This document shows, piece after piece, positions 1-64,000 of a stretch of 64,000 bases of DNA (within the stretch, counting starts at the first letter, position 1; the number at the start of each line of letters is the position of its first letter). The stretch covers positions 1,116,001-1,180,000 of the forward strand of contig JAPEIS010000016.1 in NCBI GenBank assembly GCA_029531795.1, in the 5' to 3' direction. Made by a program: the position numbers and the translations under genes. The notes beneath the pieces are model-generated. The model searched no databases, had not been told where the DNA came from, and saw only the letters and a list, made by a program, of their open reading frames with translations. This DNA is from Sclerotinia nivalis (lineage: Eukaryota > Ascomycota > Leotiomycetes > Helotiales > Sclerotiniaceae).

Positions 1-155
1 GGGGGATATAGTGTTCGGAATATCGTATATTGAAGGATATTATATATTTTTGATTCGGGGATTTAATTGAAGGAAGGGATTTATGTTTTTTCTTTATTTT
101 TCTTTAATTTTTAACGTCCATTTGGGGTCAAATGGATTTCTTGAGGAGGGGGTAT
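1..155 (+). mobile_element. 3' internal end of a gypsy element A copy (A1), entering from the left edge
   Basis: This is the reverse complement, with scattered differences, of the internal end of element A at 9380-9535, so it is the last stretch before the 3' LTR of another A copy in the + direction. It ends in a purine-rich tract (TGAGGAGGGGG, about 142-152) directly before the LTR, as expected of a polypurine primer for plus-strand DNA synthesis. No protein is encoded here; the rest of the copy lies outside the window. Confidence 0.8.
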
Positions 156-208
156 TGTTACAGATTTATTTCCTTTTATTTACATATGATCATATATACC
201 TTAGGTAT
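156..208 (+). repeat. LTR-a, left part (3' LTR of gypsy copy A1)
   Basis: It begins TGTTACAG right after the purine tract and matches the start of the A-type LTR at 9379 (reverse complement). It breaks off at GGTAT (204-208). The missing remainder resumes at 6206-6315. The two parts add up to 53 + 110 = 163 bp, exactly the length of the other A LTRs once the inserted material and one GGTAT copy are removed. Confidence 0.85.
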
Positions 209-290
209 TGTTACGGGTTCATTCCCCTTCACCTGCACGTGATCATGTGTGCCTTAGGCACACATGCATGCACTCACTTCTATATAGTCA
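209..290 (+). repeat. LTR-b, left part (solo A-type LTR inserted in LTR-a)
   Basis: A second A-type LTR begins with TGTTACGG at 209 inside LTR-a. The sequence GGTAT flanks it at 204-208 and 6201-6205, a 5-bp target-site duplication typical of Ty3/gypsy integration. It is cut at 290 by the LINE and resumes at 6120-6200 (82 + 81 = 163 bp). It contains the palindrome TGTGTGCC-TTA-GGCACACA. Confidence 0.85.
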
Positions 291-556
291 CAAGCCTCTC
301 TTAGCTTCTATCAAGAATTGAATTTTTCGAAAAACGCGTTTATTATCGCGTTTTATTGATCAATCGATCGTTCTTATTATCTATAGGATTTAAAAACGAA
401 ACTTTTCAGCCCTGGCAGGCGCTGTACGGACGCGTTTCCGCCATTATGCCTCTCGTCTCTTCGATCCCTTCTCTCTCCCAATCTCTGGTTAATACAATCA
501 ATGCTGCTACTAATAAAGCAAGCAAAGATCAATAGATCTTCAGTTTTATTGCTCTA

Positions 557-1811
557 TTGTGGGACGAATACCTGAATACCGAAGCAGTTCGAGCCCTCCT
601 TGCTCGATTTCGTAAACCTCTGATTGCACTTTGCACCGATATCTCTTCTGTTGTAAACAAATATTTCGATATATATATCAATGGATCTCACCCTTCCCGA
701 GTTAACAAGCTTTTTGTTGCTCTTCTTATTCAATTAGATCCCAAATCCATTCAACAAAAAGCAAAAACCCTTATAATTCAATATCTCAAGGATTCTACTT
801 ATGCTTAGAAAGCCGCAATTCCTTTACCAATTATACAATCTATAATTTCAAAAACTAAGGGCCAATTCAAAGCCCAATCTAAAACCTCAAACAAAACCGA
901 CACTCGCCTTTTTGTTCGTATCGGATTCGATCATTCAGTCCGAAAAGCTGGCTCTTTTGTTGTTCTTAGTGTATTGAAAGGACAATTAGGAAGTAATGCA
1001 AAACTTCTAAAAGAAGTTCAATCAATAAATACTGGATTTGCACTATATACAAATTCTCTAGAGGATTTAACAGCTTTGGAAAACCTTTCAAATATAATCG
1101 AAAAAGTATTCGAAACCTGCAAAATTGAACGACAACAATCATGGATTACCTATCGATAGAACTACATTCTACGAACTATCACAACCCTAGGAGACTTACA
1201 ACAATTGATCATCGTTCCAATCGAATCGGAAACCATACTTGACACTATCAACGATAATATAGGACAACAAACGATTCAAGCAATTGAATCCACACAAAAC
1301 AAAAAACCCAATTTATATCATTCTACTTGGTTTTTGAGCTTCCCAGCCTTACAACATACAATTCTTCCCAAGAACCTCCGGATCCTAGAAACTACAATTA
1401 ATACCTCTCGGATCGTTTTCAAACCCAAGATAATCCAATGCACTCGATGCTTTCAATAGCACAATACTCGAACTTGTTTTTGTCCTGAAAAATGCCGAAT
1501 CTGTGGTACAACCGAATATACGGAAAAAAACTATTCTACCAGATACAATACAATTCATGATTGCTCAGCAAGATGCCTACACTACAGGGGACTACATCCA
1601 GCAAATGATCCTGGGTGCCCCCTTTGTCTTACTATCAAAGGTTTCAAATCCAAAACAGAAAAGCAAATTATCCAGAAAATATCAAAGGCAGTTAGAATCA
1701 AAGCTTGCATCAATGCAAAGTGCTCTAAAGCTTCAAAAGCTGATTCTCCAATGGAAAAACTCATTGCCCCTTCAACCCCAACTCAAACTATCTAGATGCT
1801 ATCTTTGCTAG
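557..1811 (+). pseudogene. LINE ORF1 (gag-like, CCHC zinc knuckles), broken
   Basis: Reading-frame pieces at 557-808, 974-1159, 1205-1459 and 1503-1811 together resemble the nucleic-acid-binding ORF1 protein of Tad-like LINEs. Near 1438-1640 there is a series of Cys/His knuckles: C-X2-C-X3-H-X4-C, then CRIC..HDC, then C-X3-C..H..C. A TAG stop lies inside the first knuckle where Gln is likely original. The family role is packaging the element RNA; this copy has at least four in-frame stops or frame changes and is dead. Confidence 0.75.
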
Positions 1812-1829
1812 TTCCATTTCCCACCAACC

Positions 1830-4800
1830 TTTCTAATTGTTTTATTATATTGGAAACCATTTCTTTTCTGATCCTATTTAATGTATAATCTAAGAACATT
1901 TTCAAAACCCTTGATCATTTTATAAGCTAATGTAGCTAAAAGTATTAGTTCTTATGAATTAGCACTTTCTTTAACTAATGATTCTTATATTGATATAATT
2001 CTGATTCAAGAATCTTATATATTCTCAGATATCTCATGCCGAATTACGAAATCCCATCCGGCCTATGAAACTTTCACATTATTCGATAATTAGGAAACCC
2101 GTTCTCGAATAATATCTTATACTTGCAAAGGAATAGGTATTCGAGTTAGCCAGCTTCGGTTTATTTCCTCTCGGGATTTATTATTTTTACATCTTCAATT
2201 TATAACTGGTTCTATTCTTACAATTATTAATATTTATAATACTCCTAAAAGCAATCAAAACGAAAATCAAACGATAAAAGAATTATTCAATTTACCTTCT
2301 TCCTTTTTTAATTCTATATTTTTTGTAGGGGATTTGAATCTCTATTATACAAAATAAAATCCCTTTTGTTCTATACGCTCTAATCTTACAAAGTTTTTTA
2401 CAAATTGGCTAGATGATTATTCCTTCAATCTTCTTTCTACAATCGGTGAAGCTATTTATGATTTGGGCAGTGTTTTCGATCTTGTATTCCTTTCAGGATC
2501 ATATATAGCTAATACAACATTCGCTCCTTATTTTGATATAATTTCTGATCACAAATCTTTATTAACAACTTTGAATTGGAATATAAGATTTCAAGATCCA
2601 ATTCGAAGATTACAAATTGATACACTTAATGAAAAGCTCTTTTCAACTTTATTAATAGAAAACCTAGCAAATCTAGATCTCTAATCTTTATCTACAACTT
2701 CTGATCTTGATAATCTAGCTTTGAATATTACTCAATCGATACAATTAGCATATACAGAATCAACTCAAAGATCACTTGGCTGAAATATAGGTCAACCATG
2801 GTGGAATGAGGTCTGTCGAACAGCTGTTCAGGAAAATCGAACGAATAGCTCTACAGAATCAAAACAGAATCTTCGAAAGATTGTCAAGAAAGCGAAAAAG
2901 GAATTCTGGTTGTTTAAATTTGATTCAGTTAAAGAAATAAAGGATGTCTTTAAAATGACAAAATGGCATCAATCAGTTGGAATATATCGAACTTCTCCTT
3001 TAGCAGACCCTTTAGATCATTTTTTTGTTACAACCATTCAAGCCAAAAGAGATTTACTCATCAATAATCTGCTGACAAATATAGTTGAGGTTGGCGATAT
3101 CCTTTTCGATTCTTCTATAGTCTTTATTCGTTCCATTCTATTCCCTGAAATTACGATTCAAGATATTCAAATTGCTATCCTCGGTATAGGTAATACAGCT
3201 TCTGGTATGGACGAGATCCCAACCAAGATATTGCAGCTAACATAGTTACAGATTGAATCTAGCATTCTACAACTTTTTCAAAAATGTCTTGAAATAGGCT
3301 ATCATTCTGAATACTTTCGATCAGCGATTATAGCTATCATCCCAAAACCGAACAAATCAGATTATACGAACTCTAGATCCTATAGATCAATAGCTCTATT
3401 TTCGGTACTAGGAAAAGGCCTCGAACATTTGATCACTAAAAAGATATCTTGGATTGTTATAGCCCTCAAAGTACTAACCAAGCAACAATTCGGAGCGCTT
3501 CCTCTATGTTCATCGGTAGATCTCACAATTTGCCTTACATATGATGTGGAAATGGTCTTGAATTCAGGTTCTAAAGCTATTTTATTAATTATGGATATCA
3601 AAGGTGTTTTTGATGTTGTTCTTCTAGGATGTTTAGTCCGTCGACTCAGAGAACAAGGATGGCTTGACAATCTAGTTCGATGGATAAAATCGTTCTCGAT
3701 AAATCGATCAGTTCGTATTCGGCTTGATGGCGAAACAGGGTTTAGTATTAGTATTAAGTGTGGTTTGCTATAAGGTTCCCCAATTTCGCCTATTCTTTTC
3801 ATGTTTTATATAACCCTTTTGTTTTGGTTGGGCAATCCTATCCGAAGATTTGGATATGTAGACGATATTGCACTAGTAGCTTTTTCTTCAAACTTACAAT
3901 CCAATTGTAATCAATTACGATCTGAAATGCTGGAGGCTTTGAATTGGGGCAAATCTGAAGGGATCATTTTCGATTCTAAAAAGTCTGAATTGATATATTT
4001 CTATAGAGGCTTTAGGAAAGATATCGAAAGCCCTACTATTTATATAGAAAATCTTTCAATAACAAAGAAACCAGGTTTGCTGAGATAATTGGGAGTCTAC
4101 TTCGATAGGGAATTGAGTTTCAAATCTCATATCCAAATCCTTACAGCTAAAGCTCTTACAATTGCGAATGCTTTGCGCTCGTTTGGAAGGATAACTCGAA
4201 GCATCCCATCAATTTTACTTCAAAAAGCGGTTACCGCCTGTGTTTTGAAGAAATGCTATTTTGCAACCAAAACCTGGTAGCCTAATCGAACTAGGAAACG
4301 AGATCGAAACTTTATAACCTCGAATCAAGTAGACGGACATTTGAAACTTCTGAATAAGATTGTACTAATTAGTACTCGAGCAATCCTTCCTGTATTCCGC
4401 ACAACTAACACTGCTACCTTATACAAAGAATCAAATCTGATGCCCCCTGAGATTGAGCTCAATCTGATATCCCAAAGCTTCGCAGCCCGAACAACTCGGC
4501 TCGACCCTAAACACCCCCTTCGGGTCCGAACCAAAAATATCCTAGCTAAAGCTGGTATCAGAACCACCGAATCAAAGTTTTCAAGAATTATCCTAGCTCT
4601 TCCAAAAACCGAACATATTAATCCAATTGCACTCCCCCCTTGGAAGAACAAAGAACTTCGTATCACTACGGAAATCAGGATCAATAGTCCTTTCGATCGT
4701 TTGAAGGATCGAGCAGCTAAAGATTTCGAAAGGTTTATATCTACGATTCCAAAAAGTGATTTGCAAGTTTTCTTCGATGGTTCGAAAAGCGAAGCTTTGG

Positions 4801-5666
4801 ATGGTGCTACAAAAAATAGATCAATGACTTATCAATACAATCTACAAATGGATCGATAGATTTTCTCATTAGGTTGTAATACTGAAATCTTCGATGCTGA
4901 AGTAGTTGCAGCTCTAAAAAGTACTCAGATAGCGATTCAATTACTTTCAGTTAGATTTGCTACAGACCTTTGGGTTTTCTTGGATAATCTAGAAATTGTT
5001 ATGCGTTTAGACTCTCATTCGATTAGATCCTTGTAATCTGTATTCGAAAAATTCCGCAAGTTAGTTATAGTTTGGTTTTTCAGATTTCGTTTACCACATA
5101 CCCGCCCTAATTCAATTCGAATTCGATAGATTCCTGGGCATTTAGATATCCCCGGAAACGAAGCAGCGGATAAAACAGCTAAAGAAGAAGCAACACTTTT
5201 ATTCCTATCTGACCCTATTTGTACTCTCGCCTTTTTGAAAAGGATTGCTAAATCGAATACTAAATTAGCAAGATCAAGATTATAAACAATCATAGCACCA
5301 TTAAGCTACAATGATCTTTTTATAACTTATAGCAATCAATCGATCATACTTTCTTTTGAACGAGCGATATTAGGATACATCCTGACAGCTAGATCTCAAC
5401 ACGGCGATTTCGTAGCGTATTATGATCGATTCAATTACGAAGATGCTTATATGCTATGCTCATGTGGGAAAAGAAAATCCCCTTTTCATTTTTACTTTTG
5501 TAAAATTGGAAATGCTCAAAAGACCCTTTCGAAGTTGCTGTTATCTGAAGCTATCCCTTATCTCTTGGGAAGTATGGAAGGAGCAGCGAAACTAGCAGCT
5601 TGGCTCAAATCTACAAGGTTCTATCAGGATATATGTCCTCGATTCCCTGTGCAACTTATAGATTGA
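1830..5666 (+). pseudogene. LINE ORF2 polyprotein: endonuclease, reverse transcriptase, RNase H; broken
   Basis: The endonuclease spans about 1980-2690 (motifs IIQES-like IILIQES, FVGDLNL, SDHKSL). The reverse transcriptase spans about 3190-4090, with SGMDEIPTKIL, a D-x-K-G-FD-like IKGVFD, and the catalytic tetrad GYVDD near 3856. The RNase H spans about 4770-5230 (FFDGSKS, then an IPGH..GNEAAD block). A C-terminal Cys-rich tail (CSCG...H...C) lies at 5455-5500. The conserved Q of the RT GLPQGSP motif is TAA at 3771-3773 with the preceding Pro changed to Leu, and the Trp of the RNase H WIPGH motif is TAG at 5127-5129. Many other stops show that the gene is inactive. Confidence 0.85.
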
Positions 5667-6119
5667 AAGATTGCTTTGATTTTTATTTTTATTTTATTTT
5701 ATTTTTGGGTTCTCTTTGTATAAGGCATTGGGTTTTGGTTCGAAAAGATTGAACTTGTATAAGCTTTAAAAAAATAAAAAAAAATAAAAAAACTTTATAT
5801 TAACAAAAACATATTAAAAAGCTCGATTGCGATAACGAAGGAGAGAAGATCAGGAATCGAGGGATCTAACTATATTATAGAGGACAGCTGAAATATCTAC
5901 CCAAGGGATTAACTCAATACGCAACGGCAATCATGTAAACCCTACTGAAGCATTTAACATATATAATACTAGTAAACTTAGATTAGCTAATTAGAAACTC
6001 AGGGGCCTTTCTCCCCTAGCGTCCTTTGTCCCAATTGGGAATTTGAGGCCTATACTTCGCACAGAGCCTCGGACGAAAAATATCACACACACACACACAC
6101 ACACACTTCTATATAGTCA

Positions 6120-6200
6120 GGTCACCTCCTTGACCTTCTTCCTCTCCTTGTAGTACAACAATAGATCAACACCACTTATACCTTTTCCCTCACCGTGATA
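6120..6200 (+). repeat. LTR-b, right part
   Basis: The sequence resumes directly after the second copy of the LINE target-site duplication and continues the A-type LTR to its end CACCGTGATA at 6200. It is followed by GGTAT, the second copy of the LTR-b target site. Confidence 0.85.
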
Positions 6201-6205
6201 GGTAT

Positions 6206-6315
6206 ATATGCATGTATTCACTTCTATATAATCAGATCATTTCCTTGACCTTTTTCCTCTCCTCATAGTACAACAATAGATCAACATCATTTATACCTTT
6301 TCTCTCACCGTGATA
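6206..6315 (+). repeat. LTR-a, right part
   Basis: This completes the 3' LTR of copy A1 and ends with CACCGTGATA at 6315. It resembles 6120-6200 because both are A-type LTRs. The next bases, GGTAT (6316-6320), belong to element B and form one half of the A1 target-site duplication; the other half is ATACC at 16142-16146, on the opposite strand. Confidence 0.85.
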
Positions 6316-8745
6316 GGTATCTAATGGTATTCTTTTCTAAAGCCTTTAGGATCGATAATGGAAGTGGGTCGGATAGGTAAACTTCAGCGAACAGGGGTTT
6401 CAATTCTTCAGGGGGTTCCAATTGTATAGATTCAGATCATTGGATAGGGATTGGGTTATCGAATATCGCAGGTAATTCAGGTTCACGGGTAGGTAATCTG
6501 GATTTGCGGATAGATAATTCGGAATTGCGGATAGACAATAGAATATCGGTATAGATTTGGCTATAGATTGTAATCGCAAAACAGACTTTCTTCTTTGAAT
6601 TAACAATAGAAAACAGATCTGTATCTAAATTTTCAGTTTTTAGAATAGTTTGGCTTTGATGAAGAAGGCGTTCATTCTTTTCTTTAGGCAAGTTCTTTGA
6701 TCTTCTGATCAGAGTATCGGGTTTCGCTCTTTGCTTTTCAGAACGATACGTAATCTTGAAATTGAAACGGAACAGAAATTCAAATCAACAGATTTGACGA
6801 CGGTTCAATAGCTTTGTGATCATAAAGTACTCCAGATTTTTATAGTCTATAATGATTTTGATTAAAGAAGAAACATTTTCTAATTCGGATCGTTATTCTT
6901 CGAAACAGCAAATAATTGTTAATAATTCTTTATCATAAATCTTGTAATTATATTCCATAATCGAATGCTTTTTAGAGAAATATACAACAAGTTTCAGAAT
7001 CCTATCGTTATCATATTGGGAAAGGACTCTAGTAGATATATAATCCGATATATCTGTCTTTAGAATCACATCCTTCTTCTAATCGAAAAAAGCTAATACA
7101 GATGCTGCTGTAAATACAGCTTTCAAATTCGAAAACGATTTCTCACAAACAAAATCCCATTAAAAGACTACATTCTTTTTGGTCAGATTTACCATCGGAC
7201 GAATAATCGAAGAAAAGTCACGGATAAAATGCTGATAGAAATTGTTAAACCCTATAAACATTTGTATATTTATTAGATTCTTTAATATTTTTCAATTAAT
7301 TATCGTTTTAATCTTGACTGGATTTATTCGGATCCCCTTTCGATCTATAATTAGGCCCAGGAATTTCGTTTCAGGTTTCAGGAATTTGTATTTCGATAGA
7401 TTGGTATACAATCCGGCTTTCTATAAAGCGTCTAATACTTTTTGTATATACTTTATATGTTCAGAATGGGTCTTGTTATAGATGAGAATATTATCTAGAT
7501 AAGTAATATAGAATATATCCAGGTATTCTTTTAGAGTATCGTTGATAAATCGTTGGAACGTTGTTAGAGTTCTGGTCAGTTCGAATGGTATAATTAAGGT
7601 TTTGAATAGACCGAATCGGGTATTATCACGATAAAAGTGACGCCACAATTACCGATTGGTTAATTGGGTTTATATAGTAATCATTCCTCGTGACAGGTAT
7701 AAAATGCAATCAAGTATTCTTATCTTTCTTTGATTCGGATATTATTGAAGGCCGAGATGATATCTATTTTTGTAAAATACTTTATCCCTTTCAGGTTATT
7801 CAAAGATTTTTTGGTTAAGGGTAACAGATATCGGTTTTTCACAAACAGATTATTCAATATATAATAGTTTATATAGAATCAAAGATTACCATCGGGTTTC
7901 TTAACAAATAAAACAGACAAAGTGGAAGCAGAGGAACTCGATCGGATAAATCCTTTTGCTAGGTTTTTCTTTAACCATTTTTGCAAAGCTTTCAATTCGT
8001 TCCGAGATATTGAATATAGAGCTCCAAATGGTAACTTAGCTTTATTTTGTAATCGGATATTATGATTATATAGATGGTGTAGAGATAGTTTATCAATGTT
8101 ATATAAAGAAAATACATCGATCTATGAACGGAATTCAGTAGGCAAGTCTTCGGGAACAGGGTCTTCTTTTTCTTTCAGGATTCGGTTTATCAAGTCGATA
8201 TTAGCTTGGAACATCTTGTAGCCTCGATGGGTGTATATCGAGCAAGCTTGGATTGAAACGCTTGTTATATCTTTTTTCTTTAACGCTTTAGGATAGGGCG
8301 GTAGATAAATAGGATAGGCTTTGATAGGGATATCGGATAGGACTCGGATACTCGATGGTTGCGTAGGCGTATTATAGGACTTCCGGTAGAATTCGTTATC
8401 GAAGCGAAAGGTATTGGATGCGAATCTGATATAGGGATCGTGTTTCTTTAGCCAAACCAGCTCTAGGATAATCGGATAATGGATTAATTCAATAATATAG
8501 ATTTTCGATCTTTTCTCATAGTGATCGTTGATTTGCAGATCGGTTAGGATATAACGATCCGTTCGGTTTTCAGATAGTATTTTTCTGTCGAATCCAATGA
8601 CTTCGAACGAAACAGGTAATTTGTATATTGAGAGCTTGATAGTTTCAATTCAACTTCGGTTTGCGAAAGTATATCCTTCGTATCCGCTATCTACTATAAC
8701 GTAAATGGGATAGGATCGATTAGATATTAGCAGGACAGTAATATA
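6316..8745 (-). pseudogene. Element B gag-pol remnant: aspartic protease, reverse transcriptase, RNase H
   Basis: Read from 8745 downwards. A retropepsin core lies near 8690 (IVDSGYEGYTFA, the DSG being the catalytic triad). A linker is followed by the reverse transcriptase at about 8050-7250, with [19 protein letters not shown] and the tetrad YLDN near 7535, where the second catalytic Asp is replaced by Asn. RNase H lies at about 7140-6840 (ILKTDISDY ... [12 protein letters not shown]), followed by the linker to integrase. No gag gene is recognisable between the LTR and the protease, so the 5' internal region is short or deleted. Stops (for example near 7650 and 6780) and the altered catalytic site show that it is dead. 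Confidence 0.8.
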
Positions 8746-8958
8746 TATCACGGAGGCAGCAGACAGGATAACAGAAATCACTTTTATTGATAAGACGTAG
8801 CTCGAAGAGCTACGTTTCTATAGAAGGAACGGTTCCTTAAATACATTTATGTGTAGCGCTAGCCCCGACCGGGGCTAGCCTACACTTATCCGAGGTCCGA
8901 CTCCTATGGGTCGGAACCCGAGCGGTCTCCGTATACCATATACGGGGACCCCGTGACA
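8746..8958 (-). repeat. 5' LTR of gypsy element B
   Basis: On the - strand it runs from TGTCACGGGG to ..CCGTGATA, 213 bp. The first 34 bases recur as the truncated 3' LTR at 17594 on the + strand. It is unusually rich in inverted repeats: ACGTAGCTC/GAGCTACGT (8795-8815), GCTAGCCCC/GGGGCTAGC (8858-8879, extended by TGTAG/CTACA) and CCGTATA/TATACGG (about 8930-8946). Confidence 0.8.
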
Positions 8959-9216
8959 ATATACAATATCATTAGGTTTGCTCGATTGTTTGATTGATTG
9001 ATTGATTGATTGATTAAATTAACGTCTACACTGAGTCTAAGACTATCTAAGACGGCTAAAGGCTCTTACGAACCCCTAATAGATAATATAATGAAGGTAA
9101 GCTGGCTTATAGGCCTGGCTAAGTATATAATTTAAATGATTGAGGTAAACTCAATCTTTTGAGTTGAATGGGGGAAGTGAAAACTAATCCTGAGGAATAA
9201 TCCCGTTCTACAAATG
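8959..9216. other. Spacer between elements B and A2
   Basis: This flanking sequence contains a (GATT)n run at about 8991-9015 and no coding signal that I recognise. It would have lain upstream of element B before the inversion. The five bases beside the A2 LTR are AAATG (9212-9216), which do not match the flank at the other end of that element. Confidence 0.6.
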
Positions 9217-9379
9217 TATTACGGTGAGGGAAAAGGTATAAGTGGTGTTGATCTATTGTTGTACTACGAGGAGAGGAAGAAGGTCAAGGAGGTGATCTGA
9301 TTATATAGAAGTGAGTGTATGTATGTGTGTTTAAGGTATATATGATTATATATAGGTGAAGGGGAATGAATCTGTAACA
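9217..9379 (-). repeat. 3' LTR of gypsy A2
   Basis: Runs from TGTTACAG (reverse complement ending at 9379) to CCGTAATA at 9217. It is 163 bp, colinear with 15979-16141, LTR-a and LTR-b. The purine-rich primer tract lies just inside at 9380-9395. Differences from the other LTRs are mostly C/T or G/A. Confidence 0.85.
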
Positions 9380-9699
9380 GTATTCTCTTTTCAAGAAACC
9401 CATTTGATTTCAAATGGATGTTAAAAATTAAAGAAAAATAAAGAAAAAATATAGGTCCCTTTCCTCAATTAGGTTTCCGAATCAAAAATGTATGATATCT
9501 TTCAATGTGCGATATTCCGAACGTTATATTTCCTATTGTAATAATACATAATATACTTTTAGGCGAAACAATTAGTTTTGGTGCGAGTGGATTTTCGTAG
9601 AGTGGGTGTAGCAATCTCATCGTGTGGCTCCGGTTGCAAATTCTGTGGTTCCGGTTGCAATATAGCAGTGTCGGGGTGCTTTAGAATTCAAGCTGGTGG

Positions 9700-9870
9700 T
9701 TCTGGTTTTTCTGGGTGAAGGTGATAATATTCGATAAAAACCTTTTCGTTATTCTTTAAATCATTAGCTGGTTGCCAAGTTGATGTGTAGTGTTTCCATT
9801 TGATCAAATAATGGTGGTTATCTTTATTGTGATTATCTAGAACTTTTTCAAATATTTATCTTTGAATAGG
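9700..9870 (-). pseudogene. Chromodomain at the C-terminus of element A pol
   Basis: Reading the - strand gives a short module with VLDNHNKDNHHYLIKWKHY, then STWQPANDL, then a terminal helix. The order YLIKWKxY..TWxPxxDL is the chromodomain signature of chromoviral integrases, which steers integration to heterochromatin in this family. It follows the integrase after one stop (near 9858). Confidence 0.8.
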
Positions 9871-11000
9871 CTTATTCTCATTATCGTTCCGTTTCAAAAC
9901 TCTGTTCTGTGTAGTTAGGGATTTTGATTCGTTAATCGTTGTTTGAGCCGGGAAGTGAGGATCAGTATGAATTGGAAGTAGAAGAGAATAATAGAAAACA
10001 GGGAAGATTTTAATGTTTTCAGGCAATTGAACAAAGCAAATATAGGGATAAACTTTGATAATCTTGTAAGGGTTGGTTCATTTATCATTTAGCTTTTTTG
10101 CTTTATGCGAAATCTTTATATTCTTGGTATTGATGTAAACTTTCTGGTCAATTGTGTAGTGAAGTGAATCAGAACGGTGATGATTAGTATAGTTCTTATA
10201 AGTAGCAATTGTTTGTTGTACAAAAGCATGAAGTTGTTTCAAAATATGTTTTATACAATCCGCGGTCCGATTACCTTTAAAGAATTCCCGTTTTTGTGTT
10301 AGAGTTATATCCGGCGGGCAAAATTTACTAGGCTCGATATCTAGATATGGGTTAAAGCTATAATTGGTGAAGAAGGGCGAGCAACCAATCGTCTCAGAAA
10401 TCATATTATTGGATGCAAACTCGGTTAAGGGTAATCAATTCAATCAATCATTTTGATAGTAATTAACAAAAGCTCGTAAATATTGTTCCAGAACCGAATT
10501 AATATGTTCAATCTGATTATCTGTTTGAGGATGAAAAGCTAAAGAGTGTTTTAAGATAACTCCTAATTGCTCCGAGAGTTGTAACCAGAATCCTGATACG
10601 AATTGTATTCCCTGATTGGAAATGATATTGTTTGGGATTTTATAAAGCATATAAATATAATTGATAAAGGCATCGATTAGCTCTTCTATTGTTAGTGTAT
10701 GTGTATTGATGAAATGTTTCATTTTGGTTAGCTTGTAGATTACCATCAAAATATGTTTATAGGTAAAATTATAGTGAGTGTAATCTGGAAATGGTATAAT
10801 ATAATCGATTGAGATATCAGATTATATGCGAAAAGGGATAGGCAACGGTTTCAAAAATCCGGGAGGCGTCGATTTAGACGATTTGGTGTGAGTACAAAGT
10901 TCGTAGGTTTTCATATAGGATGCGATTTCCAAATGTATATTAGACCACCAATATGTATGAAAGACAAGATCGATTGTTTTAGTTCGACCAGAATAATCAG
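9871..11000 (-). pseudogene. Element A integrase, broken
   Basis: The segments at 10444-10749 and 10078-10404 (- strand) carry the integrase core: IISNQGIQFVSGFW, HPQTDNQIEHINSVLEQYLRAFV, then SPFFTNYSFNP and the C-terminal SH3-like part. The catalytic Asp and Glu are recognisable (ISNQG in place of SDRG suggests loss of the second catalytic Asp). Two former Trp codons between the segments are TGA (about 10437-10446). The family function is strand transfer of the cDNA; this copy cannot perform it. Confidence 0.8.
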
Positions 11001-12142
11001 CAGGATTAGAAGAATAAATTCGATAGATAATTTAGAGCTTGAGTTTATCATCTAATGGAACCCATAGTTTATCTCGATAATAAATTCTATTATTTTGGAT
11101 CAAACAATCCTGTATAACAATCCGAAGAATTTTATGATACTCTTTTGACCATTTAGTTATTGTTGGGAAGACAGGGGATAACAACGGTATTCAAATTAGA
11201 TGAATAATATTGTATTGTATGATGAGTTGTTTTTCTTCTAAGGTTCTCTCCGTACGGAGAGGTTATATATCAAGGTGGGGTAACAACACGTGACCATGTT
11301 CCGACAGTTATCGATGGATTGTTAAGAGTAGAGATAAATTGATCTACAATATCAGATCTAGTATATACTGTATCGATTAAAGTATCAATTGGTTGGTTGT
11401 GGAGCGGTACTATTGTTTCCATCGGTACCAAATTGATGTGTTTAATTAAATCCTTATAAAGATCGGTGTCAAAACGGTTCTGAGGGAGGATAATGCGTTT
11501 TCGATTCTTTAGATACTTATTGTTTGGATCAGAGCGATACGGTCGATCTTTGTGTTTTCTGTTGAGTGTGTTTGGTCGAATAGTTTTGTTTCCCGGTCGA
11601 TAGATTATGCGGAAATTATATTGAGATAGAAATTCGGATTATTGTATCTGTTGTTGATTGAGGGCCTTTGTAGTCATAAAATACTCGAAATTCTTGTGAT
11701 CAATGAGAATCTCGAATTCCTTTTGTAAACCTTGGAGCTTCGGGCGTTATTCTTCTATTGCCTTGATAATAGTGAGTAGTTCTTTGTTGTAGATCTCATA
11801 ATTGTATTCCGTCGTTGTATATTTAGATGAAAAGTAAGCGACCGGATGCAAGATATTATCATCATTGTATTACGAAAGAACTCCTTCTGAGGCTCAATCG
11901 GAAGCATCGGTTTTCAAAGCAGTTTTCCGTCTGTAGTTGAAATATGCCAAAATCGGTGTTGTTGTAAAAGCCCTTTTTAAAGCGTCAAAAGCCTTTGTAT
12001 GATCTGTAGTCCATTTCCATGTAATATTCTTTTGTAAGAGATCGTTGAGAGAATGACAAATCTTTGAAAAATCTTTTATAAAACGCCAATAGAAGTTGGC
12101 GAAGTCAAGAAATCGTTGTAAATCCTTTACACACAAAGGCAA
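11001..12142 (-). pseudogene. Element A RNase H and linker
   Basis: The segment 11894-12142 holds the RT connection and the beginning of RNase H (FANFYWRFIKDFSKI, ALKTDASD). Further down the same strand are [15 protein letters not shown] and ILIDHKNFEYF near 11690-11800, typical gypsy RNase H motifs. The linker before the integrase (11000-11500) is still readable in pieces. Stops at about 11893 and 11640 break it. Confidence 0.75.
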
Positions 12143-12910
12143 CTTTCAAGATATAATAGCCGTGATCTTTTCTTGATCCATTTCGATACCTTCGGTTGTA
12201 ATAATAAGATCCAAATACTTTGTTTTTGTAGTTTCGAATTCGTATTTGTTGATATCAATCTGTAATCCAGCATCCATTAGTTTTTGAATTACTTGACGAA
12301 TATGCTTTTTATACTTTATAGAATTATTGGAGTATATTAAGATATCATCGAGATACGCGGTATAATACTTGTCCAATTCGTCGAAAAGTGTATGATTAAT
12401 ATAATGTTGGAATGATGTAGGCGCATTGCAAAGGCCAAAAGGTATAACTAGAGATTCAAAAAGATCAAAACGAGTGATGAATGCAGTTTTCCATTCATCT
12501 TTTTTAGCGATTCGCAACTTGTTGAATACTGTAATGATATCAAGCTTGGTATAAATTTTTGTATTGTAAAGAGTGTCCAACGTTTTGTGAACGATGGGTA
12601 ATGAATAGTGATTCTTTATGGTAACATTATTGAATCCTTGATAATCTTGATAGATGCGGACTTTTCCTTTAGGCTTGATGGTTAACAGCAAAGGAGAGGC
12701 GCACTGCGATTTCGATTCCCGAATGAATCCTTTGGAGAGATTATCATCGAATCATTTGTGTACCATTATCAATTCCATTGGTGATAAAGAGCGGTTTTTG
12801 AAGTAAGGTGGCTTTTTATCAGGTATCAATTCAATTTTGTGGTCCCAAACTCGGCGAGGTGGTAGCTTATCGGTATAGCGTGGGAGAAAGGCGGGAAGTT
12901 TATCTTGTAA
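12143..12910 (-). pseudogene. Element A reverse transcriptase
   Basis: The longest intact piece, 12146-12691 (181 codons), contains KGKVRIYQDYQGFNNVT, YTKLDIITVFNKLRI, the fingers and palm motif VIPFGLCNAPTSFQ and the catalytic tetrad YLDD near 12350, then TKYLDLIITTEGI. These are diagnostic of Ty3/gypsy RT and both metal-binding Asp residues are kept. It is separated from upstream and downstream pieces by single stops, so it is a recently decayed copy. Confidence 0.85.
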
Positions 12911-14245
12911 TCATTTAGGGAGCCTTTGCTGTATTTGATCATCACTAAGGGAAGGTTTATTGGTTAAAAATTTATCGATATTAGTTTCAGAGACCTTCTG
13001 CAGATGGAGCGGTTTATAGCAATCGTATACAAAATTATAAAGTTGTAGTGGAGTTTTAGAGAGTATCTCTATTATATCGCTTTGCCTTTGTAAAATCGAT
13101 TGAAAATCCTTTTCTGTAAGTATTGGGAACAATGTAGTTTGTTGCAGATGATCTTGCTCAATAATTTTCTGTGCAGTATTTAACTCATCCTATGTCAATC
13201 GGATAGCCCGAATGTTATTTTGTTGATAGAACGAAACAAAGCTAGAAGTTTGTAATCAACGAATGTCATTTATATTTGGGTTTGTACCCTGGTAGATGGG
13301 TATAGAAAGTTCCTCAACAGAAAGCAAGGGCAAATAGTTTTTTGGATTGTGAATAGGGCAATGTCGACCCGCAACCTTCAAAATCGATTTTGGATGTAGA
13401 CAATTGAAAATCATTTGTATTTGATTATTTGATTCCCTATAGTGCTTTGTTCGATAATGATTCACGCTAAACGTTAGACCTTGTTGAAATTCGAGATCAA
13501 TAGAAGAATCATCAAATTGTAATATATAATCCTCATCCAGTATCTCTTCGATAAAAGGTTTTTTATAGGGGGCTCCTTTAGAAACAGAAAACGTTTAAAT
13601 AGGTTGAGAATCGGTATCATTCTTTGGACAATCTTCGATATAGGGAGAGCGATATTTATAATCCGTATATTTAGTTTTTATATCAAGGTCAGTAAGGAAT
13701 TTATGTAAAGGTTTGATAATATCGATAATCTGTTGTAGGGTAACTTTTGTTAGATCCTTTTGGTCCTTGATCGGAGATGGGATTGTTGGTGCGTTAATTG
13801 ACTTTGAATTATGATGTATTGAGCAATTGAAAACATAATAATTTGAAGAGAATGTTAAACTCATCTCTGTTCAATTGATAGTAGGATTGTAACATTGCAA
13901 TTATGGTAAACCAAAGATTAACGATGTTTCTGATGAAAGCTGGGTAATGTAAAAAGATCAATATTTATGATGATCTTCTATAGTGATTTCCATCACAAAA
14001 TATTCTGTAATTCTATTGGCGACCTTTTTATTGGCAAGTCGAAGTTCGCGAGGAAAAGGTAAGAATTGTGTTTTGATGTTGTATTTGAGGGCAAAAGAAC
14101 GATCAGCGAAAGCTTCTTCGGAGTATTTATTATCAATGAGATTTGTAATAGTAAAAGGGTTTTCATATGTAGGGAATATAGTGGTTTTAACGAGTAGAGA
14201 TTTGCTATTCATAGAGTTGAGCTGTAATGGTTTATATCTATTCAT
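12911..14245 (-). pseudogene. Element A protease and protease-RT linker
   Basis: The piece 13958-14245 matches a gypsy retropepsin: TITNLIDNKYSEEAFADRSFA stands where the family has LIDSGASxxFI, so the catalytic Ser-Gly is changed. It is followed by the flap and the ILG-like helix (SLIFGLPWLQCYNP, about 13890-13925). The pieces 13595-13864, 13256-13465 and 12911-13132 are the poorly conserved linker to RT. Confidence 0.7.
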
Positions 14246-14299
14246 TCTTCGATTTACTTTTTTGCCCTTAGTATTTCTTTACGAGTGATTTTTTGCAGA

Positions 14300-15450
14300 G
14301 GTTAGTCTTTTCCCTGTTCGGGATTTTCTTTAATTGAATTGGGTGTAGAGATAACCTTTTCTGGTTTGATATAGCCTTGCTATTGTATCTGATTCAGATA
14401 TTGTTGATCTTGTATTCAATTACCAATATATCCTCTTCGAAATCCATTGCGACTATTGTTAGATCTATTGGCGCCTCGGAAAGCCGGGGCGGCGGTACAT
14501 TGAATGGGGGTCAGATTAGTTGGGGCAGCAGTATTATAATTAGAGGTGTTAGCAGAAGCCTGTTTACCGGGAAGAAGATTATCGTTGATATTATAAATAA
14601 CATAACAATCAATTTGAAGATGATCGATTCTATTATAACAATTACAAGAAATTGTAGAATTAAATTTCTTTTTCTTATTTTATTGATCTTTTTGTTGTTG
14701 TCCCTTTTGCTTCATTGTATTAAGATCCATAGGGTCATCACCACCAACAACAAATGTATTACCAGAATTTTTGTTATAATATTTGGCATCACGAAGATTC
14801 TGATTCCAAATAAAGAATTTCTTTTGCCAACCATCAATATCATCGACAACACAAAGATTCGAATTATTAATAACCAAAGTTCGGAAAGGGGCAGTAACCT
14901 TTTACTTTATTACATTAACAATCTCGCGATCAGATTTGTAGCAAAAATTAACCAAATGAGACAATGTAGAGAAAAAAGCCGAAAAAGATTCCTTTGAATT
15001 TATAGAAAGTTTGTCGAATTTGAGCGAAACTTCCCTTTCAATATCCACAGAGATATATAATTTGTTTAGTTTGACCAAAAACGAAGTAGCAAAATCGAAA
15101 CAAATAGAATCGTCAACAAATCTAATGATATCCGTAATACACTCTTATCGCGCTTAACCATCAAAAAGATTAATAGTGTAACTAATCTTCTTTTGTTCGG
15201 AAGCAAAAAGTTATGAATCGACCATCCAACAAAATTGCAAACCCAACTTCCAAGACTGATAATCCTCTTGGCAAACAAGAATATTAGATCTTTCACCTTT
15301 AAAAACAAACGGGTCCTTTTGAGTTTAACAGGGAATGGTTGATTTTTGGCTAGTAACAACACCACCGGCGTCCAGTTGAGCTTGTTTACCAGCCAAGATG
15401 CGAAGGAGCCCGACGTTTTCCGCTTTGCATTCTTCGATCTTATTTATTTG
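14300..15450 (-). pseudogene. Element A gag remnant
   Basis: Reading the - strand downwards from about 15340 gives a gag-like frame (KDPFVFKGERS..., then ISVDIEREVSLKFDKLS..., then FRTLVINNSN at 14877). It ends near 14600-14660 in a degenerate Cys/His knuckle (CNCYNRIDHLQIDC) followed by a Pro/Asn-rich tail. These are typical of gypsy capsid-nucleocapsid proteins. Several stops interrupt it. The 5' leader (about 15450-15978) is A-rich on the + strand and carries repeated CACAAAAGCAA-like words, with no gene. Confidence 0.65.
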
Positions 15451-15978
15451 AATAACGATATAGATAACTTGAATAGTAAAGCGATCTTCAATAATAGAGA
15501 AAATATAATTCAGATAAGTAGTTTATTCGTCAGGACCAGTAACGAGGTTTGGCATTACCGGAGCATCCAATTTTGCTAGGATTTGTGTAATAATAGGCCA
15601 TTGACCGAAGACTCATTGGATTCCAGCACGAACTCCCTCGATAGAAATAGGAATCGCACCACTAGCAGATATAGAACCAGAAGCTATTGTAAAAAGAATT
15701 ATAATTGTACAAAAGTAATCGATAGAGAAATTGCAACCACACAAAAGCAAACAATAGGGAAAATACAACTATACAAAAGCAACACATACACAAAGTGCGA
15801 TCACACAAAAACGAAATAAAAAAGCTGCACAAAAACAGATAAGAAATGCAACTGTACAAAGTCAAGCGAATTACGACAACACAAAAGCAATCGAAAACAG
15901 ACACAGAAGCCTACAAATGATTTGACAAGACCAAATCACTTCGTAAAATGACAGGGTCTTTGAAAAAGTAGTACAAAC

Positions 15979-16141
15979 TATCACAGTAAGAGAAAAAGTA
16001 TAAGTGGTATTGATCTATTATTGTACTACGAGGAGAGGAAGAAGGTCAAAAAGGTGACCTAACTATATAGAAGTGAGTGCATGCATGTGTGCCTAAGGCA
16101 CACATGATCACGTGCAGATGAAGGGGAATGAACCCGTAACA
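15979..16141 (-). repeat. 5' LTR of gypsy A2
   Basis: 163 bp, from TGTTACGGG (reverse complement ending at 16141) to ..CTGTGATA at 15979. It adjoins ATACC (16142-16146), which is element B sequence. This is where A entered B. Confidence 0.85.
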
Positions 16142-17627
16142 ATACCTGTATATTATATTATCTGAATATACTATAAATAATAATCTATTATATTATCATA
16201 AAAAGCTTTATATCCCTAACTACGATCCTTTAAAAGTAAAGCTCTTCCGAATGATTTACGATTCCTCTATTGTCGGATACCCGTATTATATCTATACCTT
16301 CGAACTGTTTTTTCGAAATTACTATTGATCTAGATATTACAATTACATCTCCTGTTGAATATACAATTATTATAGTTGCTACCAAACCACCCCAAACCGT
16401 AGAGAACAAAAAGAAATCTTACACTTTCTCCCGATCCTATAACAAACTTGAAAAGATATCTCAATCGATTTCATCATTTATCTTCCGAAAAGCTCTGAGT
16501 ACGATACGATATTTGTTGTAGTCAATCGATTAACCAAGATGAAGCATTTTCTGCCCTACCAAGGAATCTATAACTCCAAAGAAGTCTTTCATCTATTCCT
16601 AAAACATATATAGAAGCTCTACAGTTTACTGCAAACCATTATATCCGATCGTAGAGTTCAATTTATCTTTGACTTTTAGAAGTATATCTGTAAACAATTA
16701 GATATTGCTTTGAAACTGTTGACAACTTATCATCCTAAAATCGATGAACAAACAGAAAAAGCGAATACAATACTCGAATAATACCTTCGCTTGTATATAT
16801 CCTATCTGTAAAACGATTGATCCAAATAGCTATCGATTGTTGAATTCTCGATTAATTTTGTCTAATCCGAAAGCTTCTGTTTGTCGCCGTTCTTTGCCAA
16901 TTACAGTTTTCATTCCCGAATAGATTTCAAACCCGCTGTACTCTTCGATTGCCCTGGAGTTCTGAATGTTGAGGAATTCGTCAAAAAGATGAAATCGATC
17001 GTCGATCACCTGAAGATCGAATTGACTGTTAGTCAAACCCGCTATTCGAAGAATGCCGATTCCCGTTGTTCGTTTGTCCGTCGATACCAATCTGAAGATC
17101 TAATCTAGTTTAATGCTAAGAATATCCGAATTCTTTGTCCTCAAAAGAAACTAAATTGGAAGAACTTAGATCCTTTCCGAATCTTGAAAGCTATAGATTT
17201 GTATACTTATAAACTAAAGCTCTCTGCCTCTATAAGGAATCATTCAATCTTTTATGTTAATCTGTTTCAATCTTTTATGTTAATCTGTTGTATCCTGCCA
17301 ATGATGATTTTATCCCTGGTCAATGTAATTCATTCTTTCCTTCTATCGAAGTTGAAGGTATTGAGCAATTCGATGTAAAAGAAGTCCTGGATTCCCGATG
17401 GGAATGTTGAGGCTGTGGTGGCCCCCGTCTAAAGTATACTGTCCGATGGGTAGGCTATAATATATCTATCGAAAAGCCTACGGAATATTTGGAGAATGTT
17501 CAAGAACTGATCCGTAATTACCATCATCGTTATCCGGATAAACCTGGTCCCCCTAATCGTTTCAATGGAGCTCGACCCTAAGAAGAGGGGTACTGTCATG
17601 GGGTCCCTGTATATGGTATATACGGAG
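16142..17627 (+). mobile_element. Gypsy element B, 3' part (integrase, chromodomain, truncated 3' LTR)
   Basis: The + strand frame starting at 16142 continues element B pol exactly where it is cut at 6316 on the - strand: the codons for ..TIRY are followed here by LYII, and the duplicated target bases ATACC/GGTAT coincide. The part ends with a purine tract AAGAAGAGGGG and the first 34 bases of the B LTR (17594-17627). The rest of the LTR is missing. Confidence 0.85.
16147..17560 (+). pseudogene. Element B integrase and chromodomain, broken
   Basis: Near 16200-16280 lies the N-terminal zinc-binding region (KLYIPNYDPLKVKLFRMIYDSS). The core at about 16560-16900 has IISDRRVQFIFDF, TTYHPKIDEQTEKANTILE and SPFFANYSF. 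A linker contains a 22-bp tandem duplication at about 17245-17292. A C-terminal chromodomain-like segment lies at 17430-17545 ([26 protein letters not shown]). Stops replace Gln (TAA at 16779-16781) and Trp codons. The catalytic DDE region is partly recognisable but the gene is inactive. Confidence 0.8.
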
Positions 17628-17641
17628 GTTGATGAGGAAAG

Positions 17642-18357
17642 TATTGTAAGATACACTAAAAAGCGGCTGTGCTTTACCCCACATGCAAAAGTTTTAGCTA
17701 ATAAAAACCTCTTGCTCTCTAAAAATTTGTATAGTAGAAATCAGATGAATAAAGTATTGTAAGGAAATTCTATGAATAATCAAAATTTTGTATATATTCT
17801 ATTCGATGATATTATAGTTTTACAATGTTCTTTTATAGATCTAAATAATCTTATTAAATAATCCTCTAATATTGTTTCTTATACTTTCTTTATAGCTATT
17901 CTAAACCTATTATAGCTTATATCATCTTTAGAATAATAATCTGATATCCATTTCTTTATTTAATTTTATACATTTTCAATAGGATTAAGATCAAAAGAAA
18001 AGAGAAATCATTCAATCTTTTGAATATTTCTTTCAAAAAGCTTTGCAACAATTTTATAAAGAGTTTTGGATATAGCCAATAACAACAAAAGCAAAAAAGG
18101 AGATAGAAGTAGAAAGATTAATAGGGAAGATTCCTTTAATAATGCTTGCATTTCTATTTTGATAAATTTGAAGATATAAATTATTGTTCTATTAGTTGTT
18201 AATTATAATGATTCTCGTGGTTTTTCTATAAAGTACTTTGAGTTTCTGAATCGTATTATCTTTATTAAAGCAGCATCAAAATAAAGTAAAAAGGCCAATA
18301 AAAACCTCTCGTTTAAGTTCTACAAGGATGTGTGGGGCTTTAGCGTGTCTTACATTA
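17642..18357 (-). mobile_element. Tc1/mariner remnant with imperfect terminal inverted repeats
   Basis: The ends TATTGTAAGATACACTAAA.. (from 17642) and the reverse complement of ..TTTAGCGTGTCTTACATTA (to 18357) are imperfect inverted repeats that both extend to a CCCCACA box. On the - strand near 17940-18080 a frame reads FSFDLNPIENV, the DLNPIENVW motif around the last catalytic residue of Tc1/mariner transposases; the following Trp is a stop. At about 716 bp the element has lost most of its transposase. It lies just beyond the truncated B 3' LTR. Confidence 0.7.
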
Positions 18358-18815
18358 CTTACCCTTCCAACTTACGTACGTAAACCCAATGTCTATATCA
18401 TTCATCTCCATCGCACAATATCTATTACGACTATACGAGTACAACAACCCTGGCGGTGGTTACGTTCTTCAGCACCTGTAGGTAGGCGGACCTTGAGTCT
18501 CCTCTACTAGGCTGGCTAGGTATCACCTCTTGTAGGCTGGTCAAATGTCACCTGTAGTAGGCGGACCTTGAGTCTCCTCTCCTAGGCTGGCTAGGTATCA
18601 CCTCTTGTAGGCTGGTCAAATGTCACCTGTAGTAAGGAGACTAAGTATCTTCTCCTTACAACGAGTTTGGTTTCTAGATGAATATATTGTTGAGGATAGT
18701 ATTCTAAGGCTTTTTATTCTGCTCTTATTGGTATTATCTTATTACCTATCAGAATGGCGCTAACAATTGTCTTTCCAGGTGTCCTATCTTGAATACAGTA
18801 TAACAACAGGCCGCT
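18358..18815. other. Intergenic region with a 75-bp tandem repeat
   Basis: There is no gene that I recognise. The middle holds two copies of a 75-bp unit (18484-18558 and 18559-18633) differing at very few bases, with a partial third start (TAGTAAGGAGAC). The unit is itself built from TAGGCTGG and CACCT..GTAG words. Confidence 0.6.
18484..18633. repeat. 75-bp tandem duplication
   Basis: Copy 1 starts AGGCGGACCTTGAGTCTCCT at 18484 and copy 2 repeats it at 18559. The copies are nearly identical, differing for example in CTACTAGG versus CTCCTAGG. Their freshness contrasts with the old transposons to the left. Confidence 0.85.
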
Positions 18816-19739
18816 ATGGCTTCTCCGACGTTCGGCTGTACAGATGTACCTGTAGTTATTAAATGGGGCGATACTGAACCATACAACTATATTGGCACAC
18901 GAATTCAAAATCTCCGAATGAATATACACCTCGGCACGCAGACAAGTCCCAAGTTGCTCTTTTGGTTCAGCGTAACAGTTGGAGTTACAGCGAGCCCCGA
19001 ATCCTCTACGATACGTACAAAGTTGCTCTACTTCGTTATCCAAGCTAGTTTGCTTGGTTATAACGAGAATGATACATGTCTCTCCTTAGAGACTCCAAAC
19101 TCTGATTGTTCTCTCGACACTAGCGCTGCTATACGAGAGGCTGGCATATGTTCCGATTATGCCTCTGTTTCCCGCATATGCTTTCAGCTCCACGATCATG
19201 GCACAGTGTTCATGCCCCCTATTGAGAAGCATGCCTTCACCCCTGCGTCGGACAATGTCTTACAACTATTGGTTAGCATGCAGTCCCTTTCCCAGGCTAG
19301 GCAATTCTGCGTATATACATCGCTCGAAGGATCGCTTCTTACGAATCTTTGGAAAAGGATCGATCGAATACGTAAGGGAACCTTTACAGGTGACTTTACG
19401 ACTCAGAGCGTATATAAACATGGTATGGTATGCGACAAATGGACGAATTTCAATAAGTTTGTGAGACGGGAGAACCCGGCGAAACGTCAAAGCACTCTTC
19501 ATGGCGTAAAGCATAACTCGGATCCTCCACCGCTATACACTAGTAGATGTCAGGGTGCTGGAATGGAATGCAAAGGTGATTCAGCAATTGACCTAATAGT
19601 GAGCGATACTGCTGACATCCTAACAATAAAGATAGTGATCAACTATATGAATCTAGTGGAGTCTCTGGCAAAAATCTATCTTCCTATGATCTCGACCAAC
19701 AGCTTGTGGATACCGAAAGCGATGAAGAATTGCCTATAG
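18816..19739 (+). CDS. Unrecognised 307-codon open reading frame
   Basis: I do not recognise this protein. The frame opens with ATG at 18816 and is uninterrupted for 307 codons, long for this composition, with mixed codons and no RIP-like stops, unlike the transposons to its left. It has about ten Cys and no clear membrane segment or signal peptide. A different frame that reads well, SSYDLDQQLVDTESDEELPIERKRKY, overlaps its last codons (about 19660-19740), so the true gene may splice or shift frame near 19600-19660. A GTGAGC at 19599 and a later CTAG at 19653-19656 would make a 58-bp intron but do not join these frames. It may be a lineage-specific gene or a decayed exon set of an unknown repeat family. 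Confidence 0.45.
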   Translation: MASPTFGCTDVPVVIKWGDTEPYNYIGTRIQNLRMNIHLGTQTSPKLLFWFSVTVGVTASPESSTIRTKLLYFVIQASLLGYNENDTCLSLETPNSDCSLDTSAAIREAGICSDYASVSRICFQLHDHGTVFMPPIEKHAFTPASDNVLQLLVSMQSLSQARQFCVYTSLEGSLLTNLWKRIDRIRKGTFTGDFTTQSVYKHGMVCDKWTNFNKFVRRENPAKRQSTLHGVKHNSDPPPLYTSRCQGAGMECKGDSAIDLIVSDTADILTIKIVINYMNLVESLAKIYLPMISTNSLWIPKAMKNCL

Positions 19740-20181
19740 AGCGGAAGCGCAAATACAGCAAGATATCTTCCGATACTACGCCATTAGGTATCCTTAAGAA
19801 TGTTACTGGTCCTAGCGTTCTTAATTCTAGTGAGCTATTCCTTTTGTACCTCTTTTTTTCTCAAGATTTCTCAAGCACTACTAACTATGTCCCCTAGATA
19901 AATCCTGCGCGGATCATCAAAGTTCCAGAGTTCGGTTCGCCGAACCTCGTAGCGAAGTCCCGGGTTACCTTGAAAAGCAATTGGCTGCCTTCATACGTTG
20001 GGTGTTAGAGATCGACTTATACTTAGAGAAGGATTGTGAGCAGGTCTTCTCAGATCTTGGCGGGGCAGTGTCTTGTGGAGATATAACCAAATTTAACAAA
20101 ATCAAGACGGATTGTATGGCGAATATTTATATTACATATGTCAAGAGAGGATCTAAATGGGTTTTGAGGAATACTATCTGA
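19660..20181 (+). pseudogene. Unrecognised coding-like fragments after the 307-codon frame
   Basis: Two further readable pieces follow: one ending at 19897 with an acidic and then basic stretch (DTESDEELPIERKRKYSKI), and one at about 19960-20181 reading GYLEKQLAAFIRWVLEIDLYLEKDCEQVF and ending after KWVLRNTI. They lie in different frames with no single splice solution that I could find. They may be exons of the same unknown gene or remains of it. No family was recognised. Confidence 0.3.
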
Positions 20182-20834
20182 AAAAAGACATATATTTCCA
20201 CAACTCTATTTTGAGCTACAGTTGTGATATTTTCGATACGGATAACAGTGCTTTCCACCTTCGCTACTTTCTCTACATTATATCCTCAAAACTGTATAGA
20301 CTGGCAGTGTACTATTTGGACTAAGCAGGGGGGCATTTAGGTCATGTTTAACTATATATAGTCACATGTGCTAGCTGCACAGACCATATATAGTCACATG
20401 GACTGGCTGCACAGGCCATATATCACGTGTACTGGAATCTATCCTCAAAAATCCACTTCTTGGTGTTCAAATAGTGCACTGCCTGTATACGGCCGTTTGC
20501 ATGTACTACAGCCTATGCGTTTTATAGGCCTTCAAACGCACTGCCGTCCGTTTGCGAATGCCCTCAAACAGCGCTAGTTTGCACAGTTTCCACTACTGAC
20601 AATTATTGTCCTATGTTCAGGCCACCTCCAAGAAAAATGGGTCAGGTGATCGTGCTGTACAATACTTTTGTCGCGTATATTGAGGTCCGGCTGCTTCTGC
20701 TACCCCCATCAAATTTTCTCCTTCACATCTCTTACCCGTCAACCATTTGTAGTATCCCAAGAAATCACTTTAATTGATAATAATCTGTATACTATTCTAT
20801 ACGATATACAGGTAACGATTTGGAGGCCCGCTAA
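20182..20834. other. Intergenic region with a short imperfect tandem repeat
   Basis: At about 20346-20430 an imperfect unit of about 34 bp (ATATATAGTCACATG..CTGGCTGCACAGGCC) occurs two to three times. I see no gene in the rest. Confidence 0.55.
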
Positions 20835-21163
20835 CGAGCCGCTCGAGCTGCTCAGGCAACACGAGCACCCTTAGCAGAAACCGATGCAAACGCTCCGCCA
20901 GAGACCCGTAGCGGCTGGCGTCCTCGCGCTTCTACAGCTGCATCTGCAAATCCCCGTCCACAGCAGCGACGACGTGTTGCATCGAATACTCTTCCTCCGG
21001 CTTTCTTACGGATGATGGCTATCCTAATTACCGCCGCCGGGATGATGGCCGTACATTTGCAGTCGGGTTCGAAAACGGACACAAGATATATTAACGGTCT
21101 GCAAATTCCCATTTTTCATTCCTACTCTTACACAAAAAAACCCCAAAAAAAACTAACAAACTA
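20835..21163 (+). other. Open frame without a start, possible exon
   Basis: From 20835 the + strand is open for about 109 codons (..PLAETDANAPPETRSGWRPRAS.., ANPRPQQRRRVASNTLPPAF, ending KKLTN). It has no ATG near its beginning, but CTAAC..CTGCTCAG upstream of 20864 looks like a branch site and acceptor, so it could be a 3' exon. It is Arg/Pro/Ala-rich. A competing frame reads DDGYPNYRRRDDGRTFAVGFENG. I do not recognise it. Confidence 0.25.
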
Positions 21164-21510
21164 AGCATCACCCATGTCCGTATCCTCCTCCGCCTCCTTC
21201 TCCGTCTCCTCCGTATCATCATCCTCATCTTCTTCTTCATCTTCTTCTTCTCCTTCTACCTCCGCTTGGCGGACCGCTACCTCTGCATGCAGAGCAGCAA
21301 GCTCCGCATAAACCTCTGAGGCGACGATAAAGTTCGGCGGCGGTTCTTCGCGGCTGGCGAATCTGGCCGGTAAGGGTGCCGGTAGCAACCTGGTTAACTA
21401 TACGACTGCCCGGAGCGACCCGGAGAAGCGGAGCAGGCGAGGCGGAAGAAGAGGAGGGGGAGGAGGCAGGACGGCGGGCAGTAGAACGGCCGCTGCGACG
21501 CAGACCGGAG

Positions 21511-21565
<55 letters not shown>

Positions 21566-21779
21566 CACCGGCAGCACGGGCAGCACGGGCGCGGGCGGCA
21601 AGACGACCAGATAGAACTGCACCAGGTGCAGGAGCAGCAGGAGGACCGCCTAATATAGATGTAAGTATTTGGCGGATCGCAAATATGATTAACAGATAGA
21701 AATACATACGGAACGAACAGGTGGTACCTTCACTGCCGTAATGGCAGTTGTCACAGCTACCTTTGAGCTGGCCCGACAC
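21161..21779 (-). pseudogene. Low-complexity Ala-Pro and acidic-tail protein fragment
   Basis: On the - strand an exon 21779-21710 encodes SGQLKGSCDNCHYGSEGTTCSF with a C-X2-C..C pattern. A well-formed 60-bp intron (GTATGT..ATTAG, 21650-21709) follows. The second exon encodes a Gly/Ala-rich stretch, an (AP)n run from a GGAGCA hexamer repeat (21510-21563), and a Ser/Pro region. Near 21390 the sensible frame shifts by one to a segment ending in an acidic tail (EEDEEEDEDDD..DTDMGDA, stop near 21161). No ATG precedes the first exon in frame. It is likely a damaged copy or internal exons of a lineage-specific family that I do not recognise. Confidence 0.4.
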
Positions 21780-23018
21780 AATGACACACTACGTCCAGTG
21801 ACGCTTTCCCTCAATGCTCTAAGAACACTAGGAGCCTTCGAAACTCCAATGCTCCAGGAGCATTAGGAGCTTTTGAAACTTTAATGCTTCATCACATGAT
21901 CTAATACTAACATGGCACATTTGATCGTAAAACCACCTTAATCCCATACTAATTTGATCAAATCATATCGCGCACTCACACGATCGGTTAGTATAAGATC
22001 CGTGATCGTAACATAAATTAAGATTTGTGGTTTGAGATGAATAATACCATCAATGTTTTTCAGCTGCAGCAAGACCAATATAAGAGGAAATTTGAAGTGG
22101 ATCTATATAGAAAGAGACTTATAACATATAGTGAACCTGAATAATCAAACGAAAAAGTATTAGAAAAGAATTGAAGAAGGAGATCGAGGAAAAGAAGCGC
22201 GATTCTTATAGATGTTGAAAGCAGCGGCTGGCTTGTGTACGCACGTTGCTTGATGCGGCGGCTGCTAAACTCGGGGGGGGGGGGGGTATGCACCACGACT
22301 GAGATTATATATTATTATTTTTATATTCTTTTATATATTTATCTTAATTTTATTCCTCTCTTTTTAATCTATCATCTGTCTGCTTATTAATTCATAAACT
22401 AATGAGCTCTACTATAATCATTTAGTGAAACTCATTATACTCTCTTACTCATCACGTATTTATATTTATATGTCTCGAGCTTGTAATTTTTAAGACTTTT
22501 AACTTAGGCTGCATTTGGGCTCCAAGGTGGTATGGATATCAAGAATCAATATCCGCCGTCCGCTTCTCCTACAAACATACGAGTAAATACATGGATGAAG
22601 GAGGTACAATCATAATCATAGCTAGGTACTTGGGGGTATTCTTCACCCTCACTCTCATTCAACAATACGCGGTAGAAAAAAGCCTCACGATATACCATGG
22701 TTCTTTTGACAATGTGCCGGATATCATTTTGTGTAGTCGCAGGCACTTTTGCACATGAAAGACCGAATTTTTCCAGATGCAAGCAATGCCAGGAACCGCA
22801 ATTGCCCACCAATGCCAAATATAATACATCCTTAGATTTCGTGAAACTCCATCCATTTATACGCCAACATCTTGCCCATCTTGCCCATCTTTCCCCTCTT
22901 GCCAATCTTGCCCATGCTGCTCCAGCTCGCCTTCGTTCGATTCAGTGCCAGGCCTCCTTTCCAATGAATAATCACGTCACTGCCGTCCAGGAATCATTGT
23001 CCATTGTCCTTCGCCCAA
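21780..23018. other. Intergenic region with low-complexity tracts
   Basis: Two 26-bp direct repeats at 21828-21853 and 21863-21888 differ only by C-to-T. A run of 14 G lies at about 22275-22288. The region 22300-22500 is very AT-rich. The segment 22860-22920 repeats CATCTTGCC, followed by the 3' flank of the Sec61-gamma gene. Open frames on both strands at 22546-23047 overlap each other and have no recognisable product. Confidence 0.5.
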
Positions 23019-23288
23019 CTACGCGCCACCGACCAATATGTTGTTGAGTGGTATATGGATCAATTTCACGATATATCCGACGGCGCCCATGATGACAAAT
23101 CCCATAGCAACAGCTCGGGCGATGTTGATGAACTCGCGACGATCAGCTATAATGTGTTAATATGGAGGTGCTATTAAGAAGAACGGTAGATGAGGATTCT
23201 TACGCTTTGTGCATTTATTGATGAATTGAGTACCATCTTTGATAAAGTCTTTTGGGACATCCAAAAACTCTTGAATTTGGTCTGCCAT
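23019..23288 (-). CDS. SSS1: Protein transport protein Sec61 subunit gamma
   Basis: The product is the gamma subunit of the Sec61 translocon, a single-pass tail-anchored ER protein that clamps the channel. Exon 1 is 23288-23204 and exon 2 is 23146-23019; the 57-bp intron (23147-23203) has GTAAGA and ATTATAG ends. The 70-residue protein starts [19 protein letters not shown]. Residues 28-35 (KPDRREFI) form the conserved KPDxxEF motif of the family. The membrane helix is at about residues 36-62 ([29 protein letters not shown]), and the end is ILVGGA. The length and all conserved blocks fit the family. The annotation is easy to miss because neither exon is long. Confidence 0.95.
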
Positions 23289-24961
23289 GTTTGCGATAAA
23301 GTTGAGGTGAAGAGGTGAGGAGGGATGAAGCACAGGACCAGATCGGATTTGATTCTTGATATAACTTTTTTTTTTCTTCGAATGAGGCTTTGGTAAGAGA
23401 ACTTAAGTCGTGGTCAAAGTTCTCAATGCTCCTTATATTGAAAGTGTTTGATTGACAGAATTATGTTGTGAATGAAGGTGGTGTAGTAGTAGTAGTAGTA
23501 GTAGTAATTGAGAATGATGTAGAGTAGTACTTATTAGGGAATTTCGAAGAAGCCAGATAAGGTAGCCTCAAGAAATTAAGCATGTTAATTTGATCCAATG
23601 AGAATGATCAAAAAGTGAAGGCTAGCTATGTACTTAGTACTTGGTACTTAGTAACTAGTACTTAGCTACTAGGTACTAAATATTGATCCTCAGGCCGATA
23701 AATGAGTTATGCTTATCTAAGCTGCTGGGGCTAGCCAAGGGACAGCAATTGTACCCACCCAAATAGCAAAATAGCGCTGGGGCATTGACTGATAGCTCAG
23801 TGTGCGTCGCGAACGAAACAACAGATGGAGAAGAGAAGAAATGAAAGAAAGAAAGAAATTCTACGAGAAAGTACAACTTCCTTTCTATTCATATTAGTAT
23901 CGTCGTCGCCATCACCAAATCACTACTGACGTCAATATATTACAAACGCTTTCTTCTTTGATTGAATTCTCTGCTCTTTTAAATCATCAATCTTTTTTCT
24001 ACTCCTTCGGATACATATCTTCGACATTCCCTAGCATTTTAGCTCGGCGCAATATCGCGACTAATATTTAAATACTGCTCGAGTATACGGAATCATCTCA
24101 ACCATAAGGCCTCTCCAATCTAATTCAACAACATAAGAATAGATCTTTCTCGCCTTCACAGTCCGATACCACCTCCGCCGAACACAAGTGGCACACTTTT
24201 CGACTTACAGTTGTCAAGTACTGCTGCACCTCAGGGTTGTAACGAGAGACACGAATTGCGAAGCTTCACATCGACTGGAGAATTTTGTCGCATTCAATCG
24301 ATTGCCATCTTTTCTTCATCTTGACCTCCAACACTTACCTCTCTTGACGAAAATTTAATAAATAAATAAATAAATACTCAACGTGAAGGGCACTTGAGGG
24401 AAGACGGAATTGTACAGCAAGGCTTCGGTTACTGTGCTGTTGCTTTTCATGAACAAGGGATTTGGACAACTGACACTCTTCACTTCTGCTTTTCAATTTC
24501 AGGCTGGATCGCGTTTTTCTTGCCTCGCCTCTTTCTTCCAATATCTCGGCATAGGCTGTTGATCAATCTGTTGGGCTTCTTTACATCAGAAATTTAAAGA
24601 GACTGCAAGCATAGAGCTTCGTCTTCATCTCCATTCTGTCTGCAGTTGCCAAAGAAGGCTCTCGGACTTTGACCTCATTTGTTGGCAATATCCTCTAGGT
24701 TTTAGGAGTGTACGTATTCATTGAATTCTATCCCATGTATTTCGAACTCTACTTCCAATGCTACACACGCGTTGAACTTTACCATCTAATGGCCCTTCTG
24801 TTTTCACGCGCTGATCCTGTTGCTATCTTCTCACAGAATCCAACTTCCTGTGGCATAACATCAACTCAAAACTGTTCATAACCAATACAAAACATCATTT
24901 TTCAACCAAGATTTACCCTTTACCTGAAAGTTAAGGTACCTCGTGTGTGCATTCAGACGCC
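23289..24961. other. Upstream region and probable leader of the CFIm68-like gene
   Basis: This 1.67-kb region separates the divergent Sec61-gamma and RNA-binding genes. It holds a (GTA)n run at about 23487-23510, a cluster of TACTTAG/CTAAGTA words at 23628-23680, and long pyrimidine-rich stretches from 23930 towards the start codon that suggest a long 5' leader. I see no further gene. Confidence 0.5.
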
Positions 24962-26302
24962 ATGGCTGACGACGAGTTCGACATTGACATCTATGGAGAT
25001 ACCAACACTGAACAGGATGCAATCTTCAAAAAGGATGACGAAGGTGATGTCAAGATTGATGGTGTTGAAGCTTCCATCGTCCCAGTCGCCGAGACTAATG
25101 GTAAACACGAAGACCAAGATGACGATTACGTAGATATTAAGGTTAGTAATGAGAAGGATAAGCTCATCGAAGGCCACCAAAAAATAAAGAGTACCGACGA
25201 GTCCGGGCAAGATCTTCTCAACATACCCAAACAGGCCCCTCGACAACAAGGTGTAAAAAGAAAGGAGGGCTCCGATGATCGTCCAATCGATCAAGGAGCG
25301 ACTACGGCCTTGCTCATATCCGAGTTGCATTGGTGGAATACTGATGATGATGTCCGGGGTTGGATTAATCAGGCTCAAGTGGAAGATGAGCTGAAGGAAA
25401 TGACTTTTTCTGAACATAAAGTTAACGGAAAAAGCAAGGGGTATTTTACCATACACTAAAGTCTCAAAATGCCGAACCTCCACTGACTTTAAGCATAGAC
25501 AAGCCTACGTGGAATTTACATCCCAACAAGCTGCAACTGCAGCGAAACGAAAGATTGACGCTTTCGGCGAAGGTCAACAATATGTCAAGAAGCAGACAGT
25601 TACATACCACAATCCAAATGTCAATCCATTCCGTACTTTACCCAAGGACGCGCCTGCCCGCGCCACTAAAGAAGGCCAAAATAGCCGATCGAGCTCGGGA
25701 CCAGGAGGTTACAACAGTGAGCGGGGCAGTCACAGTACAGGTAGCTTTGGTAATTTCCGTGGTCGTGGTGGTTACAACTCTTCTCGTGGAGGCAGCATGA
25801 ATCAAGGCAATTTCAACCGCAACTTTTCGGGGGCAGGGGGATCTATGGGTGGTGGGTTTAATTCTTCAATGGGTGGAGGATTTCAAGGAAATCCGGTGGG
25901 AAATCAATTTGGCGGATTTAACCGTGGAGGAATGATGGGTGGCATGCGCGGTGGACCTGGAGGTATGAGAGGAGGTCGAGGAGGAATGGGAAATGGTATG
26001 ATGGGAGCGATGCCTATGGGAGGGATGCCAATGGGCGGCATGGGAGGGATGGGTATGCCTATGAATATGGGAAACATGGCACAGATGGGAGGGGCAATGC
26101 AAGGTACGTGCAGAAGCTTTCTTGCTGACTGATCCCAAGTACCACATAGAGATATCACGTTCATTACTGACTTGAACAATCAGGTGGGAACGGTTTCCAA
26201 CCTATGCAACCACATTTTAATCCTGCATTTTTCCAACAAAACCAAAATGCTGGTGGCGATTGGCAAAATCCCCACGGTGCCAAAAGACCGAGACCAGAAT
26301 GA
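24962..26302 (+). CDS. RRM and Gly-rich RNA-binding protein, CFIm68/CPSF6-like
   Basis: A likely nuclear RNA-binding protein related to the large subunit of cleavage factor I, which helps choose poly(A) sites. Exons 24962-25440, 25499-26103 and 26184-26302; introns of 58 and 80 bp with GTATTT..CATAG and GTACGT..CAG ends keep the frame exactly and give 400 residues. An acidic N-terminus (MADDEFDIDIYGD) leads to one RRM at about residues 115-185 (ALLISELHWWNTDDDVRGW.., then SKGQAYVEFTSQQAATAAKRKID). This combination of a WWNTDDD first strand and helix is typical of the CFIm68/59 RRM. Residues 215-365 are RGG/Gly-Met-rich, and the end is GAKRPRPE. The order RRM, low-complexity, basic tail is as in the family. 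I did not see an RS domain. Confidence 0.85.
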
Positions 26303-26855
26303 GGTAGATTCAACGTTGAGTATAAAATTTCATGATTACACCTCGAAATACACAAAACTGGAGAACGGAAAGGGCGTTGGCATTGGGGTTATGGCATATT
26401 TGACATTTGGAATAATGAGCACTTTCAGTTCTTGACTGTATTTCGAAATAAAGCTTGTACCATAGAAGTGCGATTTACGCGATGGATGTATTCTGAGCTG
26501 TCAGATAATTACTTTCTTTTAAACTATCCATTTCTTGTCTACTCTCACTGTTTCTTCGACCTCTTAAGCGAAGCTCTCCGAGAGTTAGCAATGCTCTCCC
26601 TTTCAAAGCGCATTTGGCAGAGTATTTAGTGTCTAGAGCAGTGCATCGTGCTGTTTTAGTGAGACAGAAATCATCAGATTGACTGATGAGCGGGCTTGCT
26701 AGAAATACCACCGTAGTACCTAGATAGACCAGTAATCGAATGGACGTTGATAGATGACAAAAATAATATGGGAGGATGAAGTGACTCGAAAGACATGTCT
26801 TGAAATTAAGGAGATCGAGAAGCTCATCATATAATCAAAGTGAGCTTGGTGAACT
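26303..26855. other. Convergent intergenic region
   Basis: This region separates the 3' ends of the + strand RNA-binding gene and the - strand SET gene. It should contain both 3' untranslated regions. I see no additional gene. Confidence 0.5.
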
Positions 26856-28280
26856 TCAGCATTTTAATCGATTCAACGCCCCCTCCAGCAACAAAACAAG
26901 CTGGTTTGAGCGTCTATTCAACGTATCTCTCTGACTATCCAGCTCTGCATGACTTTTGTTTATCCTCTTGATTGTTTCCATGACGTCTGCCTTGCCAACC
27001 ATCAGTACTTTCAGCAGAACTTTGTCCGCCGCCTCTTGAGAAACTTCTTCACCCTCCAATCCCTGTACGAATCTTTTCCATCTACCTAATGGCAGACAGA
27101 GAATCCTTAGAGCTACCTGCGTGCGATAACATATGGTGTCTCGATCCAGCAGGTAGTTACCGAGAAACGCCATTTCTTTGAGGTGTTCTTTTTGGTCTGG
27201 ATTCAGCAAAGCTGTTATCCATGGATCTAGGGTTACCTCGTCCCACTGGTTTTCATCGAGTATGAACCCATACTCGACGAGTAGGAAATCGTTGTTGTGA
27301 CTTCCGTATGAGATATGCACTTCGGAACCTTCCTTTATGGGTTGTGAGGCCGTGACTAGAATGTTGGGGGTTAGTGACGGTTGATGATGAGAGCTTAGGC
27401 GCACATCTTCATTGACGGTGCAAAGTATGTGTAGAACATGAAATCAGAAGGAGAATGGTGGCAGAGATGATAAGGAAGTAAAACACTGAAGGAATAATTT
27501 TGCTCACGTGTGTAGCCGGCGCGACTAAGGGTCGCATTAACCGTGGGTTGTGAACTATGATTCATATAGTCTGCGAAAGGGTTCAACGCAAGGCGATCCT
27601 CTTTTGGGGGCTGGAGTTTGGAGGACTTGATAGTTGGTGAGAGGTAATAAAATGTTCTACTGTTGACAATACTATAGTTGTACATGAATTCATCGTGCGA
27701 TATTGGTGGTTCCGGGAAGGCTTGACAGATAACTGTCCAGGCGGAGCCGATTTTCTCTTTTTGCGCTTTGAGGAGAGTTTGCGCTGAGTATGGAAGAAGC
27801 TCCGATAGAGAGGGATCCCAAAACAAAGGCATGGAGCTATGCATGTCTTGTTTGGAAGGAAGGGCGGCTTTCCACTCTGGCCCAAGCAGAGAATCCAAGG
27901 TCAGAGCCAGAAGAGCATGAACATTTATATTTGGAGCCAACTCGGAATACTGAGAAGGTACATCTGTAGATTTACGAAGCACCTTTATGGGCACCCGCAC
28001 CAGAGTATCACCTATCTATTATAGATTAGCAAGCACAGGAACCTTCGAAAAGAGGTATAGCAATCCATTGCAGCTCTTGTACCTCGAAATTCTTGTTCGC
28101 AACCAGTCCCAAACCCTTTTCTGGAAATCGGAACGGTGAAACTCCATTAATGATGGCGCCATGATCAACAGCCCATTTTGTAAACTCTTCATGTACTTGC
28201 ATGTCCATGTTCGCACTATCGCTGGACGAAGAATCTGCTTGTTGCAGGAGATCGGAATGTGTGCTATGAGATTGATCCAT
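26856..28280 (-). CDS. SET-domain protein lysine methyltransferase (Rubisco-LSMT/SETD6 type)
   Basis: A predicted S-adenosylmethionine-dependent lysine methyltransferase of non-histone proteins. Exons 28280-28083, 28015-27508 and 27355-26856; introns of 67 bp (GTACAA..AATAG) and 152 bp (GTGAGC..CTAAC..CTAG) restore the frame and give 401 residues. The first SET strand is GLGLVANKNFEIGDTLVRVP (residues 56-75). The insert domain follows. The catalytic NHS motif is DYMNHSSQPTVNATLS, and the last SET block is [34 protein letters not shown], which only becomes continuous with these splice sites. The C-terminal part is the substrate-binding domain of the family. The substrate is unknown. It shares a 232-bp divergent promoter with COQ4. 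Confidence 0.85.
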
Positions 28281-28512
28281 TATGTGGATGTTTTCCGCCA
28301 GCTTTACCCAGAACTACTAGATATAGACATTTGCTAACAAAAACATGCTTATTTCGAGATCAATCATACACTTCCTAAACTCAAGTGTCATTCATTTCAT
28401 TGTGCCCAAGTAAATTGGGGAATTAAAGTCTTCTTCTAGTGCTGCTTTTGCCGAGAGCTCTTCCGATGAAAGGGCGGCAGGTAATGCAATTGAAGGCTCT
28501 CCTACAATATCT
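28281..28512. promoter_or_regulatory. Divergent promoter between the SET gene and COQ4
   Basis: These 232 bp separate the two start codons, so both promoters and leaders must lie here or overlap the genes. I see no clear TATA box. Confidence 0.5.
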
Positions 28513-29457
28513 ATGCCTTCAACACCAAGAAGGCACAATACATTAGGGACCATTCGAAGTATGTCTCTGTCTCCTCGTCTATATACCCAGGCAGCCCGTC
28601 TTCCCAGGGAACTACTTACTGTCTGCTCAATAACTATAGCTACAAGAAGCTTCAGTGTATTACATCGTCCAGCTCCAAATTATCCAGGCCATGTACCACT
28701 TACTTCCATTGAGCGGAGTGGTTTGGCTGTAGGCTCAGCAATTATGGCATTCTTCAATCCTTATCGTGCAGGTATGAATTTGTAATTGAAACATGTATTT
28801 GGGCCCAACTCACATTGTGAATTAGATCTCATAGCAGCTTGCGGAGAAGCAACCGCAACACCATATTTCATTTACCGTCTCCGTGATGCCATGCTTTCTT
28901 CTCCCACAGGCCGACGTATCTTACGCGATCGCCCCCGCATATCTTCCAGAACTCTTTCCATGACACATCTCCGGACACTCCCCGCAAACGCCGTGGGCCG
29001 CTGCTACGCAGATTGGTTGGACCGCGAAGGAGTCTCGCCCGATACACGAGATTCAGTAAAATACATTGATGATGAAGAATGTGCATATGTTATGCAGCGG
29101 TATCGCGAATGTCATGATTTTTACCATGCTATAACGGGGTTACCTATTGTGCGGGAAGGCGAAGTGGCGCTCAAGGCCTTTGAGTTTGCTAATACTCTGT
29201 TGCCAATGACGGGCTTGAGTATGTTTGCTGTGATGTCATTGAAGCCGGCAGAGAGGATGAGATTCTTCACGATTTATGCACCTTGGGCGTTAACAAATGG
29301 CTTGAAAGCAGAGGAGCTTATTAATGTCTATTGGGAGGAGCAGTTGGAAAGGAGTGTTGAAGAATTGAGAGAGGAGTTAGGCATTGAGAAGCCCCTCGAC
29401 CTTAGAGAAATTAGGCGGACGGAGAAGGAGAGGAAAAAGGCTCAAAAAGCAACTTGA
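28513..29457 (+). CDS. COQ4: Ubiquinone biosynthesis protein COQ4
   Basis: Mitochondrial matrix protein of the coenzyme Q synthome, needed for assembly of the Q-biosynthetic complex and implicated in C1 decarboxylation. Exons 28513-28771 and 28826-29457 with a 54-bp intron (GTATGA..ATTAG), giving 296 residues. A basic, Ser/Arg-rich N-terminus serves as a presequence. The family block [31 protein letters not shown] is followed by [25 protein letters not shown]. The zinc motif [17 protein letters not shown] (H-D-x2-H-x11-E) is intact. The end is Lys-rich. The start at 28513 is the longest choice; ATG at 28561 (MSLSPRL) is an equally credible start and would also leave a presequence. Confidence 0.95.
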
Positions 29458-29622
29458 GGAAGACTTGATACCATAGTAATTTGATGCCATAGTAGTAAAG
29501 GTTTCCCAAAACCTCGCAATATTAACTCCTATTCCTCGGAGGCCAAAGATTGTCCCAGCATTATAGATTCCATTCCTGAAATGTCTGCCCGCTGAATCAT
29601 TCCCAAATTTCCCAACCACAAA

Positions 29623-30139
29623 CTATAAATTCAAAAGATCATCATCATCATCATCCCAAGCGCCCTTCCTCCTGGTAACCACAATCTTTTCTTCTTTCTC
29701 TTGGGCTTCCGATACACTGCTCAACAAATCCTTCAATTGTTCTTCCGTAATCTTCTGTCTCAACTGACCCGATCTCGCCAACATAATCAATCGATTTTCA
29801 ACATCAACAGCTCGGGACTCTTTCACAAGTCTAATGCGACCTAGACGATCTGCAGCTTCGGGTTCGAGGATTTGTGTCAGGATAGATTGACGAGCCGCTT
29901 TTTCTTGCTGCCTATTGCGCAAAACATTAGCCACTTATTTATATGTATGGGAGCATAAAGCGCACTGTCTGCCCTCGTCCTGTCCTCCGCTGCCACTTGC
30001 TGCGCCTAATCGACCACCACCTCCTCCGCCTTGGGATTTCAGTTGCTCAAGTCGAGCTTTTCTGATCTGAAGAACAATTAGTTTCGAATTATGGCAAATA
30101 TCTTTTATAACCGACTTGTGCTAAATCGTCGTCTTCCAT
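29623..30139 (-). CDS. PDCD5/TFAR19-family DNA-binding protein
   Basis: A small conserved helical protein; the archaeal and yeast relatives bind DNA and the human one acts in apoptosis and TRiC binding. Exons 30139-30116, 30066-29966 and 29911-29623; introns of 49 and 54 bp. The 137-residue product begins MEDDDLAQ and continues IRKARLEQLKSQ, a Gly/Ser linker, then QQEKAARQSILTQILEPEAADRLGRIRLVKESRAVDVENRLIMLARSGQL, the PDCD5 core, and the C-terminal RRKGAW followed by acidic residues. The weak donor GTCGGT of intron 1 is the least certain point, but it is the only choice that joins MEDDDLAQ to IRKAR in frame. An ATG-less frame through intron 2 is closed by a stop. Confidence 0.88.
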
Positions 30140-30828
30140 ATTTAAGGTCGTGATTGTGATTGTGTGATTGTGATTGTGTGATTGTGTGATGCTTGTTCTG
30201 GTTGAAGTAAATGAGGGGTGTTGTACTTTGCGGTAAATCAGCCTTGTGGTAGGTTCTAACTTTTTGGCGAAGGCCCATGATTACCCCTCATTGGGCTAAA
30301 AAGACTATCACACACCACAAGTGAATGAATGGTTTACCTTTCATCCCATCATAAATAGGTGGTGGTAGATAAAATTTCCATAGTTTCAATGCTAATATAT
30401 TATGACTTTAATTTGATTCCTCGTTTCACATTATCTGTATTTACACAATTAAAATGGTTGTCCGAATTTCGATCGAATATCTTTGATAAGCATCTTGGGA
30501 TGGATAACCTCACCCAGAGCTCACCGGTTGAAAATCGAACACTCACAAGATGCTCCCGCTGGTACTTTTCCATAACTCTTTAAGTTCCCGCCGCCTCATC
30601 ACAGTAGCATGAAGTAGCCGCATCAAGGATTCAAATATGCAAGAGAGGCATATGTGCAATATTCATTGATCTATAATCTATAATGTCACTTTGGTAGGTG
30701 ACTCAGACATATCAGATATATAAGACGTACTATACAGGTGCTGCTAATTCTAACATAAACATACATTCATACACAGTGATACATAACCAAGCCCTCGCCC
30801 ACCGTCCCATCATGTCTCCGCATTCCAT
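30140..30828. other. Intergenic region
   Basis: Just upstream of the PDCD5-like start is a TGTGATTG-type repeat (about 30145-30190). Between 30300 and 30828 the sequence is AT-rich, probably including the 3' untranslated region of the next gene. I see no gene. Confidence 0.5.
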
Positions 30829-32697
30829 CTATCTCCGATCAACCACGGGTATATGTGAATTCATCTCCCTGGATTTCATAGCTTGTTTCGCTTTCACCAT
30901 ACTTATGACTAGCTCATTTGAAGTGAAGGGAATCTCCAATTCTTTAGCTCGTCGAGCGAGGTAGCCATTGTAAAAGTCAATGTCCGTTTTCATTCCAGTT
31001 CTAACGTTGTGTAACATAGATGTCACATTTTTCCCGCTACGAGCAAGCACAGATAATACCATGCTCGTTAGCCTGCGGTTTCCAAAACGTTTATTAACGT
31101 TTGCGACTGTCGCGAGCTCCGGAAGATTTTTCAAAACTTGCGAAATCTCATTTAGAAGGAACTTCATCGTCTGACTCGCTTGGAAATTGTATAACAGGTG
31201 GTCGTTTGAGCAATCGAAGATGACAGATAACGGCCCAATGACGGAATTGACGGCTATGTATTCGAGATGAAATTTCATGAACTCAGGATAGTTTAAGCCT
31301 ATGGCTTCAAGTTGAGGAGATCGACTTAGTGCCATTAACATGTATCTTGAAGATGGGGCCCAGTTGTTCAAGAGCTTCCTATCTGTGCTTTCAGACAATA
31401 GTCCATCGGCGGACGCATTGGTGTCAGTTGGGGGAATGGTAAGCTTTAGCTGTCCCTGCGTAGTTTGAGCCACGGTCCATAGTTGGTCTGTTGCAAACAA
31501 TCCATGAGACAAATTACCAAGCATGTAATGAGGACGATCTTGCAAATTCGGGAAAACATTTTTGTTAACATCCTCGATAACGCCTGCTCCATGTTGCACA
31601 AAACATATAGTTGAATTAGGCCGAAGACGATGCTTTATTGATGTGAGCGCCGCCACCGTTTTGTCCCCGTTCGTAGTAATGACCAGGTTGTCTATCACCT
31701 CCTCGGTATATCCAAATCTGTGCTCGGTGGTACCGGTTTCTGACTCGGGCCCAGGAATATTGAAACTTGCGGATAATTCAACGTTAAAACCTGATTGCTC
31801 CCTTATGATTTCATCCTTGAATACCCTGAGGACTTGGTGGCTGTGATGCCATTGCTGAATTAACAGTGGTCGATGCATCAGTAAAGTAATAGGCGGCGGA
31901 CAGTCCATTCCAGCAAGGTTATATGCAATGAATTGCCCAATAGGCCCTGTCCCTAAGACATGGACGGTGCGTGATATAGACCTGTCCTCTCGGTGAGTTG
32001 AATATTGAGATGGTAATTTGTAATGAACGTTGGCTTGTTGACTTGACTGCAAAGTTTCTTGACCATTCTGGTAAGAAGGCATTGCAGGTGACTCCTGATC
32101 GGTCGATTCCATACCCGTGACTGGATAGTATGGAGAAGACGAGTATTCAGAGCCAACCTCAGAGACATGGGGATTGGCAGGCTCTCCCGAGTCAATCTTA
32201 TCCTGTAGCTCTCCTGGCGACAATTTCATATCTGCCTCCCATCTCAAACGGCAATCCGAGCTGGCAGATTCGATCAATGATGCATTGTTTTCTTCTTCAC
32301 TGCATGGGTCCAGCTCCTGTTCATCCTGCAGGTCTATATCCATAGCATATGCATGATCATTGGGTATAATATGTCTGGGTCTGCCTTCTTGATTTGTGAT
32401 ATCGTTGTCTGACCACCCATCGCTTGCATTGACTCCATTGCTACTATTCCCATAACTCCGAGAAGGTCCGCTGGTGGTGGGGTCTCTCTCTGAACCCCAG
32501 ACGCAGGACAAGCTGGCATGCAATCTTCCTTTCCGCCTCGGCCACCAGTATGTCTCGTTTTGCCTCGACCAAGTGCGAGTGGCCACCCGGCCCAAGGAGA
32601 TGCTACCTGAGAGCCATCGACAATTTTGAGGGTTTTGAGCAAGCACCCGCCACAGCGGACGACCGCACCTTGGAAAAGACAGGATGAACACTCTCAA
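30829..32697 (-). CDS. Ketopantoate reductase-like protein (ApbA/PanE family) with long N-terminal extension
   Basis: The C-terminal 380 residues are a 2-dehydropantoate 2-reductase fold, which in the family reduces ketopantoate with NADPH for pantothenate synthesis; fungal relatives also include the mitochondrial translation factor Cbs2. The Rossmann motif is VHVLGTGPIGQFIAYNLAG (near residue 246), followed by TICFVQHGAG, a helical domain with NSVIGPLSVIFDCSNDHLL, and a C-terminal DIDFYNGYLARRAKELEIP block typical of the substrate-side domain. The frame is open from 32700 with no ATG until 32343. It therefore either starts at 32343 (about 504 residues, acidic disordered N-terminus) or has an upstream exon that I could not place. 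The part upstream of 32343 is Arg/Ser/Trp-rich and could be a mitochondrial presequence. Confidence 0.8.
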   Translation of the reverse strand: MRVFILSFPRCGRPLWRVLAQNPQNCRWLSGSISLGRVATRTWSRQNETYWWPRRKGRLHASLSCVWGSERDPTTSGPSRSYGNSSNGVNASDGWSDNDITNQEGRPRHIIPNDHAYAMDIDLQDEQELDPCSEEENNASLIESASSDCRLRWEADMKLSPGELQDKIDSGEPANPHVSEVGSEYSSSPYYPVTGMESTDQESPAMPSYQNGQETLQSSQQANVHYKLPSQYSTHREDRSISRTVHVLGTGPIGQFIAYNLAGMDCPPPITLLMHRPLLIQQWHHSHQVLRVFKDEIIREQSGFNVELSASFNIPGPESETGTTEHRFGYTEEVIDNLVITTNGDKTVAALTSIKHRLRPNSTICFVQHGAGVIEDVNKNVFPNLQDRPHYMLGNLSHGLFATDQLWTVAQTTQGQLKLTIPPTDTNASADGLLSESTDRKLLNNWAPSSRYMLMALSRSPQLEAIGLNYPEFMKFHLEYIAVNSVIGPLSVIFDCSNDHLLYNFQASQTMKFLLNEISQVLKNLPELATVANVNKRFGNRRLTSMVLSVLARSGKNVTSMLHNVRTGMKTDIDFYNGYLARRAKELEIPFTSNELVISMVKAKQAMKSREMNSHIPVVDRR

Positions 32698-33488
32698 TGG
32701 TTATTGAAATGAACTCATGGCAGACAAGCAGAAGCAAGATGTCTACTCTGTCGTTGTTGCAATCGTCTGCACTCGAAACCAAAGGAGTCAGTTTTCACGT
32801 CTTTGTACACATCCGCAAAGGGAAAAAAGAGTAAGTTTGTAACGGATAATGACGGAGGGCAGAATTTTGTTGACTCTGTATGAGATGGGGCGAAAGTTAT
32901 AGCTCCTTTTCAGTGGGGGGAATGAAGCTAACTCGAGATGTATTTGAGGCTATGGCTTAGTATAAAATAAGACTGAAGACTATTCGCATATAATATGTAA
33001 ACTTCGCACATGGACAAGATATAAAAGAAGAGGAAGTATGTAGATGTACGAATGGGGAGGCGAATGTTGGGAGTTATATTGGAGAAAGACTCAAGGAAGT
33101 AAATAAATGTCATTCACATTCAAATATCCAAAATCGAAAAAAATGTTGATTAAGCATTTTGAAAGAATATTTATCCTAACATCCCTGTAAGACATTCGTG
33201 TAATCCAATTGGAAGACGTCAATATAAATGCAATTGATGCGGCCGCTTTCTTCCGGCTAGCTCGGGGGATAATTCTACTAAAATTTCTCAAAGAAAGGTT
33301 CATCTCAAGGTGATGGATTTTTGGTTGAAAGGTCAAGAAAGTTTCGAAAATCACGAATACGAATAAGACAAACTTATAACCACAAATAACTTATAACAAG
33401 CAATCATCAATCATCAATCAGCAATACCAATTCTATCCATACCTACTAACTACTACGTCGGCTTCAACTTCAACGCCAAAACTTCACA
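32698..33488. other. Divergent intergenic region
   Basis: Upstream of both the ketopantoate reductase-like and the Lrp1 genes. It is AT-rich with pyrimidine-rich stretches before 33489. No gene is recognised. Confidence 0.5.
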
Positions 33489-34347
33489 ATGGATCCTACT
33501 AAGATTTTGTCTTTACTCGAACAACTTGATGATGATATTGATGATATAGAAGATGCTGTTGCTCCTTTCATTCAAAAAACCATTCCGGAATTCGCAAGCA
33601 AGCTGCCTTTGCTAGACAAGGCAAAACTTTACACTCTCGTTACATACGCCATAGAATCCATATTATTCTGTAGGTTTTCCCATCCACTCATGTCTGTCGC
33701 ATCTTGTACTTTTATACTAATTCATCCCATTAGCATACCTACGGCTTAATGGTGTCAATGCTCGTGAACATCCCGTTTTCACAGAGCTTACGCGGATGAA
33801 GCAATATTTTGAGAAGATAAAACTTACCGAGAATCCTCCCGTCGCAGTCGCATCAGAGAGGAATCTTAAATTAGACAAAGGCGCCGCTGGAAGATTCATC
33901 AAGGCAGGACTAGTAAGAGCGCTCTTATCCCTCTTCAATTGGATGGCCTGGGAATATATACTGACTATGCTTACCTTACAGAGTGGAAATGATAAGTATG
34001 ATTTGCAAAGAGCGGAGCAAATGGCGAAGGAAAGAGCCAAGTCTCATATCAGATTCGAAGAGCTATCAAAGAAGAGGAAAGTGGATGAAGAAACAACAGA
34101 ACCCAATAGTGCAAAATCAAAAACTTCAGATGAATCCGATGACTCCAATTCATCTTCTGATTCTTCGGATGAGCCTGCACTAGTAGCACACAAGAGCAAA
34201 AAGCCAAAGACGGCGAAAGTAGCAGCGCCAGTGGAGTCGATGGAGGATAGCTCTTCCATTCCCAACTCCAAACACAAAAAGTCTAAGCGGGGAGCTCAGG
34301 AGAAGAAATCAAAGAGCAAGTCAAAGAAGACCAAGAGCAAGAACTAA
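33489..34347 (+). CDS. LRP1: Exosome-associated protein Lrp1/Rrp47 (C1D family)
   Basis: A nuclear cofactor of the exosome nuclease Rrp6 in rRNA, snoRNA and snRNA 3' processing. Exons 33489-33669, 33734-33912 and 33982-34347; introns of 64 and 69 bp (GTAGGT..TTAG and GTAAGA..ACAG), giving 241 residues. The Sas10/Utp3/C1D domain covers residues 5-100: LLDKAKLYTLVTYAIESILFSYLRLNGVNAREHPVFTELTRMKQYFEKIK, which becomes continuous across intron 1. The segment RNLKLDKGAAGRFIKAGL is the conserved end. The tail is acidic-serine and then very Lys-rich (KSKSKKTKSKN), fitting RNA binding and nuclear localisation. Confidence 0.9.
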
Positions 34348-34860
34348 AACTATCTGATAATTGGGATATGAATATGAGATTTACTGGCTGTATGCATATT
34401 TGGATGAGGGCGTTCTGGGTTTAGCTTAGGGATGATACCATGATTTTTCACGGCAAAGTAGGACAACTCAGAGTCTGAGTTACTGGACAATAATTATTTA
34501 GACATAAAAAGAAAGAAGTAATAAATGCTATTTTCTCAAGATCCTGTTTATAATCATAAAGATTTAGATTTTGGATGTCAAAAAGAGCAAAAGAGTGAAA
34601 GGTATTCTCTAAATATTCTCCTCCTAACTGTTAGTACCTCATAATGTTTCTTGCCCATATATATTGATCTACGGAGTAAAATCACGTGCACTCACCACAA
34701 TGTTAAGGCTGAACTAACCCGATTAGAAATAGTTCGTGTGAATGGAATATGTTCCGGGGATTGATAAATACTTCAACTTCCCGACTCAAGGCAAAATCGT
34801 AACGTCAACACCTAAAAACTTCAACTCATCTACTCATCTCTTTCAATTCATCAAATAAAT
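34348..34860. other. Intergenic region
   Basis: Contains the end of the Lrp1 transcript and the promoter of the downstream CHCH gene. A pyrimidine/CAAC-rich leader lies just before 34861. No other feature is seen. Confidence 0.5.
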
Positions 34861-35465
34861 ATGCCTCGTCAAGGAAGATCCGGAAGGGGAAGCGCCCCAT
34901 CTCGTCCAACAGTCTCAGCCCCCAGCAGACCACCTACCGTTCAGCAAACCCGACCAGCAACTTCTGCTGCATACCCACCAAGGCCAGCTTCTGGTGCAGC
35001 TCCCCCAGCAGCTCCTCAAGCACAAGCAGGTGCTCCACAAGCCCAAAGTTCTTCTGGTCCAGGTTTAATCGGACAAGTGGCTAGCACTGCAGCGTGAGTT
35101 TCCCTTCCCGCAGATATATTTCTCAAGGTCAAATACTGATCGCAACTCTGTAGAGGTGTCGCCATCGGATCCTCACTAGGCCATGCCATTAGCGGTTTCT
35201 TCGGCGGTGGATCTAGCGCACCCGAAGCTGCTCAAGATAATGCTGTAGCAACCCAAACTCAAGAGAAGAATCAATTCGGCGAACCAAACTGTGGCTTCCA
35301 GGTCAAGAGCTTTACCAACTGCATGGATGAAAACCAAGGAAACATGTCAATTTGCAACTGGTATTTGGAGCAATTGGTATGAGCAAACGAATATTCTTTT
35401 TGGACCTATATCATGCTAACAGTATTTTACAGAAAGCGTGCCAGAACACAGCAAGCCAATATTAA
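34861..35465 (+). CDS. MIX17: CHCH-domain mitochondrial protein Mix17 (CHCHD2/10 family)
   Basis: A mitochondrial intermembrane-space protein with a twin Cx9C fold, imported and oxidised by the Mia40 pathway. Exons 34861-35093, 35154-35376 and 35433-35465; introns of 60 and 56 bp give 162 residues. The N-terminus is Arg/Pro/Ala-rich and disordered. A central hydrophobic Gly/Ala segment (GLIGQVASTAAGVAIGSSLGHAISGFFGG) is the family hallmark. The CHCH domain has C-X9-C twice, CGFQVKSFTNC and CNWYLEQLKAC. The second of these is split by intron 2, so the gene is incomplete without the small last exon encoding KACQNTASQY. Confidence 0.93.
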
Positions 35466-35953
35466 GGACCTCAAATTGACGATCATAAAAAAACTTAGGA
35501 TGAATGTATGATAAAGGAATAGCAATAACTCAAAATAATGAACCACTCTACCCTGATGATTTGTCGAAGGTGTGAGAAGGGGTCATGTCCGCCTTAGATA
35601 GCACATTCAGAGCGTTCAATAGCTGTTTGTTTGCGCTATGTTTGAACGTTTGAACGTTTGAATGTTTGAAGCATCAAAAACTCTCAGGTAAGAGTATCAT
35701 ATCAGTCTTCTCACGATGTGACTCGATTATTTACATGGAAGAATTATTTTTCAGCCTTGCATGCCCGAAGTCGGCACCCCATAGAAAAAATAGTCCAGCC
35801 TTGCACCAGCCCCCACTATGATTTCCATTCCATGGGACAGTCACACCCCATCAACACTTTTAACTTCTTATATTCTCCATAGATTTTCTTTTTACAATTG
35901 TCGCAGTAGATTCCTCATACCGTTCTATTCATTGCCATATCAATTTGTACATC
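35466..35953. other. Intergenic region
   Basis: A short repeat of GTTTGAAC/GTTTGAAT words lies at about 35640-35672. The rest is the promoter and leader of the downstream gene. No gene is seen. Confidence 0.5.
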
Positions 35954-37324
35954 ATGACCACTCAATTTCCTACCAAGCGTTGTGGTAAGTCAACCCTCAA
36001 ATATACCCCTCCTCAAAACCCATACTCGCATTTCCTTCCCTTCAGTTCCCGCTTCCTCATAACATGGACTAACTCATCTCTTTATAGGTGTACTTGGATG
36101 CACCGGCTCTGTTGGCCAAAGATTCATTCTCCTCCTTGCCCAACATCCATATTTCAAACTCCACGCCGTAGGAGCCTCTTCGCGATCCGCAGGCAAGAAA
36201 TACAAAGATGCCGTCAAATGGAAACAAGCCTTCCCCATGACCGCCGAGATTGGTGATCTAGTGGTCAAGGAATGCAAAGCAAGCGAATTCGCGGATTGTG
36301 ATATTGTGTTCAGTGGATTGGATGCTGATGTTGCGGGTGATATTGGTATGAGCCCTTTCAACTGGATTCACATTTTCCTTGTCGCTCCAGCAGTTCCATT
36401 TGTGAGACGACACGACGGTTTTGTAAAGGGCAATGCTTACAAGGACGAATAATCTAGAGATGGAATTCATGAAGGCTGAACTAGCCGTTTTCTCCAATGC
36501 CAAAAACTACCGCCGCGATCCAATTGTCCCCCTCATCGTTCCCACAGTCAACCTCCCCCATTTCGACCTCATCCCTCATCAACGCCGCGCCCACTCCTTA
36601 AAGAAAGGTTTCCTCGTCTGCAATTCCAACTGTGCCGTCATCGGCATAGTAATTCCCTTCGCCGCCATCCAAAAAGCTTTTGGAGAAGTCGACCAAGTGA
36701 GTGTGGTCACCATGCAAGCTGTCAGCGGTGCCGGCTATCCAGGAGTAAGCAGCATGGATATTCTTGACAATGTTGTTCCATTCATTTCTGGCGAGGAAGA
36801 TAAATTAGAAACGGAAGCGCAAAAGATTCTTGGAAAGGTTAATGCGGAAATTACTGGTTTTGAGGATCAATCCGACTTGAAGATTTCGGCAGCCTGCAAC
36901 AGAGTCGCGGTTCTAGATGGCCATATGGCTTGTGTATCTCTCCGCTTCAAGAATCGTGATGGGCCTAGACCTACCGCTGAAGAGGTCAAGAAGGCTATGA
37001 GGGAATATGTTAGTGAAGCCCAGACATTAGGATGTCCGTCGGCGCCAGAGCCAGCCATTACAGTCATGGACGAGCCGGATAGACCACAGCCAAGATTAGA
37101 TCGCAATACACAAAATGGGTACACAGTTAGCGTTGGAAGGATTAGAGAAGATGATAGTGGGATCTTTGATCTCAAATTCGTGGCTTTGAGTCACAACAGT
37201 AAGTCTTCATCCCGTTATTTTCCTTACTATAGTGCCCAAGGACTAACATCATTTAGCGGTTATTGGCGCAGCTGGGTCTTCGATACTAAACGCTGAAGCG
37301 GCGGTTCTCAAGGGTTATATCTAA
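35954..37324 (+). CDS. HOM2: Aspartate-semialdehyde dehydrogenase
   Basis: Catalyses NADPH-dependent reduction of aspartyl phosphate to aspartate semialdehyde, the second step towards threonine, methionine and isoleucine; cytosolic. Exons 35954-35984, 36088-36345, 36458-37198 and 37257-37324; introns of 103, 112 and 58 bp, total 365 residues. The first exon encodes only [10 protein letters not shown]. The Rossmann motif [17 protein letters not shown] follows across intron 1. The active-site Cys is in [10 protein letters not shown], and the substrate loop is [10 protein letters not shown]. The dimerisation and catalytic His/Arg region ([16 protein letters not shown]) is intact. The last exon supplies the conserved helix [14 protein letters not shown]. 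Length is usual for fungal Hom2. Confidence 0.95.
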
Positions 37325-38021
37325 GGGAGGGAGGCTGGTTATATACCCAATTGTTCTAGAATCAAAAGTTGCATTTCCAAGGTGTACAAGAAAAGCCTAT
37401 TTCATTTGAAACTTTATTACCTCTTCTCCTCTGTGTCACCTATTTGGCCAGAAAAACTGAATTGTGAAGTGACTCGATGTATAAATCCACCAGGAAATGA
37501 AGGTGTTGGAGTGTCAGTAATCAACTCATCCTCCGAATATTTCTACAACTTCTCGGCTATGAGGGGAGGGAAGAAAAAGGGGGAAGATCATGCGACATGG
37601 ACGAAACCCACCCAGGTAGCCACCAGGTAGCCTCACTGCAATTCAAACACAACTTTAGATAGACACGGCGGATAGAATAATGGTGGTATATTGTAATTTT
37701 GATTCATGGTTGTGCAATCAATCGCACAGCGCAAAGGCGCTCGCTATACTAGCTAGTTTTCGGATCTGCTCATTTCATTTCTCCCTATCAATTACTTCAA
37801 ATCCCTTCTGGGTGAAAAACCATGCAAAATCAGGTATTCGTGCTTTCCCATTAAAGTCTCTGGAACTTTTTGAGTCGAAGCTAAGCTACGCGATTTGAGG
37901 CAGCATAATGTTTGCGCGGTGAAAAGCGCTTTTTTAGTGCTGGACACTCTTGAAAAGGCAGGAAAAAGTAAAATAAAGAAAAGTCAACGAAATCCACGCC
38001 AGTGAATTGGTATAGACACTG
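37325..38021. other. Convergent intergenic region
   Basis: Separates the 3' ends of HOM2 (+) and the RNA-dependent RNA polymerase gene (-). Small open frames on the + strand lack any recognisable product. It probably holds both 3' untranslated regions. Confidence 0.5.
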
Positions 38022-41000
38022 TTAGTCTGCGAAAGCCGATAGCTTGTCCATCATAGATGATTCAAGAACCACATTGCCTGTGTCCTCGACAATTTCTTCG
38101 ATTTCTCCATCATCAGATAGGTTTGGGTCGGATTCATCTTGCCTAACCAGAACCGGTGGAGAGAAAACTTGAGTCGATGAAGATGGTGTAGGAGCTTCCG
38201 CGGAATCAAATTCCTCCACAGCCGATGATCCTAGATGCTTCGTTTTCGATTTATTATGGCCTTGCGAGTTTCCAAGGAGGAAACCGAAGACATTATCTCG
38301 AAGCCTAGACGTATGAATTGAGTTCTCAGAAGTCATTTCAGTGGCAGTACGCTCTGTGTTGTTTCCTGGTATTAGAGGACCAGGTGTCAAGGCTGGTGTA
38401 GAAGTTGCGGACCCCACGTCAGATTGTTCCCCATCATAATGGAATTCATTGTCCGAAAGGTCGTCCTGAAACAAGTCGAGAATCTCGCCGCGGTGAATTA
38501 CTACACCGTTTTCTTGCTTGACAAAATCTTCATCTTGCTTGCCCAACTCCCTTTGACGGTTTGATGCCGTGGTTTGAGGCTTCTCAACGCTGAACGTTTT
38601 GAAGCCTATCTTTCCAAAATCATCAATTGCTTCAATACCTGTAGCAATTCTGCCTAATTCTTTCTCGAACAGCCACGGGAAACTTATTAATGGCATTGAG
38701 TCCGGATTCATCCGTCTCTTTGGCACTTCCATCCCATTCACCATTCTGCTTGTACGACACTCAGCTAATGCAATATCAAGTTCCTCCTTCGTCACCTTAT
38801 ACATAGCAGCAACGAACGGTCCGAGGACCGTAAAGTCTTTACCACCAGCTATTTCAATACACACGAAACGGAACCGATCTTTGAGTGCACCTGTAATTGA
38901 CGCCATTTCCTCCTGGAGTTTGTAGTCGCTTCCAACCTTTGGTTTTGAAAGAATAAACGTCGACCATACCTCAAATTCGGTTTTTATATCTTGTTGGGCT
39001 AAAATTCGTCGCATAGCAGTGTCGTATTTTGTCTTCGTCTGACGAGCAGCCTTCAAAATGGCATTGTCTAACTTGTAGGCTCTCAAAATACGTTTATCAA
39101 AGGGTTCCTCGTACTGTGGGACAAAATGCGCACTCTCAACCTTATCATATAGTTGACCAAGTATTTTCGAGGAGTGATATTGTTTTGATAAGGGTTTATG
39201 GGTCTTTTCCATGAAATGCGGCCATTTTTGAGGAGCCAGATACCTTGGCATATTAGCTGGTTGACCAGTTTTAACATAGTCGACGGCTTTGCTATGCAGC
39301 TCCGCAAGCTCGAGGCCTGAGATTGGAATTAGTATCAAAGCAATATGACAAAAGTAAAAGGGTACTTACATTTAGGATCCTTGATGCCGTGGCTAAGAAG
39401 ATCAGCTTGTGCCAGATGAGCATGGGCTATGGTCGGCAAGGAATCGTTCTTCATATACTTGACGAAAAACTTCAGCAGATCCCGTACTTTCACAGGTCGT
39501 TTGAGTGTTACAGGCTCTAAAGCTGCATAACTCATTGGCTCACAGTTCCATTCAGATGGTTGTAAATTCTTATCCCATATAACAAAAAAGTCATCACCAT
39601 CTAAATCGCCGCCAGAGCACATGCTAGGCACGTCTCTTTCACCACTTTGAGGGAATACAACAACGTCTCGCAAATGATGCAGAGCTGGCACGTTGACTGC
39701 TTGGACAACTCTAAGATCGCCGGGATGAAGAGATGGATTTCGCCCGACAAGGCAGATTCCCTCAATGACGTTGTATTGAGTTGTGTTCTCTCTATTGGGG
39801 ACTTGAATAAAGATCTGAGGTAACTCATCTTCTTTGTAAGTCGTACCACATGCCACGGTTGGTTTGGTATAGCCCCTGAGAGTGTTTGTTTCATCAACAC
39901 AACCAAGCACGAATGCTCCATTCTCCACGATAATCTTTGCTTTCTCCTTCAGGAGTTTGATAGACCATGCTCTCCAGAGATGGAGTAAAGATAGAACAAA
40001 TGGCTCTCTTTCTGTCATGAAACCATTCAGGATCATACTGGCGATATTAATGGTCATATGATTATCATCAATATATCTGTTGAGAAGATTAAGCGCAATC
40101 GTGTTGTTGCTCATCGCATTCTGGTAGTTGGAGAGTTGTTCAGATAGCATCTTCAGGAAAACCTCGTCTTTGACTCCGAGCGACGAAAGAATGGTAATTG
40201 TCTGACGATTAAGAGTCGCAGAGGAGAATTGCGAACATCTGATGATTTCAAGACCATTGTATACAGCCGTGAACTTTTGCTGACTCTTGCGGATGTGGAC
40301 CTCGTTATTCTTCGCATCAGGGGAAACGACCAGGATTCCTTTACAGCCACCCAATCTAAATTGGAATGCTGATGGTGCCGAGTTGGTACGGAGTTTCAGT
40401 TCTTCAGCAATCATTTGAGCTAGGAAAGGTGAGATCTTACCAACCCCATCAGTAAAACAGTGCCCATTTCTTTCAATATCAGGGATCTTAATGAGGTCTG
40501 GTGCCGAAAGACCTCTGATGGCTCTAGTCGTCGAGAAACATTGGCCAAGTCTTGCAGCGTATTTTGCAACGACATTGATATGGGAAAAGGTTCCCATCCA
40601 TTGACGAATGTCGTTGCAGGACAAATAGGCTGGCGGACAAAAGAAGTATGCTCCGTTCTCTCGAAATTGAGAGTTTCCAAAAGCTAAAAACTCATAGTGC
40701 CTATCGCCAATACGAATGCCATTGCTGATTACTCTAAACACTCTTGTGAATAATCCATCGTTACGAATCTTATCGGCGCATGAATTGATCCGGCCCTGCA
40801 CCTATTAGCAAAGGATGAGTAGTACTGACGAACATGGGAACCAACCTCGGCCTTCTCATCTGTGAACTGAACACGCAAAAATCGACCTTCTCTGTTCTCT
40901 TTTGAGTAATGTCGCAAGACTCGATTGGTAGTTTCAACAGTGGGCGAGCTGAAGTAAATCGAGCTAGGTGTCACTGTCGCCTTCCGAGAAAACGCGCAAT

Positions 41001-42392
41001 AATGGGGAATATCAGTCAAAGAAGAGAATGATAAAGCGTCGTTGTTGGTAAAGATAGAAGAAGGATTATACAACCGTTTAGAGCTGTAGTCCTCGGCGAC
41101 GTACTCCAGTAAATTTCTTGCCTTAGCTGGATCTTGTGCAGCTATTTTGGCCAAGGAATATATGAACTTTTCATCGATGTTATATTCGTTGATGATTTCC
41201 TGTGAGATGCATACTTCGAGTTGATACCTTACCTCGAATGGTAATGGCACCGTGATCCTTCCGGAATCAAGAAAATGGTCATCTGCAGTTGCACTTCTAG
41301 CCCCACGTGGATCTATAAGAGACCATAGCTCAGCTTTTCGCATTGGCTCTAGACGAAAGTTATCTAGCGTGATGATTTCGATGTTGAAATCTTGAAGAGC
41401 TTTTTGAACTTTATGAAATTCATCTGGCGCACATTGGCCATCGTTGAAAACCCAGCGGTAGGTGGTCCAACGACCTACATAAGTTAGTACCGTTCATGGA
41501 ATCAAGAATGTTCCAATGTAGACTTACCAATATCAATTACTGGCCTCTCCTTATGTAAAGCAAGTGGAATATCCTCTACAAAGAAAGGATTGTATTCAAT
41601 ATCGGTTTGCCGAAACCAGCTATCCCATTCGGTCCATGATAGTACTTGTTGCTGAGATCCTTTCTGGTCCTCACGCCAGCGATAGAATTGGGGTGGACTA
41701 TCCAGAGTTATCAAGAGTGATAAGTTTCGATCGCCCAGATCAGCTCGCTGGATCGACTTCAGTTGGTCGAAAGGTATGTTGAACATATATCTCTCCTTTC
41801 GATCAAAGTGTCCAATGGGTTCACTACATGGGAAATTTTTGTCGCCATGACTTCTTGGATCGGTGAAATGCATCGAAAACTGAGCTTCCAGTCTTCTACG
41901 CTTCAGATTCACGGTAAGGGCAAGATCATTGTGGTCCTGAGATCTCACAGTTTGCATAGGCATCATGCATTCTGGTTCTATCATGACTCCAAATTGAAGC
42001 GTAGAAGAAATGAGTTTCGTCTTTGCCGGGTAGAAAACATTTTTCCTGAACGGGCATTGGACTCTCCTTTCTCTTCTCGAGCTCATATCCTGACGGATGC
42101 GAACATCATAAGTGGAGCCTTTCTCGAGGTTGATTGGGTATGGGCGATCCCAGAAAGGAATCGGAGGAGGCGAAAATACTACTTTTCCTCTATGCGCTGC
42201 TGCTTTTCCTGTTTGCACTCGGGTCTCAAAAATCTCAATGTACGTAATTGTACCTCGAGTTTCCAAACTACTGATCAAGTCGTAGATTGTAGTACCGGGT
42301 TGTATGTTGTCGATGAGCAGTACGATTTCCCCGGACTCTTTAGTGTCAGGTTTGATCCGAATAGCTGGAACTTTCGGTGTCATGATGGCCAT
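38022..42392 (-). CDS. RNA-dependent RNA polymerase (QDE-1/SAD-1/RDR family)
   Basis: Cell-encoded RNA polymerase that makes double-stranded RNA for Dicer in RNA silencing (quelling or meiotic silencing in Neurospora). Exons 42392-41528, 41474-40846, 40795-39370 and 39316-38022; introns of 53, 50 and 53 bp; 1404 residues. The N-terminus (residues 20-60, EIVLLIDNIQPGTTIYDLISSLETRG) is RRM-like. The core from about residue 410 contains FLRVQFTDEKAEGRI, CFTDGVGKIS, QFRLGGCKGILVV and VVFPQSGERDVPSMCSGGDLDGDDFFVIWD. The DLDGD near residue 890 is the catalytic metal-binding signature and is intact. The last 200 residues are acidic and disordered. The N-terminal RRM favours a SAD-1/RRP-like paralogue over QDE-1 itself. 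The acceptor of intron 2 (CAG before GGCCGG, or AATAG six bases earlier) is uncertain by two codons. Confidence 0.93.
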
Positions 42393-43937
42393 GGTTGAAA
42401 CTAAGGGATTGGATATGCCAGCATGAATTGAAATGAGGAATCGATCTTGATTTCGAAGATGATGTTAGAGGTTAGAGTCTAAGGACAAGGTTAGTTGTGT
42501 AATCTTGCTGGAAACATCATGAAAGATAAGATCGAAAACCCACAAAACTCTACCCTGATACCAGTTAAGAACGTCTCCCTTGTACAGAAAGAGTCTGGTT
42601 GATTGGAAAAGAGGGTAACAGGTAGATTCTCGATATAGCAAATGGTAGAAGAATCGAAAAGTAAGGTGAAATGGGATGAAGAATTGGTCTCTTGAATGAA
42701 GCTAGGCCTCCATTACCTGGCAACGCAACTTGTACTGGGAGATTGCGAAAGAGCAAATAAAACAGTACTGCGAATAGAGGTACTGATTCTTGTTGAATGG
42801 GGAGAGATGGAAGGAGGTTGAAGGTTGAAGGTTGAAATATTGGACAATGCAGAAAGAAGAAGTGAGGCTGAGGTGGAGAAGCACAATTGAAGATTAGGTA
42901 GAAGTGAATGATTGACAGTAGCTCCGAAAGAATGAGGGGAAAGGTTGGAAAGAAGAAAGAGGAGGAAGAGGGAGAGGAAGAGGAAGAGGGAGAGGGAGAG
43001 GGAGAGGGAGAGGAAGGAGAAGGAGAAGGAGAAGGAGAAGGAGCCCTTTCCTCGTTTGTATTATGAAATCAATGCGTTTTTGCTATTTGTCTTGTCTCAA
43101 ACCCAACTTCAGAAGCTGCAGGTTCTGATAAGTGCAAACAAAAGACAGAAAAGAGCAAAAAGGCCAAAAAACAAACCAAAAAAAAAAAAATAAAAAAAAA
43201 AAAAATTGAGAATCTATTGAAGATTCGATCGAGGGTAGTATGGGCCGGATGAGGTTCAGGTTTGTATGCATACCTAGGTAGTAATGCATAGAAAATTTCC
43301 TATTCAGACTTTTGAGGTTGTATTGAAATATTTATGCCGTTTCCTTCTTCTTCTTCTGTTCTGTTTATTGGTGAATTTGGGTTAAGGACAGTATACATTT
43401 CCACATGTAATTAATATTCACTTCACCAGGAAGATGACTATTCATGTAGGTAGGTGCCTTATACTACGGTATATGGTATGTATGAAGTACTGACGCGCTT
43501 CTTCCCCTCTTTTCTTCTTTTCTTCTTTCTACTTCTCCTGTCTCCTTTTTTCTTCTTCTTCTCCTTCTTCTAATAGGTATACAACAGAGCAGCCGCAGCG
43601 GCTATTAAACAACGTGGGGTAAAAAATGGTGCACCATCGTGAACGCGAATTGAAAAATGGCAAATGAATCGCGCCAACAGGTGGGGTAAAATATACTTAA
43701 AAGCACGAAATCCCGTGATGAATAAATTATTGATTCGATTCATGCCTTATCAATTTTGTTGGTAAATATTCAGGCACCAAAATCAACAACCTCGCTTAAC
43801 ATAGCGCACAAATTTGGGAGAAACTTTTTGACTTTCTTTCTTCCAATTTGATTTTGGATTTTGGAATTCTTCTTCGACAACTTCGACGACAACAACCACC
43901 CCAATACTTGTTTCTCCATACATACAGAGACGCAACC
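42393..43937. other. Divergent intergenic region with purine and A tracts
   Basis: Separates the RdRP gene (-) from the eS4 gene (+). A long purine-only tract (about 42935-43042) with GGAGAA/GAGAGG repeats is followed by an A-rich run at 43170-43205. Pyrimidine-rich TTCTTCTT tracts lie at about 43345-43360 and 43505-43570. The short Arg/Glu reading frame in the purine tract is a repeat artefact. Confidence 0.6.
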
Positions 43938-45157
43938 ATGGGTAGAGGACCGTAAGTATTATCCATCAATTTATGTCACAAGCATTCATCATCTTTCTCG
44001 AATTACGAAAACCTTTCCTCAGTCTGCAGTCTGCAGTCTGCCTGGATATCCAATTTAACTGAATTGACGTGGCTTCTTTTTGATATTGCGACTCCTGGCT
44101 ATTTGATAGCTTGCTGCTGCTGCGATTGCCAGTGAGAATTTGATCGACTTGATCGACCTGATTACCTTGTTCAATCATCTTTTATCTAATCCTCGCGCTC
44201 ATCCACAATTCAGCACATCTTAATACCATTTACTAATATTTTTGATCGCATGCAGAAAGAAGCACCAAAAGCGTTTGAGCGCGCCAAACCACTGGCTCTT
44301 GGACAAATTGTCCGGTGCCTATGCTCCTCGTGCGTCCGCCGGTCCACACAAGCTTAGAGACTGCATGCCACTCATCGTCTTCATCCGCAACCGTCTCAAG
44401 TATGCTCTCAACTCTCGCGAGACCAAGGCCATCCTCATGCAACGCTTGGTCAAGGTCGATGGAAAGGTTCGCACCGACGCCACATACCCAGCAGGTTTCA
44501 TGGATGTTATCGGTATCGAGAAGACCAGCGAGAACTTCCGTTTAGTTTACGACACCAAGGGACGTTTCACCGTTCACCGTATCCAAGCTGAGGAGGCAGA
44601 ATACAAGCTCGCCAAAGTCAAGAGAGTGCAATTGGGCAAGGGCGGAATCCCATTCTTGGTCACGCACGATGCTAGAACGTAAGTTCTGTCAGACATCATT
44701 CAGCCGTTGGTCCAAGCTTTGGTCGATCCCCTCCGACACATATTCAGCTAGATCAACGGTTTGAATTATCCTTTCCCCCGGAAATGCTAATGAATTTTTT
44801 TCTAGTGTCCGTTACCCAGACCCAGCCATCAAGGTCAACGACACTGTCAAGATTGACATTGCTACCGGAAAGATCACCGACTACATCAAGTTCGACACTG
44901 GTGTTATCGCCATGGCTACCGGTGGTCGTAACATGGGTCGTGTTGGTGTCATCACCCACCGTGAGCGTCACGATGGAGGTTTCAACATTGTCCACATCAA
45001 GGATGCCATAGACAACTCTTTCGCTACCCGTGAGAGCAACGTTTTCGTCATCGGAGCTGAGAAGCCATGGATCTCTCTACCAAAGGGTAAGGGTGTTAAG
45101 CTTACCATTGCTGAGGAGAGAGACCGCAGACGTGCTCATGCCATCGCTGCTAACTAA
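43938..45157 (+). CDS. RPS4: 40S ribosomal protein eS4 (S4)
   Basis: Structural protein of the small ribosomal subunit. Exons 43938-43951, 44256-44678 and 44806-45157; introns of 304 and 127 bp; 262 residues, the usual length. The first exon encodes only MGRGP, a common arrangement in ribosomal protein genes, and the next begins [20 protein letters not shown]. The S4e core follows ([40 protein letters not shown]), then a KOW region ([19 protein letters not shown]) and the C-terminal [12 protein letters not shown]. The 304-bp first intron contains a GTCTGCA triplication near 44022-44042. I found no convincing C/D snoRNA boxes in either intron. Confidence 0.97.
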
Positions 45158-46778
45158 ATGTACGTTTTGCTTTGTATTTGGGACAGGGGGAGTCATGGTA
45201 TGGGATATTAAAATCTCCTTTTTGCAATAAGCAAGAGTTTATGAGAAATACGACTTATTTAGCATGAGTCGGTTTTTACCACAATGATATAACCCTCCAA
45301 ATCCACCTTTAATTGGATGGTTTGATTATCGACTGTGATGTGATGTATGTATATATGAGTAGCAGTAGCGAATTGTATGTATCCCAAAAGCCAATGCTAA
45401 TCTCAATCCCACACATTCATCAATGACCACGACGATATTTTAAACTAAGGTCTTTGTAAGTTAAACAACTTCTGGAGCCCTTGCATTGTTGTTGAGGACC
45501 ACATTTCTCGCATGAGTCGAGGATTTCTTGACAACAGCTTGTAGAAGATCCGACTTTTAACAATTAACATTAAAACCATTCACTTCCGGGCATTTCCAAT
45601 TTCATCCCATGGTACATGTCACATGCTACGGGCTACACATTCGGATTGAAGCATGAAACCGAAGTAATTCATATCAGGTAGGAAGTACCCAGAACTAGGT
45701 AACCGGTCATGTGGAGATGTGCGGGGAAAAGAAAAGGAAAGGGTTAGGGTGTACCGATATTCTCTCAATTGACTTCTTTTCTGTGCTTATTCTCTGTATG
45801 GGGATGGTATATGTAGATGATGAGACGATGAGTTCGATGTTTGGAGATACATAGAATATGTAGAAAAATAAATAAGAATAAGGAAACTTCTTAGCAGTTA
45901 ATCATTAGATATTATCTATGTACAATACATTACACATCATTATACTCGAATATATAAACCAGGGATACGAGCTGTCAAAATACGCACCATAGATTTATTA
46001 AAGTAGGATTCCTGATTTCTAAACCCATTTTATATTAAACGTGGGGTAACACAACAGATTTCGGAGCAATGTAGTATGGGGGGGGTTACACAGCTGGGGA
46101 CGTTTAAGGGATTTTCGTGATGGGCTGAAGGGATTATATTTGAGTTTTGGTCAGCTGGTTGAGAAATATTTGGGAATTTGCTTGGGGTTTAATGGCTGCT
46201 GGTGTGCTGTCATATTTGATATGTTTAGGTAGGTCCGATGTATGGTGGATGTATGTATGTATACTGTATATATACTGTATGTATATATTTAGCTATTAGG
46301 TTAGTAGCTGGAGGTAGAAAGACATTGAGGAGTGAATTGGAGTTGGATAGGATATTAATCTGAAGGTTGAGAGGAAGTTAATTGTAGGTTGGCTTGAATA
46401 AGAATCATATCTTATACATTGAGTATAAATCTGACCTGCCCGTATTGTATAAATTCCGTTGATTTGACCTGACCCTACAAGTGAAGTTTGTAATACAATA
46501 TGATTTGGAAGCATATTCTGAGCCGAGGAACGACAAGAATAGGAAGACCATTTTCTCACTCAGACCTAATCAACTGAACAATACAAAACAAAGTAAGCCA
46601 ATGAATGTTGCAGATATAGACCAACTATTCCGTATAGATCCTCCCTCATAAGCAACCAACTTCCCCTAGAGTATGACATGAGCACACTACTCCACTTCTG
46701 TATCAATAGATCCTCTATATAAAGTTATCAAGGCAGGCGTCAGATTGATAGTGCAGGAGGGTGCTTCTGATGACTTTG

Positions 46779-46809
<31 letters not shown>

Positions 46810-47033
46810 TTTCCCTGACTCAAACATCTATTTGATTGATTACCTTCTTCCCTACTTATTCGAATACATCAACTTACATCAATATTTCGAAAAGGTTATA
46901 CCTTGAGGAAAGAAAAGTATTCCCCGAATGTGTATTTAGTAGGGAAGTGACAGCGCGGAAATATCCAAGAAATCCTTGTTCACATCAGTGTCGTCCAAGT
47001 GTCCATTCATCCCATTCATCCCATTCCTGAGCC
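45158..47033. other. Intergenic region
   Basis: 1.9 kb with AT-rich sequence, ATGT-type microsatellite at about 46250-46290 and a (TTTC)n tract at 46783-46808. It probably includes the eS4 3' untranslated region and the promoter of the next gene. The small reading frames show nothing recognisable. Confidence 0.55.
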
Positions 47034-49288
47034 ATGGCCATGTATTCGGTGAGATTTCAACCGATCATCACGGGCAAACTGCAACCACAATTCCGCATCT
47101 CTACTTCTAGAATACCTGTAATCACTCAAACAGGAATCGGAAATTCTTTCAATTCTTCTCCAAAATCTAGATATCAAAGTACAAAATCGAAATCAACTAC
47201 ATCTTCACCAATACCAAGTTTTAAACCAAAACCTAAATCCGCCAAATTCGATGCCAAAAATGGATGGTCGACCGAAAGAGTACTTCTGTTGGCGGCGGCC
47301 ACTGGAGGCTTAGCTTATGCATTTGCCATTATGCGAGAGAAGAATAGGAGGGGTGACATTAGAGATTATGCAGATCCGGCGAAATTTGCGGTGCCTAGAT
47401 ATGCAAATATTAAGGATATGGAAATGGTGAGTTTTCGGAGTTGTAAAAATGATGCCATGGAGATGTAGAAGGGAGCAAGCAAAATTGATGCAATTATATC
47501 TAATATTATCTAGGCCTTGAAGGAAATTCAAGAAGCTACACATGAGGATACTATTTCTACGGATCCAGAGGATTTATTGGCTCATGGATAGTAAGTTTAG
47601 TCTTTTACATCATATGGTTCACGGTCCCAAAATTCGCTGGTCACAAATGAATGGGGGAAACTTCGTGGCTCGTAACACCACAGATAGCTTCTCAATGCCA
47701 TGTATTAAATTTACGACTAACTCAACTCTCTAGTTCAGAATGGTCATCAACCAATGTTGATAGTCTCCCAGTAGCAGTAGCTTATCCAAAATCTACTCAA
47801 GAGGTCTCCAAAATTGCCTCGATATGTCACAAATATCGTGTACCAATTGTTCCTTATTCGGGGGGATCGAGTTTGGAAGGAAATGTGTCATGTCCTTATG
47901 GAGGCGTTAGTGTGGATTTTGCATTTATGGATCGAATCGTTGATTTTCATGAAGAGGATATGGATATTGTCGTTCAACCATCGGTTTCTGTAAGAAGCCT
48001 AAATTTGTTTTGGACTCCTATTTGCTTCCTTGACTCCATAGGAATACTAACATCATCTTTTAGTGGATGGATCTTAACGAGGAACTGGCTAGGCGCAAAT
48101 CCGGTCTTTTCTTCCCGGTTGATCCAGGCCCAAGTGCAAAGATAGGAGGGATGGTAGGAACAAATTGCTCCGGAACCAATTGCGTTCGTTATGGATCTAT
48201 GAAAGATTGGGTAATAAATCTAACCGTCGTCCTCTCTGATGGAACAATCATCAAGACTAGACGACGTCCCCGCAAGTCCTCCGCAGGCTACAATCTCAAC
48301 GGCCTCTTCGTAGGCTCCGAAGGAACCCTCGGTCTCGTGACTGAAATAACCCTCAAGCTCGCCGTCGTACCCGCTGAATACTCAGTCGCTGTAGTCAGCT
48401 TCCCAACGATACGAGACGCAGCAGCCGCAGCAGCGGGAGTCATGCGGGCGGGTATCCAAGTCGCAGCAATGGAAATCATGGACGAAGTACAAATGAAAGT
48501 AGTCAATCTATCCAAATCCACCGCACCAAGACAATGGAAAGAACTCCCCACCCTCTTCTTCAAATTCTCGGGCACCAAAGCTTCAGTCAAAGAAAACATA
48601 GCCATGGTATCCGCAATCGCCAAATCCCACCGCGGCAGCTCCTTCGAATTCGCCAAAGACGCCCGCGAACAAAAACTCCTCTGGTCTGCACGAAAAGAAT
48701 CGTTATGGAGTATGCTTGCCTTGCGTGAAGAGGGAGGCGAAGTTTGGAGTACGGATGTAGCAGTCCCGATCTCGAGATTGGCGGATATTATTGAGTCGAG
48801 TAAGAAGGACATGGATGATTTGGGTCTTTTTGCTAGTATTTTGGGGCATGTCGGTGATGGGAATTTTCATGAGAGTATTATGTATGATAAGAGGGTCGCG
48901 GGGGAGAAGGAGAAGGTGGAGAGATGTGTTAAGAATATGGTGGTTAGAGCGCTGGAAATGGAGGGGACGGTTACGGTATGAAGTTCTTAATTGTTCGGTG
49001 CTAATTCCAGAGACTAAAGATGGAACAGGGAGAACACGGAATAGGAATCGGAAAGAAAGATTCTCTTCTCATGGAACTGGGGCATGGTACTTTGGGAGTC
49101 ATGAAATCTATCAAACAGGCATTAGGTGAGTACTTGTTTACTTTTACTCTTCCCTCTCCACTTCACTTCACTTCTCAGTACAATGGATACTCCATCAAAG
49201 ACCCTCGAGAAACGAAACTAACTAACATAACTCCCAAGATCCCCGCTGGATAATGAATCCAGGTAAAATCATGGATCTCCCTAAATAG
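47034..49288 (+). CDS. DLD1: D-lactate dehydrogenase (cytochrome), mitochondrial
   Basis: FAD enzyme of the mitochondrial inner membrane that oxidises D-lactate to pyruvate and passes electrons to cytochrome c. Exons 47034-47426, 47514-47590, 47734-47989, 48064-48975, 49029-49125 and 49239-49288; introns of 87, 143, 74, 53 and 113 bp; 594 residues. An Arg/Ser/Thr-rich presequence is followed by a membrane anchor (VLLLAAATGGLAYAFAIM, residues 83-100). The FAD-binding type 4 domain has PVAVAYPKSTQEVSKIASICHKYRVPIVPYSGGSSLEGN and DLNEELARRKSGLFFPVDPGP. The C-terminal FAD-oxidase domain has LGHVGDGNFHESI and TGEHGIGIGKKD. The last is assembled across intron 4. All family blocks are present. Confidence 0.95.
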
Positions 49289-50364
49289 TTCGCTTAAGCA
49301 CATACGGCACGGTACAAATTTGCATTTCGGGAGGCAATTTTCGCAGCATGAAATGGAGTGGAAGTAAGCGCAACAAAAATAGCATGAGCATCAGCATGAG
49401 TAGTGAGGGGAGGCAAACTTGTTTACTTTCTTCGATTTATGTTATATTGGCTATTTGCGTTGCATCACCAGGTGGTATTATGGTTTTGTGGTATGTGTGC
49501 ATTTTGTTGGTTAGCATTGGAATTTGAGAGATGTTTTATGTGATGAACGATGAGAGGATGGGGCAATGAGGGATGGAATGATGGATTTCAAGGAAGGGAG
49601 GGAAGGGAAGGGAAGGGGAGGGAGAGGAGAGGGGGTAAATGAGATTAGCTTGGGAGAAGAGCGAAATTGTATTGGATTGGATTCGGAGTGGGAAGCTAGT
49701 TGGAATATGATGTTTAGAAGAGGATAAGATTGGATAGGATGGGATAGGAAATGAAAATGATTGAGTGGGTAACTCAATGATTGCGTCAAGATAAGTGACG
49801 ATATGTGACAAATGCTAATCCCTTCCACAAGATGTTCACAAATGTTCACAAATGTTCATACAATAGAGACTTATTAGTGTAGTGTAGTACAACAGTTTTG
49901 CGCGCAGCTGTATCTTCCATAAATATATCTACAATGCTTGGTTCTGATTTATGGATGCATTACCATCTTTCCAAATCTCTCACAACTAGGACAGGTACGG
50001 TCCAGCCAAGATGGAGCATAGACAGATGGGACGAAGATGGAACTTTTTTGTCTTCCGCATTAAGTCTCTCTTTTTCTGTGGCCTATCTTAGCACCGGCAC
50101 CAGTACCAGTAGGAGCAAGCAGTGTATGTCTTTCTCCGTTGGAGTGTGTTATTTGGTAGGAGCGCATCTTCCGTAGTTTTAGTGAGTTTTCGTACCAACA
50201 CTGTTGTACATAGACCTCATTCTTTTCGCATATCTTACGCTCATACAATCTGGTAGATGTGGTCTCCAAGACCCTCCGTATGGAAGCGCTTTACATGTAA
50301 GCACCCCGGCCCCAAAACTCCTAGCCTCAAATTGAAATTACAACGTTCAAACATTCCCCTCAAA
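49289..50364. other. Convergent intergenic region
   Basis: Separates DLD1 (+) from the Rpc31 gene (-). It contains a purine tract GGGAAGGGAAGGG at about 49590-49635 and the two 3' untranslated regions. No gene is seen. Confidence 0.5.
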
Positions 50365-51158
50365 TTAATAATCATCTCCACCACCTCCATCTCCACCATC
50401 ATCATCGTCATCCTCACCATTCTCAAAGTACTGCTCCGCATCATAATCACCACCCATGTCTTCCTCATCATCCTCATAATCATTATCCTGTTCCTCTTCA
50501 ACCTCCTCCTCTCCCAAATCCTCCTCTCCCTCCGCTCCTTCTACTCCCGTCGCCCTCTCAATCTTTGCTAATAAAGCTTTAGTCCTCTCAGACGGATCTT
50601 CATTACCCATAGCCGCCAACGCCGCATTATCCTTCGCAACCTTCGCTTCTTCTTCTCCATCTAAAACTGACCATAATTCCTTGGGATAGAACTCCTTATT
50701 AAAATTCATCCCGCTCACTAATGGTATAGCTCGCTTCTTTCGTTGATATTTCATGCTGTATGTTTCGACTCCGAGGAATGGATCGAAGTCCGCTTTGGTT
50801 TGTCGCCCATATTGCTCATTGAATTGCTTTTCTCCGAATGTTTTTGCTGGCGCTTCGGTATCTCTTTTAGTGGAATGGGTGTAGAGGGGTCCGCGGTGGA
50901 TTTTGTCGCGAAGCGTGCGGTAGTATTTTACTTGTGTGCGTTCTTGAGGTGTGAGAGGAGAAGGACGTTTAAGATTGGGATGGCGCTGGATATGTATATG
51001 TTAGTAAATGTGCAAGGCTTCCAAAGGAGCTGGAGAGTGTGACGCACAGGATAGTCATCATTTGGTGTAAAGTCTAATTTTAAGGTGGCATCGTGCTCCC
51101 ATGTTGCGCCTTTTATCCCACCTCCTCTAGAACCTCCTCGACCTCCACGGAAAGCCAT
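50365..51158 (-). CDS. RPC31: RNA polymerase III subunit Rpc31 (RPC7)
   Basis: Pol III-specific subunit of the Rpc82/34/31 initiation subcomplex; nuclear. Exons 51158-51048 and 50985-50365 with a 62-bp intron (GTGCGT..CTAAC..CCAG); 243 residues. It begins MAFRGGRGGSRGGG, the Gly/Arg N-terminus of the family. Residues 20-37 (GATWEHDATLKLDFTPNDDYP) are followed by a conserved mid-region (RTQVKYYRTLRDKIHRGPLYT, FNEQYGRQTKADFDPFLGVETYSMKYQRKKRAIP, FNKEFYPKELW). The C-terminal 70 residues are strongly acidic (EEVEEEQDNDYEDDEEDMGGDYDAEQYFENGEDDDDDGGDGG), as in Rpc31. The start ATG matches the family N-terminus. Confidence 0.93.
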
Positions 51159-51914
51159 GCCGAGCTTGATTTCTTCAATGTTTGAAGTGATTGCGGATTT
51201 TTGAGAACTCGTAACTAGGCAGAATGTGTATTGGGCAGCGCTAGTATGGGTGATAAATAGACCGTAAATTGATAAGAGATACTTGCAACAAGGGGCATTG
51301 AGAATGTATACCAATCAAAAGGATATCAGAAAGTATTGATGTACTTGATTAACTTTTGTGCGTGTTATATAAAACTTTTGGGATAAAGAGAAATACTCGA
51401 GTAGCTCTTCTTGATTAATTTTTGCCATATCTTCAAGGCGGTGGGACCTAATTGAGTTTCTGCCAGAAGGCGGTGAAAGTTGCTCAAACTTCGATTTGTT
51501 GCATATCTGAAAAATAGTATACTTTAACTTTCTTCCCTTTCCCAATTGAGAAAGTAAATTTAGAAAATTACATCGACGAATAAGAGTAGTTTTGGGAGTT
51601 TTATTTCCGATCGTGTCAAAAGATTATGTTCAATTATATTGCCACATTAAATGCCAAAAATGGTCACCGCCTTAGTCTGATTCATGGCGGGGATACCGTA
51701 ACCTAATAAGCTTTCTAAGCTTCGTCCCCGTACTACAGACATTCACAACGCTCTTTATATTTCTTCCATTCATGTTATAATTTCCAATATTTAACAGATA
51801 TCAAAATCTTCCAAGACCTGTCTTCAAGTTTATCTTCAGATTATTCCCCTACCTACTCCAACTTACGGCCTCTCAACATTACATTCCCAAGGGATAAGAA
51901 AGGAAGTGTCCAAA
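51159..51914. other. Divergent intergenic region
   Basis: Promoter region between the Rpc31 gene (-) and the Hsm3 gene (+). A small - strand frame at 51315-51545 has no recognisable product and I do not consider it a gene. Confidence 0.5.
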
Positions 51915-53083
51915 ATGGATATAGATTATACTCCCATATTCAAACTGGAGGAGCTTGAAGCTCATCTTCAGGAGCTGGTCAAGTCCCCAGATGTTCCAAT
52001 CGATACGAAACTTTTTGATGCAGTAGAGCTACAGCTTACCGGTATGTACTTGTATGCTTTATGTTTTGAAAGAGCTCTAAATCAAGCTGCCGTGTTAACA
52101 CAATCTTGACGGCTTCTAATTTCCTCTTAGAATACAACATTTCCCCACTGATCCCTACACTACTCCCTACCATTACTCAGATCCTCCTTACTACGCAACA
52201 AGATCCTACAGCAATCGCGAGTCTGTCCGTCAAGTTATTACAGCCAATCACATTTCCCCAAGCGCTCAAATTGGCTTCCGAGGACGCTCTAATTCTCGCA
52301 CTTCGATCTCCCATACCTGCTGCGAATATTCTCGCTATTGCAATCATTGAAAAGGCTACCAAAAGTTCCACAGATGTCGCAAGCTTAGCCAGTATGAGAG
52401 GAGTGGTCGAGAATTATATCCGAACATGGCTTAGCAGCCCTCATGTCGGAGTTGGTGAGAAGGCCACACAAGTACTAGGAGAACTCTTGGAAGTTGATTC
52501 TGTTCGAGAGTTAGCACATATCACAAGAGGAATAGGAAACATGAATATTGATTCTCAGCGACCCCCTGGCCAGGGGGCGCTTTGGCGACGAATATTTCAA
52601 GACGTTGAAATCTACGAAATGCTTTTCTCGTTCTGTAGCTTGAAGACTATCGGAAATGGCGATGGTCAATTGGATGAGAGGCAAAAGACACTCGCTCAAG
52701 CTCGTCTATTGAGAATTCTTCCTCGTTTGGCAACTGTCGATTTTGATTACTTGACCAGGTCGACGTTAGGCCACATAGACAGAGAATACATACCACAGGA
52801 TGACGGAGAACTTGGTTTATTGTATTTTGCGGCAACGAAAATGGTGGATAAAGAAGACTTGCTTATGCATATGACATTGACTATTTTCTTCTTGGAGTTA
52901 CTGGATGCCCTTAGTACTGTGGACTGGCTCTTCGGCCCCAGGCAGTCTTATGTTACTGAAATGATGAGAAAAGCCATGGAGTCAGACGTGGAGTTACGTC
53001 AATCGATTGAGGATGTCACTCTATCGCCAAATTCAACACCAGAAACGAAAGAACTGATAACTTCTTTGAAGCTACTCTCTTAA
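51915..53083 (+). CDS. HSM3: Hsm3-like proteasome base assembly chaperone (PSMD5/S5b)
   Basis: Chaperone that binds the Rpt1 C-domain during assembly of the 19S proteasome base; the yeast gene was first found through mismatch-repair phenotypes. Exons 51915-52041 and 52131-53083 with an 89-bp intron (GTATGT..CTTAG); 359 residues. The protein is almost entirely alpha-helical HEAT/ARM-like repeats, for example LLPTITQILLTTQQDPTAIASLSVKLLQPITFPQALKL and FSFCSLKTIG..LAQARLLRILPRLATVDFDYL. I recognise the Hsm3 N- and C-terminal domain pattern but not a unique catalytic motif, so the assignment rests on overall resemblance. ATG at 51915 is the first in the frame. Confidence 0.8.
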
Positions 53084-55480
53084 CATGGTGGCAGCTAATC
53101 AAGCCATACAGAATGCTATCAAGGGCACAATTCATAGCTTGAATCATATGTTTTGCAAAACTTACTCAGCACGCCTTCTGTTTCTCTCGTGTGTAACCTG
53201 TGGTCAAGGGGGCATCGCTAGAGGATGAATGACTGACAAAATAGCATAATGGTCATATTCTTGGAGTAGTCGAAAAGAGATGAAAAAAAAGCTCCGGTCA
53301 CATGCCGACTGCAGGTTGTATGTAGGTTTGGCTCCTCGATGCTACACTCAATTGTGACGTTGAAGAGCGCTTGATACTCTTGATATCAATATTCCAAGAA
53401 TTAGGTGTTTAATATAACAAAGAAAATGGACATGTTGCATTGCTTTCGATACTACCACCTTTTCACATTTCCGCATTCATATGTGATGATAGTAATATAT
53501 TGTTATTCTAGCAATCGAGTTCAGCGGTTGATGACCAATTAGCAAGATACCCAGCAATGTCCAAAAATTCTTGTAATTCAATTTTTAATCAATCATTTCA
53601 AAAATTTCTAGTGTTATTACTTGGTCCCGCATTTGACATTCGTCTTAAGGTATATAAATCTTACAAAAACAGAGACACTGCGACTCTCAGCATTCCGTTC
53701 AACGTTCTAAACATCCCATGAATCTTTACAATTATTGTTGGCCCAAATAATCAATCATGAAGCAATTTCAAAAGCGATTTGAAGCACGAACTTTCAAGAA
53801 TTTCACCGATTAATATTATAAAGGTATAGATCGTGATGATCAACACAACAGGCATTATTATTCAAGCATTCAGGGGTGGCTCTGATGACAAAAGTTAAAA
53901 GAGAAGTGGATGTGGTGGGCTCCCATGAGTATCAATGCTTTTGACAAGTTCATAGGCTGATATGTATGAAAGGACGATCCTGTTGATCAATTTTTAAGCT
54001 TGATTCAACACATGTTACACCTCAACATGAGAAAATCATAGGTAAGGTTTGATGCATATTTGAGTATGGGTTTTGCTTTTTGTATTGTCTGTCGCATCTG
54101 GGTAATGCTGTCTTATACATCCCTTCTCTTCTTCGGGAAATATAACATGTGATTATGATCAGAACTCGGCAAAGTCGGGAATTCTAACAATTCTAAGTGC
54201 TTACCTGCCTAGGCAGAGGCGCTGCGGTGCAGTACAATATTGAAATTTACATGATAGCAAGATCCCTCCCCCACCCTTCATTTTAGGTACCTCGGCTACC
54301 CCTGATGTAAGTTGACATGAAATTGATATTAATCTATTCATTCATTGGACTAATTTACTGAAATCTTTTGCTTTACTAAAGATTCTGTTTTACTAAGGCA
54401 TTAGTGGGTCCATTTTTAGAAGACAAGCTTTTTCCGGGCTATTAGCCGGCCTATCGTAAGGATGAATACACACGAGTCGATTAGTGGTGGTCAGATCTTC
54501 TTGTTTTTTTATCTTGTACTCTGATCTATCAAATGATAGATGGGATTCAGGGATCTAAAGATTGGCATTCTTGTCAAGCCAATGAGTATGACAGTAATCC
54601 CAATGGCAGACGACTTTAACGGATATTGTGAAAGAAAAGTTACTCCATACCGTGTAATTAGTATGCGTGATACACGACATGGGCAGTGACCAGATAATTT
54701 GAACCAGCTTTCTGGGACAACATTAAACCGATCTTACTTTTCATCAATATCAATATCAAGGAAATTGTTACAGTGCTCATACCCACTCCTTCTGCCTACT
54801 CTTACCCCTATAAGGTAACCACCCCGCCCCAAGTGGGTTCGGGAACGGGTTGGAATGATGCTTTGAGCGCAATTAGTCTTCGGGTACAGTTACCGAAGAA
54901 AGTACTCCGTTGGTGCAGAATTACCCGGTGATGGGTTTACTTCTACAAAAGCTTGCTTCAGCCTCCTCATTGGTCATTGGAACCTCCATGTAGCCCCCGC
55001 TGGTTGGTTAATCTACCTTGCGTGAGATTACCTGTCATGTCTGCGCTTCTTAGTATCTTTGCTTTCGTCTCTTGCATGTTTGGCGTGACATATCACAATC
55101 ATTATTGGACAGTCCTCATGCAAGTTGATGATATCTGAGCATCATTATTGCTAACATACGCTTGTAAGTTAGTCAGGTACCGCAGTGTAACCCCTGGCTC
55201 GCCATGGATCGTTCGATTATGGTCTCGACAATGATGAGTTAGGAGAGCTGGCACCCACCCTTGTTCTATACATTCTTTTCTTTCTTTTCTCCCTCTCATT
55301 TCCCTCTTTTTTTTTCCGATTCTAAACATCAAGCCTCTCATTCACCGGTGACGTTCGTGCCGTGCAAACATTTGTTTGCGTCCTGTCTTTGACAATTACA
55401 CCAATTCCATCACAATCTTTACCTGGCTTCGGTCACTCCACATTCATTCATTTTTGTTTATATACCTAATAATTCTCATA
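53084..55480. other. Long intergenic region upstream of the chitinase gene
   Basis: 2.4 kb without a recognisable gene. It is AT-rich to 54780, then somewhat more GC-rich with ATTGGTCATTGG (CCAAT-type words) near 54968 and a pyrimidine-rich stretch before 55481. It probably holds the regulatory region of the chitinase gene. Confidence 0.5.
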
Positions 55481-58400
55481 ATGTATTCATCAAAATTCTT
55501 TACTGTGGCCGCGGCTACTTTTGCACTAATAGCTCCTTCTGTCGCACTCTACGATGCATCATCACCAGCAAATTTGGCCTTGTATTGGGTAAGTCTCATG
55601 ATTAGATCAAAAGGCTATTACTGACCATGACAAAAGGGTTCTGGGCCATCTCAAACAAATCTTTCATATTATTGCGAGCAATCTACAATTGACATCATTC
55701 CACTAGCTTTTATGAATGTATTCCCTGCACAAGGTGATGGTTATCCAGCGGAGAACTTTGGTAACGCTTGCTATGGTCAACCAATCTTTACACCAGGCCC
55801 AGGTTATCCATTAGGGGATGTCGATACGTCGAAAGATCAACTCTACGTACAATGTCCAGGTATTCAAGAGGGAATCCCATACTGTCAATCATTAGGAAAA
55901 AAGATATTACTTTCTCTTGGAGGAGCTTCGAACACCTATCAACTCACGGGCGTGGCCGATGGAGAATACTTTGCCGACTTCTTGTGGGGAAGCTATGGAC
56001 CTTTCAAGCAATCATGGTTGGATAATGGTGGAATTAGACCAATGGATGGTGGTTACTATGGCACTAATCCCAATATTCACATCGATATTGATGGTTTTGA
56101 TTTCGATATAGAGATCGCTCCTACTGGTAATTCAGACTATTAAAACATTGGTGTTAATCGACACTAACATCAAATAGATTCATCCGAAGGTTACATTGCA
56201 ATGATTAACAGACTCCGAGAACATTTCGCCGAAAACCCTTCAAAGAAATATTTCATTTCAGGAGCTCCACAATGTCCTTTACCCGAACCAAATATGGGAG
56301 CCATGATTGCTGGTGCACAATTTGATCTTTTGTGGATTCAATTCTATAACAACGATCAAGCTCAATGCACAGCTCGTCAATGGGCCGACAATTATGCTAT
56401 TACAGGACAAAAAGACTCCGAAGAATTCACATACGATGAATGGATTGCGGCTGTAAATAGTGGCGCAAGTGCTGGTGCTTCAATCTACATTGGTCTTCTC
56501 GGCTCTCCTTTAGCAGGAATCGCAACCGATTACATTTCTCCACTCGAAGCTCAGACTTTGATCGAGTCCTATCATGACAAGCCTCAGTTTGGAGGTGTCA
56601 TGATTTGGGAAGCGACATATTCTCAAGAGAACACGGATGCAGAACTTAATGGAGATTCCTACCATGGATTCATTAAATCTTGTTTGTCTCCTTACGCACC
56701 TCCCCCACCGACCTCGATATCTTCCGTGGTATCCAGTACAATTATTAGTAGTTCCAGCTCCACATCAGAAGCTTCTATCACTTCTAGTCCGACTTTGTCG
56801 ATTGAATCATCTGCTTCCGCGAGCAGCACTTTGACTTCGGCCTCATCTACTTCGATTTCGATTTCGGAATCATCTGCTGCGGTCTCTTCGATTACACCAA
56901 TATATTCATCACAATCATCCGCTGCGGCATCCTCCACTTCGTCGGAAGCCTCGATCACTTCGTCATCTACTTTTACATTAGTTGCACCGACATCTACCGC
57001 CCAATCTTTTTCATCATCAGTATCTTCTGCTGCGCAATCGTCAAGTGCTTCGGAGTCAACGATTTCTTCGTCAGTTTCCTCCGCATTGGCCTCCTCAACC
57101 CAGGCATCATCTGGTTATTTAATTCCGGGCTATTCTCAAAACGCAACATCCACTTTGACCCCTTCGCAAAGTCCTTCCTCTACATCTAACAGTGTCACTA
57201 CAAGCCTTAGTTCAAATTCTCAATCGCCTGAGCCATCCTCTGGTTACACTGCTCCAGCATACTCATTTAACTCCACTATCAGTGGTAGTGTCTACTCGAC
57301 CAAACCATATTCCACTAAGTCTGTTGTAACAGGTACCGGTCAATCTAGCAAACCACGCCCCACCAAGTCTTTGGGAACCGGAGTGAAATCTTGCAAGGGT
57401 AGAACCAAGACCAGGACAAAGACCTCAACTTCTGGCCCATCAGGATCCGCTAGTTCCTCCATCATTGTCCCATCTACTGCACCATATGGAAATAGTACTT
57501 ACAGTCAATCGAGTACTAATCCAGCTTTAAGTTTCACAACTTCCGCAGAAGGAATTACTGTATCGTCAGGTAGTGCCATCCAGACCGGATCTATTGCAAC
57601 CGAATCAACTGCGGTAGAATCGTCGACTACTGGTGTCAGTGAAATATCATCTGGATCTGTTACAAGCAGCGGATCTTTACCGTCAGAAACTGGTTCTCTA
57701 TCCGCAAGTGGATCTATTCCATCAGGAGCCGGCTCAATTACTTCGGTTGTCCAATACACTACCTCGACAGCTTATGTTACCACAGTTTACACAGTTACCT
57801 CTTGTGCTGCAACAGTGACTGATTGCCCAGCAAGAATTGGATCCGTGACAACTGAAACGATTTATTCTTACACTACTATCTGCCCGGTCACTGCTACTGC
57901 CACATCTTCCGCTGAGGGAGTTTCTGTGTCGTCACAATCTTCAGCCCAGGGACTTAGTCTTTCTCAAACACCAGCTTCATCGGCGCAGGAACTTCCTACA
58001 TCTACAGGATCATCATCTTCAACCCAAGGACTTGCTACATCACCAATCACTTCGGTTGTTCAATACACCACTTCCACAGCCTATGTCACCTCCGTCTACA
58101 CAATCAAATCTTGCGCAGCAACAGTTACTGACTGTCCAGCAAGAATCGGTTCCGTAACCACCGAGACAATCTACTCTTACACCACCATTTGCCCCGTAAC
58201 GGAAACCAGTGGAAATAGTGGTATTGTTAGCCCAACTTCTGCTCCGGCTATAGCACCAACTCAAACAACAGCATTTACTTCATATGGAACTTCAACGGTT
58301 TACCAGACGTCTGTTTATACTATCACTTCGTGCGCTCCAAGTGTAACGGATTGTCCCGCTAGATCTGGTCAAGTGACGACTGAGACTATCTCGTCGTACA

Positions 58401-59020
58401 CTTCGGTTTACACGGTTACCGTGTCCAGTGCTCCTGTTAGTATTCCCACTTCGGGAGTTTCTTCCGCTGCTGGAATCGAAACTTTGGTTCCAGTTGTTGG
58501 AGCGTCATCTATAGCCGGCATATCATCACCAATCCTTACTTCAGGAGCTTCTACCGCCGCTGGAATTGTGACTTCCTTACCAATACTCAGTGCCTCCTCA
58601 ATCGCTGCCGAATCATCACCAATTCCTACTTCCGAAGCCCTCATCCCAACAAACCTCTACACAACCCAAATCTCCACTCTCATTAACTCCCAAACCACCA
58701 CCATCTCCGCCGTTATCGCTCCCTCAACCATCACAGTCATTCCTGTTGCAGTCGCATCTACGTTGGCGGTATCCGGAACTTTGGTTACTGCTGCATCTTC
58801 TGTTAGTATCACTCTTGTACCTATACCAAGTTCTTATATCGTTAAAGCGGAAGGAGAGAGTACGAAGAGTGGAAGTGGAAGTGGAAGTTCGAAGACGCAA
58901 TCAGCGGTAGCGAGCGCGACTCCGTCGGCTGTTACTTTTGAGGGGGGTGCGGGGAGAGTGGTTGAGAAGATGGGGGTGTGGGCTGGGTTGATTATGATGG
59001 GTTTGGTGTTTTTGATTTAG
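55481..59020 (+). CDS. GPI-anchored GH18 class III chitinase with long Ser/Thr-rich tail
   Basis: Hydrolyses beta-1,4-linked N-acetylglucosamine chains in the cell wall. Exons 55481-55588, 55637-56126 and 56178-59020; introns of 48 and 51 bp; 1146 residues. A signal peptide (MYSSKFFTVAAATFALIAPSVA) is followed by the GH18 domain at about residues 24-325, with ILLSLGGAS and the catalytic IDGFDFDIE (Glu as proton donor). A Ser/Thr-rich region follows with three related modules of about 50 residues (57738-57893, 58044-58203, about 58265-58420), each with TSTAYVT.VYT..SCA..VTDCPAR..VTTETI. The C-terminal hydrophobic MGVWAGLIMMGLVFLI fits a GPI signal. ATG 55481 is chosen because it begins the signal peptide; the frame extends upstream without need. 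Confidence 0.93.
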
Positions 59021-59612
59021 ATTTTCATGAGATATGTGTAGGATAGACAGAGAGAAAGGAACTTCTTGGGTTGAGTATATTTATGATAAAATTTAGTGGA
59101 TCGATTGTTCATTTGTGTATATTTTTTTTAGGATACTTGGTGTGATGTATCATTGTGTATTCTGCCATCTAAATCTCACATGTCTCGCCCACGATTTTAA
59201 TGTACGCGCATTTGGATATTCGGAATTAATATTGGTTCTGGATGATATTTGGCTTTTAAGAAATGGAAGAGGAAAGTATGAATTAGCTGCAGCCTCCAAG
59301 ATGCTGTACTCGTATACTACTTCCTGGTTCAAGGCAAAAATGGCTTTGCTGCATAAGTAATTATAGATAGGATTTTGATTAACGAATACCTCACTTTGTT
59401 TAACACAGGATGAATCACATTTAGAACTTTATATCACATCTATTCAATATGTGTTTCTCACCATGATATAGCCCCACTTTTAACATCTTCGAAGGCTAGA
59501 CTTGAAAACTACCTCTCTTTATCTTATGAAATCAAATTTTGTATTTCATTAAATTACATTGTATACTATATTCATAAACTCATTGATTTTATTCTAAAAA
59601 AATTCTTTACTC
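59021..59612. other. Convergent intergenic region
   Basis: AT-rich sequence holding the 3' untranslated regions of the chitinase gene and of the - strand hypothetical gene. No gene is seen. Confidence 0.5.
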
Positions 59613-60197
59613 TCATCTCGAACCTTTACCATGCTTCCTAACATAGTTTTCAGAAGCCCCCTCGCTTAACAGAACATCACTGTTCTTGGCAAACCATTCA
59701 TCAACAAGCTGTGTTGACCATAGTATATTATCCGGATGAGGATGCAAATCATCCGATAAAAGATTTTGTTTTATCTGATCCTGAGTTCGAGCAATACCCT
59801 GAAGAGCCACAGTGCTTTTGGGAACGCTGGCTTCCTCTACTCTATTTGTCTTCTGCGCCCTAATACTCGAGCTCTCATCAGGTCGAATGTTTTCCTTCAA
59901 ACTATTCAACTTTCCTACACTCCACATCGCTGGATGATCAACCTTTTTAATTTCTATTTTAGCCAACTCAGCGTCCAAATCGGCAATAATGGCTCTTATG
60001 AGATATTTTAAAGGACCAACTTGTAGGCAAAGCAAGCGCTTCCGGATTGCATTTATGCGCTCTTCTCGCCATATTAGAGCATCTCCAAGTCCTGGTTCTA
60101 TTCTTTCGTGAAGTTTGGAGAGGATGCATATGATGGGTTTGAGGAGGATGGAGTCGATGTTCTTTATGGTTTCGATTCTTCGACAGAGATTGCACAT
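59613..60197 (-). CDS. Hypothetical 194-residue protein
   Basis: I do not recognise it. It has an intronless frame from an ATG at 60197 to a stop at 59613. The first half is helical with hydrophobic/charged alternation (IDSILLKPIICILSKLHERIEPGLGDALIWREERINAIRKRLL); the second half is more polar. Two CxxC-like Cys (CNLC) sit at the N-terminus. There is no signal peptide. The length and absence of stops in an otherwise AT-rich region support a real gene, but it has no neighbours that suggest a function. Confidence 0.55.
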   Translation of the reverse strand: MCNLCRRIETIKNIDSILLKPIICILSKLHERIEPGLGDALIWREERINAIRKRLLCLQVGPLKYLIRAIIADLDAELAKIEIKKVDHPAMWSVGKLNSLKENIRPDESSSIRAQKTNRVEEASVPKSTVALQGIARTQDQIKQNLLSDDLHPHPDNILWSTQLVDEWFAKNSDVLLSEGASENYVRKHGKGSR

Positions 60198-63100
60198 GGT
60201 GCGTCGGATTCTTAGGTAGGTAGATGGGATAGAGGGTCGGCGGATGTGTAGATTTAATTGGGTGAAGGGAGGTAGAAATGGGTATTTATGTTTGAGAGTT
60301 TGAATTAGAATGAGTGAGGACTGTCATTCATGAACCAACTGTTATGAAATATTGATTGGTCAGATTGTGATTCATTTATTTCAATGGAGTGTACATTGTC
60401 AAGTTAATAACTTCTTGCTCGACATGGAATTTTTATAACCTTTACTTTCGGATTGTGTACAGCCAACACCGAAAGATAAGTCTCTAGATGATCAGTACAG
60501 ATGTGACGGTTTTATATACTCAAAGAACAAGCGTATGTGTTGTATATCATTTTAGATAATGAATACTAGATCTAGATTCAATTGTAGATAATGAAGTATA
60601 GTAAAAACATCAGAAAGAGGTGACTTCGGGTGAAAGAATCACAGTTAGGTAATCGGACTTCCGATTATCCAGGCACCTTGCATTATGCAGTATTGCAAGA
60701 AGCGGTAGTAATCAAATAAGCATTAATGAGTGCTCAGTATTGATCAAAGAGTATAGAAGCAAAACGAAAAACCAAATAAAGGCACCACAACACACTCTCA
60801 TCTTCCCCCAACCTCTTCCTCACTTTCATCTTCCGCCCTCCTATTCACTTCACCGCCATGTAAATAAACATCAATAGAACCCAAGATAGCGCCGCACGAA
60901 GAACAACAAATCAAAAACTCTCAAATTTCTCATAGCTCAATGGTCTGATCATTTGCTTCCTGATTCAAACATGCTAACAATAAATTATAGAATTCTCCTC
61001 CCTCAACCAGCAAAAACGCTCATCATGTTACATGCTAGGACATCTCGACTGGTACAACTCTTTGTTATCAACCGGTCAAAAACACATCAGGTACTGGATA
61101 TAGATGGCAGCAGCTAATTCAATACGGACGCCGAAAGGTGTAACAAATCAACAAATCCCACAAAAAGCGCATGCGCACACTTAGAAGCAAAACAAAACAA
61201 ACAACCCAACAACAAGCGAAAGCAACAAAAAGCGGAAAACGCACATCAAAAAGTTCATAATATAATCAGGTACAACCATGTAAAACCAGGTACAGGAACA
61301 TCCAGATACAGGTACGATCAGGTATATCCTACAACCAGGTACTCATTGGTAAAAGCCTGAAAATTCTCAGGTTCCGTAAGGGTGAGTTTCCTTCCTTCAT
61401 TCAACATTAACTGTAACAGACTTGTGAGCTATGAGAACTGAGAACTATTTTTTTAGGTTGTCTTTTTTCTCTACTTGGACGGTGAGATTAATGGGCATTG
61501 AAGAGGTGGAAGGGAGAAATGGCGTAAGTTTTGAGATTGTGAGAAGGGAAAGAAAGGTAGAGTAATCATTTCCATGATCTTAGTAGGTATGTAAACTGAA
61601 GATGTCAAAAAATTTGATTGGTATTGAAGCTGCACTTGCTAACATTGATTTACTTAGTACTCCAGCAATCCAAATAAAGAGCCTTGTCTTTTATTCTGGT
61701 CGTCGCTGAATACCTGGTCATTTCTGGACCTTTGTTTGTCCAAATTCGCTGCTCAGAAGATAGCCTGGCAACGAGGTCTACGAAAGGAAGGTAAGCCCAT
61801 TCACTACCTATGATACTTGAATAAATAGGAATGTATTCTGCTCTCACTATCATCATACACTCATAATGATCACGGGGTCACTATCTTACAACTTAAATTT
61901 CAACACCCACTTTCACCTCTCCCTCCTTCCCTCCTTCACCCCCTCTCACCCACAACACCGACGTTCCTTCCCCATCCTCATCATTCAACATCTATACATA
62001 ACCCTCAATACCATCACACAACAAACAAATTCAGCAAAAGTCCTCACTTTAGTCTCGCAGTCAACCATCAACTCAAAATTTCAAAAGTTCTCAAAAGATA
62101 CTAACAAAACCCCCAGATAAATTTATCACAACTCAACAACAATTCCACCCATCTCCAAATACCACGACAATATACGGAAGCACAAAATCCAAAAATGAGC
62201 GTGGCGTAAAGGAGTTCAGTCTGTACCATACTGTACGCTCTTTCCTTTCTAACAGTGAAGCTCGCAAAAAAGATATTTGGTTCGACAATATACCGTCTAG
62301 ACGCATTCAGCACGTGCACAGTCGACTATGTGGAAGTGACGAAGAGTATTCAATTATCGCAAGCAACCACAGAAAGGTTAAGATCATCAATCCTAATATT
62401 ATCGCCCAGCTCATTTCGTGGTATGGAGTTATAAGAGGTTTCGGAATTGTTCAAACTACGCCCCCTAAATTCGACTCGACTCGTTGGTCTACAGCCAGTA
62501 CATTCAATAGGTCCGTTAGCATGAACGAAGAAAGTACCGACCATGACCAACATACACAAACAACCATGTTTTCCACCTAGACTCAACATTCGACGCAGCT
62601 AAGCTACTCAAGATCACGCAAGCCTTCGAATTCGAACACGAGTTAGGAAAGAACCTATCGGAGTCGCGACCCGATATGTCAATATGGAAAACCCTTGCAT
62701 ATGAATTTCATGACCAAAGATTGATTTACCAAAAGTTTGATTTACCAAAATATTATTTCGCAAGTTTCGATTCTGCAAGTTCAAGTTAACCAAAAAATAA
62801 AAAAGTCATCAAGACAACCAAAAAAAAAGAAACCCCCCCCCACGCTTTCGAAAACAGCATTCGGATACATCATCTGGAGACAGCCATTCGAAAGCAGCTT
62901 GCGAAAGCAAGTTTACTAAAAAGCATAAAGCAGTTATACCAGAAGAAACATTATTATCAGGCTGTGTGAAAGCCTTTCCTTGGAGGTGAGTTTCTCTGAT
63001 TCCTTGAGTGATGATGCGAGACTGTGAGGTGTGAGGACTTATTTTTTTGGGGTGGTAGTGTGGACTTTGGCTGATTGAATGAGGTAGTGTTTGTTGTGGT

Positions 63101-63408
63101 TTAGACTTTGGACTCTGCTGGATGCTGGAGGTTGGACGCTGGATTGTGTAATCTTGGATTGCAGTCTAGCGCAATCGGAGGATCTGATTTCTGCGTGTAG
63201 TTCATATATCGAAGCTATTTTGAAAAATTGGAGGTATCTGGAATAATATATGCAGGGGAAACGGGATTTTAAACACGGTCCCTCGGATGTTCAAGTCGGG
63301 GCTGCAGTCCGGATTAATGAAAATACTGGGTTGAAGTATGGAGGGCGTTAACAGAATTAAACTCATCACACTATGTGATCGTGACCATTAATATAAAATG
63401 TCGTCCAA
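60198..63408. other. 3.2-kb gene-empty region
   Basis: I find no recognisable gene. Features are a cluster of five CAGGTA words at 61267-61341, A/C-rich sequence at 61140-61260, a pyrimidine-rich stretch at 61900-62080, short repeats of GATTTACCAAAA at about 62722-62757, and a C8 run near 62835. Frames at 61866-62120 and 62314-62580 show no family features. Confidence 0.5.
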
Positions 63409-64000
63409 TCATCTCATCAACTTCTCAACCCTCTTCTCCAAACTCCTCTCAAACTCCCCTACACCACCCTCCAATACCTTCACCCCACCACCTTTAACCA
63501 CATAAACCAATCTCCTCCTCTGTTCCTCTTCTTCCTCATCCTCATCCTCATCTCCCTCCTCCTCTTCCCCCTCCCTCCACCCCTCAACCACCTTCCTCAC
63601 CAACCACCGATCATGACTAACCACCACCACACCCCCATTCCACCCCCTCATCACCTCCCCCACCGCCCTCACGGTCCAAAGATCCAAATGCGTCGTCACC
63701 TCATCCAAAACCAATAATTGCGGTTCCTTCCACACTAATCTCGCTAATGCCAATCGTACAAGTTGGCCACCGGAAAGTTTGGAAATCGGAACATCGGAGA
63801 CGATTCGGCCTTGTAAGCCTAAGCCGCCGAGGATACTGCGGATTTCTTGCTCATTGAGGAGGTTGGATATATCAGATGTCATGAGGGAGAGCGCGGTTAG
63901 CTCTGGAGTGCTGTGTGAGAGGGTTTGGAGATCTTCGACCGAGTGTTGGGAGTAGTATGCTAATCTTAATCGTGGATGTTTGGTTACGGTTCCTTTGGTG
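63409..64000 (-). CDS. ABC-F family ATPase, C-terminal part (5' end beyond the right edge)
   Basis: A soluble twin-cassette ABC protein of the ABC-F type (ribosome-associated Arb1/Gcn20 group in fungi), without membrane segments. Only the second nucleotide-binding domain is in the window. Its Walker A lies outside. The Q-loop LRLAYYSQHSVEDL is near 63950, the signature LSGGQLVRLALARL at about 63765-63725, Walker B LLVLDEVTTHLD, and the H-loop VVVVSHDRWLV. After the H-loop there is an unusual acidic insert (EGEEEEGDEDEDEEEEEQRRR) before the terminal strand. ABC-F proteins normally read LDEPTNHLD at Walker B, so VTTHLD is a mild deviation. It may be Arb1, Gcn20 or another paralogue. Confidence 0.85.
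   Translation of the reverse strand, partial: TKGTVTKHPRLRLAYYSQHSVEDLQTLSHSTPELTALSLMTSDISNLLNEQEIRSILGGLGLQGRIVSDVPISKLSGGQLVRLALARLVWKEPQLLVLDEVTTHLDLWTVRAVGEVMRGWNGGVVVVSHDRWLVRKVVEGWREGEEEEGDEDEDEEEEEQRRRLVYVVKGGGVKVLEGGVGEFERSLEKRVEKLMR

Follow-up and report, generated by a model that had tools for sequence, protein, structure and literature searches.

Inversions between opposite copies of one mobile element, with exchanged target duplications, are established for Galileo in Drosophila buzzatii (PMC2775673). In Mycosphaerella fijiensis, a fungus with RIP, 125 LTR elements were set aside for differing 5' and 3' insertion sites while 515 others were analysed, and the unlike flanks were interpreted as ectopic recombination (PMC3562529). 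The locus described here, in Sclerotinia nivalis, is like Galileo in that opposite copies of one element are involved and other elements are nested in the breakpoint copies; however, Galileo is a DNA transposon, whereas the copies here are LTR retrotransposons. The Galileo study examined the non-inverted chromosome as well as the two breakpoints and showed each copy to be chimeric (PMC2775673); in our case one reciprocal flank is missing and a copy is presumed chimeric. The M. fijiensis study, in its passages on these elements used here, gives a genome-wide count without reconstructing the partners (PMC3562529), whereas at this locus both the partner copy and the segment that was inverted are identified. 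The mechanism is already established, and the locus is a clear new example of it, not a new kind.

The window is the whole 64,000-nucleotide stretch analysed, C16:1116001–1180000 of a 50.3-Mb genome assembly in 31 contigs. Approximately its first 18,300 positions (1–18,300) form an AT-rich block of nested and decayed mobile elements. These include two copies of an LTR element, A, in opposite orientation (blastn), i.e., A1 on the plus and A2 on the minus strand, and two separated halves of another, B.

Element B has the Ty3/gypsy order, with Pfam matches to reverse transcriptase (RVT_1) and RNase H (RT_RNaseH) in its first half in the window, and to RNase H and Integrase_H2C2 in an uninterrupted copy, L021. 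The first half, extending from near the protease to RNase H, lies on the minus strand at 6321–8988 (alignment to L021, L050, and L051); it contains a 72-nt insert at 7624–7695 and a solo LTR of B type (8746–8958, minus strand) with the duplication ATATA at 8741–8745 and 8959–8963. The second half, from the integrase to the start of the 3' LTR at about 17594, lies on the plus strand at 16147–17627 and is broken at about 17627. Next to the halves stand, on the plus strand, GGTAT at 6316–6320, outside the 3' LTR of A1, and ATACC at 16142–16146, each the mate of the other as a target duplication.

A preliminary description of the locus held that the B pol frame runs from the minus strand at 6316 into the plus strand at 16142, and L021 does read through this joint. 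The minus-strand translation of 6317–6616 terminates in ALEKNTIRY, the plus-strand frame from 16143 (in the second half, beginning at 16142) gives YLYIILSEYTINNN, and L021 has ALKKNTVRYPHITLSKYTINNN across the joint. The integrase zinc domain was named there as the next one expected; by alignment this holds, as in L021 RNase H and the H2C2 domain follow each other in a single frame, with the H2C2 match beginning about 29 residues past the joint. In the window's own second half, however, H2C2 goes undetected at a threshold as loose as E 0.1, and the one domain matched is the later SH3_Tf2-1; the zinc domain is presumably missed through excess decay.

The best 40 of 293 candidate B copies were scored genome-wide; from these, 30 loci were cut out, the window's own among them. 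The reconstructed empty site, consisting of 100 bases of each flank and one ATACC (205 bases), aligns over at least 195 of the 205 bases, with the central 70 columns ungapped, in all 29 other copies. Alignment scores summed over these 29 reach 8436 with one ATACC, versus 7980 with none and 8164 with two. L021 maps to 8690–7696, 7623–6316, and 16142–17627 (the last matched by L021 2301–3761), and the two halves overlap on it by exactly 5 nt (2305/2301). Since the halves with one ATACC align without a gap and overlap by 5 bases on L021, B was evidently once a single element into which an A copy, here called alpha, had inserted at ATACC. The alignments support an inversion of the B middle relative to the B 3' part, exactly between A ends that carry mate target duplications. 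Two further claims of the preliminary description are borne out by these data: that GGTAT and ATACC are the halves of one 5-bp duplication, by the exact join and the 5-nt overlap, and that A had inserted into B and one part was then inverted, by the continuity of 29/29 B copies and the opposite strands of the halves.

A2 (9217–16141, minus strand) is a complete A element with LTRs at 9217–9379 and 15979–16141, which are 163 nt long and only 83% alike. Pfam matches to RVT_1, RT_RNaseH, and Integrase_H2C2 occur in this order between the LTRs, as in Ty3/gypsy elements, while rve has no Pfam match; the Chromo match is weak and below the cut-off (22.4 bits versus 25.1, E 1.1e-4), and the SH3 match is also below its cut-off. 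Compared with chromodomain Ty3/gypsy elements, A has the same order of reverse transcriptase, RNase H, integrase zinc domain, and SH3, 163-nt LTRs, and 5-bp duplications, with its chromodomain and SH3 matches remaining below the Pfam cut-offs; only the arrangement of A here is unusual.

In coding sense, A2 is flanked by GGTAT (5') and CATTT (3'), i.e., AAATG at 9212–9216 and ATACC at 16142–16146 on the plus strand. This agrees with the mismatch reported in the preliminary description, whereas 11 control A copies with both ends found have identical flanks in ten cases and flanks differing by a transition in one. The controls form two sets: one has exact flanks in 4/4 copies, with c06, c03, and c08 left out because only one end was found; for the other, ten copies were taken from 40 listed matches (plus-strand, starting at query base 1), three of which were left out for lack of a 5' end at the expected place, and here 6/7 are exact and one differs by a single transition. 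Because the sampled A copies retain their duplications to this extent, unlike flanks could flag rearrangements genome-wide.

The CATTT flank comes from a short interspersed repeat, S, whose 3' part lies at 8989–9216 (minus strand) with an (AATC)n tail against B, the boundary being approximate. S has at least 41 matches in the genome, the window's own included; among those listed, 39 others are 93–98% alike and one 77%. Four other S copies extend upstream of the break via GC[A/G]TTTGTA, with CATTT in one and CGTTT in three. Because these copies continue past the break, the A2 3' LTR evidently sits inside S and cuts it at CATTT (9212–9216, minus strand). An assignment of 8959–9216 to B was rejected, most of this interval being the separate repeat S by its genome matches. 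The origin of the AAATG flank in a high-copy short repeat, not in B, is absent from the preliminary description.

From about 8988, past the S tail, the sequence is again B; after removal of one ATATA together with the solo LTR, it aligns ungapped over 169 and 170 bases to L050 and L051, respectively (2/2). S would accordingly be an insertion in this same B, and, because B resumes beyond the S tail without a gap in both copies, a single B probably carried both alpha and an opposite A copy, beta. The present spacing, 6316–9216, is 2.9 kb, including small inserts that are possibly later.

We consider it highly probable that the arrangement arose by an exchange between the opposite copies alpha and beta, which inverted the middle of B. 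One B would have carried two opposite A insertions with their 3' ends facing: beta (duplication CATTT) in S, near the B protease start, and alpha (duplication ATACC) between the RNase H and integrase regions. A homologous exchange between these two copies would have inverted everything between the crossover points, i.e., the B middle, S, and the 3' parts of both A copies. The ends of alpha would now be split between the A1 3' LTR and the A2 5' LTR; A2 would be left as a chimera of the beta 3' part and the alpha 5' part, hence its unlike flanks, and the beta 5' end would since have been lost. That a single exchange took place, where it took place, and that beta lost its 5' end is what we infer. 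An exchange of this kind predicts an inverted B middle, the ends of alpha on A1 (3') and A2 (5'), and unlike flanks of A2, all of which are seen; the data thus support an account of the A2 flanks by one event. It also predicts CATTT outside the 5' LTR of A1.

A1 abuts B through its 3' LTR, X, at 6315. The 3' end of its internal region occupies 1–155 (plus coding strand, blastn to A2), and beyond the left edge of the window A1 reaches C16:1103027 (window coordinate −12973). X (156–6315, plus strand) consists of 156–208 and 6206–6315, interrupted by a solo A LTR, Y, and a LINE. Y (209–6200, plus strand) has the duplication GGTAT at 204–208 and 6201–6205 and is itself split by the LINE (291–6103, plus strand), which has an endonuclease and a reverse transcriptase (Pfam Exo_endo_phos_2 and RVT_1), a (CA)n tail, and a 16-bp duplication, CACTTCTATATAGTCA, at 275–290 and 6104–6119. 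The splitting of X by Y and of Y by the LINE is absent from the preliminary description.

Examination of 110 kb left of the window for the A1 5' end shows that a related element, D, splits A1, leaving an overlap of exactly 5 bases at A positions 6096–6100, and that the first 361 bases of A1 are gone, replaced by the 5' LTR of an element E. E lies on the minus strand, has a chromodomain and a putative duplication GCTTT, and is itself truncated, with no LTR at its 3' end, which stops near −18.43 kb. Farther left, at −47.6 and −46.6 kb, stand two E LTRs, each an independent solo LTR with a duplication of its own. A search for the lost A–E junction gave 24 places at 2–3 mismatches, none with both a transition-fitting A side and the E end (9 places for the control pattern). 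Genome-wide, a 19-mer for CATTT before the A LTR start had 54 places at up to 2 mismatches, none of them with CATTT, and a longer S–A junction pattern was matched nowhere with 3 or fewer mismatches; junctions decayed beyond these limits would escape. Thus, the second duplication, CATTT, is found on one side only, while ATACC/GGTAT mates are found at the ends of both B halves; the reciprocal junction of the A1 5' LTR with CATTT has probably been removed by some later event.

The missing end bears on other routes to the inverted B, namely end joining, template switching, or an exchange in which a third A copy, and not A1, was the partner for the A2 3' part. With the outer end of A1 lost, its 5' half cannot be linked to beta, and A is abundant, with 276 exact genome matches to the 14-mer at the LTR start, TGTTACGGGTTCAT, the inner junctions of 3' LTRs included. 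End joining, however, must fall exactly at the LTR ends and preserve the mate duplications, and S, which holds beta, adjoins the same B, so that no third locus is needed; we regard these routes as very improbable. A mis-assembly in which halves of different A copies were falsely combined is very improbable: the region is repeat-rich and judged from the assembly alone, and Y and the A2 5' LTR are identical at 79 of 80 bases, but the window contains no N, and A1 and A2, over the 6251 sites compared, have 84.9% identity and share no exact run longer than 44 bases, which makes them poor material for a false join. Finally, A often lands in other elements (3/5 fetched copies, c02, c04, and c07, are inside other A copies), but the chance juxtaposition of two B copies that independent A insertions had cut at the same site demands that the same B base be hit twice, with GGTAT the duplication in 0/11 controls, and a separate accident for the A2 flanks, and is extremely improbable.

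GGTAT was also considered as a preferred target of A, and this was rejected, since it precedes only 6 of the 276 LTR starts, two of them in this window, and is absent from the control duplications. The GGTAT match on its own is weak evidence; the argument for the exchange rests instead on the exact B join, which holds independently of this match.

Comparison of the A copies for the switch point expected in the preliminary description reveals a change of polarity in A2 but does not locate the crossover. In A2, C-to-T gives way to G-to-A at position 1304 of A, which is window position 14838, with a log-likelihood gain of 27.8; within A 1–2530, C-to-T is seen at 59/81 sites before 1304 and 9/66 after it. 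However, two of five normal copies also switch, c04 with a gain of 14.3 and c07 with 13.3 (7.2 and 13.8, respectively, versus 21.3 for A2, if the first 362 bases are excluded), and A1 shows no mirror switch at 1304, its best point being 748 with a gain of 5.1. The change point was therefore set aside as evidence of chimerism. It is doubtful that alpha and beta decayed on opposite strands before recombining, with 1304 marking the crossover; were it so, the strand bias with which repeats mutate could be used generally to place ancient crossovers between decayed elements.

Pairing of LTRs by similarity seemed at first to speak against the exchange, as X has G-to-A changes in common with the A2 3' LTR that are absent from the A2 5' LTR. 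It was rejected, the same changes being present in the 3' LTRs of other copies: the first ones (CAGATT) occur in 3/7 other 3' LTRs, the remainder having other G-to-A or C-to-T changes there, while five other 5' LTRs have C-to-T at the inner edge. The sharing looks like a property of LTR position. Moreover, such pairing is powerless, since no transversion is seen among X and the A2 5' and 3' LTRs in an alignment, nor, by eye, in Y.

The locus is a well-resolved case of nested retroelements rearranging a decaying repeat block, with the order of events legible from duplications and reading frames. Over the 6251 sites compared, 934 transitions but only 7 transversions (1.1 per kb) separate A1 from A2, an excess that points to repeat-induced C-to-T mutation. 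By this ratio, A1 and A2 were close copies before decay, which speaks for an exchange between them. Transversion rates among the compared pairs of A copies range from 0.9 to 7.9 per kb, and low transversion divergence is not unique to A1 and A2, as A1 and c08, compared in the 3' region only, have 2 transversions in 1980 sites. The CA preference of the decay is weak, with approximately 24% of CA, 22% of CT, 24% of CC, and 14–18% of CG sites affected.

The 3' LTR (X) of A1, the left, plus-strand copy of the Ty3/gypsy-type element A, carries a nest of three levels at 156-6315: a LINE, with a 16-bp duplication and a (CA)n tail, lies within a solo A LTR (Y), which in turn lies within X. The duplication of Y, GGTAT, is the GGCAC of X in decayed form; hence, Y was inserted later than this decay. 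GGTAT duplications mark three insertions nearby, namely, Y, the A copy inferred to have entered the Ty3/gypsy-type element B (alpha), and a 72-nt insert of B (7624-7695; ends TATCACG..CGTGACA). B also contains a solo LTR of its own type (8746-8958; duplication ATATA), which is probably recent, since all 213 of its 213 bases are identical to those of a copy about 59 kb leftward (-50619 to -50407; negative coordinates lie left of the window).

Comparison of the A copies shows that C-to-T changes cluster at the inner edge of the 5' LTRs, and mostly G-to-A changes are seen at the inner edge of the 3' LTRs; the outer ends are mostly unaffected by such changes. The complete minus-strand copy A2 has an insert of about 139 nt (11167-11305), where the A1 alignments overlap by 12 bases; A1 lacks it, and it is missing from seven other copies, L002-L008, whose sequence covers its place.

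The first 361 bases of A1 are displaced by E, a minus-strand chromodomain element at -18430 to -12974 (contig positions about 1097570-1103026) with a 5' LTR present and no 3' LTR found, which suggests a second rearrangement or a deletion.

The short interspersed repeat adjoining B (S; 8989-9216) ends in an (AATC)n tail and is little decayed despite its high copy number, as at least 39 other copies among the matches listed show 93-98% likeness. The 3' LTR of B is broken at about 17627. The stretch that follows (17627-18360) has similar inverted ends, judged by eye only, and is perhaps a DNA transposon. A tandem array with a spacing of 25 bases occupies 18482-18631, its 75-base copies sharing 99% likeness.
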